Source: Halorussus salilacus
Lineage (GTDB): Archaea; Halobacteriota; Halobacteria; Halobacteriales; Haladaptataceae
NCBI RefSeq assembly: GCF_024138125.1
Contig: NZ_CP099993.1
Span: 1,426,001 to 1,490,000, forward strand
Length of the DNA stretch: 64,000 bases
Direction of reading: 5' to 3'
How positions within the stretch are numbered: position 1 is the stretch's first letter; each line of letters opens with the position of its first letter. This document shows, piece after piece, positions 1 to 64,000 of the stretch. A program made the position numbers and the translations under genes. The notes beneath the pieces are model-generated. The model searched no databases, was not told where the DNA came from, and saw only the letters and a list, made by a program, of their open reading frames with translations.

Positions 1-56
1 ACTCCGACCGCGGGACGGGGAGCGCCGAGGGCGAGGAGAGCGACGAGTCGTTCTAG
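1..56 (+). CDS. C-terminal end of an upstream gene (partial)
   Basis: In the frame with codons starting at position 3, the reading is open from the window edge to a TAG at 54-56. The 17 visible residues are rich in Gly, Ser, Asp and Glu and end DESF, a typical acidic haloarchaeal tail. The start and the family lie outside the window, so no function can be assigned. The next gene begins 53 nt downstream on the same strand, and the A-rich stretch near 74-84 looks like that gene's own promoter. Confidence 0.5.
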   Translation, partial: SDRGTGSAEGEESDESF

Positions 57-109
57 TCGTCCGACGTTCGCGGGACAAACCCTAACGACCTCGGGCGCGA
101 ACCGCCGGT

Positions 110-1084
110 ATGGTTCGCGTCCTCTCGGATTCGGCGGTCGCAGACTGTCTCGCGCTCGACGACCTCCTCCCGGTCGTCCGCGAGGCGTTCGTCAGGCAGG
201 GCCGGGGGGAGGTCGAACGACCCGACCGGCCGCACTTCCCGGTCGGGGCGGGGCTCGACGGACCCGACCCCGCGGGAACCGGACTCGTAATGGCCGCCTA
301 CGTCCACGGCGCGGCCCACTACGCGACGAAGCTGGTCGGGGTCCACGAGGGCAACGCCGAGCGCGGTCTGCCGACCGTCAACGCCCAGATCGCGCTGACC
401 GAGGCCGACACCGGGCTCCCCGCCGCCTACCTGGCGGGCACCCGAATCACCAACGCCCGGACCGGCTGTATCGGCGGGCTGGCGGCGGCCGAACTCGCCG
501 CCGGTCCCGTGACGCTCGGACTCCTCGGCGCTGGCACGCAGGCGCGCTGGCAGGCCCGCGCCGTCGCGGCCGCGACCGACCTCGACTCGATACGGGTCTT
601 CTCGCCGAGCGACTCCAAGCGCGAGTGCGCCGCCGACCTCCGGGCGGAGCTGGGAGTCGCCGCAAGCGCGGTCGACTCGCCGGAGGACGCCGTCTCGGGC
701 GCGAACGTGGTGGTCACCGCGACCACGAGCACCGAACCGGTCTTTCCCGGGTCGGCGCTCGACCCCGGAACGCTCGTCGTGGCGGTCGGGGCCTACACCG
801 CCGAGATGCGGGAACTCGACCACACCACCTTCGACCGGGCGAGCCGCGTCTTCGCCGACGTGCCCGAGGAGGTCGCCGAAATCGGCGACCTCCTCGGGGC
901 CGAGGTCGACGCCGACGAACTGGTGTCGCTGTCGAGCGTCTTGGAGGGGGACGCGGGGAGAAGCTCCGCCGAGGAGATTCTGATCGTCGAGAGCGTGGGG
1001 TCGGCGGTGCTGGACGCCGCGGCGGCCGAACACGTCTTCGAGCGAGCAGAGGAACGGGGAATCGGGACCGAGGTGTCGCTGTAG
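110..1084 (+). CDS. Ornithine cyclodeaminase / mu-crystallin family protein
   Basis: A 324-residue protein of normal length for the ornithine cyclodeaminase/mu-crystallin family, NAD(P)-dependent enzymes that include ornithine cyclodeaminase and archaeal alanine dehydrogenase. The family pattern is visible: a Lys in ATKLVGVHEGN (about residue 74), the TRITNARTG stretch (111-119), and a Rossmann glycine motif GAGTQARW (140-147) followed by variable but well-formed alpha/beta sequence. The substrate cannot be read from the sequence; deamination or cyclisation of a small amino acid, or ketimine reduction, are all possible. The ATG at 110 has an A/T-rich box about 28 nt upstream, consistent with a near-leaderless haloarchaeal transcript. 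The convergent MATE gene starts its 3' end only 7 bp away, so the two are not co-transcribed. Confidence 0.85.
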   Translation: MVRVLSDSAVADCLALDDLLPVVREAFVRQGRGEVERPDRPHFPVGAGLDGPDPAGTGLVMAAYVHGAAHYATKLVGVHEGNAERGLPTVNAQIALTEADTGLPAAYLAGTRITNARTGCIGGLAAAELAAGPVTLGLLGAGTQARWQARAVAAATDLDSIRVFSPSDSKRECAADLRAELGVAASAVDSPEDAVSGANVVVTATTSTEPVFPGSALDPGTLVVAVGAYTAEMRELDHTTFDRASRVFADVPEEVAEIGDLLGAEVDADELVSLSSVLEGDAGRSSAEEILIVESVGSAVLDAAAAEHVFERAEERGIGTEVSL

Positions 1085-1091
1085 TCGGCGG

Positions 1092-2552
1092 TCACTTCCC
1101 CTCGGACGCGCCGGGGTCGGGTTCGGCGGTCGACTCACCGGCCCCTGCCGGTGAGTCGGCCCCCTCGTCGATGACCGTCTCCTTCCACGTCCCGCGGGTG
1201 AACCACGCCACGGCCGCGATAGCGCCGAGAATGTTGCCAAGCGCCATCCCGACCCAGATGCCGGTCGGTCCCCAGTCGGCGACGAACGCCAGATAGAGGA
1301 CCGCGGGGACGCGGCCGATCCACAGCGCGACCATCGAGAACGCCATCGCGGTCTTGGTGTTGCCCGCGCCGCGGTAGGCCCCGAGCATCACCTGCAGGAC
1401 CGCCATGAACCCGAACTCGACCGAGCGGATGCGGAGGTACTCCGCGCCGTGCTCGATGGTCCGAGCGGCGGCGTCGGTCCCCGTCGCCATGAACACCGAG
1501 ACGATGGGTTCGGGGAACAGCGCGGCGACGACCGCGACGCCGACCATCACGCTCGCGCCGACCTTGGTGGCGAGCCACACCGCGCGCTCGGCGCGGTCGG
1601 CCTTGTGCGCGCCGAGGTTCTGTCCGACCATCGTGTTGGTGGCCCGGCCGAGTCCCATCGCGGGCAGGAACACGAGCGACGCGAGCCGGTTCCCGAGTCC
1701 GTACGCCGAGACGACCGGCGGCGCGAACTGGACCACCATCGCGGTCAGGGTTATCATCGCGAGCGCGCTCATCGACTGCTCGATGGTCGAGGGGACGCCG
1801 ATGCGGACGATGTCCCGGATGTACCCGAGGTCGGGGACGAGGTATCCCACCCGCACGTCGGGTCCGGCGCGGGCGACGAACAGGACGTAAAAGCCCAGCA
1901 GGCTGGCGACGCCCCGCGAGAAGATAGTCGCCAGCGCCGCGCCCTCGATGCCCATGTGGGGGAACGGTCCCCAGCCGAAGATGAGGAAGGGGTCGAGCAC
2001 GACGTTGAGCGCGACGCTCACCAGCATCACGCGCATCGGGGTCCGGGTGTCGCCGTAGCCTCTCATCAGCGCCGAGAACACGAAGAAGCCGAACAGGAAC
2101 GGCAGACCGAGGAAGAACACCTCCATGTAGTCGGCCGCGAGCGGGATGACCTGCACCGTGGTCTGACCCTGACTCGGGAGCGCCGAGAGCATCGGCTCGG
2201 TGGCGACGTAGCCGAGGGCGCTCAACAGGACCGCGAGGACCGTGACGAACATCAGAATCTGGCCCGCGACCATCCCCGCCGAGCCCTCGCTCTTCGCGCC
2301 GGTGTACTGGGCGACCAAAATGGCCCCCGCGGTGGTGAACCCGCCCGCGATGGAGATGAGCAGGAAGATGAGCGGAAACGCGAGGCTGATGGCTCCGACC
2401 GCGTCGGCCGACAGCCGACCCAGCCAGAACGTGTCGGCGATGTTGTACGCGACCTGCAGGAGCTGGATGATCACGATGGGCCACGCCAGCCGGAACATCG
2501 GTCGGACCAACCCGCCTTCGGTTATCGAGTCGTCGGGGGTCGCGGGGTCCAT
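1092..2552 (-). CDS. MATE family efflux transporter
   Basis: A 486-residue multidrug and toxic-compound extrusion (MATE) family membrane protein, predicted to export small organic compounds or drugs in exchange for Na+ or H+ at the cytoplasmic membrane. About twelve hydrophobic segments run from residue 20 to 450 as two homologous halves. The N-terminal half shows the family pattern LAWPIVIIQLLQ and NIADTFWLGRLS, and the second half contains GLGNRLASLVFLPAMGLGRAT. The C-terminus is a short acidic, Pro/Gly-rich tail of about 30 residues, which is common in haloarchaea and probably cytoplasmic. The ATG at 2552 gives the first transmembrane helix its normal position. The gene stands alone: the next feature upstream is a tRNA on the same strand about 190 bp away. 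The substrate is unknown. Confidence 0.9.
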   Translation of the reverse strand: MDPATPDDSITEGGLVRPMFRLAWPIVIIQLLQVAYNIADTFWLGRLSADAVGAISLAFPLIFLLISIAGGFTTAGAILVAQYTGAKSEGSAGMVAGQILMFVTVLAVLLSALGYVATEPMLSALPSQGQTTVQVIPLAADYMEVFFLGLPFLFGFFVFSALMRGYGDTRTPMRVMLVSVALNVVLDPFLIFGWGPFPHMGIEGAALATIFSRGVASLLGFYVLFVARAGPDVRVGYLVPDLGYIRDIVRIGVPSTIEQSMSALAMITLTAMVVQFAPPVVSAYGLGNRLASLVFLPAMGLGRATNTMVGQNLGAHKADRAERAVWLATKVGASVMVGVAVVAALFPEPIVSVFMATGTDAAARTIEHGAEYLRIRSVEFGFMAVLQVMLGAYRGAGNTKTAMAFSMVALWIGRVPAVLYLAFVADWGPTGIWVGMALGNILGAIAAVAWFTRGTWKETVIDEGADSPAGAGESTAEPDPGASEGK

Positions 2553-2740
2553 TGTGTTTCGAAACGAAGGGAATTGATTTGAAGATTGTGTGTTCGAGGG
2601 AGGACGAGTCGCTACTCATCGGTAAATCGTCGACGAGATGCTAAATATGTCTTTGAATATTGGTACCATAGCGCAAGAGGGGCCGTCCAATTCGGCGGGA
2701 CGCGAGTAACGGAACTGCTACGGGTCGCTCGCGGAAATCA

Positions 2741-2813
2741 CGGGCGGCATGGGATTTGAACCCATGACCTCTTGGTCCGGAACCAAGCGTTCTGTCCGCT
2801 GAACTAGCCGCCC
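2741..2813 (-). tRNA. tRNA-Arg (anticodon CCG)
   Basis: The reverse complement folds as a complete cloverleaf. The acceptor arms GGGCGGC and GCCGCCC pair over all 7 bp. The D-arm stem is GTTC/GAAC, the anticodon stem CTTGG/CCAAG carries the loop TTCCGGA, and the T-arm is ATGGG TTCAAAT CCCAT. The loop places CCG at positions 34-36, so it decodes CGG (Arg). The discriminator is G. There is no intron and no encoded CCA. CGG is a frequent codon in this G+C-rich window, so the gene should be needed. Confidence 0.95.
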
Positions 2814-2907
2814 TCACTCGTTCGTACTCGACTCGCGGGCTTAACCCTTGTGAAACGCGCAACCCATCGCCCGTCGGCGAGTTCATGTTACGAGGCGAAG
2901 TCCCGAG

Positions 2908-3033
2908 GGTGCGACGTTCGCCGACCGCCCCGGGATGGAGGAGGTGGGCGACATCCTCCACGAGAACCTCGAAGACGGAGAGGAGACGCTGGAGCGACTG
3001 AAAGGCCTCACCGAGAGCTACGATTACGAATAG
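2908..3033 (+). pseudogene. Remnant of a DUF892 (YciE/YciF ferritin-like) gene
   Basis: An open stretch ending in TAG at 3031-3033 reads as a short, coherent helical segment. From 2935 it runs MEEVGDILHENL and then an acidic helix ending LKGLTESYDYE. From memory this resembles the C-terminal helix of DUF892 (YciE/YciF) ferritin-like proteins, which end in a similar DLLEETL...LEKL pattern. The preceding 9 codons in the same frame could still be homologous; further upstream the frame loses any resemblance. At 32 codons from the internal ATG it is far shorter than the 150-170 residue family. I infer a 3' fragment left by a deletion, lying immediately beside tRNA-Arg. It could instead be a tiny functional gene, but no promoter-like TATA is seen. 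Confidence 0.4.
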
Positions 3034-3136
3034 ACCGCGGCGGACTGAAGCAACACGTCTCCGGACTATTTTCGCGTCGCTAATCGCTCTTTTGTCGATA
3101 TATTTTTATAGTTTAGATTTTTCAGGATTCATATCG

Positions 3137-3592
3137 ATGGAACGACATCCCACACCGAACGTCGACGAGTACGCTGGCGTTCTCGACAATCGAATAGAAG
3201 CGCTGCTGATAGACGGACTGCTGGTCGCGCTCGTCGCGGGCGCTCTCGGTTACGTCGGGGGGACGCTCGCGGTGGACGGACCGCTGGGCGGTCTCGGCGG
3301 TGCGATCCTCGCGCTCCAGTTCGGGACACCCATCGGACTCATCGTCTATCACACGGCGTTCGAGGGCTACTACGGCCAAACGGTCGGCAAGCGTCTCCGG
3401 GGCATCGTGGTCGTGAAGCGGGACGGTTCTCCCGTCACATGGACCGCCGCCGTCATCCGGAACTTCCTCCGCATCGTGGACATGCTCCCGATTTTCTACA
3501 TCGTCGGCGTCGTCGTCGCGTACGTCACCGACGACCGCCAGCGCGTCGGCGACCTCGCTGGCCGGACGGTCGTCGTCCACACGCAGAACTGA
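3137..3592 (+). CDS. RDD family membrane protein
   Basis: A 151-residue RDD-family protein. Members have two or three transmembrane helices and are often linked to transport or stress, but lack a general function. The hallmark is visible: a first helix beginning after LDNRIEALLIDGLLVALV (an R and a D spaced as in RDD proteins), a second hydrophobic segment LALQFGTPIGLIVYHTAF, then GQTVGKRLRGIVVVKRDG, a third helix after RNFLRIVDMLPIFYIVG, and the closing DDRQRVGDLAGRTVVV. I chose the ATG at 3137 rather than the in-frame start at 3092, because a strong A/T box (TTTTTATA, 3102-3109) lies 28 nt upstream, as expected for a leaderless transcript. It has no obvious operon partner. Confidence 0.88.
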   Translation: MERHPTPNVDEYAGVLDNRIEALLIDGLLVALVAGALGYVGGTLAVDGPLGGLGGAILALQFGTPIGLIVYHTAFEGYYGQTVGKRLRGIVVVKRDGSPVTWTAAVIRNFLRIVDMLPIFYIVGVVVAYVTDDRQRVGDLAGRTVVVHTQN

Positions 3593-3755
3593 GAGCGTAG
3601 CCGACTCGGTCGGATTCTCACTGCCCGCGGACTCGGCAGTGACTCCCGAAGTAGCGCGAACGGAGCCATCGCCGAGAATCGCCGTCGGTGTCACTACCGG
3701 AGTAGCTTCACGGAAAAACGCACTCTACACCGCCGTCAGGCGGCGTCGTACGCAA

Positions 3756-3950
3756 TTAGACTCGCGTGACGTTCGTCGCGCGCGGACCCTTGGGGGCCTG
3801 TTCGATACTAAACTCTACGTCCGTTCCCTCTTCGAGGTCCGGGCCGCCGACATCTTCCATGTGGAAGAACACGTCGTCGTCCTCGTCGTCCGTCGAGATG
3901 AAACCGTAGCCGCCTGTGTCGTTGAAGAAATCAACGTTACCTTCTGCCAT
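3756..3950 (-). CDS. cspA: Cold-shock domain protein
   Basis: A 64-residue single cold-shock-domain protein, an OB-fold that binds single-stranded RNA/DNA and is thought to melt secondary structure. The RNP1-like motif GGYGFIST (residues 13-20) and RNP2-like DDVFFHMEDV (26-35) are present, with the ending KGPRATNVTRV characteristic of the family. The start at 3950 gives the canonical MAEGNVDFFNDTGGYGF opening; the open frame extends further upstream but without homology. A GCTTATCC box at about 3981-3988 lies roughly 33 nt upstream of the start, consistent with a TATA element. Haloarchaeal genomes usually carry several such genes, so the number in the symbol should not be over-read. Confidence 0.93.
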   Translation of the reverse strand: MAEGNVDFFNDTGGYGFISTDDEDDDVFFHMEDVGGPDLEEGTDVEFSIEQAPKGPRATNVTRV

Positions 3951-4298
3951 TGCGAATAGACAGATGTCCGTTACACGGATAAGCCTTTGCAATTTGTTAT
4001 CCGAAATCGGATTTTGGTGGTCAAACGTCCTTGTAAGACAGGGAAAAGTATTCAAATGTGTCCGGTTGGTCGCGTCGATAGCGAATCGTAGCTAGATTCG
4101 TCGGTTTTCTCCGAGAGTCTGTCCGTATCGGCAGTTGCCAGCAGAGGAGACTTGCTCACCGCGATGGCGGTCGATTGCACTGCGGCGAGCACCGCGTAGC
4201 GTGTGCTCGCCGCAGTACTCGGCGCGAAATACGGTGGTTCGGGCGAATTCTCACCGGAGCGACGGTCCTGTCGCTCACGGATTGCTCGCGGCAGGAAG
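3951..4298. other. Intergenic: cspA promoter and a long hairpin
   Basis: Between cspA and tRNA-Val I see no credible protein gene. The first 60 bp carry the cspA promoter. The middle contains a perfect inverted repeat (listed separately at 4179-4216). The rest is G+C-rich without coding bias. Confidence 0.5.
4179..4216. repeat. Perfect 14-bp inverted repeat, 10-nt loop
   Basis: Arm 4179-4192 (ACTGCGGCGAGCAC) is exactly complementary to arm 4203-4216. The 10-nt spacer contains a further CGC/GCG that could add 3 bp. It lies about 80 bp downstream of the tRNA-Val 3' end, so it could act in tRNA transcript termination or processing; this is inference. Confidence 0.8.
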
Positions 4299-4372
4299 TG
4301 GGTTCGGGCGGATTCGAACCACCGACTTCGGCCTTGTAAAGGCCGCGTCATAACCAACTAGACCACGAACCC
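4299..4372 (-). tRNA. tRNA-Val (anticodon TAC)
   Basis: The reverse complement folds as a cloverleaf. Acceptor arms GGGTTCG/CGAACCC pair completely with discriminator A. The anticodon stem CGGCC/GGCCG holds the loop TTTACAA, giving anticodon TAC (Val), and the T-arm CGGTGG TTCGAATC region is canonical with TTCGAAT. No intron and no encoded CCA. It would read GTA/GTG codons. Confidence 0.95.
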
Positions 4373-4464
4373 GGTATCGAAACCAAGCCGCTCGCCGGAA
4401 ATAACTGTTACCTTCTCGGGTCGCATCCGTAACCCCTACCACACCCGCCCTCGACCACTCACGC

Positions 4465-4734
4465 ATGGACGAACGCGTCGAGGCGCTCGTCGAGCAGGAC
4501 GGTTGGCAAGCCGAGGGGTTCGCGGCCCGCGTCCATTACAAGGGCGGAGACGACTACTACAGCATCGAGTACTACGCTCCGAGCGACTGCGTGATCTACT
4601 GGAAGGTGAAAGGCGACGGTGAGACCGCGGTGCCAGTCGGCCGCGACACCGTCCCCGGCCCGCTTCGGGACCGGATACGGCAGGATTTGGTCGAAGCCGA
4701 CATCGACCCCGAGATAGAGTCCCGGTCGCTGTAG
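4465..4734 (+). CDS. Conserved hypothetical small acidic protein
   Basis: An 89-residue soluble protein with good haloarchaeal codon use. It contains an aromatic-rich central beta stretch (YYSIEYYAPSDCVIYWKVKGDG) and an acidic C-terminal helix (PLRDRIRQDLVEADIDPEIE). I do not recognise an experimentally characterised family. There is no signal peptide, membrane helix or metal-binding motif. The ATG at 4465 follows tRNA-Val by about 90 bp and has no better alternative. The gene is followed by 165 bp of upstream region of the ABC exporter, so it is probably transcribed alone. Confidence 0.75.
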   Translation: MDERVEALVEQDGWQAEGFAARVHYKGGDDYYSIEYYAPSDCVIYWKVKGDGETAVPVGRDTVPGPLRDRIRQDLVEADIDPEIESRSL

Positions 4735-4899
4735 CGCTACAGTCGAACGCTTTTCCCGTGCCACTCACCCCCAAACAGCCGGTAGCGATAAGTCCGACCT
4801 CTCCGTCTTTTCTCCCCCGGTGTCGAGCATCGAGGGAGTTACCAGAGTGTTTCGATTCGAAGGAAACATTTTCAAACGGCGAACCATTTCGGAGTGATA

Positions 4900-6858
<1,959 letters not shown>

Positions 6859-6931
6859 GCGGCCTCACCGACGGCTGACCGACGCCACCGACGACGCCGA
6901 CTGCTGGCCCACGGGTGGCGCGGTCGAGGTA

Positions 6932-6966
6932 CGGTCGGGGCGCGCGCCGTGCGCGCGCCCCGACCG
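6932..6966. repeat. Perfect 16-bp inverted repeat, 3-nt loop
   Basis: Arm 6932-6947 pairs perfectly with 6951-6966 around the loop CGT; the arms are almost entirely G+C. It sits between the convergent ends of the ABC exporter and the disrupted low-complexity gene, so a role as a two-way terminator or mRNA end protector is plausible but inferred. Confidence 0.85.
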
Positions 6967-7006
6967 CACCGCGAGAGCGACCGGGCCGCGTTCACCGCCC
7001 TGCGGA

Positions 7007-7897
7007 CTACTTCCGCCGGTATCGGTCGCCGCTCTTGTCCACCTGGAACCGGCGTTGCTGGTCGAACTCGCGGTCCATCTGGCGCTCGTACTCGCGCTGG
7101 CCGCGCTCGCTCTCGCTCGACTGACGGCGACCCCGGTTCCAGTCGCGCGGGCCGCCGTACCGCGGGGGCTCGTCTCGCCAACCGTCGTCGGCCTCGACGC
7201 CTTCGTCCTCCCGGTCGGCCCCCCAGTTCGCGTCGTCCCCCCACTCCGAGGGCTCCCGTAGCGGTCGGGTCCGCTTGGGCGGGGCTTCGGACTCCGGCCC
7301 GAGCGTCGCTCGGGCCGGAGTCCGGGCGGAGGCGTTCCGGTCGAGTTCCCGGGCGTTCGGGCGAGTCGGCCGACTTCCGTGGCGGTTCCCCTTCCGGGGG
7401 TTCCGCTCCCTGCTCTCGACGCGAGGTCTGGTCCGGCGGTTGCTCCGCCGGGGGAGACTCAGGGTGGCGCTCCGAGTCAGGCGGTCTGCCCTGCCCTAGA
7501 GCGTCCTGCGGCGGCGGGGATTCGTCCGACCCCTGCGGCGGTGCGCCCGACCCTCGGTCCGGTCGGTCGGGCGCTCGGGCATTCGGCGGTCGGGAGCCGT
7601 ATCGACGCCCGGCCCGCTGGCCCGGCGGCCGACCCCCGAGCCGTACCGGCGGCCCGTCGGCGGGCGCTCGCCTCCGCCCGCGCTCCCGGCCGGGTGGTTC
7701 GTTTCGCTCTCTCGCCACGACCGACCTCGCGCGTCGGCGTCCTCCCGGCCGCCGTTCCTGTAGGTCCGGTCGTCGGCCACAGCGCCGGGACCGGGCGCGG
7801 ATTCGCCCTCGCTCTCGTCTCCAGACTCGCGCTGGCTCTCGTTGCCCGAATCGCCCTGCCGTCGCTCCTCGTCGGTGTCTCGGTCGTCGCTCGCCAT
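7007..7897 (-). pseudogene. Frame-disrupted low-complexity acidic/Pro-rich gene
   Basis: The start at 7897 looks genuine. A TTTATGC box lies 28 nt upstream and the reading opens MASDDRDTDEERRQ, a typical acidic haloarchaeal N-terminus. That frame meets TAG at 7496-7498. Beyond it the same frame is open from 7493 down to TAG at 7007-7009 and ends in convincing protein (SEWGDDANWGAD near 7214-7249; EYERQMDREFDQQRRF near the end). Between about 7560 and 7290, however, a different frame looks more coding (GSDESPPPQ, DSERHPESPPAEQPPDQ). I infer two compensating frameshifts inside a disordered linker, leaving the present gene with a 133-codon truncated product. A sequencing indel in this G+C-rich repeat-like stretch is the main alternative. 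No recognisable domain; highly charged and presumably unstructured. Confidence 0.5.
7290..7322. repeat. Near-perfect palindrome, 16-bp arms, 1-nt centre
   Basis: Arms 7290-7305 and 7307-7322 are exact reverse complements around a single T at 7306. It lies inside the disrupted gene, close to where the coding signal switches frame, so it may mark the site of a template-switching or insertion event. Confidence 0.85.
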
Positions 7898-7980
7898 GCG
7901 CGGGAGTTGACCGATTCGACGCATAAACCGAACCGACCGTTCACACCGTTCCGGCGACCCCGGGCGGATTCAACGCGGCG

Positions 7981-8865
7981 TTACCTCCCTCCGGGCGAGG
8001 CCGTCTCGGGGTCGCGCCGGAGGAACGCGACGCCGTAGGCGGAGAGCCACGACAGCACCGCCCGGACCCCCTCGGGGTCGGCGACCCGATAGGGCGCGTC
8101 GGTCGCGGGGTCGTCGCCGACCTTGACGCCCAGACCACGGTCGGTGAGGACGCCGAACGCCGCCTCGTCGGTGGTGTCGTCGCCGACGTAGACGGGAAGC
8201 CACCGCTCGTCGTCGGGGACGAGTCGGGCGGCGAGCCATCCGACCGCCTCGCCCTTGTCCCACTCGACCGCGGGCCGGAGTTCGAGCACGTCCTTGCCGG
8301 TGGTCAGGCGCACCTCGTCGCGGTCGGCCGCCAGCGTCTCGACCGCTCGCTCGACCGCGGGCACGTCCTCGTCGGCGACGAGTCGATGATGGACCGTCGC
8401 GGAGACGCCCTTGTCCTCGACGATGACGCCGTCCACGTCGGCGAGTCGCTCGCCGAGTCGGTCGCAGAGCGCCGAGATGGTCTCCTCGACCTCGCGGGCG
8501 GTCGGGTGGACCTCGGACTCCTCGCCGGTGCGCAACTCCAGTCCGTGGTTGCCCGCGTACGAGATATCGGAGAGGCCGACTCGCTCGCGCACGTCGGCCA
8601 GTTCGCGACCGCTGACGACCGCGACCTCCGCGTCGGGAAGGTCGGCCAGCGCGGAGACGACCTCGCGGGTCTCCTCGGGCAGGGTCGCCTCGTCCGGTCG
8701 GCGCTCGATGTCGGCGAGGGTGCCGTCGAAGTCGAGTGCGACCAGCAGGCCGTCGTGGGCGAGGAGCTCCTCGACCAGCGCGTAGAGGTGGTCGCGTATC
8801 GGCGGCGGAGCCTCGGACTCGGCGGTGGGTCGAGTCTCGGACCGTTCGGTGGGCCGGTCGGTCAT
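7981..8865 (-). CDS. otsB: Trehalose-6-phosphate phosphatase
   Basis: A 294-residue HAD-superfamily phosphatase that dephosphorylates trehalose-6-phosphate to trehalose, the second step of the OtsAB pathway making a compatible solute. Motif I is DFDGT (Asp45 nucleophile and Asp47), motif II is near VVSGRELADV, and the C-terminal metal motif GDDTTDEAAF is intact. The N-terminal 25 residues are an acidic Pro/Thr-rich extension. The start ATG at 8865 is 26 bp downstream of the otsA stop on the same strand, so the two form an operon. Length and motif order match the family, and the genomic pairing with otsA makes the assignment firm. Confidence 0.93.
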   Translation of the reverse strand: MTDRPTERSETRPTAESEAPPPIRDHLYALVEELLAHDGLLVALDFDGTLADIERRPDEATLPEETREVVSALADLPDAEVAVVSGRELADVRERVGLSDISYAGNHGLELRTGEESEVHPTAREVEETISALCDRLGERLADVDGVIVEDKGVSATVHHRLVADEDVPAVERAVETLAADRDEVRLTTGKDVLELRPAVEWDKGEAVGWLAARLVPDDERWLPVYVGDDTTDEAAFGVLTDRGLGVKVGDDPATDAPYRVADPEGVRAVLSWLSAYGVAFLRRDPETASPGGR

Positions 8866-8891
8866 GATGGGTGGATGGTCGAATCGATTCC

Positions 8892-10415
8892 TCAGGTGGT
8901 TCCGGCGTGGACGGTGTGGCGACCCCGCTCTATCGCGGCGGCGGTCTCGAACGTCGATTCGAGCCACGCGTACACGTCCTCGGCGTGGACCACCCGCTGG
9001 AGGTCGGCCATCCGGTGGAGACGCTCGTCCTCCGACAGCGAGAGCGCCTCGTCGATGCCGTCGGCCACGCCGTCGAGGTCGCGGGGGTGGACCGCGACCG
9101 CTCGGTCGCCGAGTTGCTCGCTCGCGCCCGTGAGTTCGCTCAGCACGAGCACGCCCGGGTCGCGGGTCTGGGCCGCGACGTACTCCTTGGCGACGAGGTT
9201 CATGCCGTCGCGGACCGGCGTGACCAGTCCGACGTCGGCCTCCCGGTAGAGCGCGGCGAGTCCGGGCTTCGGGAGGTGGTCGGTGAGCTGGACCACCGGG
9301 GTCCAGTCGTCGGTGCCGAAGCGGTCGTTGATTCGGTCTATCGCGGCGTCCACGCGCTCTTGGAGGGTTCGGTAGGCCTCGATGCCGCTCCGGCTCTCGA
9401 TGCCCTTCTGGACGTAGGTCAGTTCGCCCCGATACTCGGGGCGCTCCTCCCAGAGGCGTTCGAGCGCGGCGAGGCGCTCCTCGATGCCCTTGGTGTAGTC
9501 GAGGCGCTCGACCCCGAGCGCGACGCGGATGTCGCCGTCGTCGAGGCCGTGTTTCGCCCCGAACTCGCGCCAGAACTCGTCGGCGGCGTCGCCGTCGGCG
9601 AGTTCGGCCTGCTCGGCGGCGTCGATGCCGAGCGGGAGCGCCCGGACGAAGGTGCGCTCGCCCCGATGGGCGACGCTCCGACTCCCGCGGTCGACGCGGG
9701 CGTCGGTCGCGGCCTCCACGCAGTCGAGGAAGTTCCGACAGTACTCCTCGGTGTGAAAGCCCACGAGGTCGTTGGCCAGCAGGCCGTCGAGCAACTGCTC
9801 GTACTGCGGAAGAGCGTGGAACGCGTCCCACGACGGCCACGGGATGTGCCAGAAGTGCGCGAGGAAGGCGTCGGGCCGCGCCGCGCGCACGTCGCGCGGC
9901 GCGAGCGCGAGGTGGTAGTCTTGGAACCACACCACGGGGTCGCGGCCGGTCGAGTCGAGGACGGCGTCGGCGAACTCCGAATTAGTCTCGCGGTAGCTCT
10001 GCCAGAACTCGGGGTCCGGATTCATCTTCGCGGTGTCGAGGTGGCACAGCGGCCACAGCATCTGGTTGCTGTACCCGGCGTAGTAGCCCTCGACCTGCGC
10101 GTCGTCGAGCCACACCCGACGGAGGTCGTAGGACGGGTCCTCCGGCGGGACCGAGACGGTGTCGTCCGGTCCGACCACTTCGCGGTCGGCGTCGCCGTCG
10201 CCCCACGCGACCCACGTCCCCGCGACGGTCTGCATCACGGGGTCGAGCGCGGCGGTGAGTCCCCCGGCCGGGCGGTCGACCGCGATCTCCCCGTCCTCGC
10301 GGTCGTGGCTGTACGGTTCGCGGTTCGATACGACCACCAGCTCGCGGTCCTCACAGAGCGCGGCGACGGTCTCGGCGGCCGATTCGGCTGTCGCCCCTGT
10401 CGTGTCTGAACTCAT
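8892..10415 (-). CDS. otsA: Trehalose-6-phosphate synthase (GT20)
   Basis: A 507-residue retaining glycosyltransferase of family GT20. It joins glucose from a nucleotide sugar to glucose-6-phosphate to give trehalose-6-phosphate. Family motifs in order: SNREPY and PAGGLTAAL at the N-terminus (acceptor/donor loop), WPLCHL, VWFQDYHLAL, HFWHIPWPSW, the donor-site VERLDYTKGIEERL and DGMNLVAKEYVAAQ. Length is normal. It is the first gene of an otsA-otsB operon read leftward; trehalose is a known organic osmolyte in several haloarchaea. The ATG at 10415 gives an acidic N-terminal extension of about 27 residues before the catalytic domain. Confidence 0.93.
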   Translation of the reverse strand: MSSDTTGATAESAAETVAALCEDRELVVVSNREPYSHDREDGEIAVDRPAGGLTAALDPVMQTVAGTWVAWGDGDADREVVGPDDTVSVPPEDPSYDLRRVWLDDAQVEGYYAGYSNQMLWPLCHLDTAKMNPDPEFWQSYRETNSEFADAVLDSTGRDPVVWFQDYHLALAPRDVRAARPDAFLAHFWHIPWPSWDAFHALPQYEQLLDGLLANDLVGFHTEEYCRNFLDCVEAATDARVDRGSRSVAHRGERTFVRALPLGIDAAEQAELADGDAADEFWREFGAKHGLDDGDIRVALGVERLDYTKGIEERLAALERLWEERPEYRGELTYVQKGIESRSGIEAYRTLQERVDAAIDRINDRFGTDDWTPVVQLTDHLPKPGLAALYREADVGLVTPVRDGMNLVAKEYVAAQTRDPGVLVLSELTGASEQLGDRAVAVHPRDLDGVADGIDEALSLSEDERLHRMADLQRVVHAEDVYAWLESTFETAAAIERGRHTVHAGTT

Positions 10416-10783
10416 CTGAAGTCGGTCCTCCCGCGGCGGGTCCCCGCCCGCCGTCGGTGAATCTCTACCAGTTCCTTTGCGGAGTGTCCGGGATAACGTA
10501 GTCGTCCGTTCAGAATCGTTCGAGAGTTGAAACGATTTCCTGCCGGGATTACTAGGATTCTACCCAACAGTAATCGGTGCTTGATTCGCGGAATCCGGTG
10601 GTTGTTACACTCGAACGATGGTATCGGTGTCTGTGAGGATGACGGTCGACTTACGAGGCGACGACCACTCCTATCGAAGAAGCAGGCTCTGCTCCGAAAT
10701 CGGAAATGGCGGGAGGTAGGGAGAGCCTGAGAGTCGAGCCTATGAGAAGATTTATTACTTCCTTAGCGGATATGGTAGATACC
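10416..10783. other. Intergenic region, divergent promoters only
   Basis: I see no supported gene in this 368-bp stretch between otsA (leftward) and the small gene at 10784. It becomes noticeably A/T-richer from about 10480 onward. An A/T box (ATTTATTAC) at about 10747-10755 serves the rightward gene. Short open frames here lack haloarchaeal codon bias. Confidence 0.5.
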
Positions 10784-11041
10784 ATGCTGAAAACGGAGCC
10801 TGCGCTGTACGAGGTGGTGGGACGCAAGAACAACCACCTCTGGCTGGAGGTTCTGGAAGGGGGCGACCAAGGGATTCGAGTTTCCGTCCCGGTTCACAAT
10901 TCGGAATACGGAGAGAACCTCCAAGCGCAGGTCCTACGGCTGTCTGTCGGTGATGTCCGCAGGTTCGTCCTCGAAAGCGAGGACGAGGGGCGACCTGACT
11001 GGCGTATCTGCGAAATCGAAGGACCTCCCGTTCCCGCTTAA
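10784..11041 (+). CDS. Small protein of unknown function
   Basis: An 85-residue soluble protein with alternating beta-like and charged segments (LYEVVGRKNNHLWLEVLEGG, VSVPVHNSEYGENL, DVRRFVLESEDEG). No family is recognised. Three in-frame start codons exist upstream; I chose the ATG at 10784 because the TATA-like box at about 10747-10755 is then about 30 nt away, as for leaderless haloarchaeal genes. Base composition is lower in G+C than the flanking core genes, suggesting a more recently acquired region shared with the convergent membrane-protein gene. Its TAA overlaps the TAA of that convergent gene (11038-11041). Confidence 0.6.
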   Translation: MLKTEPALYEVVGRKNNHLWLEVLEGGDQGIRVSVPVHNSEYGENLQAQVLRLSVGDVRRFVLESEDEGRPDWRICEIEGPPVPA

Positions 11042-12087
11042 TCGGTTCCGTCGCTTTCGCTGTCGGTACTATTCGGGTCCTGTGTGCCGGTGTCGCCCGG
11101 ATTTTCGCCAGAGCAGTGAAGCGAATCGGTTTCAAGCGTCGTGTGTAGATTCCCGGAGATAGCGAGTTCCGTCCCTTCCCCGAGAGAGACCGTGTTCCCC
11201 TCACTACCGATTGCGACCGCGTAGTCTGCGAACAGATATTCGATATAGTCCTCCTCGGTCGATTCGAACAGAAGCCAGAAAACGACGACTCCGGCAACGG
11301 CGACAACCGCGAGATGCCAGACGGGCGTCCAGTAGTCGAAGTAGGCGGGTCTCGCGTATTCTACTCCGAACGGAGCAACAGGGTCGCCGGGGATTAGGAA
11401 GGTATCCACTACTATCGCAATCCCGACCAGAACGAGAGAGTACCACGACGCGAGCCACATGCCGCGATGGAAGTTTCGAATCGCTTGGATGCGGGTCGCT
11501 CTCGACGGTGAGCGAGCATCGTCGACCCTGCTCGACATCACATGGTACAGGACGCTGTACGACTCCGTACGGAACGGGATTTCGTGGGTATCGACGAGAT
11601 GCGTCCAGATTCGGTTCGCCAAGATGCGGTCATCCAACTGTTCACCCCTCCGAGGACGCCACCACCCACAGAGCGGACCGACGAACGGGTGAGACATCCG
11701 CCACGCCAACTCGCAGATGTCTCGTCCGTCATTCACGTCTTCCTCGCAGTCATCGTCGTCGGTGCTCTCGGAACCGTCGTCCTCTCGTTGCAGGGACGGG
11801 AGGTCCTCGACGCTATCCATCGTTTCGTCGAAATTCTCGCGTCGGCCGACGGCTTTGGACGCGTACGGTTGCAGAATCGCGCCGACGGAAAACGCGATGG
11901 CGGTGAAAAGACCGTATTCTCCGAGGTTGCCGGGAATCGGCGGTGAGTGGAGGAAACCCATCGTAACGACAAGCGCGATGACTCCCGGGACGATGTTCCC
12001 GAGTAAGTCGTACGCAGTCAATCCGCGGAAGTATCGGCCCACCGGCATACCAAGGAGTCGCCTCGCGACTCCGATTATTCTTTCCAT
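11038..12087 (-). CDS. Four-helix membrane protein of unknown function
   Basis: A 349-residue protein with two N-terminal hydrophobic helices (about residues 28-48 and 58-76), a 130-residue hydrophilic middle containing a very acidic stretch and a Trp/Cys-containing segment ([15 protein letters not shown]), then two more helices (about 210-232 and 255-275), and a Ser/Thr/Asp-rich tail. No catalytic motif or known family is visible. Two helix pairs around a soluble domain resemble some small signalling or effector membrane proteins, but that is only architecture. Codon use is less G+C-biased than in neighbours, and it adjoins another atypical small gene, so the pair may be accessory DNA. The stop codon shares two bases with the opposite gene's stop codon. 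Confidence 0.65.
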
Positions 12088-12218
12088 ACCATTTTTGCAT
12101 CAACTTACGGCCGCGCCGCGGCGATGAACCGGGTATTATTCCTCATTATCGCTGTCCTACAATACCCGCCGACGAACACACTCGCACATTTATATTCCCC
12201 AAGTACCATTCCGAAATC

Positions 12219-13379
<1,161 letters not shown>

Positions 13380-13395
13380 TCCGCGAACGGCCCGG

Positions 13396-13983
13396 TCACG
13401 AGATGTCGTCCGAGCGGTGGGGCGTCCGCGAGGGGAGGACGTTTACGTCTTCGTTCCACGCGAGATTCGCGAGTTTTCCGTCGAGCGAGACGACGTACGT
13501 CGTTTCCGAGGCGCGCTCTTGGTTCAACTTCGCCGCGTCGAGGACGAGCGTCCCCTCGTGGAACTTGAAATCGATGGACTCCCACGTTCGATAAAGGTCT
13601 TTGACGCCGCTGGCGATTGCCTTCTCTCCCGAACCGTGATTCGTCCGGTTCCACGGATGCGCTCCGTGCAGGACGTACATCTTGGACTCGACGATATCAG
13701 TCCAAAATCGGAGTACAGTCGAAGCGTCCTTTTTGCTCCGGACCGACCCGAGAGCCTCCGCGAGAACGTGGGAAGTAGTAAAAACGCCAGCATTTCGTCG
13801 GTTCGCTACTCCGAAGACGTAATCGACGACAGGTCGTTGTTTCGGCCGGATGTTCGTGTAGAGCGCGAGGAGCGCCTCCTTCCCGAACGCGAAGTTGACG
13901 GGACCCGTTTCGTGAGGGACGAGATCGGATTCGGAGTGGCGCTCCAGTGCTTTCGCTGGTCGACGGTTGCGTGGACGCGACAT
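13396..13983 (-). CDS. PIN-domain-like protein, probable VapC-type toxin
   Basis: A 195-residue protein whose middle and C-terminal half read like a PIN ribonuclease domain: GVFTTSHVLAEALGSVRSKK (conserved second-position acid, Glu76), an acidic pair in FHEGTLVLDAAK (Glu143, Asp149), and the last-strand motif TTYVVSLDGKLANLAWNEDVNVL (Asp168). The usual first Asp near the N-terminus is not evident (NFAFGKEALLALYTN), so this is a divergent or partly degenerate member. It starts 10 bp after a tiny acidic gene with its own promoter, the classic order of a type II toxin-antitoxin pair. If active it would cleave RNA. Codon use is less G+C-biased than the trpB gene it faces convergently (16 bp apart). 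Confidence 0.55.
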   Translation of the reverse strand: MSRPRNRRPAKALERHSESDLVPHETGPVNFAFGKEALLALYTNIRPKQRPVVDYVFGVANRRNAGVFTTSHVLAEALGSVRSKKDASTVLRFWTDIVESKMYVLHGAHPWNRTNHGSGEKAIASGVKDLYRTWESIDFKFHEGTLVLDAAKLNQERASETTYVVSLDGKLANLAWNEDVNVLPSRTPHRSDDIS

Positions 13984-13993
13984 GAGCGAGAGT

Positions 13994-14143
13994 TTACTCC
14001 GACTCGTCCGTCCCTATCCGCTCGGAATCGTAACGTAGGCCCTCCTCGTCCGAACCGAGTCGGTCGAATTCGAACGTGCTTTCCGGCGTCGAGTCGATGT
14101 ACTTCCGAACCGCCTCGCTGTGGTCCGATGAATTCTCCGTCAT
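13994..14143 (-). CDS. Tiny acidic protein, candidate antitoxin
   Basis: A 49-residue acidic protein (MTENSSDHSEAVRKYIDSTP..., ending IGTDESE). The start at 14143 is supported by an AGGAGG ribosome-binding site a few bases upstream and an A/T-rich TATA element (about 14180-14188), so a short leader with a Shine-Dalgarno is used, unlike most genes here. A longer in-frame version beginning at 14215 would precede the promoter and is rejected. It has no DNA-binding motif that I can recognise; the acidic C-terminal half could neutralise the basic PIN-domain protein encoded 10 bp downstream. Function as an antitoxin is inferred from size, charge and position only. Confidence 0.5.
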   Translation of the reverse strand: MTENSSDHSEAVRKYIDSTPESTFEFDRLGSDEEGLRYDSERIGTDESE

Positions 14144-14254
14144 CCCTGAATCCTCCTGACACGCAAGCGTTGTCCGTTCTAATATAAAAACGTCGGGTCG
14201 ACAACTCCGTGACATCGTATCGGACGAGCGAAAAACCCCGAATCCGGAGCTGAC

Positions 14255-14749
14255 TCAGAACTCGTCGAGGCCGACGTTCTCGCCCTGATACGACCCGGCG
14301 TAGGTGCCGTCGTGGTCGGCCTCCGCGAGGACGAGCTGGGCGATTCGCGCGCCCTCCTCGATCTCGACGTCGTGGTGGACTTCGAGCAGGCCCTCGCCCT
14401 TGCCCTCGTAGCCCGCGTCCCAGACCGCGGTGTTCAGCATGCAGGAGTTGCGCAGGAGCGACGACCGGGGGTAGATGTAACCGACGTGGCCCTCGGGAAT
14501 CCGGACGGTCTCGGCGTACTGGACGACGTAGCCGCCCGCGGTCAGGTAGTAGGTCGCAGGGACGTTGTCTCCGACCTGCTCGGATTCGACTTCCTGGCGC
14601 GCGCCGATTTCCTTGCCGTCGCGCGCGATGCGGCCGGGTTCGCGTTGCTCGTACACCCCCGCGAGCGTGAGGTCCACGCCGTTGGGCTGTATCTGTTCGT
14701 CGGTCGTCTCCCCGACGTGTTCGGCGACGAAGGTGCCGCTCTTGAACAT
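14255..14749 (-). CDS. dcd: dCTP deaminase / dUTPase family protein
   Basis: A 164-residue trimeric dUTPase-fold enzyme. It would hydrolyse dUTP and/or deaminate dCTP to supply dUMP and keep uracil out of DNA. Family motifs: an N-terminal QPNGVDLTL, the loop YPRSSLLRNSCMLNTAVWDAGYEGKGE (active-site Arg, Ser and Asp), and IAQLVLAEAD. The ATG at 14749 is preceded by an ATATATG box about 25 nt upstream, so the longer open frame is rejected. Whether the activity is deaminase, dUTPase or both cannot be settled from the sequence, since archaeal members include bifunctional forms. Monocistronic; the divergent aconitase gene starts 166 bp away. Confidence 0.88.
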   Translation of the reverse strand: MFKSGTFVAEHVGETTDEQIQPNGVDLTLAGVYEQREPGRIARDGKEIGARQEVESEQVGDNVPATYYLTAGGYVVQYAETVRIPEGHVGYIYPRSSLLRNSCMLNTAVWDAGYEGKGEGLLEVHHDVEIEEGARIAQLVLAEADHDGTYAGSYQGENVGLDEF

Positions 14750-14915
14750 GTTCGTCGGGTGCCGCCCGCGACATATATCGGTGCCGGACTCACGTCGGCG
14801 TGGCAAGCGGTCGCGATTCCCGAAAGAATTGCCGTCCGGCGTGCGGATTTACAACCGCTGTCATGAACGGAAACACGCGGGATTTATACGCGAGGAGAGC
14901 CGATATCGGGACGAT

Positions 14916-16892
14916 ATGGGACAAACGCTAACGGAGAAAATCCTCGATGACCACCTCGTCGAGGGTGAACTCGAAACCGGCGAGGAGATCGGAATCGAGA
15001 TCGACCAGGTCCTCACGCAGGACACCACGGGGACGCTCGTCTGGCTCCAGTTCGAGGCGCTCGACCTCGAGAACGTCCAGACCGAGCTGGCGGCCCAGTA
15101 CTGTGACCACCAGACCTACCAGTTCGACTTCAAGAACACCGACGACCACCGCTTCCTGCGCTCGGCGGCGGGCACCTTCGGCGCGCACTTCTCGCGGCCG
15201 GGTAACGGCATCTGTCACAACGTCCACAAGGAGAACTTCGCCGCGCCCGGCAAGACGATGCTCGGGAGCGACTCCCACACGCCGACCCCCGGCGGGCTGG
15301 GCGAACTCGCCATCGGTTCGGGCGGTCTCGACGTCGCGGTCGCCATGGGCGGCGGCCCGTACTACATCGAGATGCCCGAGGTCGTAAACGTCCGGCTCGA
15401 AGGCGAACTCCCCGAGTGGGCGACCGCCAAGGACGTCATCCTCGAGCTTCTCCGACGCCTCTCCGTGAAGGGCGGCGTCGGCAAGGTCCTAGAGTACACG
15501 GGACCGGGCGTCGAGAGCCTCACCGTCCCCGAGCGGACCACCATCACCAACATGGGGACCGAGCTCGGCGCGACGACCTCCATCTTCCCGACCGACGAGG
15601 AGACCCGCGACTACCTCTCGCGACTCGACCGCGAGGACGAGTTCGTCGAACTCGGTCCCGACGAGGACGCCGAGTACGACGACGAGATCGTCGTCGACCT
15701 CTCGGAGATCGAGCCGCTCATCGCCGAGCCGTCGATGCCCGACAAGGTCGTCCCGGTACGCGAGGTCGCGGGCACCGAGGTCGATCAGGTCATCATCGGC
15801 TCGTGCACCAACGGCGCGTACGAGGACATCCTCCCCGCAGCGAAGATGCTGGAGGGCCGCGACATCAACAGGACGACCGACATGATCGTCGCGCCCGGTA
15901 GCAAGCAGGCCTCCGAGATGCTCGCCCGCGAGGGCTGGGTCGCCGAGATGATGGCGGCCGGAGTCAACTTCTCGGAAGCGACCTGCGGTGCCTGCATCGG
16001 CATCGGTCACGTCCCGGCCAGCGACTCCGTCTCGCTCCGGACCTTCAACCGCAACTTCGAGGGCCGGTCGGGCATCGAGGACGACAACGTCTACCTCTGC
16101 TCGCCCGAGGTCGCCACCGCGGCCGCCCTCAAGGGCGAGATCGTGGACCCGCGGGACCTCGCCGACGAACTCGGCGACTTGGAGGACCCCGGACTCGAGC
16201 TTCCCGACCAGTACATCGGGAGCAACGTCGACCTCATCAGCCCCGACGAGGCCCCCGACGACGAGCTCATCAAGGGCCCGAACATCGGCGACGTGCCGCT
16301 GAAGGACCCGCTCGGAGCCGACATCGAAGGCCCGGCCCTGCTGAAGATGGAGGACAACATCACCACCGACCACATCATCCCGGCGACCTCCGACATCCTC
16401 AAGTTCCGGTCGAACATCCCGAAGCTCTCGGAGTTCACCCTCTCGCGCGTCGACCAGGACTTCGCCGACCGCGCGCTGGAGGCCGACGGCGGCTTCCTCG
16501 TCGCTGGCGAGAACTACGGACAGGGTAGCTCCCGCGAGCACGCCGCGCTGTGCCCGATGTACCTCGGCGTGCAGGGCGTCCTCGCCCAGAGCTTCGCCCG
16601 CATCCACAAGGCGAACCTGTTCAACTTCGGTCTCGTCCCGCTCGAAATCGACGAGGAGACCTACGAGAAGATAGAGCAGGGCGACGACGTCGAAATCGTC
16701 GACGACGTGGCCGAAGCGGTTCGCTCCGGGAAGGAGGAGCTCACGATTCGCGTGAACGGCGACTGGGAGGCCACCGCGCACCTCGACGCCTCCGAGCGCG
16801 AGCGCGAGATTCTGGCCGACGGCGGCAAGCTCCCCCACACGAAGAAGCAGGCAGAAGGCGGCAGTTCCGGCGCGACGCCCGCCGACGACTGA
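14916..16892 (+). CDS. acn: Aconitate hydratase
   Basis: A 658-residue aconitase that interconverts citrate and isocitrate in the citric-acid cycle using a [4Fe-4S] cluster. The three cluster ligands are Cys297 (GSCTNGAYED), Cys357 and Cys360 (ATCGACIGIGH). The substrate-binding QGSSREHAA stretch lies in the C-terminal swivel domain (about residues 530-540). The length matches the compact archaeal type rather than the 900-residue bacterial AcnA. The ATG at 14916 yields MGQTLTEKILDDHLVEGE, the normal beginning; a long in-frame extension upstream is antisense to dcd and is rejected. A GGATTTATACG box 30 nt upstream is a good TATA element. The C-terminus is a short Gly/Ala/Asp tail. Confidence 0.94.
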   Translation: MGQTLTEKILDDHLVEGELETGEEIGIEIDQVLTQDTTGTLVWLQFEALDLENVQTELAAQYCDHQTYQFDFKNTDDHRFLRSAAGTFGAHFSRPGNGICHNVHKENFAAPGKTMLGSDSHTPTPGGLGELAIGSGGLDVAVAMGGGPYYIEMPEVVNVRLEGELPEWATAKDVILELLRRLSVKGGVGKVLEYTGPGVESLTVPERTTITNMGTELGATTSIFPTDEETRDYLSRLDREDEFVELGPDEDAEYDDEIVVDLSEIEPLIAEPSMPDKVVPVREVAGTEVDQVIIGSCTNGAYEDILPAAKMLEGRDINRTTDMIVAPGSKQASEMLAREGWVAEMMAAGVNFSEATCGACIGIGHVPASDSVSLRTFNRNFEGRSGIEDDNVYLCSPEVATAAALKGEIVDPRDLADELGDLEDPGLELPDQYIGSNVDLISPDEAPDDELIKGPNIGDVPLKDPLGADIEGPALLKMEDNITTDHIIPATSDILKFRSNIPKLSEFTLSRVDQDFADRALEADGGFLVAGENYGQGSSREHAALCPMYLGVQGVLAQSFARIHKANLFNFGLVPLEIDEETYEKIEQGDDVEIVDDVAEAVRSGKEELTIRVNGDWEATAHLDASEREREILADGGKLPHTKKQAEGGSSGATPADD

Positions 16893-16979
16893 CGTTCTCG
16901 CCGATCTTTCGTTCTTTTTCGCGTCTCCGTGAGCAACCGTTGTACCGTGGTGCCCGACGTTCTCCGGGCGCATCAGCGA

Positions 16980-17012
16980 AGCAAGCCGCGAGCCATCGGC
17001 TCGCGGCTTGCT
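16980..17012. repeat. Perfect 15-bp inverted repeat, 3-nt loop
   Basis: Arm 16980-16994 pairs exactly with 16998-17012 around ATC. It lies 88 bp beyond the aconitase stop codon and could mark the transcript end. The sequence of the arms is unrelated to the other hairpins in the window. Confidence 0.85.
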
Positions 17013-17143
17013 GAGTACAGGAACGGGGCGTCATCAAAGGTGGGGGTGGGTGGGGAGATTTCGGGAGCTTGCACCTCCGGCCGGAGAGTGCAGTTACTTC
17101 TATCGATTCAGGTTACTAAAGAATTACGGGTTCGGGGTCGGGC

Positions 17144-17187
17144 ATGACACTCATAAGGGTCGGGCGCAAACCCCCGGACAGTGTCAT
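17144..17187. promoter_or_regulatory. 8-bp inverted repeat flanking the rimI promoter and start
   Basis: ATGACACT at 17144-17151 and its exact reverse complement AGTGTCAT at 17180-17187 flank 28 bp that contain the TATA-like CATAAGG; the right copy overlaps the GTG start of rimI. The placement suits an operator or a leader stem-loop; no regulator is known from the sequence. Confidence 0.45.
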
Positions 17188-17678
17188 CGACTACCGTGGG
17201 GGACGAAGACGACGTGCAGGTCCGGCAGGCAGTCCAGGCCGACCTGCTCGCGGTGCTTCGCATCGAGCGCGCCTCCTTCCCCCAGCCGTGGCCGTTCTCG
17301 GCGTTCGAGCGCTACCTCGGCGAACCCGGCTTTCTGGTGGCGGTCGAGGCTCCCGGCGACTCGGGCGGGACCGAGAGCGTCGTGGGCTACGTCGTCGCCG
17401 ACCTCGTCCCGAACCACGGACAGCCGCTGGGTCACGTCAAGGACATCGCGGTCCACCCCGAGTGTCGCGGCCGCGGGGTGGGCCGGACCCTGCTCGACAG
17501 CGCGCTGACCGCCTTGGAGGGCCGCGGTGCTCGGAGCGTGAAGCTCGAAGTCCGGGCGGGAAACGACCCCGCGCTCGCGCTGTACGAGGAGTTCGGGTTC
17601 GAACACCTCCGGACCGTGCCCCGGTACTACGACGACGGCGAGGACGCGCTCATCATGGTCGTGGGCGTGGGCGAGTAG
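17181..17678 (+). CDS. rimI: Ribosomal-protein-S18-type alanine N-acetyltransferase (RimI-like)
   Basis: A 165-residue GNAT-fold N-acetyltransferase. Motif A is clear in VKDIAVHPECRGRGVGRTLLDSAL (acetyl-CoA pyrophosphate loop RGRGVG), followed by KLEVRAGNDPALALYEEFGFEHLRTVPRYYDDGEDALIM, the RimI/Ard1 signature. In archaea such enzymes acetylate protein N-termini broadly. The GTG start at 17181 is preferred because it fits a TATA-like box about 30 nt upstream. It leads a same-strand set with the two small conserved genes at 17754 and 18324, an arrangement I recall as recurrent in haloarchaea, though the spacings of 75 and 123 bp do not require one transcript. Confidence 0.88.
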   Translation: MSSTTVGDEDDVQVRQAVQADLLAVLRIERASFPQPWPFSAFERYLGEPGFLVAVEAPGDSGGTESVVGYVVADLVPNHGQPLGHVKDIAVHPECRGRGVGRTLLDSALTALEGRGARSVKLEVRAGNDPALALYEEFGFEHLRTVPRYYDDGEDALIMVVGVGE

Positions 17679-17753
17679 GTGTTCGCACCGGGGTCGACGA
17701 GGACGCGCGAGTCGAGCGTGGCGCTTTTCGGTCACTGGGACCTACCTCCGGGC

Positions 17754-18200
17754 ATGGGATACGCCTGTCCGGTCTGCGGGACGCCACAGTCCGACGCCGA
17801 GCACCTCGCCAACCACCTCGCGTTCACGGCGATGCTGGGCGACGACGACCACGAGGAGTGGCTCGACGACCACGCGCCCGGATGGAGCGACGAGGGGGAG
17901 GCCGAACTCGCCGACCGCGTCGCCGACTACGCCGACGAGGAGGAGTTCCCGCAGGTCTTCGAGGACACGACGCCCCACGACCACGGGCACGGCGACGAAC
18001 CCCGCGGGGGCGACCTCTTCGAGGACGAACTCGAACGCGCGAACACGCGGGGTCGGGGGTCGATGGCTGGCGGCGCTGGCGGGAGTGGTGGCGGCGCAGA
18101 CGCGGGCGCGCTCGACCCCGAAGCCCGGCGGATTCTACAGGAGGCCCGCGAGATGACCGAGGAGATGCTCGACGACGGGGACGAGTGCGACGAGGAGTGA
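17754..18200 (+). CDS. DUF5810-type protein with N-terminal zinc-finger pair
   Basis: A 148-residue acidic protein that opens MGYACPVCGTPQ, a CxxC followed about 12 residues later by HLANH, so a C2H2-like zinc site at residues 5-23 is likely. The middle is very acidic (WLDDHAPGWSDEGEAELADRVADYADEEE), then comes a Gly-rich linker and a C-terminal helix DPEARRILQEAREMTEEML. From memory this is the haloarchaeal DUF5810 family, found next to rimI and DUF5809 genes; the family number should be confirmed. No biochemical function is known to me. The ATG at 17754 places the zinc motif at the very N-terminus as expected. Confidence 0.75.
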   Translation: MGYACPVCGTPQSDAEHLANHLAFTAMLGDDDHEEWLDDHAPGWSDEGEAELADRVADYADEEEFPQVFEDTTPHDHGHGDEPRGGDLFEDELERANTRGRGSMAGGAGGSGGGADAGALDPEARRILQEAREMTEEMLDDGDECDEE

Positions 18201-18323
18201 GACCGACGAGCGACCAGCGGCTTTCTGGGATGTCTCCTCGTCGGTGATTCTGCTGCTGGCTGTCCGGGGTCGTGTCCAGTCGAGGACGAAAGCGAGTAGT
18301 CCCCGGCCTCCGAACCCCCGCGC

Positions 18324-18734
18324 ATGGAGACCCACGGATTCCTCGCGCCCGAGACCGACGAGGCGGCCGAGCGACGCTACGAGGCGGTCGGTCCCGCGGC
18401 TCAGACGGTCGTCAAGGAGTCGGCGAAGGCGATGGCGTTCGACGCCGACGAGTACGACGAGCGTGTCACCTCCGAGGTGGTCGAGACCGCTCGCGACGCC
18501 CTGTTCGCGTCGCTGCTCGAAGTCCGGACCGCGAGCCGCGAGGAGTACGACGAGTGGCTGGCCGACCGCGACCGCGAGGTCATCGAACGCGGGAGCGAGA
18601 ACGTCTCGCGGGTCGCGTGGCACGACGCGCCCGACGACACCGTGGTCGCCGCGACCTACGAGAACGAGACCGACGCCGCGGTCGCGACCCTCCGGCGACA
18701 GGCGTTCGGGAGCGTCTACCGGGACCTGCTGTAG
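18324..18734 (+). CDS. DUF5809-type protein
   Basis: A 136-residue alpha-helical acidic protein (METHGFLAPETDEAAERRYE...). It contains a conserved-looking helix around AQTVVKESAKAMAFDADEYDERV and ends with TLRRQAFGSVYRDLL. From memory it belongs to the haloarchaeal DUF5809 family, which neighbours DUF5810. No catalytic residues are obvious. It lies 123 bp after the DUF5810-type gene on the same strand. Its TAG stop is immediately followed, without a spacer, by a perfect 14-bp hairpin (18735-18765), suggesting that transcription of the cluster ends there. Confidence 0.75.
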   Translation: METHGFLAPETDEAAERRYEAVGPAAQTVVKESAKAMAFDADEYDERVTSEVVETARDALFASLLEVRTASREEYDEWLADRDREVIERGSENVSRVAWHDAPDDTVVAATYENETDAAVATLRRQAFGSVYRDLL

Positions 18735-18765
18735 CCCACCGCGAATCCGACGGATTCGCGGTGGG
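18735..18765 (+). terminator. Perfect hairpin directly abutting a stop codon
   Basis: Arm 18735-18748 (CCCACCGCGAATCC) pairs exactly with 18752-18765 around GAC, beginning at the base after the stop codon of the DUF5809-type gene. There is no T-tract, so a factor-independent terminator of bacterial type is not implied; mRNA 3'-end protection is an alternative. Confidence 0.5.
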
Positions 18766-18834
18766 CGTCGCTCCGTCGCGGTGAGCCTCGTTGCCGACCA
18801 GTCGCGAACCCAATCCGACACGCTTTGATACCCG

Positions 18835-19443
18835 GTGCGCGAATTCACGCGCGTGCCGCGGTTCGAGTACCCCTGCCCCGACTGTCGAACGACGAGCAAC
18901 CTCCACGGCCCCGACTGCCGGTTCGAGGGCGAGGCGTGGTCCGACATCGAGAAGGCCTACACCGACGTGGTCGCGGTCCTCTCGGGCGGCCCCCGAGGGC
19001 CCGACGACCTGCGGGAGGCGGTCGACGGCGGGTGGGACGCGCTCCACCAGTCGGCGCTCGAACGCCTGCGCCACGAACAGCGCGTGATGGAGACCGAAAG
19101 CGGAGCGCTCGAACTGCTGACCGCCGAGCAGTACAAGGAACACGTCACCGACCCGACCGTCGAACCCATCAAGACCGTCGCCGAGAAGGGGTCGGTGCCG
19201 GGTGCCCACGACAACGCGGTCTTCGCCATGATCGCGTGGTACGAGATGGTCGGCCTCTCGTGGGACGAGACCCGCGAGCGCGTGGTCGAGTGGCTCAGGG
19301 ACACCGGGACGTGGACCCGCGGGGGGTTCGAGGAGTCCTCGCCCGAGGAACTCGTGACCAAGAAGCGCCACGTCTACGAGGCCGGATACGGGTGGAAAGA
19401 GAAGGCCGAGGCCGCGAAGGCGGTCATCGACCGGAGCCTGTGA
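18835..19443 (+). CDS. Conserved haloarchaeal protein, Cys-rich N-terminus and helical C-terminal domain
   Basis: A 202-residue protein. The N-terminus has a zinc-finger-like arrangement, YPCPDCRTTSNLHGPDCRF, with three Cys and a His. The C-terminal half (GSVPGAHDNAVFAMIAWYEMVGLSWDETRERVVEWLRDTGTW...) is helical and recalls PriCT-type domains found behind primases (short helices with an N-x-x-x-F pattern), but I see no primase or polymerase motif. Starts at GTG 18835 or GTG 18853 are both possible; the latter begins MPRFEYPCPDC. No function is assigned. It follows a perfect hairpin and is followed by a hairpin with a T-run, so it is probably a single-gene transcript. Confidence 0.7.
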   Translation: MREFTRVPRFEYPCPDCRTTSNLHGPDCRFEGEAWSDIEKAYTDVVAVLSGGPRGPDDLREAVDGGWDALHQSALERLRHEQRVMETESGALELLTAEQYKEHVTDPTVEPIKTVAEKGSVPGAHDNAVFAMIAWYEMVGLSWDETRERVVEWLRDTGTWTRGGFEESSPEELVTKKRHVYEAGYGWKEKAEAAKAVIDRSL

Positions 19444-19475
19444 GGTCGGCGACCGGGGCGACCACCGGTCAGGGG

Positions 19476-19510
19476 CAGTTGCAGACTCTGCAACTGTGGT
19501 GGTCCGTTTT
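19476..19510 (+). terminator. Hairpin followed by T6
   Basis: CAGTTGCAGA (19476-19485) pairs with 19487-19496 around a single C, and a run of six T follows at 19505-19510. This is the most terminator-like element in the window and lies 33 bp past the stop codon of the gene ending at 19443. Confidence 0.55.
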
Positions 19511-19628
19511 TTAAGTCGGGTATCGTCGTCCCGAGCGTCGGGCGTACAACGCGCGAATCCGTCGCGAACGACCCACCTGACGGCTCGCTGGCGACGGCGA
19601 GCCTCATCACTCGAATCCCACCCACACA

Positions 19629-22172
19629 ATGGCACGAGACATACCGAATCGGTTCGTCGAGTTCGTAACGACACACAACCGCATCGTCGTCGTGGCGATG
19701 TTGCTTCTGACCGCGGTCGTCGCCGGTGGCGTCACCCAGCTGGACCTCCAGAGCTCGGGCGACGCCGACAGCGACGCGTTCGGCGACACCGAGGTCGCAC
19801 AGAAATCCGAGTACATCAGCGAGCACTACACCCAACGGGAGGACGACCCGGGGAACACGACGACCGCGTCGGTGTACGTCCGCGAGGAGGACGGAAACGT
19901 CCTCTCGAAGCGGTCGCTTCTCGAATCCCTGCGGTACCAGCGGGAGGTCCGCGACAACGAATCCGTGAACGCGGCGCTCGCGAGCGAAGACGGCGCTGTC
20001 GGCGTCTCGAACGTGATTGCAAAGCGCGCGGCGGGTGACCCGGCCGCCGACCTCGACGCCCAGATCGAGGCGCTCGACGCGGCGAGCGACGACGAGGTCG
20101 AGCGACTCGTCTCGGAGACGCTCGCAGAGGGGTCGGCGGCGCTCGGACTGCTACCCGACAGCTACGAGCCGGGGAGCACGACCGCGGAGAGTCGCCGGAT
20201 CACCTTCGAGTTCGAGGCCGCGGACACCGAGAGCGGCGTCGCCCAACCCCCGGCCGACGCACAGCGGGCGCTGTACGAAGCGGCGTCCGACCGCGGCGGT
20301 GAGGGCGACGGCGGCGACTACTTCACGCTGGGGGAGTTCGCCTCGGCGTCGTACTACGAACAGCAGAGCACCGACACAATCGAACTAATTTTGCCCGCCG
20401 CACTCCTGTTCATCCTCGGCGCGCTCGGATTCGCGTACCGCGACCTCGCCGACGTCGTCGTCGGGTTCGTCGGGGTCGTCGTCTCGGTGCTGTGGATGTT
20501 CGGAATCCTGGGGTGGCTGGAGATTCCCGCCGGGATGACTCTCATCATCGGCCCGGTCCTGATAACGGGGCTCAGCATCGACTACGGGCTTCACGTTTTC
20601 ATGCGATACCGCGAGCAACGCGGAGCCGACGAGGGCGTCGGCGCGCCGATGACCCGCGCGGTCTCGTCGGTCGGCGTCGCGTTCGTCCTCGTGACCGTCA
20701 CCGCGGCGGTCGGGTTCCTCTCGAACCTCGCGAACCCCTTCGGGATGATCCGGGACCTCGGCGTGGGCATCACGCTCGGGGTCGTCTCGGCGCTGGTGGT
20801 GTTCACCACGCTGGTCCCCGCGCTGAAGGTGAGCGTCGACGGTCTGCTCGAACGGGTCGGGTTCGACCGCCGGAAGTCGCCGCTCGGGACCGGGCGGTAC
20901 CTCCGGCCGGTGCTCGGCGCGGGCGTCGACGCCGCGCGGAAGGCCGCGCCCCTCGTCATCGTCGTCGCGCTCGTCGCCGGAGCGGGCGGTGCGGTGGCGT
21001 GGACCGACATCGACCGCCAGGGCTACCAGACCTCCTCGGAGGTCGCGGAGTGGAAGACCGAACTCCCCGGACCGCTGGCGTGGGAAGCGACCGACGACCC
21101 GTACTATCGGAACCAGCAGTACGTCGAGGACGCCTACCAGTCGACCGACCGAAACCAGCGCACGACCACGGTACTGGTCGAGGGAGACGTGACCGACCCC
21201 TCGGCGCTCGACCGCGTCGCCGACGGCGTCGACGACGCGCAGGACAGCGACGCGGTGTTCCGGCGGGGCGAGCGCGCCGAGGTCGTCTCGCCGCTGTCGG
21301 TCATGGAGTCGGTCGCCGCCGAGGACGAGCGGTTCGCCGGGACGTTCCGCGACGCCGACACCGACGGCGACGGCGTTCCCGACCGGGACCTCGAAGCGGT
21401 GTACGGGGCGCTCTACGAGGCGGCCCCCGAGCGGGCCGGGCGGGTGGTCGAACGCCGGGACGGCGAGTACCGGTCGCTGCGATTGCTCGTCCCGGTCGAG
21501 CAGGGACTCGAAGTCGACGAGCGCGCGACCGCGATGCACGGCGTCGCGGGGACCGTCGAGGGCGGGCCCCTGACCGCGACTGCGGTCGGGCAGGCGACGT
21601 TCTCGAACGCCGAACTCGGCCAGTTGGCCGACGGCATCTTCCGGACGATGCTACTCGCGCTGGTCGCCGTCGCGGTCGTCCTCGCGGTCGGCTTCCGACT
21701 CACGGAGGGGAGCGCGACGCTCGGCGCGCTCACCGCGGTTCCCATCGCGCTGGTCGTCGGCCTCGTCCTCGGCGGGATGTACCTCACGGGGACGCCCATC
21801 ACGTTCGTGACCGCGCTGTTGATGAGCCTCGTCGTCGGTCTCGGCGTCGACTACAACATCCACGTCAGCGACCGGTTCGCGCAGGAACTCGACCGGGGTC
21901 GCGACCCCGTCGCCGCCCTCCGGACCGCGGTGACCCGGACCGGCGGTGCCCTGCTCGGCAGCACGCTGACCTCCGGGGGCGCGTTCGCCACGCTCCTACT
22001 CCACGTCAGCCCCCAGATCCGCGGGTTCGGGATGCTGGTGGTGCTTGGGCTGTCGCTGTCGTTCGTCGTGAGCGTGTTCGTCCTCCCGAGCATGCTCCTC
22101 GCGTGGAGTCGGCGCGTCGGCGTGGCGTCGATGACCGGCCGTCAGGGGGTGGACGCGACCCCCGACGACTGA
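19629..22172 (+). CDS. RND superfamily (MMPL/HpnN-type) membrane transporter
   Basis: An 847-residue protein with the twelve-helix RND layout: one helix near residues 20-40, a large extracytoplasmic loop, five clustered helices (about 255-415), a helix near 440, a second large loop, and five closing helices (about 670-835). The membrane motifs typical of archaeal MMPL/SSD-like exporters are visible: ITGLSIDYGLHVFMRYRE in the first half and VVGLGVDYNIHVSDRFAQE in the second, each with the proton-relay-type Asp. It probably exports lipids or hydrophobic compounds using the proton or sodium gradient. No membrane-fusion partner is adjacent, as is usual in archaea. The gene appears monocistronic. 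Confidence 0.9.
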   Translation: MARDIPNRFVEFVTTHNRIVVVAMLLLTAVVAGGVTQLDLQSSGDADSDAFGDTEVAQKSEYISEHYTQREDDPGNTTTASVYVREEDGNVLSKRSLLESLRYQREVRDNESVNAALASEDGAVGVSNVIAKRAAGDPAADLDAQIEALDAASDDEVERLVSETLAEGSAALGLLPDSYEPGSTTAESRRITFEFEAADTESGVAQPPADAQRALYEAASDRGGEGDGGDYFTLGEFASASYYEQQSTDTIELILPAALLFILGALGFAYRDLADVVVGFVGVVVSVLWMFGILGWLEIPAGMTLIIGPVLITGLSIDYGLHVFMRYREQRGADEGVGAPMTRAVSSVGVAFVLVTVTAAVGFLSNLANPFGMIRDLGVGITLGVVSALVVFTTLVPALKVSVDGLLERVGFDRRKSPLGTGRYLRPVLGAGVDAARKAAPLVIVVALVAGAGGAVAWTDIDRQGYQTSSEVAEWKTELPGPLAWEATDDPYYRNQQYVEDAYQSTDRNQRTTTVLVEGDVTDPSALDRVADGVDDAQDSDAVFRRGERAEVVSPLSVMESVAAEDERFAGTFRDADTDGDGVPDRDLEAVYGALYEAAPERAGRVVERRDGEYRSLRLLVPVEQGLEVDERATAMHGVAGTVEGGPLTATAVGQATFSNAELGQLADGIFRTMLLALVAVAVVLAVGFRLTEGSATLGALTAVPIALVVGLVLGGMYLTGTPITFVTALLMSLVVGLGVDYNIHVSDRFAQELDRGRDPVAALRTAVTRTGGALLGSTLTSGGAFATLLLHVSPQIRGFGMLVVLGLSLSFVVSVFVLPSMLLAWSRRVGVASMTGRQGVDATPDD

Positions 22173-22207
22173 TCGAGCGCCTCGCGAGGTCGCCTCGGCT
22201 CGGTCGT

Positions 22208-23029
22208 TTACCAGCAGTTCGAAGCCGACGCCTGTGACTCGTTGACTCGGAGTAGGGTGTCGCCGTCGTCCTCGGTGTCGGTCTTCCACTTGTACGTCGC
22301 GTCGCTGACACTCACGCTGACGGAGGCCGGATACCCGATAGAGATGCCGGTTATCTCTATCGACTCCCACAGGTGCGTGTACGAGCCCTGGATGCGTCGC
22401 TCCTCCTCGGTGTAGTCGCCGACAGTCTCGAGGTCGACCGCGAAGAAGTGGTTGTAGTCCTCTTCGTCGTCCAGCATAATCCCGTAATCGTCGACGTCGA
22501 ACGCGATGCCCGGACCCTCGGACACGGAGCCATCGTGGTAGGAGACGTACTCGCTACTGTAGGTCGTCTCCGAGATGGTGTAGGATTCGAGGTCCCAGCC
22601 GTCGGTCCAGCCGAGACCGCTTATGTCCATCGGGTCGGCACCCCCGTCAAAACTACCCCAGTCGTACGTCCACGACTGTTGGGCGGTGTACGTGCCGTCT
22701 CCCGAGCAGTCGATGAACAGCGACAGCGTGATGTCGAGGTCGGCCTTGTCGAAGGATTCGGTACCGACCTCTCCAGACGTCGGAATCTGGTAGGTGACCC
22801 GGTCGTAAGTGGTGTTGAATCCGCGGTTCCGCAGGAACTCGTGCTGTCGTTCGACGCTACCAGTGGCTTGGAGCACGTCGTGGGACTGCTCGATGATCGC
22901 CTCCCTGTCTCGGCCGCTACGGCCACTGACCGCGCCCGAGAACACACCTGCGCCCGCGAGGCCCGCACCGGCCGTTCGAAGTACCGTTCGTCGATTGATG
23001 CTGTCTTCGGAGTCTTCGAAACCAGTCAT
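22208..23029 (-). CDS. Tat-exported protein of unknown function
   Basis: A 273-residue protein with a clear twin-arginine signal: INRRTVLRTAGAGLAGAGVFSGAVSG, cleavage or retention near residues 35-40. The mature part is rich in Tyr, Ser, Thr, Asp and Gly with beta-type repeats (QQSWTYDWGSFDGG, YTISETTYSSEYVSYHDG). It has only two Cys (FIDCSGDG and the terminal NCW), so a disulfide is possible. I do not recognise a family. I considered the halocin C8 precursor, which also has a Tat signal, but its Cys-rich C-terminus is absent. The start is preceded by an A/T-rich region (23041-23095) containing promoter-like boxes. Confidence 0.75.
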   Translation of the reverse strand: MTGFEDSEDSINRRTVLRTAGAGLAGAGVFSGAVSGRSGRDREAIIEQSHDVLQATGSVERQHEFLRNRGFNTTYDRVTYQIPTSGEVGTESFDKADLDITLSLFIDCSGDGTYTAQQSWTYDWGSFDGGADPMDISGLGWTDGWDLESYTISETTYSSEYVSYHDGSVSEGPGIAFDVDDYGIMLDDEEDYNHFFAVDLETVGDYTEEERRIQGSYTHLWESIEITGISIGYPASVSVSVSDATYKWKTDTEDDGDTLLRVNESQASASNCW

Positions 23030-23339
23030 AGGTTCATATAAAATTTAGAGCTGTTTAGTGTTAAATTATTCTGAAGGAACTAGATATAATTATCTATCGG
23101 TGAGTATCTGCGGACGTGCCGGGACGTGTCCCCCCGCTCTGGACCGTCGGCGCCCGCCGGTCCGGCCGTGATGTGGCTCCCCCGACGCGCGACGCGGTCA
23201 GTATACCCGGTGCGAACCGACGGCATCGAGCCGTTCGACTCCGGAAAGCCCAGTGGTCGAAAGCCGCGCACGAAGGCACGGAGAAATCAGGAGAACTCCC
23301 GTGTAGACCGGGTCGGTACTTGCCGCGACGAGCGCGAGG
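23030..23339. other. Intergenic region; possible non-coding RNA not excluded
   Basis: A 310-bp gap. The first 65 bp are A/T-rich and hold the leftward promoter of the Tat-exported gene, plus an AGATATAATTATC box that would also suit rightward transcription. From about 23110 the DNA becomes G+C-rich and contains several small self-complementary pieces (GGACCG with CGGTCC near 23141-23162; TCGACTCC with GGTCGA near 23238-23262). I found no tRNA, SRP RNA or RNase P RNA signature and no convincing ORF. Confidence 0.4.
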
Positions 23340-24083
23340 TCAGTCGCTCTGAATCCGCGGGGCCAGCATGAAGGTGACGTTGCCCTGTCCCTCCGCGATG
23401 TCGAAGTGGAGCTTGACGGGGAACTCCTCGCCGAGGTCGACGGTGACCTCGGCGTTGCTCGGGATGGCCTTGTTCATGTCCTTGAGGTAGTCGAGGCTGA
23501 ACAGCGACCGGGCCGGACCCGCCGTGAGGTCGATGAGGTCCTCGCGGTCGAGTTCGAGGCGCACGTCGTCGGTGTCGCCCTCGGCCTCCACGATGAACGT
23601 CTCCTCGTCGGCGTCGACCGCCAGCGCGATGTGGTCGCTGACCATGTCGGCTGCCGTGACCGAGCGGTCGATGTCCGAGCCCTCGACCACGATCTCGGCA
23701 GGGAGGTCGAGTTCGGGGATGTCGGGCTCCTGTCGGATGGAGTCGGGGTCGATGAGCGCGAGGGTGTACTCCAGCCCGTCGATCTGGATGTGGAGCTTGC
23801 GGGTCTCCTCGTCGAGTTCGAGGTGGACCGGCTGGTCGCCGCTCGCCATCCCGGCGATGTCGTCGAGTCGGTCGAGGTTCACGCCGATGATACCGCCGTC
23901 GGCCTCGTAGGACTCGAACGCTTCCGCGGAGAGTTCCAGATCGACCATCCCGACGTTCGCCGGGTCTACCGCCCGGATGGCGAGGCCGTCCTCTTCGAGG
24001 TGGATCTTACACTCGTCCACCAGCACGCTCACGGAATCGATGGTGTCCCGGAGCGTGTCGGCGCTCACGATAGCCTTAAACAT
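23340..24083 (-). CDS. pcn: DNA polymerase sliding clamp (PCNA)
   Basis: A 247-residue PCNA that forms the homotrimeric ring tethering replicative polymerase, FEN1 and ligase to DNA. The N-terminal [44 protein letters not shown] and the interdomain region [18 protein letters not shown] are typical, and the C-terminus ends with MLAPRIQSD. The surface is highly acidic, as known for haloarchaeal PCNA. A TTTTTTATG box lies 27 nt upstream of the ATG at 24083, so the transcript is leaderless. It is divergent from rlmE, 178 bp away. Confidence 0.96.
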
Positions 24084-24261
24084 CTTGCCGACTGCTACGA
24101 ACCCCCGGCATAAAAAACACCCGTTCGGGCGCGCACGCGAGCGAGCGCGTGGAATGAATCATTACCGTTCCCGCGAGCCCGGTTTCGTATCCCGCCCCGC
24201 GAGCATTCGCCACGCTTACCCGCGGTGGCGACCTATGGCCCCCAACGACCGAATCGGAACC

Positions 24262-25020
24262 ATGGCAGGGAAAGACCACTACTACAACAAGTCCAAGCAG
24301 GAGGGCTACCGCTCGCGCGCCGCCTACAAACTCAAGCAACTCGACCGCGAGGAGAACCTCCTCCACGAGGGCAAGACGGTCGTGGACCTCGGGGCGGCCC
24401 CCGGCGGCTGGCTACAGGTCGCCGCCGAGGAGGTCGGCGACGAGGGGCTCGTCGTCGGGGTGGACCTCCAGCGCATCGACCCCGTGGAAGGGGTGGAAAC
24501 GGTCCGGGGCGACATGACCGACGAGTCGACGAAGGAGGTGGTCCGCGAACTCGCGGGCGACTCGGTCGACGTGGTCGTCTCCGACATGGCCCCGAACATG
24601 ACCGGCGAGTACAGCGTCGACCACGCCCGGTCGGTCCACCTCGCCCGCCAGGCGTTCGAGACCGCCCTCGACGTGCTCGACTCGGGCGGCGACCTCGTCG
24701 TGAAGGTGTTCGAGGGGCCGGACCTCGACGACCTCCGCGAGGAGGTCGACGAGGAGTTCCAGTACGTCCGCACCATGAGCCCCGACGCCTCGCGGGACTC
24801 CTCCTCGGAGGTGTACCTCGTCGCGAAGGGTCGGCTGACCGCGCCCGTCGGCGAGGGCGACGAACTGGAAGTCGAGATCGTCGACGAGGGCTCGGAGGGC
24901 GACGGCGTCGCCAAGGTCGAGAACTACACCCTGTTCGTGTCGGGGGTCGAGGAGGGCGACACCGTGACGGTCGTGGTCACCGAGATAAAGCCGCGGTTCG
25001 GGTTCGCGAAGCCGGTCTGA
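24262..25020 (+). CDS. rlmE: 23S rRNA (uridine-2'-O-)-methyltransferase with C-terminal TRAM domain
   Basis: A 252-residue FtsJ/RrmJ-family SAM methyltransferase. Residues 1-200 form the Rossmann domain with the K-D-K-E catalytic set recognisable: SRAAYKLKQLD (Lys), SAM motif VDLGAAPGGWLQVA, VVSDMAPNMTGE (Asp) and LVVKVFEGPD (Lys). The last 55 residues (EGDELEVEIVDEGSEGDGVAKVENYTLFVSGVEEGDTVTV) are a TRAM RNA-binding domain, an addition characteristic of archaeal members. The ATG at 24262 gives the conserved MAGKDHYYNKSKQEGYRSRAA start; earlier in-frame ATGs are rejected. The 3' end almost meets a convergent small membrane gene (3 bp gap). Confidence 0.93.
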   Translation: MAGKDHYYNKSKQEGYRSRAAYKLKQLDREENLLHEGKTVVDLGAAPGGWLQVAAEEVGDEGLVVGVDLQRIDPVEGVETVRGDMTDESTKEVVRELAGDSVDVVVSDMAPNMTGEYSVDHARSVHLARQAFETALDVLDSGGDLVVKVFEGPDLDDLREEVDEEFQYVRTMSPDASRDSSSEVYLVAKGRLTAPVGEGDELEVEIVDEGSEGDGVAKVENYTLFVSGVEEGDTVTVVVTEIKPRFGFAKPV

Positions 25021-25023
25021 GGC

Positions 25024-25230
25024 TCAGAGCCTCGCGCCGATTCCCGCCCACCGGACGAGCCCCCGGAAGAACACGACGATTCCCACGAGGAACGCGGTCA
25101 GCGCCGCGAGCATCGCAGTCGGTTCGAGCGCCGGACCGCCGAGGAACGGGCCGCGGACCAGCATCCAGCCGCCCAAGAGGGTGACGCCGAGGCCGAACAG
25201 CGCCACGAGACCGCCGAGTAGTTTGAGCAT
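25024..25230 (-). CDS. Small two-helix membrane protein
   Basis: A 68-residue protein with two hydrophobic helices (LKLLGGLVALFGLGVTLLGGWML and AMLAALTAFLVGIVVFFRGLV) joined by a short loop, ending in a basic tail. No family assignment. The ATG at 25230 (MLKLLGG) is preferred over 25242 because it begins directly with the first helix. It may be transcribed after the lipoprotein gene (65 bp upstream on the same strand), but no functional link is visible. Confidence 0.65.
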   Translation of the reverse strand: MLKLLGGLVALFGLGVTLLGGWMLVRGPFLGGPALEPTAMLAALTAFLVGIVVFFRGLVRWAGIGARL

Positions 25231-25294
25231 CGTGCGACCCACTGGAATCCGCCGGGAAAACGCTTGTGGCCGGTCGTATCGGCCGATTGACCGC

Positions 25295-26059
25295 TCAGTT
25301 CTCGGAGGAGTTGCGCGCCTCGTCGAGCCACGACGGCTCTTCGACCGTCGTTCCGTTCACGTCCGAGACGTCCATCGAGAGCGAGACGTTCGCGGTCTGG
25401 TCGTCCTGCGCGCTCTCGACGGTCACGTCGAGATCGTGGATGACGCCGCGCTCGTCGACGAGCATGGTGGCGTCGTACCCGCGAATCTCCGCCCCCTCGG
25501 GCGCGGAGACGTTGCTCCCGTCGGCCCGGAGTTCGATTAGCGTCGTGCCGTCGACCTCGCGGACGTCGGTCGGGGTGAAGTTCGCCCCGGCGCTCGCGCC
25601 GAACTGCTCGACGTACGCCGCGCCCGAGTACGACGAGGGGACCATCCCCATCCCGTCGGAGGTCCGCTCGGAGTCGTCGTAGACCGTCCGGTTGTCGGCG
25701 GTCACTCGGGTGTACTGGCGGTCCTCGGTCAGGTACATCGAGGTCCGGCGGTCGCCCATCGAGGCGTTCGCGCGGACGCGGTCGCGGTCGTCGGTCACCG
25801 CGGTGTCGATGGCGACCGACTGCTCGCCCGCCGACCCGTTCTGGGTCATCTCGACCGCGAGCGCGAAGCTGCTCTCGTTCAGCGCCTCGGCGTGGCCGTC
25901 GGCGAGCGTCGAGAGGTCGGTTCCGTTCTCCGAGACGCCGTCGGGGTAGGTCACGTCGTCTTCGGTCGGTTCGTCGGTACCGCCGGGGAGGGTTCCGGTG
26001 CATCCGGCCAGCGCGACCAGACAGCACACCGCTATCAGCAGGAGGGCGTTTCGTCGCAT
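25295..26059 (-). CDS. Secreted lipoprotein of unknown function
   Basis: A 254-residue protein with a lipoprotein signal: MRRNALLLIAVCCLVALAGCTG, with the lipobox LAGC and Cys19 as the lipidation site. The mature part is acidic, Ser/Thr-rich with several N-x-S/T sequons, and predicted beta-rich. The fold resembles LolA/LppX-like haloarchaeal lipoproteins that measure several hundred residues, but I cannot confirm it. The start at 26059 is chosen over 26086 because it places the basic residues directly before the hydrophobic core. The closely spaced small membrane protein follows on the same strand. Confidence 0.78.
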   Translation of the reverse strand: MRRNALLLIAVCCLVALAGCTGTLPGGTDEPTEDDVTYPDGVSENGTDLSTLADGHAEALNESSFALAVEMTQNGSAGEQSVAIDTAVTDDRDRVRANASMGDRRTSMYLTEDRQYTRVTADNRTVYDDSERTSDGMGMVPSSYSGAAYVEQFGASAGANFTPTDVREVDGTTLIELRADGSNVSAPEGAEIRGYDATMLVDERGVIHDLDVTVESAQDDQTANVSLSMDVSDVNGTTVEEPSWLDEARNSSEN

Positions 26060-26138
26060 GTACGCCCTCGAATCACGGGAGGGCAAAAGAGGTGTCGGAG
26101 TCGACGACGGACCCGCGCGGGGGGGCGGTCGCCCCGGG

Positions 26139-26867
26139 TCAGTCGGCGCTCTGGGGTGCGGGCGCGACGTGGCCCCGACTCCGGAGGTAGCCCACGACCG
26201 CGTAGACGAAGGGCGTATCGGCGACTGCGATGAGGAGCTTGAGGAGGTACTGGCCCACCGCGAGACCGGCGAGCGCGCCGAACGCCTGCGGGTCGCCCCC
26301 GAGGAGCGCGGGCATGACCCAGAACCCGACGCCCACGAAGATGGCGGTGTCGAGCAGTTGGCTGGTCGCGGTCGAACCCACGTTCCGGACCCAGAGGTGC
26401 GCGCCGTCGGTGTACTCGCGGATGCGGTGGAAGACGAACACGTCCCAGTTCTGGCTCACGAGGTACGCCAACAGGCTGGCGACCACGATATCGGTGCTCG
26501 CACCCAGCACAGACTCGAACGTCGCGGGGTCCACGTCGCTGAACGGCGCGGCGGGCGCGGCGATGGTCGACCACACCAGCGCGAGCAGCACGAAGTTCAT
26601 GGCGAACCCGACGGTGACCATCTTGACCGCCTCGCGGGGGCCGTACAGCTCCGAGTAGCAGTCCGACGCGAAGAAGGTGAGCGCGTACGCCAGCGCCGCG
26701 CCGGGCATCGCCAGCGAGTCCCCGACGAGCGGCAACGAGACGGGGAGGGAGAACGCCAGTAGCTTCGAGGCGGTCAGCTGTGCGGTCACCAGCGCGGTGA
26801 CGAACAGCCCGATGATGGCGATGCGGCCGGTGGGGAAGGCCTCGACCTCCCGGTGGTAGTCGGTCAT
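26139..26867 (-). CDS. yhhQ: Queuosine-precursor transporter (YhhQ/VUT family)
   Basis: A 242-residue six-helix membrane protein of the YhhQ/DUF165 (vitamin uptake-like) family. Characteristic segments: LTASKLLAFSLP in helix 1, YALTFFASDCYSELYGPREAVKMV (the conserved D-x-x-x-E-x-Y-G motif), and VASLLAYLVSQNWDVFVFHRIRE followed by WVRNVGSTATSQLLDTAIFVGV. Bacterial homologues import queuosine precursors such as preQ0/preQ1; in archaea the related base is archaeosine, so import of preQ0 for tRNA modification is plausible. It ends 15 bp short of nothing else on its strand: the RHH regulator gene lies just upstream (15 bp) and is co-oriented, so they may be one transcript. Confidence 0.88.
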   Translation of the reverse strand: MTDYHREVEAFPTGRIAIIGLFVTALVTAQLTASKLLAFSLPVSLPLVGDSLAMPGAALAYALTFFASDCYSELYGPREAVKMVTVGFAMNFVLLALVWSTIAAPAAPFSDVDPATFESVLGASTDIVVASLLAYLVSQNWDVFVFHRIREYTDGAHLWVRNVGSTATSQLLDTAIFVGVGFWVMPALLGGDPQAFGALAGLAVGQYLLKLLIAVADTPFVYAVVGYLRSRGHVAPAPQSAD

Positions 26868-26881
26868 CTCGGAGTCCCCCG

Positions 26882-27055
26882 TCAGTCGTCCTCCAGTCGC
26901 CCGTGGCGCTCGTCTATCTCGTCCAAAACGTCGAGCATCTTGCGGACCGACGCCCGGATGGCCTCGCTCCGATTCACGAACTTCCCGTCGTCGCCGACGT
27001 GCTCGTCGAGGTCGGCCAGAAGCTCGTCGGGCACTTCCACGCTTATCTTGCTCAT
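26882..27055 (-). CDS. Ribbon-helix-helix (CopG-type) regulator
   Basis: A 57-residue protein: MSKISVEVPDELLADLDEH... forms the N-terminal beta-strand and first helix, and FVNRSEAIRASVRKMLDVLDE the second helix of a ribbon-helix-helix DNA-binding fold, with an acidic tail ending LEDD. Such proteins dimerise and bind short inverted repeats. A TTTAAAAG box 24-30 nt upstream of the ATG supports a leaderless start. It is followed after only 14 bp by the yhhQ-type transporter gene, so it could regulate that gene or itself. The 20-bp direct repeats at 27186-27248 lie about 130 bp upstream and are candidate binding sites. Confidence 0.82.
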   Translation of the reverse strand: MSKISVEVPDELLADLDEHVGDDGKFVNRSEAIRASVRKMLDVLDEIDERHGRLEDD

Positions 27056-27120
27056 ACTCGGGTATTATCGCCCGGTCTTTTAAAGTATTCGAGCGGCGTG
27101 CGGGCTGTCGCCGAGCGCTG

Positions 27121-27156
27121 GCCGAAACGCGCCGCCAGACGGCGGCGCGTTTCGGC
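27121..27156. repeat. Perfect 16-bp inverted repeat, 4-nt loop
   Basis: GCCGAAACGCGCCGCC at 27121-27136 pairs exactly with 27141-27156 around AGAC. It lies between the divergently regulated RHH gene and the 3' end of tatCt, upstream of the 20-bp repeat cluster. Confidence 0.85.
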
Positions 27157-27185
27157 GGTCGGGGTCACGTTCGGGTCCAGTGGAT

Positions 27186-27248
27186 TTCAGTACAAACCAG
27201 TATGGTTCAGTACAAACCAGTATGGTTCAGTACAAATCGGTATCTCGG
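27186..27248. repeat. Three 20-bp direct repeats
   Basis: The unit TTCAGTACAAACCAGTATGG occurs at 27186-27205 and again, identically, at 27206-27225; a third, partly diverged copy (TTCAGTACAAATCGGTAT...) follows at 27226, and a fourth TTCAG begins at 27249. The unit is A/T-richer than the genome, contains the partly dyadic TACAAACCAGTA, and has helical spacing close to two turns, so it could be a multiple protein-binding site or an element end. Confidence 0.85.
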
Positions 27249-27309
27249 TTCAGAAGTCCGTGTAACGCCGGTTTGGAATCGACGGTCGGGGGAGCCGAGC
27301 GGAGCCGCG

Positions 27310-29529
27310 CTACCGCCGCCCGCCGAGCGTCACGACCCACAGCGTCCCGAGCCCGAACAGGTAGGCCGCAGAGAGCGGGATGGCGATGAGGAACATCGTG
27401 TAGAGGCTGTCGGGGGTCAGGAGCCCTGCGGCCGCGAAGATGGCGATGGTGACCTCCCGCCACTTGTTCTTCATCGTCTCGAACGAGAGGATGTCGCCCC
27501 AGTGGAACAGCCACATCGTGAGCGGCACGTCGGCGAGCAGGCCGATGCCCGCGGTGGTGAAGAACACGAGCCAGAAGAAGTTGCTGACCCGGTAGGAGAT
27601 TATCATCTCGGCGCGAACGGCGTCGGCGACCAGCCACGAGATGACGCTGGGCGCGACGAACGCGTAGCCGAGCGCGCTCCCGCCGAGCAGGCCGAGCGCG
27701 ATGGTGCCGCCCCAGACGCCGAACACCCGGCGGTCGCCCGCGGCGAGTCCGCGCTCCTTCATCGCGGGCCAGGCCCAGTAGAGCAGGACCGGCAGGACCG
27801 CGACCCCAGCGAGCAGGGTCGATATCTTGACCTCGAAGATGAGCGCCTCGACGGGGTGCAACACCACGATGTCGAGAATCTCCTCGCCCGACCCGGGTTC
27901 GGGCCGGACCTCGGCGGGAAGCCGCCGGAGGAAGTCCTCGCGGATGTCGCCGATGCCGCCCATGTAGAGGAACGTGAACACCGAGGCGAGCACGGCCATG
28001 AAGATGCCGACCAGCCAGAACATCTTCGAGGTGAGGCTGTCGAGGATGAACCGGATGTCGTAGTACCACCCGCCGATGTCCTCCTCGGTGGTCTCCTCGT
28101 CGGTGAAGGCGTCGGCCATGCCCGCGGCGGTGCTCTGGACCGGGTTGTCCGACCGCTCGGGTTCGCGGGGGAAGGTCGCCTCCTCGGTGTCGGCGTCGTC
28201 TTCACCCTCGTCGGCTTCGGCCGCCTCGGCGTCCTCGTCCTCGTCGGGATTGAACTCGTCCCAGCGGTCGAGGATGACCTGAGCCTTCTCGCCGTCGTCG
28301 TCGTCCATCGCCTGCCGGGCGTGGTCGACGGCCTCGGCCTCGGACATCTCCTCGAAGACCTGCGGCGGGGCCGCCCGGACGCCGCCCGCGTCGAGGCCGT
28401 CGAGGTCGATGTCCCCGGGCGACCGACCGCGTCCGGGTTCGGGACCCGTTCCGATCTCGTTGAGCGCGCGGAGGACGTAGTAGGCCACCGCCACCACGAG
28501 GGTCAGGACCGCGGCTCCCGCGGCGACCGCGAGGACCGACTGCCCCCGCGGAAGCCCGACCACCGACTCGACCGGCGGAAGCCGGTACGCGGCCGGGAGG
28601 CTACCGTTGACGGCCTCGCGCGCCCCGCCGGTCAGGACCATCCGGACGGCGAGGAACGCGAGGACGGGCGCGCCCGCGATTCGAATCCAGTCGTCCCTGA
28701 GGACTCCGGCGACGCTCACCCGCTCGCCCGCACGCTTGAGCGTCACCACGACCTTCGTGAGATAGAGGCTGAACGCGTAGAGGAGGATGAGCGGCGTCGC
28801 CCACATCAGCTGGGTGAACGGGTCGGGCGGCGACGCGAGCGCGCCGAACACGAAGATGCCCATGATGGCGTAGCGCCACTTGTCGCGGAACGTCTCGTAG
28901 GGCACGATACCCGTGTACCCGAGGCCGCTCATCGCGAGCGGGAGCTCCGCGGCGAGGCCGAACGACAGCGAGAGAAAGAGGATGAACTCGGTCCACTTGA
29001 CGATGGAGTAGTTGGTCTGGAACCCGGCGGTCAGCGCGTTGTCGGCGAGGAACTGGAACATCAGCGGGAAGAAGACCGCGTAGCCGTAGATGACGCCGCC
29101 GACGAACAGCCCGAGCGCCAGCGCGACGAGGACCGCTATCTTCCAGCGAGCGATGGGGGCGTCGGGATACCAGTGCTTGTTCCGGAACTCGTGGCGAGCG
29201 TAGTAGAGCAGAACCGGAAGCGCGACGAGGACGCCCGCGACGACGCCGATCTTGGCCTGTAACAGGATGACGTCGAACGGCGTGACCGCGACGATGGTGA
29301 TGCTCTCGGCGATGTCGGGCGACATCTGGGCCGTGGTGACGTCCTTGAGGTACGGCCACCCGACCCCCCGGAGCGCGTAGAAACAGCCCAAGAATCCAAT
29401 CAAGAAGACTATGAAGACCTTGCGGAGGTGGTCCTGCGCCGTCGAGAGCATCGCGCCGATGGTTTCGCGACCGCTGTTGACGGCGCGGGCAGTGTCCTCG
29501 TCGACGATGCTACTTCCAGTTCCGGACAT
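27310..29529 (-). CDS. tatCt: Double TatC translocase subunit (TatCt)
   Basis: A 739-residue protein consisting of two TatC-like six-helix modules. The N-terminal module (about residues 30-300) includes FGLAAELPLAMSGLG; the C-terminal module (about 500-735) includes GIGLLADVPLTMWLF. They are joined by extra helices and a long acidic cytoplasmic linker (about 370-490). TatC recognises twin-arginine signal peptides and, with TatA, moves folded proteins. This fourteen-helix form is known only in haloarchaea, where it is essential in species tested. The start at 29529 is preceded by a TTGATAACC box 28 nt upstream. It is divergent from tatCo, sharing a 93-bp promoter region. Confidence 0.94.
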   Translation of the reverse strand: MSGTGSSIVDEDTARAVNSGRETIGAMLSTAQDHLRKVFIVFLIGFLGCFYALRGVGWPYLKDVTTAQMSPDIAESITIVAVTPFDVILLQAKIGVVAGVLVALPVLLYYARHEFRNKHWYPDAPIARWKIAVLVALALGLFVGGVIYGYAVFFPLMFQFLADNALTAGFQTNYSIVKWTEFILFLSLSFGLAAELPLAMSGLGYTGIVPYETFRDKWRYAIMGIFVFGALASPPDPFTQLMWATPLILLYAFSLYLTKVVVTLKRAGERVSVAGVLRDDWIRIAGAPVLAFLAVRMVLTGGAREAVNGSLPAAYRLPPVESVVGLPRGQSVLAVAAGAAVLTLVVAVAYYVLRALNEIGTGPEPGRGRSPGDIDLDGLDAGGVRAAPPQVFEEMSEAEAVDHARQAMDDDDGEKAQVILDRWDEFNPDEDEDAEAAEADEGEDDADTEEATFPREPERSDNPVQSTAAGMADAFTDEETTEEDIGGWYYDIRFILDSLTSKMFWLVGIFMAVLASVFTFLYMGGIGDIREDFLRRLPAEVRPEPGSGEEILDIVVLHPVEALIFEVKISTLLAGVAVLPVLLYWAWPAMKERGLAAGDRRVFGVWGGTIALGLLGGSALGYAFVAPSVISWLVADAVRAEMIISYRVSNFFWLVFFTTAGIGLLADVPLTMWLFHWGDILSFETMKNKWREVTIAIFAAAGLLTPDSLYTMFLIAIPLSAAYLFGLGTLWVVTLGGRR

Positions 29530-29622
29530 TCCTTGCGAGTGGTAGCTGTGTCTCGGTTATCAATCTTCTCGTCCCTCCAAGAGAAGAAAGCCTATAATGG
29601 CGGCGGCGCTTAGCACGACTGA
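29530..29622. promoter_or_regulatory. Divergent tatCt/tatCo promoter region
   Basis: This 93-bp gap carries a TATA-like TTGATAACC for the leftward tatCt (about 28 nt from its ATG) and CCTATAATGG for the rightward tatCo (about 28 nt from its ATG). Both transcripts would be leaderless. Confidence 0.6.
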
Positions 29623-30468
29623 ATGGCTGACGAAACGGAGGCGACGGCGGGAGCGGGGAATCTCTCGCCCGCGACCGACGACGCCGCGGTCGACCAGCCC
29701 CCGGAACCGGTGAGCGACCGCGAGCGCGAGGTCCCCGAAGAGCCGCTCGAAGACGAGGAGATGCCGCTGACCGAGCACATCGAGGAGATGATAAAGCGGC
29801 TCGCGGTCGTCATCGCCGTCGCGGGGGTCGTCACCGCCATCGCGCTTCCGGTCACCGAGGAGGTCATCAACCACCTCTGGTACAACGTCATCCCCATCGA
29901 CCAGGTCGGCGAGGACGGCCGCCCGCGCATCTACCACCCGCTCGCGCTGGTGCTGACCAAGCTGAAGGTCGCGAGCCTCGCGGGCGTCATCATCGCGCTC
30001 CCCGTCTTCGTCTACGAGACGTACCTGTTCATGCGCCCCGGGCTCTACCCCCACGAGCGCCGGTACTACCTCGCGGCGGTACCGACCAGCCTCGTGCTGG
30101 CGTTCGTGGGCGTGAGCTTCGCGTACTTCCTCGTCCTTCCCGCCATCTTCACCTACTTCGTCTACTACACGCAGGACGTGGCCATCACGGCGTTCGGGCT
30201 GACGAAGACGTTCAACCTCATCCTGATGCTGATGGGGTACCTCGCGGTCGTGTTCCAGATTCCGCTGTTCATAATGCTCGCCATCATGATGGGCCTGACC
30301 ACCCGCCAGTGGCTCGCCGACCGCCGACTCCTGTTCTGGGGCGGGTTCCTCGGCATCTCGTTCCTGTTCACCCCCGACCCGACCGGGATGGCACCCATCC
30401 TCGTCACCGTGACGATGATACTCCTGTTCGAGGGCACCCTCCTCCTGCTGAAGTGGACGGGCAACTGA
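29623..30468 (+). CDS. tatCo: Single TatC translocase subunit (TatCo)
   Basis: A 281-residue TatC with an extended acidic N-terminus (about 45 residues, DETEATAGAGNLSPATDDAAVDQPPEP...). Then comes the family start MPLTEHIEEMIKRLAVVI, six helices, a periplasmic FVYETYLFMRPGLYPHERRYY loop with the conserved P-G-L and E-R, and FQIPLFIMLAIMMGL and the closing FTPDPTGMAPI. It is the standard signal-binding subunit. Together with tatCt it serves the Tat pathway that haloarchaea use for most secreted proteins. The divergent pairing with tatCt is the known haloarchaeal arrangement. Confidence 0.94.
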   Translation: MADETEATAGAGNLSPATDDAAVDQPPEPVSDREREVPEEPLEDEEMPLTEHIEEMIKRLAVVIAVAGVVTAIALPVTEEVINHLWYNVIPIDQVGEDGRPRIYHPLALVLTKLKVASLAGVIIALPVFVYETYLFMRPGLYPHERRYYLAAVPTSLVLAFVGVSFAYFLVLPAIFTYFVYYTQDVAITAFGLTKTFNLILMLMGYLAVVFQIPLFIMLAIMMGLTTRQWLADRRLLFWGGFLGISFLFTPDPTGMAPILVTVTMILLFEGTLLLLKWTGN

Positions 30469-30605
30469 CCCGAACGCCGCCCGTTCCTCTCTCGTCCCCC
30501 TCGGCACGCACACCGACGGACCGTTCCGTCGAGCAACGGCGAATTTCTCGCGGCGTAATCGGTGGATAACTAAGGGGGAGGAGCACCTACGACGTGATAG
30601 CGTTC

Positions 30606-30700
30606 GCGCCTGCCACTTAGCTCGCGTGCCAGCAGCTACGAACCGCAGTTCGCGTGCCAGCAAACTGCCACCCTGGGTGCGAACGCCCGTGCCACTTTCT
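30606..30700. repeat. Degenerate short repeats around TGCCAC/TGCCAG
   Basis: Between tatCo and larE a degenerate motif recurs about every 20-25 bp: CGCCTGCCACTTAGCT, CGCGTGCCAGCAGCT, CGCGTGCCAGCAAACT and CCGTGCCACTTTCT. The two central copies share CGCGTGCCAGCA exactly. I see no ORF in the 282-bp gap; the larE-proximal part has G+C-rich GCGAGCG repeats. Confidence 0.5.
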
Positions 30701-30750
30701 ACGAGCGAGCGACCGTCTCGCGAGCGGAGCGAGCGAGACCCCGAAAGTCG

Positions 30751-31635
30751 CTACTCCGCGGTCGGGTAGTCGGTCGCGAAAACGTCCTCCACGAGCGGTT
30801 CGTCCGTCTCGTCGGCGTTCGCCTCCTCGCCCTCGGGGCTGACGCTTCCCGTCCGATACCCGTCGAGGTCGAGCGTGACGTGGTCGAACCCGAGGTCGGT
30901 CAGGCGGTCGCGGGCCGCCGCCGCGAAGTCGGGGTTCAGGGCGGCCTCCAGTTCGTCGGCCCCGACCTCGATGCGGGCGAGACCGTCGTGGTCCCGGACG
31001 CGGAACTGCGAGAACCCCCACTCCCGGAGGAGCGCCTCGGCGCGCTCGACGCGAGTGAGTTTCTGCTCGGTGACTTCGAGTCCGGTGGGAATCCGCGAGG
31101 AGAGACACGCCATCGAGGGCTTGTCGGCGACCGAGAGGTCGTAGCCGTCGGCGAGTTCGCGGACCTCCGACTTCGAGATGTCGTGAGCCAGCAGGGGCGA
31201 GTAGGCGTCGAGTTCGTCCACCGCCCGGAGCCCCGGCCGGTGGCCGCAGTCGGCGTCGCTGGCGTTCGTACCGTCGCAGACGACCGAGTAGCCCAGTCGC
31301 TCGGCGGTCTCGAACATCTTCCCCAGCCGCATGGTCCGACAGTGGTAACACCGGTCGCCGTCGTTGGCGACGAACTTCGGGTCGTCGAGTTCGGAGAACT
31401 CGACGACCTCGTGGCGGATGCCGATCTCGTCGGCGACCCGCCTCGCGTCGTCCAGTTCCGCCGCCGGGAGCGTCTCGCTCTTGGCGGTACACGCCACCGC
31501 GTCGTCGCCCAGCGCGTCGCGGGCCAGCGCCGCGACGACGCTCGAATCCACCCCGCCCGAGAACGCGACGACGACGCCGTCGCGCTCGGCGAGGTCCTCG
31601 CGGACCGCCTGCGCTTTCTCCTCGACTGTGGCCAT
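30751..31635 (-). CDS. larE: Nickel-pincer cofactor sulfur transferase LarE
   Basis: A 294-residue PP-loop ATP pyrophosphatase. The nucleotide loop SGGVDSS is at residues 26-32. Cys177, in DKPSMACLSSRIP, aligns with the sacrificial Cys of bacterial LarE that donates its sulfur to the pyridinium dithiocarboxylic acid backbone of the nickel-pincer cofactor. A CxxC-like CYHC at 96-99 might bind metal or allow a cluster-dependent mechanism as proposed for other LarE types. The product adenylates and thiolates the LarB product. larB lies 9 kb away at 40674; larC and larA are not in the window. Confidence 0.9.
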   Translation of the reverse strand: MATVEEKAQAVREDLAERDGVVVAFSGGVDSSVVAALARDALGDDAVACTAKSETLPAAELDDARRVADEIGIRHEVVEFSELDDPKFVANDGDRCYHCRTMRLGKMFETAERLGYSVVCDGTNASDADCGHRPGLRAVDELDAYSPLLAHDISKSEVRELADGYDLSVADKPSMACLSSRIPTGLEVTEQKLTRVERAEALLREWGFSQFRVRDHDGLARIEVGADELEAALNPDFAAAARDRLTDLGFDHVTLDLDGYRTGSVSPEGEEANADETDEPLVEDVFATDYPTAE

Positions 31636-31693
31636 GTCCGGGTGCTTGGGGCTTCCGGGAGAAAAGCGCGTTGACCTGCGCGGCGGGAAACGG

Positions 31694-32032
31694 CTACTCG
31701 GACTCGGGGATATGGTCGAGCAGGTCCCACTCGAACTGCGCGAGATCCTCGGCCGCAGGGTTGTCGCGGTTTATCTGGTACATCTGGCTGTTGCCGACCG
31801 TACGGGTCTCCTCGACCAGACCGTAGGCCACGAGGTCGTCGATGTGTTCGTAGAAGGTACTGCGGTCGATGCCCGCGAGCCGGGAGATGTCGGTGGGATT
31901 GAGATCGCGGTTGTTCTCGCCGAGTAGCACCGTTAGAATCTTCACCTTCGCGTGCGGCACGAGGACGTCGGTCAAGACGGTATCCTCCGCGGCGGCCTCA
32001 TTGGTTCCATCTTTCGCTTTCGGGGCGCTCAT
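31694..32032 (-). CDS. Winged-helix transcriptional regulator
   Basis: A 112-residue protein. After an acidic leader (MSAPKAKDGTNEAAAED) a winged helix-turn-helix runs from about residue 24 to 95: VKILTVLLGENNRDLNPTDISRLAGIDRSTFYEHIDDLVAYGLVEETRTVGNSQMYQINR. The recognition helix is DRSTFYEHIDDL and the wing VEETRTVGNSQMYQI. The fold is ArsR/MarR-like, common among haloarchaeal regulators, and has no visible ligand Cys. Two in-frame starts exist (GTG 32050 and ATG 32032); a TTTAAG box at about 32061-32066 favours 32032, and an upstream TATATTA near 32080 would suit the longer form. It ends 59 bp before the larE start, same strand, so co-transcription is possible. Confidence 0.8.
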   Translation of the reverse strand: MSAPKAKDGTNEAAAEDTVLTDVLVPHAKVKILTVLLGENNRDLNPTDISRLAGIDRSTFYEHIDDLVAYGLVEETRTVGNSQMYQINRDNPAAEDLAQFEWDLLDHIPESE

Positions 32033-32168
32033 CCTGTCGGATAGATTCACCCCGATGACTTAAAGACTGTGGTTAATATACTATTGTTAGTTGGTTTGTA
32101 ATACGCGATACTGTTGTTTTATTCCGATAGATATAAACGGCGAGTTTGAGTCAATTGTACCTACGCAG

Positions 32169-32453
32169 ATGAGCGACGAGGAGACGGAATTACGGATTAA
32201 AATTGTCAGGAAACTCGCGCGTAAGCGGGTGGTCGGAAGTCACAAGAAGCAGGTGGATACCGTCAAAAACTGGGTTACCTCCGACGAACAAGGGCGAGCG
32301 GAGGAACAAATCCGCGAGATGATTCGAGATTCGGAAGCGCCGCTCGAAGGCTACGGCGGTAGCCGAGACAACGTCAGACTGACGAGTATCGAGGACGCGA
32401 AAGCGTACATCGAGGACCGTGGCGGCGAACTTCCGTGGGGTCTCCGCGACTGA
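32169..32453 (+). CDS. Small charged protein of unknown function
   Basis: A 94-residue highly charged protein: MSDEETELRIKIVRKLARKRVVGSHKKQVDTVKNW... then EEQIREMIRDSEAPLEGYGGSRDNVRLTSIEDAKAYIEDRGGELPWGLRD. The N-terminal third is basic and helical, the remainder acidic; the composition could suit nucleic-acid or protein binding, but no domain is recognised. The ATG at 32169 follows a GATATAAAC box by about 35 nt. Codons ending in A/T are frequent (for example ATTGTC, AAAAAC), unlike neighbouring core genes, which points to a foreign or weakly expressed gene. Confidence 0.65.
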   Translation: MSDEETELRIKIVRKLARKRVVGSHKKQVDTVKNWVTSDEQGRAEEQIREMIRDSEAPLEGYGGSRDNVRLTSIEDAKAYIEDRGGELPWGLRD

Positions 32454-32532
32454 CTCCCGCCCGCGACATCGCACTCAGAGCACGTACCACTCCGCGAATA
32501 TTTTTAAGCGCGGGATGGGTACTACGGCGCGA

Positions 32533-34518
32533 ATGGAGTTGGAGGCGATACCCGGCGTCGGGTCGAAGACGGCCGACGCGCTCTCGCAACTGGACGACCC
32601 CGAATCCGCGCTGGCGGCGGGCGACGTGGCGGAGCTCGCCAGCGCGCCCGGCATCACCGAGGGGCGAGCCGCGAGCATCGCGCGGGCGGCGGTCCGCGAG
32701 CGCCACGACGACCCCGGCGGCTTCCTCGCGACCGACCGCGCCGACGAACTCTACCGCGACGTGCTCGGCCTGCTGAAGGACCGGACCGTCACGAGCTACG
32801 GCGAGAAGCGCCTCGAAACTCTCTATCCCAGCGGGGCGGCCTCCCGCATCGAGGAGGTTCGGGAGTTCACCGAGCGCGCGCTTGCGCGCGACCCCGACGA
32901 GGCGGTGCTCGACGCCCTCGCCGACGTCGAACCCCTCGCCGAGCCCCGGAACGTGACGGTCCGCGACAGGTGTCTGGCGACCGCCGACGCCGAGCGCTAC
33001 ACCGAGGCCCAGCAGGCGATTCCCGAGATGAGCGTCGAGGTGGTAGAGGACGCCCGGGACCTCGCCGACCTCGCCCGCGGGTACTCGACCGTGGTCGCGC
33101 TCGACGAGGAGTTCGCGGGCGTGAGCGTCGACGGCGACGTTCGCGTCGAACCCGACGCGCTGGAGCGTCCGGCCGAAATCGTGCCCGAGCGACCCCTCGC
33201 CTTCTTCGCGGCGAATCGCGACAGTCTGCGGGCCGCCGCGCGGGTCCACCGCCGGGCGGGCATCGACCCGCCGCTCGACCTCGACGCGCTCGAATCCGCG
33301 CTGGAGCGCGTGGATTCGGACGGCACCGTGGTCGGCGACGACGAACTCGACCGACTGGCCCGCGCCATCGACGACCTCGACGCCGCGGTCTCGACCGCCG
33401 AGAGCGTCGCCAACGACCACCTCCGGGACGCCATCGAGGAGCGCGACGTGACCGTCGAGGGGTCGGACCTGCTGTCGCTGGTCGAGCAGGGCGCGGGGGT
33501 CGATTCCCTGCTCTCCCGGGAGCTGAGCGACGAGTACGCCGCCGCCGTCGCCGCCGCGCGCGAGGAGCTCGTCGAGTCGCTCGACCTCGACGCGGGCGAG
33601 GCCGAGGTCGCGCGCCGGGCGTTCCCCGAAGAGCCGACCTTCCCGGTCGAGCGCGAGGAGGAGGCCGTCTCGCGGCTCCGCGAGGACCTCGTCGCCGCCA
33701 AGGACCGACGGGCCGCCCGCCGGAAGCGCGAACTCGCCGCCGACCTCGCCGAGAGCCGCGGGGCCGCCGAAAAGCTGGTCCGGACCGCGCTCGAACTCGA
33801 CGTGGAGCTGGCCATCGCGCGGTTCGCCGAGGACTTCGACTGCGCGATACCGGAGTTCGCGGGCGAGGAGTCGGCGGCGTCCGGATTCGAGATACGGGGC
33901 GGGCGCTCGCCCCTGCTCGACGTCGACTTCGCCGACGTGGAGCCGGTCGACTACGGCGTCTCGGACGTGGCACTGCTCTCGGGGGTCAACAGCGGCGGGA
34001 AGACCTCGACCCTCGACCTCGTTGCGGTGGTGGTGATTCTGGCCCACATGGGCCTGCCCGTCCCCGCCGAGGAGGCCCGACTGGAGCGGTTCGGCGAACT
34101 CCACTACCACGCCAAGACGCAGGGCACCCTCGACGCGGGCGCGTTCGAGTCCACCCTCCGGGAGTTCGCGGAGCTGACGGGAGGCGGGGGCGACAGACTC
34201 GTGCTGGTCGACGAACTGGAGAGCATCACCGAACCCGGCGCGAGCGCCAAGATAATCGCGGGCATCCTCGAAGAGCTACGCGGCAAGGACGTGACCGGCG
34301 TGTTCGTCTCCCACCTCGCGGCCGAGATTCGGGAGATGGCCGACTACGACGTGCCCGTCGACGGCATCGAGGCGAAGGGACTGGAGGACGGGGAGTTAGT
34401 CGTGAATCGGTCGCCCGTCAAGGACCACCTCGCGCGCTCGACGCCGGAGTTGATCGTCGAGAAGCTGGCTGGAGATTCGGACGGGGAGTTCTACGACCGA
34501 CTGCTGGAGAAATTCTAG
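32533..34518 (+). CDS. MutS-like ATPase with N-terminal helix-hairpin-helix
   Basis: A 661-residue protein. Residues 1-60 contain tandem helix-hairpin-helix-like DNA-binding motifs (IPGVGSKTADALSQLD, ASAPGITEGRAASIA). The middle is helical, corresponding to MutS lever/clamp segments. The C-terminal ATPase begins around 470 with VALLSGVNSGGKTSTLDLV (Walker A), continues with LVLVDELESITEPG (Walker B) and GVFVSHLAAEI (switch His). There is no mismatch-recognition domain I, so it resembles the MutS2/MutS5 class rather than mismatch-repair MutS1. No Smr nuclease is attached. The ATG at 32533 is about 28 nt from TATTTTTAAG, a good TATA box, so upstream starts are rejected. Confidence 0.82.
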   Translation: MELEAIPGVGSKTADALSQLDDPESALAAGDVAELASAPGITEGRAASIARAAVRERHDDPGGFLATDRADELYRDVLGLLKDRTVTSYGEKRLETLYPSGAASRIEEVREFTERALARDPDEAVLDALADVEPLAEPRNVTVRDRCLATADAERYTEAQQAIPEMSVEVVEDARDLADLARGYSTVVALDEEFAGVSVDGDVRVEPDALERPAEIVPERPLAFFAANRDSLRAAARVHRRAGIDPPLDLDALESALERVDSDGTVVGDDELDRLARAIDDLDAAVSTAESVANDHLRDAIEERDVTVEGSDLLSLVEQGAGVDSLLSRELSDEYAAAVAAAREELVESLDLDAGEAEVARRAFPEEPTFPVEREEEAVSRLREDLVAAKDRRAARRKRELAADLAESRGAAEKLVRTALELDVELAIARFAEDFDCAIPEFAGEESAASGFEIRGGRSPLLDVDFADVEPVDYGVSDVALLSGVNSGGKTSTLDLVAVVVILAHMGLPVPAEEARLERFGELHYHAKTQGTLDAGAFESTLREFAELTGGGGDRLVLVDELESITEPGASAKIIAGILEELRGKDVTGVFVSHLAAEIREMADYDVPVDGIEAKGLEDGELVVNRSPVKDHLARSTPELIVEKLAGDSDGEFYDRLLEKF

Positions 34519-34995
34519 CGGCGCGTCGGAGTGGCCGGAATTCCCGGTATTTTCGGGACGATTGGAGCGAACACGGAGCTAGCTACCGCCGGTACCACGG
34601 AGTACCGCATCCGCACCGCACGGCACCGCTACCGCAGACCTCGACCCTCCCCAGCCTCTTGCGTTGCTCAGTCGCTTCGCTCCCTGCGCTACCCGTCCAC
34701 CGTCAGAGCTTCGCTCTGACGAGCCCTCGTTCGCTCCGCTCACGAGGACCTCGCGCGTGCTGGCGCGGCGCGAGAGCTCTCGCGCCGCGCCAGCACGCGC
34801 CGAGGGGTCGGACGGGGCCCTCAACAGTCGGAGGTGGAACGCCTCGTCACCGGAGAGGTCGGGCATCTGGTAGTCGGAACGTCGAAGCCGAACCGAACCG
34901 ACCGAGAGACCCCGAATCGCCGGTTCGAACGCCTCTCCCCCCTAATATTTTCGCCTGCCGAAAGGTTAAGTAGCTGGGACAGCGAGGTGAAAGTG
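34519..34995. other. Intergenic region upstream of orc/cdc6
   Basis: A 477-bp gap without a supported gene. It has a small hairpin at 34704-34722 (GTCAGAGC/GCTCTGAC around TTC), a 48-bp perfect palindrome at 34753-34800, and a promoter-like CTAATATTTT at about 34941-34950. I looked for origin recognition boxes and an A/T-rich unwinding element and saw neither. Confidence 0.5.
34753..34800. repeat. 48-bp perfect palindrome (two 24-bp arms, no spacer)
   Basis: Bases 34753-34776 are the exact reverse complement of 34777-34800, centred on GAG|CTC. The arms are made of GCGC/GGCG-type steps. Perfect palindromes this long are unstable in most bacteria, so its presence 195 bp upstream of a replication-initiator gene is notable. 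Confidence 0.9.
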
Positions 34996-36129
34996 ATGGC
35001 AGACGACCCCGAGGAGGGTATGCTCTCGTGGGACGAGTCCGTGTTCCGCGACGAACACGTCTTCGAGATTGACTACGTCCCCGAGACGTTCGCCCACCGG
35101 GAGAGCCAGATGCAGAACCTCAAGTACGCGCTCCGCCCGGCCGCCCGGGGGTCGCGGCCGCTGAACGTCATCTCGCGCGGCCCGCCCGGCACCGGCAAGA
35201 CCACCGCGGTCCAGAAGCTGTTCGGCGAGCTGTCGGCCCAGACCGACGTGCGGACGGTCCGAGTCAACTGTCAGGTCGACTCGACGCGCTACTCGGTGTT
35301 TTCGCGGGTGTTCGAGGGCATCTTCGAGTACGAACCCCCCTCCTCGGGCATCTCGTTCAAGAAGCTGTTCCGCCAGATAACCGAGAAGCTGGTCGATGAC
35401 GACGAGGTGCTGGTGGTCGCGCTCGACGACGTGAACTACCTCTTCTACGAGGGCGAGGCCTCCGACACCCTCTACTCGCTTCTGCGGGCCCACGAGGCCC
35501 ACAGCGGCGCGAAGATCGGCGTCATCGTGGTCTCCTCGGACCTCAACCTCGACGTCATCGAGGAGCTCGACGGCCGAGTCCAGAGCGTGTTCCGGCCGGA
35601 GGAGGTGTACTTCCCGGTGTACGACCCCGAGGAGATCGTCGACATCCTCGGCGAGCGCGTCGACCGGGGGTTCCACGAGGGCGTCGTCTCCGCGGATATC
35701 CTCGACAGGGTCGCGGAACTCACCGCCGAGAGCGGCGACCTCCGGGTCGGCATCGACCTGCTCCGGCGCGCGGGCCTGAACGCCGAGATGCGCGCCAGCC
35801 GGACCGTGAGCATGGAGGACGTCGAGCAGGCCTACGAGAAGTCGAAGTACGTCCACCTCAGCCACAGCCTCCGGGCGCTCAACGACAGCGAGATAGAACT
35901 GCTGGAGGTCATCGCCGAACACGACGGCGAGCGCGCGGGCGAGGTGTACGACGCCTTCCACGACCGGACCGGGCTTGGCTACACCCGCTACTCCGAGATA
36001 ATCAACAAGCTCGACCAGCTAGACATCATCGACGCGACTTACACCAACGTCGAGGGCAGAGGGCGGTCCCGCCAGCTGTCGTTGCGGTACGAACCCGACG
36101 CCGTGCTGAACCGGCTCGAAGGGAAGTAG
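34996..36129 (+). CDS. orc: Orc1/Cdc6 family replication initiator
   Basis: A 377-residue AAA+ protein of the archaeal Orc1/Cdc6 family. Walker A GPPGTGKTT is at residues 62-70, Walker B is VVALDDVNYLF (Asp-Asp rather than Asp-Glu), sensor-1 VIVVSSDLNLDVIEELDGRVQS, sensor-2 SGDLRVGIDLLRRAG, and a C-terminal winged helix (about 290-370: LNDSEIELLEVIAEHDGERAGEVYDAFHDR). Haloarchaea carry many paralogues, only some of which act at an origin. No origin boxes are visible next to this one, so it may be a non-origin or dispersed paralogue. The ATG at 34996 begins MADDPEEGMLSWDESVF, the familiar start of this subgroup. Confidence 0.9.
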   Translation: MADDPEEGMLSWDESVFRDEHVFEIDYVPETFAHRESQMQNLKYALRPAARGSRPLNVISRGPPGTGKTTAVQKLFGELSAQTDVRTVRVNCQVDSTRYSVFSRVFEGIFEYEPPSSGISFKKLFRQITEKLVDDDEVLVVALDDVNYLFYEGEASDTLYSLLRAHEAHSGAKIGVIVVSSDLNLDVIEELDGRVQSVFRPEEVYFPVYDPEEIVDILGERVDRGFHEGVVSADILDRVAELTAESGDLRVGIDLLRRAGLNAEMRASRTVSMEDVEQAYEKSKYVHLSHSLRALNDSEIELLEVIAEHDGERAGEVYDAFHDRTGLGYTRYSEIINKLDQLDIIDATYTNVEGRGRSRQLSLRYEPDAVLNRLEGK

Positions 36130-36152
36130 GGCCAGATTCCGGCGCGTAGCGT

Positions 36153-37109
36153 TCAGGCGCTCTGGCGTAGCATCTGGACCAGTTCGGCGAGCGTCCCGGA
36201 GCTACCGAAGTCCTCGACCACGGATTCGCCGTCCCGGGTGACGCTCTCCATCGTGGCCTCGTATCTCGTGTTTCGCATCGCCTCGACCGTGTTGGCGACC
36301 GTGACGCCCGAGTCGGCCATCGTCGTGCCGACGGCGTCGAGGGTCAGCGCGCCCTTGGCGGCCAGCCGTCGCATGCGCTCGAAGGCGGCGCGATGGGGTT
36401 CGCCGCCCTCCTCGGGCGGCCGGAAGGTCGTGTTCAGGTTCTCGAAGGTGAGCGTTCCCCCCGACCCCTCGATGGTCCCGCCGTCGGACGTGACCGACAG
36501 CCCGTTCGAGAACGGTTCGGCCACCACCTCCTCGGCGGTCACGACGACGCCGCCCCGCTGGAGCGCCACGGTGTCGAACTGGGCCGCTCCGAGTTCGACC
36601 TCCTCGCCCGTCGCGAACGCGGCCCAGTTCGCGGGGGTGACGTCCCCGACCGTTCCGGTCGCGGTGACCTCCTCGACCAGCGTCCCCGTGTCGGTGGAGA
36701 CAGTCCCGATTCGGACACCCATCGGAGTACTCGGGTCCACCTCCGCAGCGGCGAGCCCCGAGAGGAGCGGCGACAGCGACCGCTCGTCGTACGACGCCGC
36801 CATCGCGTCCCGGACCGCCGCGAAGGTCTCGGCGCTGACGTTCTCGACCGCGACGACAGCGCCGCTGAGCGCCACTTCGCGGCTTCCGTTCGAGAAGACC
36901 CACTCGCGCCCCTCGAACACCGCGGCACCCTCGTCGTAGTAGAACGACGCGCTTCCGATATAGAGACTTACGCCGCCCAACTCCAGCGTCGCGTCCTCTA
37001 GCGTGATGGGGTCGGTCTGGGCGGTCGCGTCGGTGTCTGCGCTCGACAGGCCGGGGACGCCAGCGAGCGAAATCGTTGCGGTCGCGAGTAGCATTTCTCG
37101 GCGCTTCAT
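36153..37109 (-). CDS. Exported protein of unknown function
   Basis: A 318-residue protein with an export signal MKRREMLLATATISLAGVPGLSSADT; the RR pair and following hydrophobic stretch suit the Tat route, though the consensus is imperfect. The mature protein is acidic, with repetitive beta-like segments such as EGREWVFSNGSREVALSGAVVAVENV and TLEGSGG-type turns. It contains no Cys and no recognised domain. The ATG at 37109 places the twin Arg at positions 3-4. It faces the orc gene convergently (23-bp gap). Confidence 0.72.
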   Translation of the reverse strand: MKRREMLLATATISLAGVPGLSSADTDATAQTDPITLEDATLELGGVSLYIGSASFYYDEGAAVFEGREWVFSNGSREVALSGAVVAVENVSAETFAAVRDAMAASYDERSLSPLLSGLAAAEVDPSTPMGVRIGTVSTDTGTLVEEVTATGTVGDVTPANWAAFATGEEVELGAAQFDTVALQRGGVVVTAEEVVAEPFSNGLSVTSDGGTIEGSGGTLTFENLNTTFRPPEEGGEPHRAAFERMRRLAAKGALTLDAVGTTMADSGVTVANTVEAMRNTRYEATMESVTRDGESVVEDFGSSGTLAELVQMLRQSA

Positions 37110-37286
37110 GGTTCTCACGACGGATTGTATACTGTTGCTTGGATAAATCGGAGATACCGTTTGAACCGTTCAGGCGTATAATCCGGGCCTGTGACGGCCG
37201 TAACGGGGGTTCGAGTTGCGGGGACGACTCGCCCGCACCGAGTCGACGCCCGGCCGCCGCCGGTCGATAAGGTAGAGTTATATCGA

Positions 37287-37324
37287 CCGGTCGGCGGCGT
37301 AAGCGCGCTTACGCCGCCGACCGG
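37287..37324. repeat. 38-bp perfect palindrome (19-bp arms, no spacer)
   Basis: Bases 37287-37305 are exactly complementary to 37306-37324, centred on GCG|CGC. It is directly followed by degenerate repeats of a related G+C-rich sequence. Confidence 0.88.
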
Positions 37325-37410
37325 CGCGGTGCGAAGTCTCAGGGGAGCGGCGCGGCGCGGAGTCTCGGCCGACCGGCGCGAAGTCTCGGCAGGGCGGCGC
37401 GGAGTCCCGG
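37325..37410. repeat. Four degenerate 20-25 bp repeats (CGGCGCGRAGTCTCGG)
   Basis: The core CGGCGCG..GAAGTCTC or GGAGTCTC/GGAGTCCC recurs four times between about 37323 and 37410, with spacing of roughly 20-26 bp. Copies end in CAGG, CGG, CGGC and CGGG. It looks like a decayed minisatellite. Confidence 0.55.
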
Positions 37411-37438
37411 GTGACTCGTGAGGGGCGAACCCACGGAG

Positions 37439-38680
37439 TCACTCGTAGCGCAACGCGTCGATGGGGTCGGTCCGGGCGGCGTTCCACGCCGGGTACAGCC
37501 CCGACACCGCGCCGACCGCCATCCCCACGCCCACCGCGATGGCGAACCACTCCAGCGGGAAGACCAGTTCGAGCCCGATGTACTCGGCGGCCGCGTACGC
37601 CCCGAGGATGCCGACCGGAGTCCCGACGATGGCCCCGAGCGCGCCCAGCATGACCGCCTCCAGCAGGAACAGCTGGAGCACGTCGCGCTTCTGCGCGCCG
37701 ACCGCCTTCATGATGCCGATTTCCCGGGTGCGCTCGGTGACCGAGACCAGCATGATGTTGGCGATGCCGATGGAGCCGACGACGAGCGAGATGACCGCGA
37801 TCCCGGTCACGAAGTTGGTGAGAGTGGTCAGCAGCTCTTCGAGTCGGTCGACGAGGTCCTGGTCGGTCTCGACCGAGAACGCGTAGTCGCCGGGCGCGAG
37901 CGTCGCGGCGTCCGAGCGGTTGGTGAGGTACGCCCGGGTCGACGCCTGAACGTCCGAGACCGCGCCGAAGTCCTCGGCGACGATGGTCACGGTCGGGTAG
38001 ACGCGCTGGGACCGGCCGGTCTCGGGGCTCTCGATGGTGGTGTCGTAGAACGGGTCGGTCGGCACGAACACCAGCGGCTGGGAGTCCAGCCCCTCGAAGG
38101 GGCCGCCCGACGTCGAGGCGTTGAGCAGGCCGACGACCGTCGCGTTCACCGACTCCCCGGACGCGAGTCGGACGGTGACCTCGTCGCCGACGGTCGCCTG
38201 CGTCTCGAACAGCCTCGCGGCGCGCTCGTTCAGCACGACCTCGCGCTGGCCCGGCTCGAAGCCGCGCCCGGCGACGAACTCGCCGGAGTCGAAGTACTCC
38301 GGTGAGGTGGCGATCACCTGACGCTGGGCGACCGTGTCGCCGCCCGACGAGACCGCAGCGGTGGGTACCACCCCCCGCGGGACGACCGCCGAGACGCCCG
38401 GTAGGTCTCGGAGTTCGGCGAGGTCGCGCTCGGTGAACACCGGCTGTGCGCCCGCGCCCGGCGCGCCGTCCTCGCCCTCGGGGCCCGCCCAGACGTAGAC
38501 GTTGGGCGTGCGCTCGCCGCCGACCTGCCCGAGCACGTCGGCCCGGAGGCTGGTCCCGAGCGTGACGAAGGTGATGACCGCCGCGACGCCGATGACGACC
38601 CCGAGCGTGGTCAGCGTCGACCGGAGCTTGTGACTCCGGATGGCGCGCCCGCTGAGCCGCAGGCTCTCGAAGAGGTCCAT
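37439..38680 (-). CDS. ABC transporter permease, MacB/FtsX type
   Basis: A 413-residue permease: one helix near residues 20-45 (LRSTLTTLGVVIGVAAVITFVTLG), a large external domain (about 46-280) of the MacB_PCD type, and three C-terminal helices in the FtsX domain (about 285-405) with the conserved GIMKAVGAQKRDVLQLFLLEA cytoplasmic loop. The pair resembles lipoprotein-release or mechanotransmission exporters (LolCDE/MacB) rather than importers. Its ATG overlaps the TGA of the upstream ATPase gene (ATGA at 38677-38680), so translation is coupled. The acidic, Gly-rich external domain contains N-glycosylation sequons. Substrate unknown. Confidence 0.9.
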   Translation of the reverse strand: MDLFESLRLSGRAIRSHKLRSTLTTLGVVIGVAAVITFVTLGTSLRADVLGQVGGERTPNVYVWAGPEGEDGAPGAGAQPVFTERDLAELRDLPGVSAVVPRGVVPTAAVSSGGDTVAQRQVIATSPEYFDSGEFVAGRGFEPGQREVVLNERAARLFETQATVGDEVTVRLASGESVNATVVGLLNASTSGGPFEGLDSQPLVFVPTDPFYDTTIESPETGRSQRVYPTVTIVAEDFGAVSDVQASTRAYLTNRSDAATLAPGDYAFSVETDQDLVDRLEELLTTLTNFVTGIAVISLVVGSIGIANIMLVSVTERTREIGIMKAVGAQKRDVLQLFLLEAVMLGALGAIVGTPVGILGAYAAAEYIGLELVFPLEWFAIAVGVGMAVGAVSGLYPAWNAARTDPIDALRYE

Positions 38681-39438
38681 CAGACGGTGTCGGTCTCGAC
38701 CCGCCGGGGCGATTCGATCTCCTCTACGTCCTCTATCGTGCCGTCGAGGACGTGGATGACGCGCTGGGCGTGTTCGGCGATGTGGCGCTCGTGGGTCACC
38801 ATCAGGACGGTGTGGCCGTCGTCGTGGAGGCGCTGGAACAGCCCCATGATCTGGCGGCCCGTCTCGCTGTCCAAGTTCCCGGTCGGCTCGTCGGCGAGGA
38901 TGATGGCGGGGTCGGTCACCAGTGCGCGGGCGATGGCGACCCGCTGGCGCTGGCCGCCCGAGAGTTCGTTCGGGCGGTGGCCGGTCCGGTTGCCGAGTCC
39001 GACGTCGTCGAGGCGCTCCTCGGCTATCTCGCGCCGGTCGCTCCGCGAGACGCCCTGGAAGACCAGCGGGAGCGCGACGTTCTCTGCGGCGGTCAGCTTG
39101 GGCATGAGGTTGAACGTCTGGAAGACGAAACCGATCTCGTCGCCCCGGACTCGCGTCCGCTCGCGGTCCGAGAGGCCGGTGACCTCCGTGCCGTTGACGA
39201 ACACCTCGCCGTCGGTCGCGGTGTCGAGACACCCGATGAGATTGAGGAGGGTGGACTTGCCCGACCCGCTCGGCCCCATCACGGCGGTGTACGACCCTCG
39301 GGGAATCGAGAGCGAGACGCCGTCGAGCGCGTGGACGGGCTCGCCCAGAAGGTAGGTCTTGCGCACGTCGCGGAGCGCCACGGCGTCCTCGCGGTCGGTC
39401 GACGCGTCGGACTCGGCGTCCGAGTGGCTGGCGGCCAT
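38680..39438 (-). CDS. ABC transporter ATP-binding protein, LolD/MacB type
   Basis: A 252-residue ATPase with Walker [11 protein letters not shown]-loop FVFQTFNLM, signature [15 protein letters not shown], Walker [14 protein letters not shown] and switch His MVTHE. The ADEPTGNLD sequence marks the LolD/MacB/FtsE group. A Ser/Asp/Ala-rich N-terminal extension of about 20 residues precedes the domain. It is the first gene of a two-gene operon with the FtsX-type permease. The start ATG at 39438 gives [15 protein letters not shown]; longer in-frame extensions cross the opposite rpiA start and are rejected. Confidence 0.92.
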
Positions 39439-39552
39439 TGTCTCACGCAGTACGCCCGGCACCGCAAAAACGGTGTTGCCCGTTGCGGGCGGAAACGGAC
39501 CGTTGTCGCCAGTTCGGTCAGGCTTTTCACGCAGGACGACGGAGGCCCGACC

Positions 39553-40239
39553 ATGAAGACGACCGGCGGAAGCGAACGGGCGAAGCGCGCGGCGGGCGAG
39601 AGCGCCGCCGACGCGGTCGAGGACGGTGCGGTGGTCGGTCTCGGGACCGGGTCGACCGCGGCCCACGCCATCCGAGCCATCGGGCGGGCGGTCGACAGCG
39701 GCCTCGACGTGCGCGGGGTTCCGACCTCCTTCCAGTCGCGAGAGCTCGCCAAGGAGGCCGGGATTCCGCTGGTCGGCCTCGACGAGGTCGACGGGATAGA
39801 CCTCGCCATCGACGGGGCCGACCAGTTCTCGGGCCCGCACCTCGTGAAGGGCGGCGGCGCTGCCCACGCCCGCGAGAAGATCGTGGACGCGACGGCCGAC
39901 CGACTGCTCGTGGTCGCCGACCCGAGCAAGGCCGCCAGACAGTTGGACCACCCGGTGCCCATCGAGGTGCTCCCGGACGCGCGGACGACCGTCGCAGACG
40001 AGGTCCGCGCGCTGGGCGGCGCGCCCACCCTCCGGTCGGCCGAGCGCAAGGACGGTCCGGTCGTGACCGACAACGGCAACCTCGTCCTCGACTGCGAGTT
40101 CGGCGGAATCGACCGACCGGCCGAACTCGCCGACGACCTCTCGGCGCTCCCCGGTGCGGTCGAACACGGACTGTTCGTCGGGATGGCCGACGAGGTCCAC
40201 GTCGGGAGCGACGACGGCGTCGAAGTCACTCGGTTCTGA
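39553..40239 (+). CDS. rpiA: Ribose-5-phosphate isomerase A
   Basis: A 228-residue enzyme that interconverts ribose-5-phosphate and ribulose-5-phosphate for nucleotide synthesis. Family motifs: [14 protein letters not shown] (phosphate loop), [21 protein letters not shown] with the catalytic Asp, and the essential Lys-Gly-Gly-Gly-A stretch [14 protein letters not shown], plus DPSK. The ATG at 39553 gives a short acidic/basic N-terminus. It is divergent from the ABC ATPase gene with a 114-bp spacer. Confidence 0.94.
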
Positions 40240-40325
40240 CCGCGCGGGGAGCACCCGGTCGCCGGTTCGAGCCAAGCCCGCGGCTACGCGGCGTTGCGCT
40301 CGATAAAAGGGAAGTCAGTCCCGGT

Positions 40326-40493
40326 TTACAGGTCGCGGGGCTGGACGGTCTTTCGGTCGTTGGCCTCGGCGCGGCGGGCGGCCTCGTCGAGGAGCTCGTC
40401 GACGCGCTCGTCGAGGGCGTCGTAGAAGTCCGACGCCACGTTCTTGTCGTCCAGTGCGTCCTTGACAGCGGCTTTGACGATGAGGTCTGCCAT
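40326..40493 (-). CDS. DUF1931-type histone-fold small protein
   Basis: A 55-residue protein, MADLIVKAAVKDALDDKNVASDF... ending AEANDRKTVQPRDL. It matches my memory of the short haloarchaeal DUF1931 family, which adopts a histone-like helix-loop-helix; longer DUF1931 members have two histone folds. The final KTVQPRDL corresponds to the histone K-T-V-x-x-x-D motif. Whether it binds DNA is not established. The start ATG at 40493 is only 115 bp from the larB promoter on the opposite strand, and the gene converges on rpiA. Confidence 0.82.
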   Translation of the reverse strand: MADLIVKAAVKDALDDKNVASDFYDALDERVDELLDEAARRAEANDRKTVQPRDL

Positions 40494-40673
40494 ACGACTT
40501 GGTCTTTCCGCGCACCCCTAATAAAGCTTCTCAAATTACCGGATGAACCCCGGCAAGTAGCGCGGTTCACCGTCATCTACGTAGGTAGCCAAAACTTATA
40601 AATAATAGTGGGTCGTTTGGCTGCGGCTACCCGGGTCGCAGGATACGAGTACGTAGAGCCCACAGCACCCGAC

Positions 40674-41441
40674 ATGCGCGAACTACTCGAAGCGGTCGCC
40701 GCGGGAGAGGTGAGCGTCGCGGAGGCCGAATCCCGTCTCTCGGGGTACGCGACCGGTGACGCCGGGCGATTCGACGCCGCACGAGAGACCCGACGGGGCG
40801 TCCCCGAGGCCATCCTGGGCGACGCCAAGACCCCCGCGGAGGTCGCGTCGCTCGCGACCACCGCGGTCGAGACCACCGGCCGGGCCATCGCGACCCGGAC
40901 CGACGCCGACCAGCAGACCGCGGTCCGCGAGCGACTCGCCGAGGACCACCCTGACGCCGGGGTGACGGTCCACGGCCGCTCGGGCGCGGTGGTGGCCCAC
41001 GCCGACGACTTCGAGCCCCCCGACGTGGACGCGACGGTCGGCGTGGTCACCGCGGGGACCAGCGACGCGGTCCCGGCGGGCGAGGCCGCGGTCCTCGCCC
41101 GGGAGATGGGCGCGACGGTCGAGCGCGTCGACGACGTCGGCGTGGCCGCGCTGACCCGCATCGTCGACCAGCTCGACCGCCTCCGTGAGGCCGACGTGCT
41201 GGTCGTCGCCGCGGGCCGGGAGGGGGCGCTCCCGACGGTGGTCGCGGGGCTGGTGAACGCGCCCGTCATCGGCCTACCGGTCTCGACGGGGTACGGACAC
41301 GGCGGCGAGGGCGAGGCCGCGCTGTCGGGGATGCTCCAGTCCTGCACCGTGCTGTCGGCGGTCAACGTCGACGCGGGGTTCGTCGCGGGCGCGCAGGCCG
41401 GGCTCGTCGCCCGGGCCGTGGGGGACGCGCGAGAAGGGTAG
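40674..41441 (+). CDS. larB: Nickel-pincer cofactor biosynthesis protein LarB
   Basis: A 255-residue protein homologous at its C-terminus to PurE (AIR carboxylase). LarB carboxylates nicotinic acid adenine dinucleotide and hydrolyses AMP, the first step towards the nickel-pincer cofactor of lactate racemase-family enzymes. Visible features: the N-terminal helical MRELLEAVAAGEVSVAEAESRL, the catalytic-domain VGVVTAGTSDAVPAGEAA and VVVAAGREGALPTVVAGLVNAPVIGLPVSTGYG. The ATG at 40674 begins at the family start; a TATA box (CTTATAAATAAT, about 40593-40604) lies 70 nt upstream, so a leader of about 45 nt may exist. Confidence 0.9.
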   Translation: MRELLEAVAAGEVSVAEAESRLSGYATGDAGRFDAARETRRGVPEAILGDAKTPAEVASLATTAVETTGRAIATRTDADQQTAVRERLAEDHPDAGVTVHGRSGAVVAHADDFEPPDVDATVGVVTAGTSDAVPAGEAAVLAREMGATVERVDDVGVAALTRIVDQLDRLREADVLVVAAGREGALPTVVAGLVNAPVIGLPVSTGYGHGGEGEAALSGMLQSCTVLSAVNVDAGFVAGAQAGLVARAVGDAREG

Positions 41442-41624
41442 TCCCGAAGTTCTCCCGTCACAGCCCGGATTACCGCCGAGACGGCGGCAGTTTCCGTGCG
41501 ACTGACCCGGGCATTACCGAAACAAATCTTCTGTCTTCGGAAAATTGGAATCGATTTTGGGAAGCATTTTTGGTTGTGTAGGACAAACTTTTGGACGCTG
41601 GCAGTATCCCTGTCAGCTGTCAAC

Positions 41625-41780
41625 ATGCCAGAGTGTGACCACTGTGGTGCGCACGTTTCGGAGCGATTCGCGCGGGTGTTCGCCGACGCCGAGGGGCGGA
41701 TTCGGGCCTGTCCGGCCTGCTCGGCCAACGCCGGAATCGCCGAGGTTGCGCGCCAGCGCTCCAGAGAAGCGAGAGTATAG
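41625..41780 (+). CDS. Small zinc-ribbon protein
   Basis: A 51-residue protein with CDHCGAHV near the N-terminus and CPACSANAG 22 residues later, two CxxC knuckles of a zinc ribbon. Small proteins of this form are abundant in haloarchaea; a regulatory or nucleic-acid-binding role is the usual guess. I chose the ATG at 41625 because it puts the first Cys at residue 4. The upstream 180 bp are A/T-rich with TTGGTTG/TTTTGG tracts, and may include its promoter. Confidence 0.75.
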   Translation: MPECDHCGAHVSERFARVFADAEGRIRACPACSANAGIAEVARQRSREARV

Positions 41781-41841
41781 CCCACCGAACCGGGGCGGGA
41801 ACCGAAAGGGCGAAACGACCACCACACGAACCCTGTCGCCC

Positions 41842-42111
41842 GTGACCGACCACTGGGCGTACGTGATCGAGTGCGACGACGGCAGTTTCTACACCGGCTA
41901 CACGACCGACCTTGAGCGGCGAGTCCGCGAACACGACCGCGGCGAGGGCGCGAAGTACACCCGCGGGCGCACCCCGGTCGAACTCGTCCACGCCGAGCGG
42001 TTCGGCTCGAAGTCGGCGGCGATGTCCCGCGAGTACGAGATAAAACAGCTCTCGCGTGTCCAGAAGGAGCGGTTGGTCGCCGACGAGAGCGAGCGAGCGG
42101 CCGACGACTGA
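41842..42111 (+). CDS. GIY-YIG domain protein (YhbQ-like)
   Basis: An 89-residue single GIY-YIG domain: WAYVIECDDGSFYTGYTTDLERRVREHDRGEGAKYTRGRTPVELVHAERF, with the YVI...YTGYT core, Arg in ERRVREH, and the Glu in SREYEIKQLS. The catalytic residues of the family appear present, so nuclease activity is possible; bacterial YhbQ homologues act on nucleic acids. The GTG start at 41842 gives a normal length. It ends ADD-stop inside a perfect hairpin (42097-42145) shared with the convergent gene. Confidence 0.85.
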   Translation: MTDHWAYVIECDDGSFYTGYTTDLERRVREHDRGEGAKYTRGRTPVELVHAERFGSKSAAMSREYEIKQLSRVQKERLVADESERAADD

Positions 42112-42145
42112 CCGGTCGCTCGGCGACCGGTCAGTCGTCGGCCGC
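42097..42145. terminator. 23-bp hairpin spanning two convergent stop codons
   Basis: Arms 42097-42119 and 42123-42145 are exact reverse complements around TCG. Each arm encodes the last AAD-D and stop of one gene (GIY-YIG rightward, reductase leftward), so both proteins end in the same residues. It is placed to end transcription from both sides. Confidence 0.75.
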
Positions 42146-42721
42146 GGTCTCCTCGGCCTCGGCCTCGACACCCCCGGCGGTCACCTCGGGGTCGATGAAG
42201 GCGTACTTCGTGGCCTGCTCGCCGAGTTTCCGAACGCGCGCTTCGATGTCCTCGTCGACGACCTCGTCGCCCGCTATCTTGTCGCTGGCGTTCCTGATGC
42301 CGACCTGATGGGGGAGCACCCACGCGTGGACCCCGCGGGCGGTCACGCGCATGTGGTCGAGCGTGCTCCCGAACGACCCGCCGCCCGCCGAGACCAGCAG
42401 GCCGACCGTGGTGTCCTCGTACTCGTCCCACCCGCAGTAGTCGTGGACGTTGCGGAACGCCGCGGAGTACGACCCGTGGTAGACCGGACTCCCCCAGAGG
42501 ACCGAATCGGCCTCTCGAATCTCGCGCTTGAGTTCGGTCGCGGCCTCGGGTTCGGGGTCGTCGGGGTCGAACACGGGGAGGTCGTACTCGCGGACGTCGA
42601 GGAGTTCGGTCTCGGCCCCGCGTTCCGCCGCGGCGTCGAGCGCGTGGCGGAGGGCGATTCGGGTGTAACTGCCGTCGCGCATGCTCCCCGCGAGCGCGAC
42701 GACCGTGGGCGTGGGGCTCAT
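42131..42721 (-). CDS. NADPH-dependent FMN reductase family protein
   Basis: A 196-residue flavodoxin-fold protein. The N-terminal phosphate/FMN loop reads VVALAGSMRDGSYTRIALRHAL (G-S-x-R-x-x-S-x-x-x), followed by DVREYDLPVFDPDDPEPEA, and the characteristic DSVLWGSPVYHGSYSAAFRNVHDYCG and VGLLVSAGGGSFGSTLDHMR. This is the NAD(P)H:FMN oxidoreductase/azoreductase family. It may serve redox stress or flavin recycling. The start at 42721 is preferred to 42751, which would add a basic decapeptide. It ends in the shared hairpin. Confidence 0.88.
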   Translation of the reverse strand: MSPTPTVVALAGSMRDGSYTRIALRHALDAAAERGAETELLDVREYDLPVFDPDDPEPEAATELKREIREADSVLWGSPVYHGSYSAAFRNVHDYCGWDEYEDTTVGLLVSAGGGSFGSTLDHMRVTARGVHAWVLPHQVGIRNASDKIAGDEVVDEDIEARVRKLGEQATKYAFIDPEVTAGGVEAEAEETAADD

Positions 42722-42831
42722 CTTGGAGAGTCGTAGGTGACGGGCGAGCAAAACCCTTTCCGGAACCCGATTTTTGTAATAAATTCGATATCCCGCGTGG
42801 TCGCACCGTCCCGGCGCGAGGAGGGTCGGCG

Positions 42832-43452
42832 TCAGAACGGGTCGTCAGTCACGCTCGGCGCGCTCGCGTTCGCGGCAGTTTCGTTCGTGGCGGTCTCGTT
42901 CGCGGTGGTTCCGTCGCCGCCGCCGGTCTGCCACCAGTCCTCGTTCTCGAGGATCTGATCTTCCTCGTCCTCAGGGACGGGACTGGCCTCGACCTCGGTG
43001 AGACGCGGATTGTCGCCGAAGGGGGTCCACTCTCGCTCCATCTCGAACAGTTGCGGTTGGTCGCTGTCGTCGTCGGCGTCGGTCACGAATCCGAGGTCGC
43101 CGTCGTACTCACCGATTTCGGCGTCCTCCGCCACGAACAGCGGGACGGTCTCGTCGGTGTTGAGCCACCGAATCATCCGCGTGTTGTAGTCCGAGAACCA
43201 ACTGTCGTTCACGTCGCCGTAGTTGGGCGTCCACTCCACGACGTCCGAGACGAACGTGAACCGGGCCTGCGGATGAAAGTTGTCGACGAAGATGAGCGCC
43301 TTCCAGTTGTCGTCGAGGTCGAGGTCCTGTGCGGCCCCGACACCGGTTCCGAGCGCGCTCGCACCGACGGTCGCCACCGCGCTCTTCTTCAGGAACGAAC
43401 GTCGCGTCTCGTCGTCGACCAGTCGCTGTCTCGTGTCGTTGTCTCGTGTCAT
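42832..43452 (-). CDS. Tat-exported acidic protein of unknown function
   Basis: A 206-residue protein with a textbook Tat signal: ETRRSFLKKSAVATVGASALGTGVGAAQ. The mature part is acidic and compact in its middle (NWKALIFVDNFHPQARFTFVSDVVEWTPNYGDVNDSWFSDYNTRM) and ends in a Thr/Asn/Ala-rich low-complexity tail with several N-x-T sequons, likely glycosylated. No Cys or catalytic motif. I do not recognise a family. The ATG at 43452 places the twin Arg at positions 17-18. Confidence 0.78.
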   Translation of the reverse strand: MTRDNDTRQRLVDDETRRSFLKKSAVATVGASALGTGVGAAQDLDLDDNWKALIFVDNFHPQARFTFVSDVVEWTPNYGDVNDSWFSDYNTRMIRWLNTDETVPLFVAEDAEIGEYDGDLGFVTDADDDSDQPQLFEMEREWTPFGDNPRLTEVEASPVPEDEEDQILENEDWWQTGGGDGTTANETATNETAANASAPSVTDDPF

Positions 43453-43709
43453 AATCAGGTCCTCCGCGGCGGATGTAACCCACGGACTCTGAAAAGGCGC
43501 GCGACCGTTCACGGAACCCACGGGGCGTAATTCGGGCATTCGCTCGAACACGTCGGTCGGTTCGGGGCACCCCGGGTATCGTAAGCCGAGCGAGAAATGC
43601 GGGAATCGACCGCTAGGCCGTTTCACGTTCGGCCACGTCGTTCCGTTTCGTTCCGTTCGCGAGACCCGTTCGCGGTGGTTTTTTTGGGACCGCGGGAGAG
43701 AGTCACCAC

Positions 43710-45092
43710 ATGGAGACGCCGATTTCGTTCGGAACCGACGGCTGGCGAGCGACGCTGGACGAGTTCACCGCCCCTCGCGTCCGGATGGTCGGACAGGCGG
43801 TCGCCGACTACCTCCGAGAGGTCGAAGACCGCGACGGTGGCACCGTCGCGGTCGGCTACGACGCCCGCGAGACCTCGCGGGGGTTCGCCGAGGAACTGTG
43901 TCGCGTGCTGGCCGCCAACGGCTTCGACGCCCTGATTCCGCCCCGGGACTGCCCGACGCCACTCGCGGTCTGGACCGTCGCCGACCGCGACCTCGCTGGC
44001 GCACTCGTGGTGTCGGCCAGCCACAACCCCCCGAACTACAACGGCGTGAAGTTCTTCCCCCACGACGCCGCGCCCGCCCTGCCCGAGGTCACCGACGAGA
44101 TAATGGCCCGCATCGGCGAACCCCGCGCGCTCCCCGACGACGAGCAGGGGAGCGTCCGCGAGGAGGACCTGCTCGAACCCTACGCCGAGCACCTGTTCGA
44201 CCTCGTCGATGCCGACTTGGACGGTCTCGAAGTCGTCTACGACGCGATGCACGGGTCGGGCCGGGGATTCACCGACGAACTCCTCGAACGCGCCGGGGCC
44301 GACGTCGAGCGCCTGCGCTGCGAGCAGGACCCCGAGTTCGGCGGCACCAACCCCGAACCGAGCCCCGAGAACCTGCAGGGCCTCGTGGACGCGGTACGGG
44401 AGGGCGACGCCGACCTCGGCATCGCCAACGACGGCGACGCCGACCGCATCGCGCTCGTCACGCCCGAGCGGGGCTTCCTCGACGAGAACCTCTTCTTCGC
44501 GGCGACCTACGACTACCTGCTCGAAGACGACTCGGGTCCGGCGGTCCGGACCGTCTCGACCACCTTCCTCGTCGACCGCGTGGCCGAGGCCCACGGCGAG
44601 GAGGTCGTCGAGACCGCGGTCGGCTACAAGTGGGTCGCCGAGGCGATGGGCGACCACGACGCGCTCGTCGGCGGCGAGGAGTCCGGCGGCTTCTCCATCC
44701 GGGGCCACAACCGCGAGAAGGACGGCGTGCTGATGGCGCTACTCGCGGGGGCGGTCGAGAGCGAGCGCTCCTACGACGACCGAGTCGACGCCCTGCTCGC
44801 GGAGTTCGGCGAAATCCACCAGAGTAAGGTGAGCGTGGACTGTCCCGACGACCGCAAGGAGGGCGTCCTCTCGGACCTCGAAGCACGGCTCCCCGACGAG
44901 GTGGCGGGCGAGCACGTCGAGAACGTCAACACCACCGACGGATTCAAGATTCTGCTCGAAGACGGGTCGTGGTTGCTGGTCCGGCCCAGCGGCACGGAAC
45001 CCAAGATGCGGGTGTACGCGGAGGCGGCGAGCGCCGAGCGCGTCGAGGAACTGCTCGATGCGGGTCGGGGGCTGGTCGAGCCGCTGGTCTAG
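43710..45092 (+). CDS. Phosphoglucomutase/phosphomannomutase family protein
   Basis: A 460-residue alpha-D-phosphohexomutase. Motifs in order: FGTDGWRA at the N-terminus, the phosphoserine loop VVSASHNPPNYNGVKFF (Ser104 or so), the metal-binding NDGDADRIA, the sugar-binding GGEESGGFSIRGH, and the C-terminal phosphate-binding RPSGTEPKMRVY. All are intact. It isomerises hexose-1- and hexose-6-phosphates for glycan or compatible-solute precursors; glucose versus mannose preference cannot be decided. Start at 43710 follows a G+C-rich leader without a strong TATA. Haloarchaea usually have several paralogues. Confidence 0.92.
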   Translation: METPISFGTDGWRATLDEFTAPRVRMVGQAVADYLREVEDRDGGTVAVGYDARETSRGFAEELCRVLAANGFDALIPPRDCPTPLAVWTVADRDLAGALVVSASHNPPNYNGVKFFPHDAAPALPEVTDEIMARIGEPRALPDDEQGSVREEDLLEPYAEHLFDLVDADLDGLEVVYDAMHGSGRGFTDELLERAGADVERLRCEQDPEFGGTNPEPSPENLQGLVDAVREGDADLGIANDGDADRIALVTPERGFLDENLFFAATYDYLLEDDSGPAVRTVSTTFLVDRVAEAHGEEVVETAVGYKWVAEAMGDHDALVGGEESGGFSIRGHNREKDGVLMALLAGAVESERSYDDRVDALLAEFGEIHQSKVSVDCPDDRKEGVLSDLEARLPDEVAGEHVENVNTTDGFKILLEDGSWLLVRPSGTEPKMRVYAEAASAERVEELLDAGRGLVEPLV

Positions 45093-45173
45093 CCTCCGTA
45101 TTTACCGCCCTCTCTGTACGGTCTTCGCTAACCGGATACTGGATTGGAGGAGAAACCGCGAACGGAACCGGAA

Positions 45174-45281
45174 TTATCGGTCGAAAACGCGCGCTAAGAG
45201 GGCCGACCAGTCCGGACGATTCGTCCGGACACGGCCTTCCGACTCTTTCACTTCCTCCCGGTGGCGTTCGGCCTCAGACAT
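45174..45281 (-). CDS. Small leaderless ORF, 35 residues
   Basis: The reverse strand from 45281 reads MSEAERHREEVKESEGRVRT... and ends LLARVFDR before TAA at 45174. Support comes from a TTATATG box centred about 28 nt upstream of the ATG, exactly the leaderless-promoter spacing, and from a charged amphipathic sequence with GC-biased third positions. Inside it lies a 10-bp hairpin (45210-45230). No homology is recognised. It could be a real microprotein or the transcript could be a non-coding RNA. It would be divergent from nothing else nearby; the phosphohexomutase gene converges on it. Confidence 0.45.
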   Translation of the reverse strand: MSEAERHREEVKESEGRVRTNRPDWSALLARVFDR

Positions 45282-45376
45282 ATGTACAGATACGTATTTG
45301 GCGGACATATAACTTTGGTTCGCTCCCGACGGGGTCTCGCGCCGTGCGGAAAATCATGTGGCGCGTAACGCTATGT

Positions 45377-45991
45377 TTAGGATTTGACGACGGCAACGAA
45401 GAGCGAGAAACAGACTCCGACGAGACATCCGATAGCGAATGTGACTCCGAGAATCGCGTAGAAATCGAACGTTCGATTACTGATGAAAGACACGCCGCTA
45501 CCAGTCACGGAGACGACGGAGAGCACTAGCAAAGCCTGCGAAATGGAAAGGAGCGCCTTGTCCTTATTGAGTCTCGTATCGTTTCGGTCGATGTAGTTCG
45601 GATAGGTCTGTGCGAACGTAGAGAGCATTTCTTTCCGTCCGAACGTGGCCTGCTTGTTGATGTCCGAGACTTCGACTTCGGTCTCTATCTTAGTGTGGTA
45701 AATGGTCGCAAAAGCCGCGAACACGCTCAAAATTCCGAACAGGAGTCCCGCGTAGGTCAGGGGATTGTCGAGCGTTCCGAGAGCGGTTTGGTCGCGTTGA
45801 CGGGCGATATAGTAGGTGATTGCGGCGGCCACTCCGGAAAACGTGAACGCTACTCGAAGCAACGACATCGCTTTCCTGTCGATATGTTCCGCTTCACTCA
45901 CCTGTTCTGCGAGGGTCTCGTTCAGTTTTTCGTGCGTGAGCCGTAGCGAGTACAGAGAGTCATCGGCCGTCAGATGTTCGTCGTCGCTCAC
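45377..45991 (-). CDS. Four-helix membrane protein, PycTM/SLATT-like architecture
   Basis: A 204-residue protein. The N-terminal amphipathic helix (HLTADDSLYSLRLTHEKLNETLAEQ) leads into EHIDRKAMSLLRVAFTFSGVAAAITYYIA and a second helix LTYAGLLFGILSVFAAFATIYH; after about 50 hydrophilic residues two more helices close the protein (SISQALLVLSVVSVTGSG and FYAILGVTFAIGCLVGVCFSLFV). The D-x-K-A at the first helix and two helix pairs resemble PycTM/SLATT-type membrane effectors of nucleotide-sensing antiviral systems. The similarity is by eye only and no cyclase is adjacent. Base composition is A/T-richer than neighbours, so it is probably accessory DNA. Confidence 0.6.
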   Translation of the reverse strand: MSDDEHLTADDSLYSLRLTHEKLNETLAEQVSEAEHIDRKAMSLLRVAFTFSGVAAAITYYIARQRDQTALGTLDNPLTYAGLLFGILSVFAAFATIYHTKIETEVEVSDINKQATFGRKEMLSTFAQTYPNYIDRNDTRLNKDKALLSISQALLVLSVVSVTGSGVSFISNRTFDFYAILGVTFAIGCLVGVCFSLFVAVVKS

Positions 45992-46049
45992 GATCTATTT
46001 ATTACGTTCGTGATTGCGTATATAACCGTTCGCACTCGGGATTAGCGCT

Positions 46050-46250
46050 CTACTCCTCGGTCCCGAAGTCCAGCACGCCGCCCGGGTTCGCGTAGTAGAC
46101 GTACGCCAGCGCCGCGCCGAGCGCCATCAGCAGGACGCCCAGCAGGTCGCCGAGGTCGGCGGCGAACCCGTCGGCGAACGTGACGTACCCGATGGCGAGC
46201 ACGAATCCCGACCAGATGACCGCGAGTCGGTTGCGTCGCTTCTGCTCCAT
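46050..46250 (-). CDS. Small two-helix membrane protein
   Basis: A 66-residue protein: basic start MEQKRRNRL, helix AVIWSGFVLAIGYVTFADGF, and helix LGDLLGVLLMALGAALAYVYYA with an acidic tail. No family recognised. The ATG at 46250 is 25 bp after the stop of the GNAT gene on the same strand, so it may be the last gene of the SAMP2-peroxiredoxin/GNAT transcript. Confidence 0.65.
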   Translation of the reverse strand: MEQKRRNRLAVIWSGFVLAIGYVTFADGFAADLGDLLGVLLMALGAALAYVYYANPGGVLDFGTEE

Positions 46251-46275
46251 GGTCGGACTTCGGACACCGAGCGGT

Positions 46276-46818
46276 TCAGCCTTCGGTTTCGAGGACGCCC
46301 CGGAGTCGGTCGCTCTCCTCGCCTCCGACCGGAGCCACCTCGAACCCAAGCGACTCGTAGAAGGGCCGGACGTTCGGGTCGAACTCGGCGGTGAGTCGGG
46401 GGTGGCGCTCGGCGGCCGTTCGGACCAGTTCGGCACCGATTCCCCGCCCGCGCCGGGAGCGTCGAACCGCCACGGCGTCGACGCGCGCGTCGACGCCGCG
46501 GCGGTCCGAGTCGCGGGTCCGACCGAGAGGGACCAGCACGAGCGCGCCGAGAATCGGGGCGTCGCGTCGGTCCTGCCCGGCGTCCTCGTCGCCTCGCGGT
46601 TCCACCGCTCGGCGTTCCGAGGCGTCTCCGCGAGCGACGCTCGCGGCGGCTCGGGAGTGCTCGTCTCTCCCGGCGCTTCGCGCCTCGCTCGCGACCAGCG
46701 CGTCCCCCGCCGCTATCCGCTCGGAGAGGTCCTCGCCGACTTCCAGCATCGCGGCGTCCAGCACCCGACGAATCCCGAGTCGGTCGCCGGGTGTCGCCTC
46801 GCGGACTCGAACGCTCAT
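46276..46818 (-). CDS. GNAT family N-acetyltransferase with variable insertion
   Basis: A 180-residue GNAT protein. The N-terminal MSVRVREATPGDRLGIRRVLDAAMLEV and the acetyl-CoA loop RRSRRGRGIGAELVRTAAERHPRLTAEFDPNVRPFYESLGF are typical. Between them, residues about 46-86 form an unusual Arg/Asp/Gly-rich low-complexity insertion, in which an 8-bp perfect hairpin (46628-46646) lies; normal GNATs have a short strand-turn there. The start codon overlaps the stop of the SAMP2-peroxiredoxin gene (ATGA at 46815-46818), so the two are translationally coupled. Substrate unknown; protein or small-molecule acetylation are equally possible. Confidence 0.8.
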   Translation of the reverse strand: MSVRVREATPGDRLGIRRVLDAAMLEVGEDLSERIAAGDALVASEARSAGRDEHSRAAASVARGDASERRAVEPRGDEDAGQDRRDAPILGALVLVPLGRTRDSDRRGVDARVDAVAVRRSRRGRGIGAELVRTAAERHPRLTAEFDPNVRPFYESLGFEVAPVGGEESDRLRGVLETEG

Positions 46819-47642
46819 TCGTCGGCGAGCATCCGGTCGACCATCGCCAGCACGTCGTCGACCGAAGGCCGGTCGCCGGGCGAGTCGCCGCGGTGGACCG
46901 CGTACAGTTGCGGGTCGTCGCGTACGTCGAGAATCGCGACCTGCGGCATCCGGCCCGCGAGGTCGATGCGCTTGCCGAGCGCCCCGAACCGCACCGGCTG
47001 GCCGTACCGGTCGGCGACGCGCGTGTCCTCGTCTGCAACGAGGGCGAAGGGGAGGTGATACTTCTCCTGCCACTTCTCGGCTTTCGCCTTCGACTCGGGC
47101 AGGACCGAGACGACCGCGGCGTGTCTGTCGCGGAACTCGTCGTAGCGGTCGGCGACCGCTTGGACCTGCTCGCGGCAGTTCCGACAGTGGTAGTCGCGCT
47201 GGAAGAACAGGACGACCGCGTCGTTTCGGGGCGTCGTCTCGCGGCGCGGCGCGGGCCGACCGACGCCGTCGGTCGGCCCCGCCGCGAGGTCGGCCAGCGA
47301 GAGCGGGTCCGGGCCGGTCCCCGCGTTCGGGAGTTCGAAGTCGAGGTCCGAGACCCCCAGCGCGTCCCGCTCGCGGTCGAACTCGGGCACGGGTCCGGTG
47401 TCGGCCTCGTCGCCCGCCGCGAGGCCGGTTCCCGCTTCGTCGTCGCTACCGCCCTTGATGAGTCGAAGCACTTTGACGTGGTCGGTCTCGACCGGCTGGT
47501 CCTCGGGCACCGGTCGGCCCTCGACCATCACAGACACCTCGTGGGGGCTGAGGCCCACCTCCGCGAGGAGGTCGGCGTAGGTCGGGTCCTCGACTTCGAG
47601 GTCGTGGCTCCCCTCGCCGACGACCTCGACGGTCACGTTCAT
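46815..47642 (-). CDS. SAMP2-like ubiquitin-like domain fused to a peroxiredoxin-like domain
   Basis: A 275-residue protein. Residues 1-65 (MNVTVEVVGEGSHDL... to VLRLIKGG) match, from memory, the small archaeal modifier SAMP2, a beta-grasp ubiquitin-like protein normally of 66 residues ending in diglycine (here Gly64-Gly65). After an acidic linker (about 66-95) a thioredoxin/peroxiredoxin fold begins (DLDFELPNAGTGPDPLSL), with VVLFFQRDYHCRNCREQVQAVADRYDEF holding Cys153 and Cys156 (CxxC). Thus the modifier is followed by more protein after GG. In one reading frame shift a TAG follows GG directly and a GTG opens the second domain 50 bp on, so two genes fused by one indel is an alternative. ATGA-coupled to the GNAT gene. 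Confidence 0.8.
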   Translation of the reverse strand: MNVTVEVVGEGSHDLEVEDPTYADLLAEVGLSPHEVSVMVEGRPVPEDQPVETDHVKVLRLIKGGSDDEAGTGLAAGDEADTGPVPEFDRERDALGVSDLDFELPNAGTGPDPLSLADLAAGPTDGVGRPAPRRETTPRNDAVVLFFQRDYHCRNCREQVQAVADRYDEFRDRHAAVVSVLPESKAKAEKWQEKYHLPFALVADEDTRVADRYGQPVRFGALGKRIDLAGRMPQVAILDVRDDPQLYAVHRGDSPGDRPSVDDVLAMVDRMLADE

Positions 47643-47865
47643 GGGAGTTGGTTTCGGCGCGCGGGTGGTAAGCGTGTCGGGGATTTCTCGGATTCGTCAA
47701 GACGGGGGAATTGGAGGGACGTGGCCGGTCAGAAGGCCCTCGTTCGCACTGAAACTGGAACGGCGGAGTCAGCAACAGCCAGAAAGCCCCCGCCCGGAGG
47801 ACGATTCACCGGCCGTGTCGTGGCGGTTGGTCAGTCGGCACGAAATCCACCAAGTACGCCCCGGG

Positions 47866-48921
47866 CTACGGCATATCGGAGCCGGTCGGCGCGCCGGTCC
47901 GGCGCGCCGACCGGCGATTCCGGTACCGGTTCCGGATGCCCAGCGCGAGCGCGCCGAGGCCGACGAGCAGGACGAGGAAGCTGACCAGACCGCCGAGGAA
48001 GGGGACGCGACCGACGAGGGCGACGCCCACCACCCCGACGACGAGCGCGAGCCACCGGCTCCCGGCGTCGGCCAGCGAGACGAGCCACGTCCCGACCGCG
48101 AACGAGCCGTACACGGTCCCCAGCCAGAGCGCCACCGCGTACAGCAACGCGCCGAACAGCGACAGCGGGATGCCGACGATGGTGATGGCGAGCAGGACGA
48201 GCGCGACCGGGACGGCCACGAACAGCAGGAGTCCGACTCCCCCGGTGCGGACCGGGTCGTCGACGGCGCGCGCCGCGAGGTCGTCGGAGAACGCGGGGAA
48301 CACGAGCAGGACGACCGCGCCGAGCAGGAGGTTGACCAGCACGCCGTACGCCCAGCCGAGCCACCCCGGGACGACGGGCCCCGTGACGCCGACCTCCAGG
48401 TCGTCGCTCTCGCGAACCTCGCCGCCGACGCTCGCGCCCTCCGCGAGGTCGAGATCGCCGCCGTACACGAGGTCGCCCCCGACGCTCGCGGTGGACGCGA
48501 CGGTGACGGTCCCCGCCCCGAGGCGGGCGTCTTCGCCGACCTCGCCTTCGAGGGCGACGTTGCCCGCGGCAGCCTCCAGTTCCCCGCCGACTCGCGCTCC
48601 GTCTTCGAGGAAGACGTTCCCGCCGACCGCGTTGGCGTCGCCCGTCACGGTCCCGTTGAGTCGGACGTTGCCAGCGAACCCGTCGAAGTCGCCGCCGACC
48701 TCGCCGTCGACGCGGACGTTTCCGGCGAAGACCGTCAGGTCGCCCTCGACCGTCCCGCGAATCACGGCGGTCCCCGCGAAAATCGTCAGGTCGTCCTCGA
48801 CGGTCTCGTCGGCCTCGACAACGACGGTGCCGCCCGTCCGGGTCTCCTCGGCCGCGACCGGCGCGGGCACGGCCGCGAGCAACAGGACCGCGACGAGGAG
48901 GAGGGCGAAGGCTCGTTTCAT
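47866..48921 (-). CDS. Polymer-forming (bactofilin-like) membrane protein
   Basis: A 351-residue exported membrane protein. A signal peptide (MKRAFALLLVAVLLLAAVPAPVAAE, 1-25) is followed by a right-handed beta-helix of short Gly/Val/Asp repeats (for example TIFAGTAVIRGTVEGDLTVFAGNVRVDGEV), residues about 30-170, as in the bactofilin/polymer-forming cytoskeletal family. Then come about four to five transmembrane helices (about 180-335) and a basic tail (RNRYRNRRSARRTG). Haloarchaea have many of these, of unknown role in the cell surface. Near the stop a 17-bp perfect hairpin (47881-47915) lies within the coding sequence and encodes part of the basic tail. Confidence 0.86.
   Translation of the reverse strand: MKRAFALLLVAVLLLAAVPAPVAAEETRTGGTVVVEADETVEDDLTIFAGTAVIRGTVEGDLTVFAGNVRVDGEVGGDFDGFAGNVRLNGTVTGDANAVGGNVFLEDGARVGGELEAAAGNVALEGEVGEDARLGAGTVTVASTASVGGDLVYGGDLDLAEGASVGGEVRESDDLEVGVTGPVVPGWLGWAYGVLVNLLLGAVVLLVFPAFSDDLAARAVDDPVRTGGVGLLLFVAVPVALVLLAITIVGIPLSLFGALLYAVALWLGTVYGSFAVGTWLVSLADAGSRWLALVVGVVGVALVGRVPFLGGLVSFLVLLVGLGALALGIRNRYRNRRSARRTGAPTGSDMP
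47881..47915. repeat. 17-bp perfect inverted repeat inside a gene's 3' end
   Basis: Arms 47881-47897 and 47899-47915 pair exactly around one T. It overlaps the last codons of the bactofilin-like gene (stop at 47866-47868), a position that would serve as terminator while remaining translatable. Confidence 0.85.
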
Positions 48922-49095
48922 ACCGCACGTATCGACAGTTCGATAGAAAACGATTTCGCCGGTATCGCCGCTTACTTCGAGTAAGCGCGTCTTATACGGG
49001 CCGTAACTTCGATTCCGGGGTCCGAGGACCGTCGCCGTCGCTCCTCGCCGGGGGACCTCGCGGGCTTTAAGACCGGCAAGCGCCTCGTGTGTCAC

Positions 49096-50109
49096 ATGAG
49101 CGAGGTCGAGAGCGAGGCCGAAGACGAGGCCGACGAGGCACCCGACGCGCCCGAGCCGGGACGACAGGAGGTCTGGATAGAGAAGTACCGCCCCCAGACC
49201 TTGGACGAGGTGGCGGGCCACGACGACATCACCGCGCGCCTGAAGCGCTACGTCGAGCGCGACGACCTGCCCCACCTGCTGTTCTCGGGGCCGGCGGGCG
49301 TCGGGAAGACGACCTCCGCCACGGCCATCGCCAAGGAACTCTACGGCGACGACTGGGAGGGGAACTTCCTCGAACTCAACGCATCCGACCAGCGCGGCAT
49401 CGACGTGGTCCGGGACCGCATCAAGAACTTCGCGCGGTCGTCGTTCGGGGGCCACGACTACCGAATCATCTTCCTCGACGAGGCCGACTCCCTCACGAGC
49501 GACGCCCAGTCAGCGTTGCGCCGGACGATGGAGCAGTTCTCCGCGAACACGCGGTTCATCCTGTCGTGCAACTACTCCTCGAAGATCATCGACCCCATCC
49601 AGTCGCGCTGCGCGACCTTCCGGTTCGGCCCCATCGACGACGAGGGCGTGGCCGACCAGATTCGGAAGATCGCGGCCGAGGAGGACATCGAGACCACCGA
49701 GGACGGCATCGACGCGCTCGTCTACGCCGCCGACGGCGACATGCGCAAGGCCATCAACGCCCTGCAGGCCGCCGCGGTGATGGGCGAGGTCGTCGACGAG
49801 GAGGCGGTCTACACCATCACCAGCACGGCCCGTCCCGAGGAGATCGAGGAGATGGTGCGCCACGCGTTCGACGGCGACTTCAGCAAGGCCCGCTCGGTCC
49901 TCGACGACCTGCTCACTAACAAGGGGATGGCGGGCGGCGACATCATCGACCAGCTCCACCGTTCTGTCTGGGAGTTCGACCTCGACGACGAGGCCGCGGT
50001 CCGGCTGATGGACCGCGTGGGCGAGGTGGATTACCGCATCACCGAGGGCGCGAACGAGCGCGTCCAGCTGGAGGCCCTGCTGGCGTCGCTGTCGCTCGAA
50101 GACCGTTAG
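49096..50109 (+). CDS. rfcS: Replication factor C small subunit
   Basis: A 337-residue clamp-loader AAA+ ATPase that, with a large subunit, opens PCNA. Walker [10 protein letters not shown] is at 65-73, Walker [27 protein letters not shown] follows at about residue 125, SRC motif [11 protein letters not shown] (arginine finger) and a helical C-terminal collar. An acidic N-terminal extension ([20 protein letters not shown]) precedes the [13 protein letters not shown] box VIII start. No intein is present, although rfc genes are frequent intein sites. A GCTTTAAG box about 28 nt upstream supports ATG 49096. Confidence 0.94.
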
Positions 50110-50261
50110 CCCGCGGCTTCCCGCGAGCAATCGGGCGTTTCGTCGGCGGTCGGATTCGCGAGAGCAGTCGGCGGCGCGAAAACCCCGCGTTGTACCGTAA
50201 AACGGTCCGAAACGGCCGCCCCGCTTATACCTCCGTCTCCCGTATCTGGGCCAGAGTTACT

Positions 50262-50444
50262 ATGGGACGCTATCCGCGAGAGGCCCGGGACGCGCGCATG
50301 AAGTGTATCGAGTGCAACGCGCCCGTGGTCGAGACGGTCGAGGGGTCGTACGCCTGCGTGAGTTGCGGGTCGTCGCCGATCAGTTCGCGGTCCGGGGAGA
50401 GTCGGCCGACGACCGAGGACGCCGTCACGACGGCCGACGACTGA
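50262..50444 (+). CDS. Small zinc-finger protein
   Basis: A 60-residue protein (or 48 residues from ATG 50298). [22 protein letters not shown] gives two CxxC pairs of a zinc ribbon, followed by a Ser/Thr/Asp-rich tail ending TTADD. A CTTATAC box at 50224-50230 lies about 30 nt from ATG 50262, favouring the longer form; the shorter form begins directly at MKCIECN. Function unknown. It is followed after 16 bp by the hairpin and repeat block upstream of alaS. Confidence 0.72.
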
Positions 50445-50460
50445 GGACGGTTTCTACCCC

Positions 50461-50499
50461 GCGGTCGCCGCGAGCGACTCGGTCGCTCGCGGCGACCGC
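50461..50499. repeat. 18-bp perfect hairpin, left flank of the tandem array
   Basis: Arms 50461-50478 and 50482-50499 pair exactly around TCG. It starts 16 bp after the small zinc-finger gene's stop codon and abuts the tandem array. Confidence 0.88.
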
Positions 50500-50501
50500 A
50501 A

Positions 50502-50643
50502 CGAGACGGAGCGGACTCGATACCGAGGCGGAGACCGACCCGACGCCGAGGCGGAGACCGACCCGACGCCGAGGCGGAGACCGACCCGACGCCGAGCCAA
50601 ATTCGACTCGATACCGAGACGAAGACCGACTCGACACCGAGCT
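50502..50643. repeat. Tandem array of about seven 22-23 bp units upstream of alaS
   Basis: Units starting CGAG begin at 50502, 50524, 50547, 50570, 50593, 50615 and 50638, a period of 22-23 bp. The central three copies are identical over CGAGGCGGAGACCGACCCGA; flanking ones diverge (for example CGAGACGAAGACCGACTCGA). The period is not a multiple of three and no frame is open across it with good codon use, so it is non-coding. Confidence 0.85.
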
Positions 50644-50680
50644 GCAACCGGGTTGGGCGCATCGCGCCCAACCCGGTTGC
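50644..50680. repeat. 17-bp perfect hairpin, right flank of the tandem array
   Basis: Arms 50644-50660 and 50664-50680 pair exactly around ATC. It ends 40 bp before the alaS ATG, immediately upstream of the presumed TATA (GTTTTACG, about 50687-50694). Confidence 0.88.
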
Positions 50681-50719
50681 GGAACTGTTTTACGCTCTCG
50701 TTGGCGAAATACGAACAAT

Positions 50720-53509
50720 ATGAGCGAACTCGAGGAGGAGTACCGCCTCGATTATTTCGAGGACAACGACTTCGTCCGAAAGGAGTGCTCCGAGTGCGGA
50801 GTCCACTTCTGGACGCGCGACCTCGACCGGGAGACCTGCGGGGAACCCCCGTGCGAGGAGTACGGCTTCATCGACAACCCGGGGTTCGACGAGGAGTACA
50901 GCTTAGAGGAGATGCGCGAGGCGTTCCTCTCGTTCTTCGAGGAGAACGACCACGAGCGCATCGACCCCTACCCCGTCGCGGCGAACCGGTGGCGCGACGA
51001 CGTGCTGCTCACGCAGGCGTCCATCTACGACTTCCAGCCGCTGGTCACCTCCGGGGAGACCCCGCCGCCCGCCAACCCCCTGACCATCAGCCAGCCCTGC
51101 ATCCGGATGCAGGACATCGACAACGTGGGCAAGACGGGCCGCCACACCATGGCGTTCGAGATGATGGCCCACCACGCGTTCAACGCCCGCGAGGACCTCG
51201 AAGACCCCGACGAGTACGCCTATCAGGGCGAGGTCTACTGGAAGGACGAGACGGTCGAGTACTGCGACGAGTTCTTCGAGTCGATGGGCGCGGACATCGA
51301 GGAGATCACCTACATCGAGGACCCGTGGGTCGGCGGCGGAAACGCCGGGCCCGCCATCGAGGTCATCTACCGCGGCGCGGAACTCGCCACGCTTGTCTTC
51401 ATGTCGATGGAGCAGGACCCCGACGGCGAGTACGAGATGAAAGACGGCAACCGCTACTCGAAGATGGACACCTACATCGTCGACACCGGGTACGGGCTGG
51501 AGCGCTGGACGTGGATGTCCCAGGGCACCCCGACCGTCTACGAGGCCATCTATCCCGAGATGATCTCGTTCCTCAAGGAGAACGCTGGCATCGACCACAC
51601 CGACGAGGAGGCCGAACTCGTCCATCGGGCCTCGAAGCTCGCGGGCCACATGGACATCGACGAGGCCGAGGACATGGAGGCCGCCCGCGACAACATCGCC
51701 GACCAGCTCGGCGTCTCGACGCCCGAACTGGAGTCCCTGCTCGAACCCCTCGAAGACATCTACGCCATCGCCGACCACTGCCGGACGCTGGCGTACATGC
51801 TCGGCGACGGCATCGTGCCCTCGAACGTCGGTACGGGGTATCTCGCCCGGATGGTCCTGCGCCGGACCAAGCGCCTCTGCGACAACGTCGGCGTGGACGC
51901 GCCACTTGACGAACTCGTGGACATGCAGGCCGACCGACTGGGCTACCAGAACCGCGACACGGTTCGGGACATCGTCCGGACCGAGGTCGAGAAGTACCGC
52001 GAGACGCTCGAACAGGGCGGTCGCCGGGTCGAGCGCCTCGCCAAGGAGTACGCCGAGAAGGGTCAGCCGATTCCGACCGACGAGCTGGTCGAGCTGTACG
52101 ATTCGCACGGCATCCAGCCCGACATGGTCGAGGAGATAGCGGGCGACTTCGGCACCGAGGTCGAGGTCCCCGACGACTTCTACAGCCTCGTGGCCGGACG
52201 CCACGACGGCGGGCAGGCCTTCGAGGAAGAGACCGACGAGGACGAGCGACTCGCCGACCTGCCGAAGACCGACCGCCACTACTACGAGGACCAGTACGGC
52301 ACCGACTTCGAGGCGGTCGTCCTCGACGTGTTCGAGCGCGACGAGGAGGGCGAGGCGGTCTACGACGTGGTGCTCGACCAGACGATGTTTTATCCCGAGG
52401 GCGGCGGCCAGCCCTCCGACCGCGGGACGCTCTCGACCGACGACAGGAGCGTGCAGGTCCGTGACGTCCAGATTCGGGACGGCGTCATCCTCCACCGCAC
52501 CGACGACGAGGTCGACAAGGGCGACATCGTCCGCGGGAAGATAGACGCCGAGCGCCGCCGTCGGCTGATGCGCCACCACACCGCGACCCACATCGTGGTC
52601 CACGCCGCCCGCGAGGTGCTGGGCGACCACGTCCGGCAGGCGGGCGCACAGAAGGGCATCGATAGCTCGCGCATCGACGTGCGCCACTACGAGCGCATCG
52701 ACCGCGAGACCAGAAACGAGATCGAGATGGTCGCAAACGAGCTCGTGATGGAGAACACGTCGGTCCAGCAGGAGTGGCCCAACCGCCACGAGGCCGAGGA
52801 GGAGTACGGCTTCGACCTCTATCAGGGCGGCATCCCGGCCGGGACCAACATCCGGCTCATCCACGTCGCCGAGGACGTGCAGGCCTGCGGCGGGACCCAC
52901 GTCCGGCGCACGGGCGACGTCGGCACCATCAAGATACTGAACACCGAGCGCGTTCAGGACGGCGTCGAGCGCATCACGTTCGCGGCGGGCGAGGCCGCGG
53001 TCGAGGCGGGCCAGCGCACCGAGGCCGCGCTGGCCGACGCCGCCGAGGTGCTGGACGTCTCGCCCGACGAGGTGCCCGAGACCGCCGAGCGGTTCTTCGA
53101 GGAGTGGAAGGACCGGGGCAAGCAGATCGAGGACCTCAAAGAACAGCTCGCCGCCGCCCGCGCCTCCGGCGGGGGCGGCGGCGAGGAGGTCGCGGTCGGC
53201 GACGCCACCGCAGTAATCCAGCGCATAGACGCCGACATGGACGAGCTCCGCGCGACCGCCAACGCGCTCGCCGACGAGGGCAAAATCGCCGTCATCGGGA
53301 GCGGGGCCGACGGCGCGCAGTTCGTCGTCGCGGTCCCCGACGGCGTCTCGGTCAACGCCGGGGAGGTCGTCGGCGAACTCGCCGCGAGGGTCGGCGGCGG
53401 CGGGGGCGGTCCGCCGGACTTCGCGCAGGGCGGCGGTCCCGACGCCGACAAACTGGACGAGGCGCTGGAGGACGCTCCGGACGTGCTGAAGCAGGTCCGG
53501 AACGCGTAG
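50720..53509 (+). CDS. alaS: Alanyl-tRNA synthetase
   Basis: A 929-residue archaeal-type AlaRS that charges tRNA-Ala. An N-terminal zinc-ribbon-like [23 protein letters not shown] (about residues 23-44) is typical of archaea. Class II motifs lie around [26 protein letters not shown] and [27 protein letters not shown]. The editing domain carries [17 protein letters not shown] and a zinc-binding [13 protein letters not shown] (about 715-730). The C-terminal part is helical and Gly-rich, ending [11 protein letters not shown]. The ATG at 50720 begins [18 protein letters not shown]; the long upstream extension crosses the repeat block and is rejected. It is transcribed singly. Confidence 0.96.
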
Positions 53510-53686
53510 CGACGACACCGACGTACCGCCCGACCGACGGGGGAGACCGGGCTGTTGTGACGGTCGGGCGGAAGGTGTCGGGCAACGAGCCCGGCGGAGG
53601 GCGTTCGCCACGCCGTTCGGAGAGTGCGCCGATACCTGACTAGTCATGTGCCGGTCTCTTCACCGGTGGGTGTGAACGGTACCGAC

Positions 53687-54640
53687 GTGAGCAAGCAGGA
53701 ATTACGCAGAACCCGAGACCACGACCGGACCGACCGGGGCGCAGACGACGATTTCGACGCCGAAATCGACGAGAACGGTGAGTACGGCGACGAGGCCGCG
53801 AACGAGGTCAAGACCTCGCTCGTGGAACTCCACGACTCCTCGAAGGAGATATCGGGTCAGACCCACGAGATAACCGACCTCGCTCGCGAGCAGTCCACCG
53901 GGATGGCGCAGGTGGCCGAGGAGGTCTCGGACCTCAGCGCGGCGGTCGAGGAGATCGCGTCCTCGACCGAGGAGGTGTCCTCGGCGGGCAGACAGGCCCG
54001 AAAGCGGGCCGAGGACGGCCAAGAGTCGGCCGAGCGCGCGGTCGAGACGATGGAGGCCATCCGAGAGGCCGCCGAGAGCGTGGCCGAGGATGTTCAGACC
54101 ATCCGCGAGAGCGTCGCCGAGATCGACGACATCGTCGAAGTCATCGACGGCATCGCCGAGCAGACCAACCTCCTCGCGCTCAACGCGAACATCGAGGCCG
54201 CCCGCGCGGGCGAGGCGGGCGACGGTTTCGCGGTCGTCGCCGACGAGATCAAGACGCTCGCCGAGGAGTCCCGACAGCAGGCCAGCGAGATAGAGGCGAA
54301 GGTCGGCGGCATCCAAGACGACACCGAGACCGCGGTCGAGAGCCTCGAGGACGGCACCGACCAGATAGACGAGGGCATCGACACCGTCGGCGAGGCGGTC
54401 GAGAGCCTCGACGAAATCTCGGGCGCGGTCACGGAGGTCAGTCACGGTATCGAGGAGGTCGCGACTGCGACCGACCAGCAGGCCGCCAGCACCGAGGAGG
54501 TCGCCAGCATGGTGGACCAGACCGCCGCGAACGCCGAGGAGATCGCCGACCGGACCGACGAGATCGCCGGGGAGATAGACGACCAGACCGACGAGATACG
54601 CGAGATCAACCGGGCGGTCGAAGACCTCGTCGAGGAGTGA
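53687..54640 (+). CDS. Soluble methyl-accepting chemotaxis transducer without sensor domain
   Basis: A 317-residue cytoplasmic transducer. After about 45 acidic, charged residues there are no membrane helices and no PAS, GAF or globin domain. The rest is a coiled coil of the MCP signalling type, with the tip VIDGIAEQTNLLALNANIEAARAGEAGDGFAVVADEIKTLAEES (about residues 155-200). It could bind CheW/CheA and join a receptor array, taking its input through a partner protein. The start is uncertain: GTG 53687 (MSKQELRR) is used here, and GTG 53672 or an upstream GTG are alternatives. The 177-bp gap to alaS has no clear TATA box. Confidence 0.82.
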   Translation: MSKQELRRTRDHDRTDRGADDDFDAEIDENGEYGDEAANEVKTSLVELHDSSKEISGQTHEITDLAREQSTGMAQVAEEVSDLSAAVEEIASSTEEVSSAGRQARKRAEDGQESAERAVETMEAIREAAESVAEDVQTIRESVAEIDDIVEVIDGIAEQTNLLALNANIEAARAGEAGDGFAVVADEIKTLAEESRQQASEIEAKVGGIQDDTETAVESLEDGTDQIDEGIDTVGEAVESLDEISGAVTEVSHGIEEVATATDQQAASTEEVASMVDQTAANAEEIADRTDEIAGEIDDQTDEIREINRAVEDLVEE

Positions 54641-54643
54641 GCG

Positions 54644-55711
54644 TCACCGCCCGAACAGCCACCGCTTCGCCCGGGTCCACACCGGCCAGCGACGCCCCCG
54701 GAGTCGCCGGGCCAGTCGGGCGTTCTCGCGCTTGAGTCGCTCGTTCTCCTCGTCGAGCGACTCGACGCGCTCGCGGAGGCGGCGGTTCTCGGCGTCGAGT
54801 TCCTCGTGGGCACGAGCGAGTTCGTCGTAGGCGCGAGCGAGTTCGGCGCGCTCGCGGTCGACGCGTTCGCGGCCCGCCCGCTCGCGGTCGGCGCGGGCCG
54901 CAGACGCCGCGGGACTGGCGGGCCGGTCGTCGGTCCGGCCCGCCAGTACGACGTTCACCACCGCGCCCAGCAGGAGGACGAGACTGCTGAAGTACAGCCA
55001 CACCACCACGAGGAGGGCGCTCCCGAGCGCGCCGTACGCCTCGAACCGCGCGGAGTAGACGACGTAGCTCTGGAACGCCGACTGGAGGAGCGCCCACGCC
55101 ACCGCCGCGAGGAGCACGCCGGGGACCACCTCCCGCACCGACAGGTCCACGTCGGGGAAGACGTAGTAGATGGGGAAGAACGCCACCGCGAGTCCCGCCA
55201 CGACGAACAGGGGGCTGAACGCTCGCCCGTACGGCAGGTCGGGAAACAGGGTGAGCGCGACGCTCGCGGCGGTCACGACCCCGACCGCGACCGCCAGCGC
55301 GAACACCACGACCAGTCCCTCCCGAATCTGCACGACCACCGACTCCTCGACGTCGGTGCCGTAGAGGTCGGCGAAGGTGACGTTCAGCCCGCGGAATATC
55401 TTGAACAGCCCCCACACCAGTGTCGCGCCCCCGAGGATGGACACCCGGGTCCGGGCCTCGTCGTCGGTGAGCGATTCGGCCAGCACCGCCTGCGCTCGCG
55501 GCGTGAGCACCGAGTCGGTGAGTTCGACGAGGGTGGCGGTGAGCGTCGCGCTGTCGACCACCGAGAGCGCGAAGACGAGGAGGACCAGCAGCGGGAGCAG
55601 CGAGATGAACGCGTGGTACGCGATGCTGGCCGCCATCAACGAGACGTCGTGTGCGCGTATCTCGCGGGCGACGGCCCGACCGAACCGCCAGAAACGGCCC
55701 CGAACCCCCAT
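54644..55711 (-). CDS. YihY/BrkB family membrane protein with C-terminal coiled coil
   Basis: A 355-residue protein. The YihY/BrkB (formerly RNase BN-like) membrane domain (residues about 25-265) has six helices with the typical HDVSLMAASIAYHAFISLLPLLVLLVFALS start and WGLFKIFRGLNVTFADLYGT. The last 90 residues are a hydrophilic heptad-like coiled coil (RERVDRERAELARAYDELARAHEELDAENRRLRERV...), an extension not common in the family, ending in a basic WPVWTRAKRWLFGR tail. Function unknown; the RNase assignment of the family was withdrawn. The 3' end is only 3 bp from the transducer's stop codon (convergent). Confidence 0.86.
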   Translation of the reverse strand: MGVRGRFWRFGRAVAREIRAHDVSLMAASIAYHAFISLLPLLVLLVFALSVVDSATLTATLVELTDSVLTPRAQAVLAESLTDDEARTRVSILGGATLVWGLFKIFRGLNVTFADLYGTDVEESVVVQIREGLVVVFALAVAVGVVTAASVALTLFPDLPYGRAFSPLFVVAGLAVAFFPIYYVFPDVDLSVREVVPGVLLAAVAWALLQSAFQSYVVYSARFEAYGALGSALLVVVWLYFSSLVLLLGAVVNVVLAGRTDDRPASPAASAARADRERAGRERVDRERAELARAYDELARAHEELDAENRRLRERVESLDEENERLKRENARLARRLRGRRWPVWTRAKRWLFGR

Positions 55712-55783
55712 TAGAGCGTATCACGGCGTCGAGGCCCAAAACGTCTCCGCTCGTTCCCACTCGTCGGGGCGTCTCTCCCGTCT

Positions 55784-56953
55784 CTATTCGTCGAAATCCA
55801 GACCGAGGACGCGCTCTGCGGCCGCGCCGACCTCCGGAACCCTCTCCTCGGGGGCGTACACGCCGAGTCGCCACTGCGCGCGGCCCGCCGCGCGCAGGCC
55901 CTCGACCAGCGGCGACTCGTCGGCGAGTCGCCGCACCTCGCCGTCGACGACCACGCGGGTCGAGGACTCGGGCATGCCGGGTTCGCCGGGCGTGTCCACG
56001 AGGACCTGCTCGGGAGCGACGCCCGCCGCGTCAGCTATGTCGCGCTCGAACGCCCGGACGCTCGCGTGGTCGGCGGTGACGACCGACTCGGGCACCGAAC
56101 CGAGGTCGGTCCAGACTGCGCGCTTGTAGAGGTCCCGGCGTTCGAGTCTGCGGGCGGTGTCGGCGGTCGCCTCGCAGTCGCGCAGGGCCCCGAGCAGGCG
56201 GTCGTCGGTCATCCGGGCGAACGCCTCGGCGTCGAGGTCGGTCGAGTCGAGGAGGCGCTCGCCCGCGCGTTCGAGCATCGCGCCCGCGATGCGCGAGACG
56301 TGGTGGCGATAGACCGTCGCGTTCATCAGCGCGCGAGCGACCAGCGTGCTCTCGGCGGTGTGGACGTTTCCCGAAGAGAGCACGAGTTCGCCGTCGCGGA
56401 ACCGGAGCGCCGCGAGCAGTCGGGAGTGGTCGATGGTGCCGTAGGGCACGCCGGTGTGGTGGGCGTCGCGCACGAGGTAGTCCATCCGGTCGACGTCGAG
56501 TTCGCCCGCGACCAGCTGGCCGAGCTTCCCCTCCCCCGCCACGAGGTCTGCGACCTCGCCGGGGTCGAGCCCGTGAGATTCGAGAACGTCGGCGATGGGT
56601 CCGTCGGCGAGCAGGTCGTCCACGTCGTCGTGGTGCCTGCCGAGCCTGCGCTCGATGATGCCCTCCGTCTGGTGGCCGTAGGGACCGTGGCCCACGTCGT
56701 GGAGCAGGGCGGCCGCCCGGACCGCCTTCGCGCGGTGGGCCTCGATTCCGAGGCTGTCGCACGCCTCGCGCGCGAGGTGGTAGACCCCGAGGCTGTGCTC
56801 GAACCGGGTGTGGTTGGCCGACGGGTAGACCAGCCGGACCGTGCTGAGCTGTTTGACGTGGCGCAACCGCTGGAGGGCGGGCAGGTCGACCAGGTCTCGC
56901 GCGAGGTCGCAGACGGGGATGTGGTCGTGGACGCTGTCCTTGATGGCTTCCAT
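55784..56953 (-). CDS. HD-domain phosphohydrolase (SAMHD1/dGTPase-like)
   Basis: A 389-residue HD-superfamily metal-dependent phosphohydrolase. The metal ligands are His53 (TRFEHSLGVYHLA), His85-Asp86 (LLHDVGHGPYGH) and a distal Asp in GELDVDRMDYLVRDAHHTG (about residue 155). This layout, with RLRHVKQLSTVRLVYPSANHTRFEHSLGVYHLA, is that of SAMHD1/YwfO-like enzymes that hydrolyse dNTPs to deoxynucleosides. A beta-rich C-terminal region follows. A role in dNTP pool control or phage defence is possible by analogy. The ATG at 56953 gives MEAIKDSVHDHIPVCD, the family start. Divergent from the a/b hydrolase, 93 bp apart. Confidence 0.88.
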   Translation of the reverse strand: MEAIKDSVHDHIPVCDLARDLVDLPALQRLRHVKQLSTVRLVYPSANHTRFEHSLGVYHLAREACDSLGIEAHRAKAVRAAALLHDVGHGPYGHQTEGIIERRLGRHHDDVDDLLADGPIADVLESHGLDPGEVADLVAGEGKLGQLVAGELDVDRMDYLVRDAHHTGVPYGTIDHSRLLAALRFRDGELVLSSGNVHTAESTLVARALMNATVYRHHVSRIAGAMLERAGERLLDSTDLDAEAFARMTDDRLLGALRDCEATADTARRLERRDLYKRAVWTDLGSVPESVVTADHASVRAFERDIADAAGVAPEQVLVDTPGEPGMPESSTRVVVDGEVRRLADESPLVEGLRAAGRAQWRLGVYAPEERVPEVGAAAERVLGLDFDE

Positions 56954-57046
56954 GACACCGCGTTGACCCACCCGCGACAAAAATCGTCCGTCTCCGGGTC
57001 GCTCGGGAACGAACGACTCAAACGCCGCCGCGCCCAACCGCCGGTC

Positions 57047-57847
57047 ATGCCGACAGCCGACAACGACGGCGTCGCCGTCGAGTACGAGGTCGCCGAGTCC
57101 GGGGACCCCGACGCCGAGACGGTCGTCCTGCTCGCCGACGCGGGCTACGGCCCGTGGCTCTGGAGCTGGCAGTACCCCGCGCTCGCCGGACCCTACCGCG
57201 TCGTGGTGCCCAGCCCCCGCGGAACCGGCGGCTCCGAGGACCCCGGAACGTACGCCGTCGCCGAGCAGGCGGCCGACCTCGACGCCGTCCTCGCCGACTG
57301 CAACGCGCGGAAGGCTCACCTCGTCGGCGCGGGACTCGGCGGGATGGTCGCGCTCCGGTACGCGCTGGACTTCTCTCGCGCGCGGAGCCTGACCCTGCTC
57401 GGGACCTCGGCGGGCGGCCCGCGAGCCGACCCCGTCCCCGACGACGTGCGCGAGCGCCTGCTCGTCGGGAACGACGACCCCGAGGCCCTCCGGCGGTCGC
57501 TCGAACCGGTCGCGAGCGAGGAGCTACTGGAGACCGACGACCTCGTCGAGCGAATCGTGGCGTGGCGGCGCGCCGAGGACGCCGACCGGGAGGCCCGGCG
57601 GGGTCACCTCGACGCGATGGCGGCCTTCGACGCCAGCGACGACCTCTACGAGGTCACGATTCCGGCGCTCGTGATGCACGGCCGCGAGGACCGGGTGGTC
57701 CCGGTCGAGGACGGCCGCCTGCTCGCGGAGGGACTTCCGAAGGGCGAGTTCCGCGAGTTCCCCGGCGGACACCTCTTCTTCGTCGAGCGCTCGAAGGAGG
57801 TCAACGACGCGCTCGTGGGCTTTCTGGAGGAGCACGGCGAGGAGTGA
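57047..57847 (+). CDS. Alpha/beta-hydrolase fold protein lacking the nucleophilic Ser
   Basis: A 266-residue alpha/beta-hydrolase fold protein. The oxyanion loop (LADAGYGPWLWSW), the acid in MHGREDRVVPVEDG and the late His in FPGGHLFFVERSK are in place. At the nucleophile elbow, however, the usual G-x-S-x-G is GAGLG (residues 94-98, HLVGAGLGGMVALRY): Gly replaces Ser at position 96. It therefore is not expected to be a normal esterase or peptidase; it may be an unusual lyase, a binding protein, or a pseudo-enzyme. The ATG at 57047 is chosen because it begins the fold; the upstream frame is antisense to the HD gene. Confidence 0.78.
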   Translation: MPTADNDGVAVEYEVAESGDPDAETVVLLADAGYGPWLWSWQYPALAGPYRVVVPSPRGTGGSEDPGTYAVAEQAADLDAVLADCNARKAHLVGAGLGGMVALRYALDFSRARSLTLLGTSAGGPRADPVPDDVRERLLVGNDDPEALRRSLEPVASEELLETDDLVERIVAWRRAEDADREARRGHLDAMAAFDASDDLYEVTIPALVMHGREDRVVPVEDGRLLAEGLPKGEFREFPGGHLFFVERSKEVNDALVGFLEEHGEE

Positions 57848-57930
57848 GCGGGAGGGCGAGTGGAGCAGGGGGACCGACGCCGAGATTATGTTCGGATGGA
57901 TTTATAAGTCTTCAGAGGCGTGATGCTGTC

Positions 57931-58707
57931 ATGTCTCTCCAACTCGGACGAGCAATCGTAGACGGGAGCACGCGGGTCTTCACCCGGGCCGGTGCGATGC
58001 TCCTCGTGGGTCTGGTCGCGCTCCAGTTCCTCGTACAGAGTTCGGTCAACACGGTCGTCGCCGGGCTCTTTCCCCCCGAGGCGGCGGGCGAACTGAACCA
58101 GATGCTCGGGCTGACGCTCCCCGTCCCGGGGAGCGTCGCTGGCGGCCTGTTCGTCCTCGCGCTCGTGCTCACCTCGGCGTACTACGTGGTGCTCGCCCGG
58201 GCGTTCGTCCGACCGACGAGCGAGCAATCCGCGCTCCCCGCCGACCTCTACACCCGCCGAATCGGGCGCGCGACGCTCTCGCAGGTCGTCGGCGGAATCT
58301 TCGTCGGGTTCGCCGTCGGGGTCGGACTGGCGTTTCTCATCCTGCCCGGGCTGTTCCTGAGCGTCTGCTTCCTGTTCTTCGGCTTCGCGGTCGCCGTCGA
58401 GGACCGCGGCATCCTCGACGCGCTCAGGCGGAGCTGGGGCCTCTCGCGAGGCAACCGATTGAAACTCGCGGTCCTCGTGGTCCTGACGGGGGTCGTGGGC
58501 GCCGTCATCGGCGTCACGGGGTCGGTGTTCGACATGGCGAACTCGCCGGTCGTCGGTGAGGCTCTCGTGAACGTACTCGGTAGCGTCCTGTACGTCTTCC
58601 TCTACGGGGTCATCGCGGCCGCATACCTCCAAGTCCGGGAGGACTCCGAGGGGTTCGACGGCCCGGAGACGACCGGGACGCCCGACGACGCGTTCGTCGC
58701 CGAGTAG
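57931..58707 (+). CDS. Multi-helix membrane protein of unknown function
   Basis: A 258-residue protein with about five to six hydrophobic helices (for example AGAMLLVGLVALQFLVQ, GGLFVLALVLTSAYYVVLARAF, VVGGIFVGFAVGVGLAFLILPGLFLSVCFLFFGFAVAVED, LAVLVVLTGVVGAVIGVTG, and a final helix). The central ILDALRRSWGLSRGN after the V-x-D motif resembles the glycerophosphoryl diester phosphodiesterase membrane-domain (DUF975/YciC-like) family, which lacks an enzymatic part. GATTTATAAGTC at about 57898-57909 is a TATA box about 28 nt from ATG 57931. Function unknown. Confidence 0.72.
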   Translation: MSLQLGRAIVDGSTRVFTRAGAMLLVGLVALQFLVQSSVNTVVAGLFPPEAAGELNQMLGLTLPVPGSVAGGLFVLALVLTSAYYVVLARAFVRPTSEQSALPADLYTRRIGRATLSQVVGGIFVGFAVGVGLAFLILPGLFLSVCFLFFGFAVAVEDRGILDALRRSWGLSRGNRLKLAVLVVLTGVVGAVIGVTGSVFDMANSPVVGEALVNVLGSVLYVFLYGVIAAAYLQVREDSEGFDGPETTGTPDDAFVAE

Positions 58708-58727
58708 GTCCCGCGCCTCGCCGTCGG

Positions 58728-58868
58728 CTACACCCCGAGGAATCGCAGGAAGAGCCCGACGAGCAGAAGCGCTCCCCCGGTAATCGACCCGACGAACGGC
58801 GGCAGGACCGGAATCGGAATCACGACCAACAGCAGGCCGACCGCGACGACCTTCGTGGAGAGTCTCAT
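58728..58868 (-). CDS. Small hydrophobic membrane peptide
   Basis: A 46-residue protein that is almost entirely hydrophobic: MRLSTKVVAVGLLLVVIPIPVLPPFVGSITGGALLLVGLFLRFLGV, forming two short helices around a Pro-rich turn (IPIPVLPPF). No family recognised. It is convergent with the membrane protein ending at 58707 (20 bp apart) and divergent from the AMP-ligase family gene. Its coding status rests on GC-biased codons and membrane character only. Confidence 0.6.
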   Translation of the reverse strand: MRLSTKVVAVGLLLVVIPIPVLPPFVGSITGGALLLVGLFLRFLGV

Positions 58869-58951
58869 ACCTCCCCTTCGCTCGCCTCGCGGAAAGTAGC
58901 ATCGCCGGACCCGCAACAACGCCTACGTCGGGGCGCGTCGAACCCCCGGTC

Positions 58952-60436
58952 ATGACGCTCTCGCTCGAACGCCGGGCCGACCTCTGGGGGGACAGGACGG
59001 CGGTCGTGGACGCGGGCGACGACCGGCGGGTGAGCTACGCCGACCTCGACCGACTGGCCGACCGGTTCGCGGGGGCGCTCGCCGACCGCGGGGTCGGCGA
59101 GCGCGACGCGGTGGCGGTCGTCTCGCGCAACCGGGTCGAGCTGCTGGCCCTGCTGTTCGCGGCCCGGCGACTCGGGGCCGCGCTCGCGCCGGTTTCCCAC
59201 CGACTGACGCCCGCGACCGTCGAGGGACCCCTCGACGTCGTCGACCCCGCGCTTGTGGTCCACGAACCCGCCCAGCGCGACCTGATTCGGGAGGTCGGAG
59301 ACGAGGACGCCCGCTCGTTCGGCGAACTCCGGGCCGAGGCCGAAGGCGAGCCGAAGGGCTACGAGCGGGTCGACACCGACCCCGAACGCTCGCTGTTGTA
59401 TCTCCACACGAAAGGAAGGGCCGACGTGAGAGGGGACGACTCGGACCCGGACCAGGTGACCGCCGAGCGCGTCGTGGACCTCCCCGAGCGCGCGGTCGAG
59501 TGGAACTGCATCACCGCGGTCGCGGCGTGGGGTCTCGGCAGGGGCGACTGCGCGCCGACGCTGCTGCCCCTCTCGGACACCGACGGTCTCCACCGACTCG
59601 TGCTCCCCCTGCTGTACGTCGGCGGCCGGGTCGTCGTCCTGCGGGCGTTCGACCCCGAGCGCGCGCTCGGGGTCGTCGAGGACCGCGGGGCGACCCACCT
59701 CTTCGCGGGGGCGACCGAGTACCGCGAACTGGTCGCCGACGGGGCGTTCGAGCGGACCGACTTCGGGGGTGTCGAGTGGTTCGGAACGCGGTCCCCGCTC
59801 CCGACCGACGCCCGCGAGGCGCTGGCCGACCGGGCACCGGTCGTCCGCGCCTACGGCCGGGTCGAGACCGGGCCGAACGACCTCTACCTCCCGGCCGAGC
59901 GAGCGAGCGCGAGCGCCGACCCCGACCGCGTCGGGCGACCGTTCCCCGACTGCGAGGCCCGGATCGTCGGCGACGCCGACGCGACCGTCCCGGAGGGCGA
60001 GGTCGGCGGCCTCGAACTCCGCGGGCCGGTGACCGCCCGCGGCTACGTCGACGGCGAGACCTTCGGGGAGTGGGTGCCGACCGGCGACCTCGCGTACCGC
60101 GAGGGCGGCGACTACCACGTCCTCGGACCGACCGCGGAGGCCGCCGAGGGCGAGGGGGAGCGAATCCACCCCCGGACGGTCGAGCGCGCGCTGGAGGCCC
60201 ACGAGGGCGTGACCGAGGCCGGGGCCGTGGTGGACTCAGAGGGAGCGCTCGCGGCGGTCGTCGGCGACGCCGACCCCGGCGAACTCCGGGCGTTCGTCGC
60301 CGACCGGCTCCCCGAGCGGGCGGTTCCCCGCGAGATATCGGTCGTGGAGTCGTTGCCGCGCCGGGCGACCGGCGAACCCGACCGGGCGGAGATTCGACGG
60401 CAGTTGGGCGGGGAAGAGCGGTTCGAGACCGAGTGA
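58952..60436 (+). CDS. AMP-ligase (acyl-CoA synthetase) family protein with degenerate motifs
   Basis: A 494-residue protein with the overall plan of the class I adenylate-forming superfamily: RVSYADLDRLADRFAGALADRGVGERDAVAV at the N-terminus, a large core domain, YGRVETG (normally YG.TE), TGDLAYREGGDYHVLG, and a small C-terminal domain. However, the AMP-binding P-loop (usually Y-T-S-G-T-T-G-x-P-K) is YLHTKGRADVRG, the G-R-x-K-D region is replaced by GPTAEAAEGEG, and the catalytic Lys of TGK near the C-terminus is Glu (RRATGEPDRAEI). It is therefore probably inactive in adenylation, or repurposed. No acyl carrier or PKS gene is adjacent. Confidence 0.8.
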   Translation: MTLSLERRADLWGDRTAVVDAGDDRRVSYADLDRLADRFAGALADRGVGERDAVAVVSRNRVELLALLFAARRLGAALAPVSHRLTPATVEGPLDVVDPALVVHEPAQRDLIREVGDEDARSFGELRAEAEGEPKGYERVDTDPERSLLYLHTKGRADVRGDDSDPDQVTAERVVDLPERAVEWNCITAVAAWGLGRGDCAPTLLPLSDTDGLHRLVLPLLYVGGRVVVLRAFDPERALGVVEDRGATHLFAGATEYRELVADGAFERTDFGGVEWFGTRSPLPTDAREALADRAPVVRAYGRVETGPNDLYLPAERASASADPDRVGRPFPDCEARIVGDADATVPEGEVGGLELRGPVTARGYVDGETFGEWVPTGDLAYREGGDYHVLGPTAEAAEGEGERIHPRTVERALEAHEGVTEAGAVVDSEGALAAVVGDADPGELRAFVADRLPERAVPREISVVESLPRRATGEPDRAEIRRQLGGEERFETE

Positions 60437-60528
60437 GTCCCGGACCGGAGTTTGCCAGCGGTCCGGAGTACCGGCAGAACTCCCCGTAGCGGAACCTCTT
60501 TTGTCCGAGAGGTGCATCGTAGCGCACG

Positions 60529-61245
60529 ATGAGTCGACTTCGCATCGCGTTCATCAACGCCGCCCACGAGGGCGAGTCCACCCGGCGGAACTTCCGGCGG
60601 GAGCTGGACGCCGACCTCGTGGAGTTCGACGCGACCGGCGGCGACCTGCCCGAGACCCTCGAATACGACGGGGTCGTCATCTCCGGGTCGCGCTCGTCGG
60701 TCTACTGGGACGAGGAGTGGATACCGCCGACCAAGGAGTGGGTCGGCGAGGCCGTCGGGGCGGGACTCCCCTGTCTGGGCGTCTGTTGGGGCCACCAGCT
60801 CCTCGCCGACGTGCTCGGCGGCGATGTCCGGGACATGGGCGAGTACGAGATCGGCTACCGCGAAGTCGAGCACACCGGCGACTCGCAGCTGTTCGAGGGA
60901 ATCGACGAGCGGTTCACCGTGTTCACGACTCACTCGGACGCCGTGGTCGAACTTCCGCCCGACGCGACGGAAATCGCGTCGAACGACTACTCCAACCACG
61001 GGTTCCGGAAGGGCCACGTCTTCGGCGTGCAGTTCCACCCCGAGTACGACATGGCGACCGCCGAGGAGGTCACGAAGGGCAAGGACCTGCCCGACGAGCG
61101 GCTCCGAAAGGTGCTCGACGGCATCCACGACGAGAACTACGGGAGGGCCTGCGAGGCCAAGACCCTCTTCGAGAACTTCTGTGACTACGCTCGCGAGGTC
61201 CGAGACGCCGACACCGAGTTCGAAGCCGACGCGACCCCGGCCTGA
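60529..61245 (+). CDS. Type 1 glutamine amidotransferase
   Basis: A 238-residue class I glutamine amidotransferase (GATase) domain. The triad is visible: Cys86 or so in LPCLGVCWGHQLLADVL, and the His-Glu in GVQFHPEYDMATAEE. The oxyanion region ISGSRSSVYWDEEWI is of the GMP-synthase-like stand-alone type. Such proteins deaminate glutamine or a gamma-glutamyl substrate and may act alone or with an unseen synthetase. The ATG at 60529 begins MSRLRIAFINAAHEGE, a normal start. Monocistronic between the AMP-ligase relative and the regulator at 61376. Confidence 0.85.
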   Translation: MSRLRIAFINAAHEGESTRRNFRRELDADLVEFDATGGDLPETLEYDGVVISGSRSSVYWDEEWIPPTKEWVGEAVGAGLPCLGVCWGHQLLADVLGGDVRDMGEYEIGYREVEHTGDSQLFEGIDERFTVFTTHSDAVVELPPDATEIASNDYSNHGFRKGHVFGVQFHPEYDMATAEEVTKGKDLPDERLRKVLDGIHDENYGRACEAKTLFENFCDYAREVRDADTEFEADATPA

Positions 61246-61331
61246 CCCGACGCACCCGCGCCGTCCTTCCGTCCTCGGACCCCGGTTCTGTCTCGCGATT
61301 CGGTCGAGACGGGGTTTAAACACCATTACCA

Positions 61332-61379
61332 GTGAACCAGCAAGCACACCCCCCTTCGCGACTTACGGTAGGGAAATGA
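61332..61379 (+). other. Possible 15-codon upstream ORF overlapping the regulator start
   Basis: A GTG at 61332 opens a frame of 15 codons (MNQQAHPPSRLTVGK) that ends in TGA at 61377-61379, overlapping the ATG at 61376 (ATGA). A TTTAAA box lies at about 61314-61319. If the transcript starts before 61332 this could couple translation to the regulator; if it starts later the ORF is irrelevant. Confidence 0.3.
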
Positions 61380-61795
61380 AAGACGGAATCGCAGACGGGA
61401 GCGGGGAGTCGGACGGTCAACGCACCGTTACCCCGCACCAACCGAACGCGAACGCTTCGCCGCTGTCCCAAGACAACGTCTTCGATGCGCTGGCATCGAG
61501 ACGGAGCAGGTACGTCCTCACGTTCCTGCGGGAGGCCGACGAGCCCGTCGACATGGAGGACCTCGTCGAGACCGTCGCGACGTGGGAGACCGGCAAGCCC
61601 ATCGACCTCGTCTCGAAGGAGCACTGCGAGCGGGTGTTCACCTCGCTTCGCCACTCGCAGTTGCCGAAGCTCTCGATGATGGGGATGGTGGAGTACGACG
61701 AGGACGACGACGTTGTCGTTCGGGGTCCCCACGCCGAGCAGGTCGACGCGTACCTCGATATCGCGACGAGCAGGGACGACAACGTCGAGCTGTAG
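61376..61795 (+). CDS. DUF7344-type helix-turn-helix regulator
   Basis: A 139-residue protein. After about 32 low-complexity residues the sequence DNVFDALASRRSRYVLTFLREADEPVDMEDLVETVATW begins a winged helix fold, continuing with EHCERVFTSLRHSQLPKLSMMGMVEYDEDDDVVVRGP (recognition helix and wing) and ending in an acidic tail. From memory this is the haloarchaeal DUF7344 domain (A-L-x-S-R-R-R-R-Y-V-L-x-x-L). It is likely a transcription regulator, target unknown. The ATG at 61376 is preferred; the alternative frame start at 60824 lies inside the GATase gene. Confidence 0.82.
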   Translation: MKDGIADGSGESDGQRTVTPHQPNANASPLSQDNVFDALASRRSRYVLTFLREADEPVDMEDLVETVATWETGKPIDLVSKEHCERVFTSLRHSQLPKLSMMGMVEYDEDDDVVVRGPHAEQVDAYLDIATSRDDNVEL

Positions 61796-61897
61796 TCGGG
61801 CCCGAATCCCACCGCTCTCCCGACCGCAGGTGCCACGCACCGGCAGAGCGGTACGCGAGTAGGAGCGTTTTTCACGGTCGGGGTCCCACCGTCACCC

Positions 61898-63109
61898 ATG
61901 CTCGATTACGTTTCGCTGGAGGAGGACCTCGGCGAGGAAGAGCGGATGATCCGAGACACCGCTCGGCGATTCGTCGAGGAGGAGGTCAAACCCGACGTGG
62001 GCGACCACTGGATCGAGGGGACCTTCCCGACCGACCTCATCCCCGAGATGGGCGAGATGGGGTTCTACGCGCCCAACCTCGACGGGTACGGCCTGCCGAA
62101 CGTCAGCGAGAAGGCCTACGGCCTGCTGATGCAGGAACTGGAAGCCGGTGACTCCGGCCTGCGCTCGATGGCGAGCGTTCAGGGCGCGCTCGTGATGTAC
62201 CCCATCTACGCCTACGGCTCCGAGGCCCAGAAAGAGCGGTGGCTCCCCGGCCTCGGCACCGGCGAGCTCGTCGGCTGTTTCGGCCTCACCGAGCCCGAAC
62301 ACGGCTCGAACCCTTCGGGGATGGAGACCTACGCGGAGAAGCGCGAGGCGCGGAGCGCCTCGGAACGGAGCGGTACCACCGCGGAGAAGGAGGGCGACGA
62401 GTACGTCCTCAACGGCTCGAAGACGTGGATCACCAACTCCCCCATCTCGGACGTGGCGGTCGTGTGGGCCCGCGACCGCTCGGCCGAAGGGAATCCGGTC
62501 CGGGGGTTCCTCGTCGAGACCGACAGGGACGGCGTCAGTACCAACAAGATAGACGAGAAGCTCTCGCTCCGGGCGTCCATCACGGGCGAGATCGGCCTGA
62601 ACAACGTCTACGTCCCCGAGGACGCCGTCCTGCCGGGCGTCGAGGGGATGAAGGGCCCGCTGTCGTGTCTCACGCAGGCCCGCTACGGCATCGCGTGGGG
62701 CGCGGTCGGCGCGGCCCGCGACGCCTTCGAGACCGCCCGCGAGTACGCCACCGAGCGCGACCAGTTCGGCGGCCCCATCGGACGCTTCCAGCTCCAGCAG
62801 GAGAAGCTCGCGGAGATGGCGACCCAGATAACCACGAGCCAACTGCTCGCCCACCGACTCGCCGACCTCAAGGAGCGCGGGGACCTCCGACCGCAGCACG
62901 TCTCGATGGCCAAGCGCAACAACGTCCGGATGGCCCGCGACCAGTCGCGCATCGCCCGCGAGATGCTCGGGGGCAACGGCATCACCGCCGACTACTCGCC
63001 GATGCGCCACATGGCGAACATGGAGACGGTGTACACCTACGAGGGCACCCACGACATCCACACGCTGATTCTGGGCGAGGACCTCACCGGAATCCCCGCC
63101 TACGAGTGA
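61898..63109 (+). CDS. Acyl-CoA dehydrogenase, glutaryl-CoA dehydrogenase-like
   Basis: A 403-residue flavoprotein that oxidises an acyl-CoA alpha-beta bond. Features: GLTEPEHGSNPSGMETYA (substrate/FAD site), YVLNGSKTWITNSPISDVAVVWAR (FAD adenine region), the C-terminal helical domain with SLLAHRLADLKERGDLRPQHVSMAKRNN, and MLGGNGITADYSPMRHMANMETVYTYEGTHDIHTLILG, in which the Glu of TYEGTHD is the base of the glutaryl-CoA dehydrogenase type. An extra stretch of about 16 residues lies at 146-161 (listed separately). The end of the gene is tandemly duplicated in the 3' region. Confidence 0.9.
   Translation: MLDYVSLEEDLGEEERMIRDTARRFVEEEVKPDVGDHWIEGTFPTDLIPEMGEMGFYAPNLDGYGLPNVSEKAYGLLMQELEAGDSGLRSMASVQGALVMYPIYAYGSEAQKERWLPGLGTGELVGCFGLTEPEHGSNPSGMETYAEKREARSASERSGTTAEKEGDEYVLNGSKTWITNSPISDVAVVWARDRSAEGNPVRGFLVETDRDGVSTNKIDEKLSLRASITGEIGLNNVYVPEDAVLPGVEGMKGPLSCLTQARYGIAWGAVGAARDAFETAREYATERDQFGGPIGRFQLQQEKLAEMATQITTSQLLAHRLADLKERGDLRPQHVSMAKRNNVRMARDQSRIAREMLGGNGITADYSPMRHMANMETVYTYEGTHDIHTLILGEDLTGIPAYE
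62332..62389 (+). mobile_element. 48-bp in-frame insertion with hairpin, flanked by 10-bp direct repeats
   Basis: Inside the acyl-CoA dehydrogenase gene, CGCGGAGAAG occurs at 62332-62341 and again at 62380-62389, exactly 48 bp apart. Between them lies an 8-bp perfect hairpin (62344-62351 with 62355-62362, loop GGA). The insertion adds 16 codons (reading REARSASERSGTTAEK) to a region that in family members is a short surface turn. It looks like a small palindromic element with a target-site duplication, tolerated in-frame; replication slippage is the alternative. Confidence 0.5.
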
Positions 63110-63189
63110 CCCGATAGGGTCCGAGTAAAGCGGGGATTCCGGTGAGCGACCGGAATCGCGGCGTGCGAGTGACCCGATAGAGTCCGAGT
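63086..63189 (+). repeat. Duplicated 3' end of the acyl-CoA dehydrogenase gene
   Basis: A 41-bp stretch from ACCGGAATC through the TGA to GTCCGAGT (63086-63126) recurs, imperfectly, 63 bp later (63149-63189); the last 24 bp are 23/24 identical. The copy retains the codons TGI..E-stop. Between them GATTCCGGT/ACCGGAATC (63135-63157) form a 9-bp hairpin, which arises because the copy's left edge is inverted nearby. Confidence 0.7.
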
Positions 63190-63204
63190 GGGACCGCAAT
63201 CCCG

Positions 63205-63591
63205 TCAGCGACGAAGCCGACCGCTACGCACCAGTTTCCCGAACCACGCGCGGTGGTCGGCGACCCACCGGTACAGCGGGTCGCGGACGCGCTCGCTCGC
63301 CGGAATCCGGCGGAACGCGCGGGCCGCGAGCGCGACCGGCGAGTCGAGCCGAACGAGTATCTCCTCGGTCGCCTCGCCGCAGGAGTAGACGCCCTCGTCG
63401 GTCAGGAGGTGGGCGCACTCCCGGTAGCCGTCGGGAAGTCGAGCGCGCTCGGCGTCCGAGAGTTCCGAGAACCCCAGCACGTCGAACTCCCCGCGGCGGT
63501 CGGCGAACGCGACGCTCCACGCGCAGAAGCCGCAGTCGTCGTCGTAGACGATGACGGGCAGAGAGTCGGACTCGGGTTCGGAGTTCGACAC
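63205..63591 (-). CDS. DCC family (DUF393) thiol-disulfide-like protein
   Basis: A 128-residue member of the DCC/DUF393 family, thioredoxin-fold proteins named for the D-C-x-x-C motif: VIVYDDDCGFCAWSVAFADRRGEF (Cys20, Cys23). The second family motif VYSCGEATEEILVRLDSP is also present. It is often found with oxidoreductases or membrane partners. The GTG start at 63591 gives MSNSEPESDSLPVIVYDDDCGF; the longer frame upstream is repetitive non-coding DNA. A C-terminal basic segment DHRAWFGKLVRSGRLRR closes the protein. Confidence 0.83.
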   Translation of the reverse strand: MSNSEPESDSLPVIVYDDDCGFCAWSVAFADRRGEFDVLGFSELSDAERARLPDGYRECAHLLTDEGVYSCGEATEEILVRLDSPVALAARAFRRIPASERVRDPLYRWVADHRAWFGKLVRSGRLRR

Positions 63592-63635
63592 GGGCGAGCA
63601 ATGGGTCCCCAGCCGATTAAATCGCGGGGGAATCG

Positions 63636-63670
63636 CGCGTCGAATCCGGCCGTCGGCCGGATTCGACGCG
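63636..63670. repeat. Perfect 16-bp inverted repeat, 3-nt loop
   Basis: Arms 63636-63651 and 63655-63670 pair exactly around GTC. It lies directly beside the 19-bp tandem repeat, between the DCC gene and the aldo/keto reductase gene. Confidence 0.85.
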
Positions 63671-63680
63671 GAGCTATCGG

Positions 63681-63744
63681 GTCCGGGCAGGGCGATGGGG
63701 TCCGGGCAGGGCGATGGGGTCCGGGCAGGGCGGTGGGGTCCGGA
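63681..63744. repeat. 19-bp tandem repeat, three copies plus a partial
   Basis: The unit GTCCGGGCAGGGCGATGGG starts at 63681, 63700, 63719 and partially 63738. The first two are identical, the third differs by one base (GGTG), and the last runs into GTCCGGACC. It abuts the 3' end of the aldo/keto reductase gene and is a candidate VNTR. Confidence 0.85.
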
Positions 63745-63752
63745 CCACCCCG

Positions 63753-64000
63753 TCAGTTCCACGCCGCGCCGTCGGGGTCGACGAGGCGCTCGCGGTCCTC
63801 GATTGCGTCGATTCGCGCGACCTCCTCGGCGGTGAGGTCGGGCGCGTCGAGGTTCGCCCGGAGGTGCTCGCGGCCCGTGGCCTTCGGAATCGGGACGACG
63901 CCCTCGCGCTGGGAGAGCCACGCGAGGCTGACCGCCTCGGGCGTGGTGTCGTGGGTCTCGGCGACGTCGGCCAGCGCGTCCACGCGCCCGGCTTCGCCCT
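63753..64000 (-). CDS. Aldo/keto reductase, C-terminal part (partial)
   Basis: The reverse strand reads GEAGRVDALADVAETHDTTPEAVSLAWLSQREGVVPIPKATGREHLRANLDAPDLTAEEVARIDAI... ending PDGAAWN before the stop at 63753. The segment VPIPKATGREHLRANL is the NADPH-binding part of the aldo/keto reductase (TIM-barrel) superfamily (consensus IPG..). Only about 82 residues are inside the window; the catalytic Tyr-Lys-His-Asp set lies upstream, beyond the edge. It is probably an NADPH-dependent carbonyl reductase. Confidence 0.82.
   Translation of the reverse strand, partial: GEAGRVDALADVAETHDTTPEAVSLAWLSQREGVVPIPKATGREHLRANLDAPDLTAEEVARIDAIEDRERLVDPDGAAWN

Follow-up and report, generated by a model that had tools for sequence, protein, structure and literature searches.

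A SAMP2-redoxin fusion of Halorussus as a predicted precursor of the ubiquitin-like modifier SAMP2

In the window analysed here, a stretch of 64,000 nucleotides from Halorussus salilacus (contig NZ_CP099993.1, positions 1,426,001 to 1,490,000), a single open reading frame joins a complete SAMP2 domain, directly after its Gly-Gly, to a variable linker and a redoxin domain. We consider it likely that this fusion is a pro-SAMP2, predicted to be cut after Gly65 by the desampylase JAMM1 so that SAMP2 and the redoxin are released. The first-pass annotation had raised such a precursor by analogy with ubiquitin fusions and with a JAMM-type desampylase in mind; comparative genomics supports this reading well, and we infer the cleavage itself.

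Domain organization of the fusion

Residues 1 to 65 score above the cut-off of the NCBIfam model NF041919 (112 bits against 70, with the full model covered) and close with LRLIKGG (residues 59 to 65), which confirms the full SAMP2-like domain ending in LIKGG at residue 65 that had been noted from the sequence. The redoxin-like domain with Cys153 and Cys156 (CRNC) was likewise identified correctly: both cysteines are there, and the AhpC-TSA match PF00578 spans residues 139 to 214 (62 bits against 26). The predicted structure, a model of modest quality (mean pLDDT 62.5), shows a beta-grasp-like pattern over residues 1 to 61, low confidence over residues 64 to 113 and a thioredoxin-type fold over residues 142 to 273, and in the PDB it matches peroxiredoxins and ResA best. 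As 210 residues lie downstream of Gly65, the primary translation product has no free C-terminal Gly-Gly, and SAMP2 would have to obtain one through processing. The C-terminal product predicted on release comprises linker and redoxin domain together (residues 66 to 275).

Table 1. Features of the SAMP2-redoxin locus (positions in the window)
Feature	Position	Strand	Remarks
SAMP2-redoxin fusion ORF, 275 aa	46815..47642	(-)	ATG at 47642, TGA stop 46815-46817
SAMP2 domain, residues 1-65	47448..47642	(-)	NF041919 E 1.2e-32, PF21965 E 9e-30
LIKGG motif, residues 61-65	47448..47462	(-)	predicted cut site directly follows Gly65 (47448/47447)
Acidic variable-length linker, residues 66-95	47358..47447	(-)	pN/pS 0.785; residues 64-113 pLDDT <50
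Redoxin (AhpC/TSA) domain, residues 96-275	46818..47357	(-)	PF00578 E 6.8e-17; peroxiredoxin/ResA-like fold
CRNC, Cys153 and Cys156	47175..47186	(-)	Cys156 is the better conserved of the two
GNAT acetyltransferase gene, 3' of the fusion	46276..46818	(-)	start codon overlaps fusion stop (ATGA)

Conservation of the fusion across Halorussus

Comparison of the locus in related genomes, a check that the first-pass annotation had suggested, found SAMP2 and redoxin in one ORF, with a single frame across the junction, in 17 of the 18 Halorussus genomes, one of them a complete chromosome. The frame of one fragmentary genome (G011) breaks later, within the redoxin and not at the junction. In the eighteenth genome (G017) the two parts are split, SAMP2 ending in LIKGGAV-stop and the redoxin start adjoining; its redoxin nests within the fused clade of the redoxin tree with moderate support, a placement suggesting that the split is secondary. 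Sister genera of the same family encode a free SAMP2 ending exactly in GG-stop, and other families have SAMP2 and redoxin as two adjacent genes, some of the pairs sharing a frame that a TGA or TAG interrupts.

Selection acts on the Gly-Gly boundary

Among the 16 full-length Halorussus fusions, each from a different species, pN/pS is 0.033 for residues 56 to 65, 0.785 for the linker (residues 66 to 95) and 0.436 for the redoxin core. LIKGG itself carries no non-synonymous difference among the 16 species, despite silent variation at the K63, G64 and G65 codons, and linker length ranges from 12 to 50 residues among relatives. Because LIKGG is invariant and the linker is nearly unconstrained from the very next residue, the selected boundary falls exactly after Gly65, and a cleavage site would be expected to leave just such a boundary behind the diglycine. 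The redoxin CxxC, instead, does not appear to be what selection holds, since 7 of the 16 fusions lack one of its cysteines: the first is replaced by Ser in six and the second in one (L008), and at least one is kept in all 16. The first-pass emphasis on a CxxC enzyme fits the cysteines of the H. salilacus protein and is weakened by the lack of conservation of the motif among the Halorussus fusions.

The fused copy is the sole SAMP2 of a genome that retains its machinery

Each of the 18 Halorussus genomes yields a single SAMP2 match, namely the fused or split one, and a search of the H. salilacus genome found no second, free SAMP2. The same genome encodes UbaA (NF047750) and NcsA (NF047749), three SAMP1-like proteins ending in GG-stop and a JAMM1 that matches the "desampylase" model NF041370 over its cut-off (E 2e-46); a JAMM1 match is present in all 18 Halorussus genomes. 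The locus shares features of a Ubl precursor fusion: SAMP2 is encoded solely as an extended precursor with a conserved Gly-Gly at the junction, and the genome has a gene for a Ubl-specific protease. E1 chemistry proceeds by adenylation of a C-terminal glycine; with the only SAMP2 fused, no SAMP2 would thus be available to UbaA unless the fusion is cleaved. In Haloferax, thiolation of tRNA-Lys requires SAMP2, UbaA and NcsA (PMC4048286).

Repeated origin and other extended SAMP2 proteins

SAMP2-redoxin fusions also occur beyond Halorussus, in G324, in G093, G157 and G221, and in G265. The redoxin tree needs four changes between the fused and unfused states, of which well-supported branches require three or more; we infer three gains and one loss, so that the fusion would have arisen about three times in haloarchaea. 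A further partner is found in G036, where SAMP2 is joined directly to a GNAT domain (L083:1055-1636; LIAGG followed by SVEIRSARDD...) homologous to the GNAT gene that lies 3' of the H. salilacus fusion. All redoxin-fusion clades and this GNAT fusion keep GG at the junction. SAMP2, redoxin and GNAT recur as neighbours across haloarchaea.

We surveyed 392 genomes of the order for the codon following the pattern [VI][LV]RLIKGG. This codon is a stop in 182 genomes and not a stop in 59, which belong to 16 genera; the reversed control pattern gave one match in a first survey and none among the matches listed in a second. When read, the extended SAMP2s have intact domains and tails ranging from two residues to whole domains. 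Free SAMP2s with short tails past the GG (L116 to L154) are found in many genomes, the tails including SR, EQ, AA, RS, RWD, ATDGA and TGTGDSP, and the 13 SAMP2s read from one genus (g7, family f5) all bear 5 to 11 extra residues.

Extension of SAMP2 is associated with JAMM1

Of the 392 genomes, 279 had a JAMM1. The 64 extended SAMP2s identified up to that stage all lay in JAMM1-positive genomes, compared with 117 of the 182 GG-stop ones (Fisher p 1e-10), and the corresponding contrast at genus level was 19/47 versus 0/14 (p 0.003). In the remaining 65 GG-stop genomes, which lack JAMM1, a profile search returned weaker JAMM homologues, none with an E-value below 4.5e-13; JAMM1 of Halorussus reaches about 3e-21 or better. 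A simple prediction of the link is that genomes without JAMM1 have no extension. Among the SAMP2 loci that the pattern had missed in JAMM1-less genomes, 47 were read, and only three of these do not end in GG-stop: one has a GGGG end, one is a broken copy and one is a real extension. This last case (L199 in G053, a MAG of 71% completeness) is an in-frame SAMP2-GNAT fusion in a genome where no JAMM1 was detected and whose sister genomes have a stop at that point, and it is possibly a counter-example to the JAMM1 link, or else an error.

Together, 205 SAMP2s were read, a set partly chosen for being extended, so that its proportions are not rates, and leaving out about 98 JAMM1-positive genomes; in this set, extension was seen in 64 of 136 SAMP2s from JAMM1-positive genomes and in 1 of 69 from JAMM1-less ones, placing 64 of the 65 extended proteins in JAMM1-bearing genomes. 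An independent-pairs test on the short SAMP2 tree offered too few supported pairs and had low power. The association is thus strong by counts and by genera and not yet phylogenetically proven among related genomes.

Proposed maturation of SAMP2 and alternative explanations

We propose that translation yields SAMP2 with a redoxin extension at its C-terminus, carried on a disordered acidic linker, and that the JAMM1-type desampylase of the same genome would hydrolyse the peptide bond after Gly65. Cleavage would free mature SAMP2 with a Gly-Gly end that UbaA could adenylate, for service in protein sampylation and, together with NcsA, in tRNA 2-thiolation; the redoxin would be released 1:1 with it. 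Such a fusion may have originated when a stop codon separating two genes was lost, in a set of genes that adjoin in many haloarchaea (SAMP2, redoxin and GNAT), and we suggest that JAMM1, already present in the lineage, made it tolerable. Should cleavage be confirmed, a haloarchaeal tRNA-sulfur carrier and protein modifier would be made as a proprotein, JAMM1 would have a maturation role besides deconjugation, and the SAMP2-redoxin fusion would provide a natural, testable JAMM1 substrate in culturable archaea. It is tempting to speculate that the uncleaved fusion serves as a regulated, redox-sensing store of SAMP2, with the oxidation state of the redoxin controlling cleavage by JAMM1 or, alternatively, with control through persulfidation of the redoxin by thiocarboxylated SAMP2, along the lines suggested for yeast Urm1/Ahp1. 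We give this idea, in either form, a small chance of being right; if true, both sampylation and tRNA thiolation would be coupled to oxidative stress.

Processing might also fall to another protease in place of JAMM1, such as JAMM2 acting with partners or some further endopeptidase, which we regard as unlikely. JAMM-family proteins other than JAMM1 occur in all 65 JAMM1-less genomes examined, a role in recycling SAMP2 has been proposed for JAMM2 of Haloferax (PMC4895103), and the extended SAMP2 of G053 sits in a genome without detected JAMM1. However, the occurrence of extension follows that of JAMM1 rather than that of its weaker homologues, HvJAMM2 produced in E. coli was inactive (PMC4895103), and a linear fusion was cut by HvJAMM1 alone (PMC4443979). 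Less likely again is that the protein is never cleaved and SAMP2 has become a permanent domain of a redox protein, with SAMP1-type proteins taking over the roles of a free modifier. The three SAMP1-like proteins with GG ends fit this scenario, as does the partial redundancy in sulfur transfer that archaeal Ubls can show, as reported for Thermococcus (PMC11323500). Yet an internal LIKGG unchanged in 16 species is most easily explained by a free-C-terminus function, UbaA and NcsA are retained, and a linker of 12 to 50 residues implies no fixed geometry; the permanent SAMP tag entertained in the first-pass annotation is disfavoured by the strict purifying selection on the internal Gly-Gly of what is the only SAMP2 in the genome.

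Free SAMP2 could also arise without proteolysis, if ribosomes shifted frame or terminated at the junction and the redoxin were initiated separately, and the H. salilacus sequence does contain an alternative-frame TAG at the junction (GGT AGC) and a GTG in the linker. That TAG, however, occurs in 1 of the 16 Halorussus sequences and is a coincidence, the GTG start is not conserved among them and 11 of the 16 linkers have no in-frame ATG, GTG or TTG, and we consider this route very improbable; a conserved alternative-frame stop and an internal redoxin start were both rejected as candidates. The same TAG and GTG had led to the suggestion that a one-base deletion fused two adjacent genes, which is indeed the state in many relatives. 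An error of sequencing or assembly is nonetheless ruled out for practical purposes, since the same fusion, with differing linkers, is present in 17 Halorussus genomes and in at least two other clades, where it would have originated independently.

Relation to known Ubl fusions

Ubl precursors are already known as a class: eukaryotic ubiquitin is made fused to ribosomal proteins and is cut after Gly-Gly before use. These fusions and other Ubl precursors resemble the haloarchaeal one in having an internal Gly-Gly followed by a protein or a short tail, so that a protease must expose the C-terminus. They differ in that the haloarchaeal partner is a redoxin (or GNAT) instead of a ribosomal protein, that the protease expected is a JAMM metalloprotease and that the Ubl is the Urm1/ThiS-like SAMP2. 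Archaeal Ubl precursors have been described in Caldiarchaeum subterraneum, where CsRpn11 cuts the ubiquitin precursor after Gly-Gly and CsJAMM cleaves SAMP precursors; that ubiquitin precursor, from a different archaeal lineage, has a nine-residue tail and no folded protein (PMC6043591).

Also related are the natural SAMP1/MoaD-MoaE fusions and an engineered SAMP1-MoaE, in which a Ubl likewise has a linear C-terminal partner. HvJAMM1 cuts linear SAMP1-MoaE exactly after Gly-Gly in vitro, yielding active parts, and in vivo cleavage of the ectopically expressed fusion depends on jamm1 and on the Gly-Gly (PMC4443979). The Ubl is joined there to its own enzyme subunit (PMC4443979), whereas SAMP2 is the Ubl of tRNA thiolation and sampylation and its partner is a redoxin. 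A conserved archaeal Ubl gene fusion is also known from Thaumarchaea, in which, going by the paper's description and not by sequence, the partner Cgi121 is a KEOPS subunit (PMC2948915). Regarding the redoxin, an archaeal Urm1 conjugates to the yeast peroxiredoxin Ahp1, another case in which an Urm1-like modifier is functionally tied to a peroxiredoxin, there through a post-translational isopeptide conjugate and in Halorussus through a genetic fusion (PMC12645042). The fusion thus links an Urm1-like modifier genetically to a peroxiredoxin-like protein, echoing Urm1-Ahp1. In the open-access literature searched, we found no description of a haloarchaeal SAMP2 precursor or of a SAMP2-redoxin fusion.

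Additional observations

At two loci (L040 and L203), the SAMP2 domain is broken mid-sequence ahead of the redoxin; the breaks probably reflect errors in the sequence or decay of the copies, in MAGs that are incomplete. One relative of the redoxin domain (L052) lies outside haloarchaea, in a record labelled Thermoplasmata. Finally, nearly every Halorussus locus has a conserved block (CCCGACACGCTTACCAC) some 30 bases upstream of SAMP2, at approximately 47665-47684 in the window, which is likely a promoter element.
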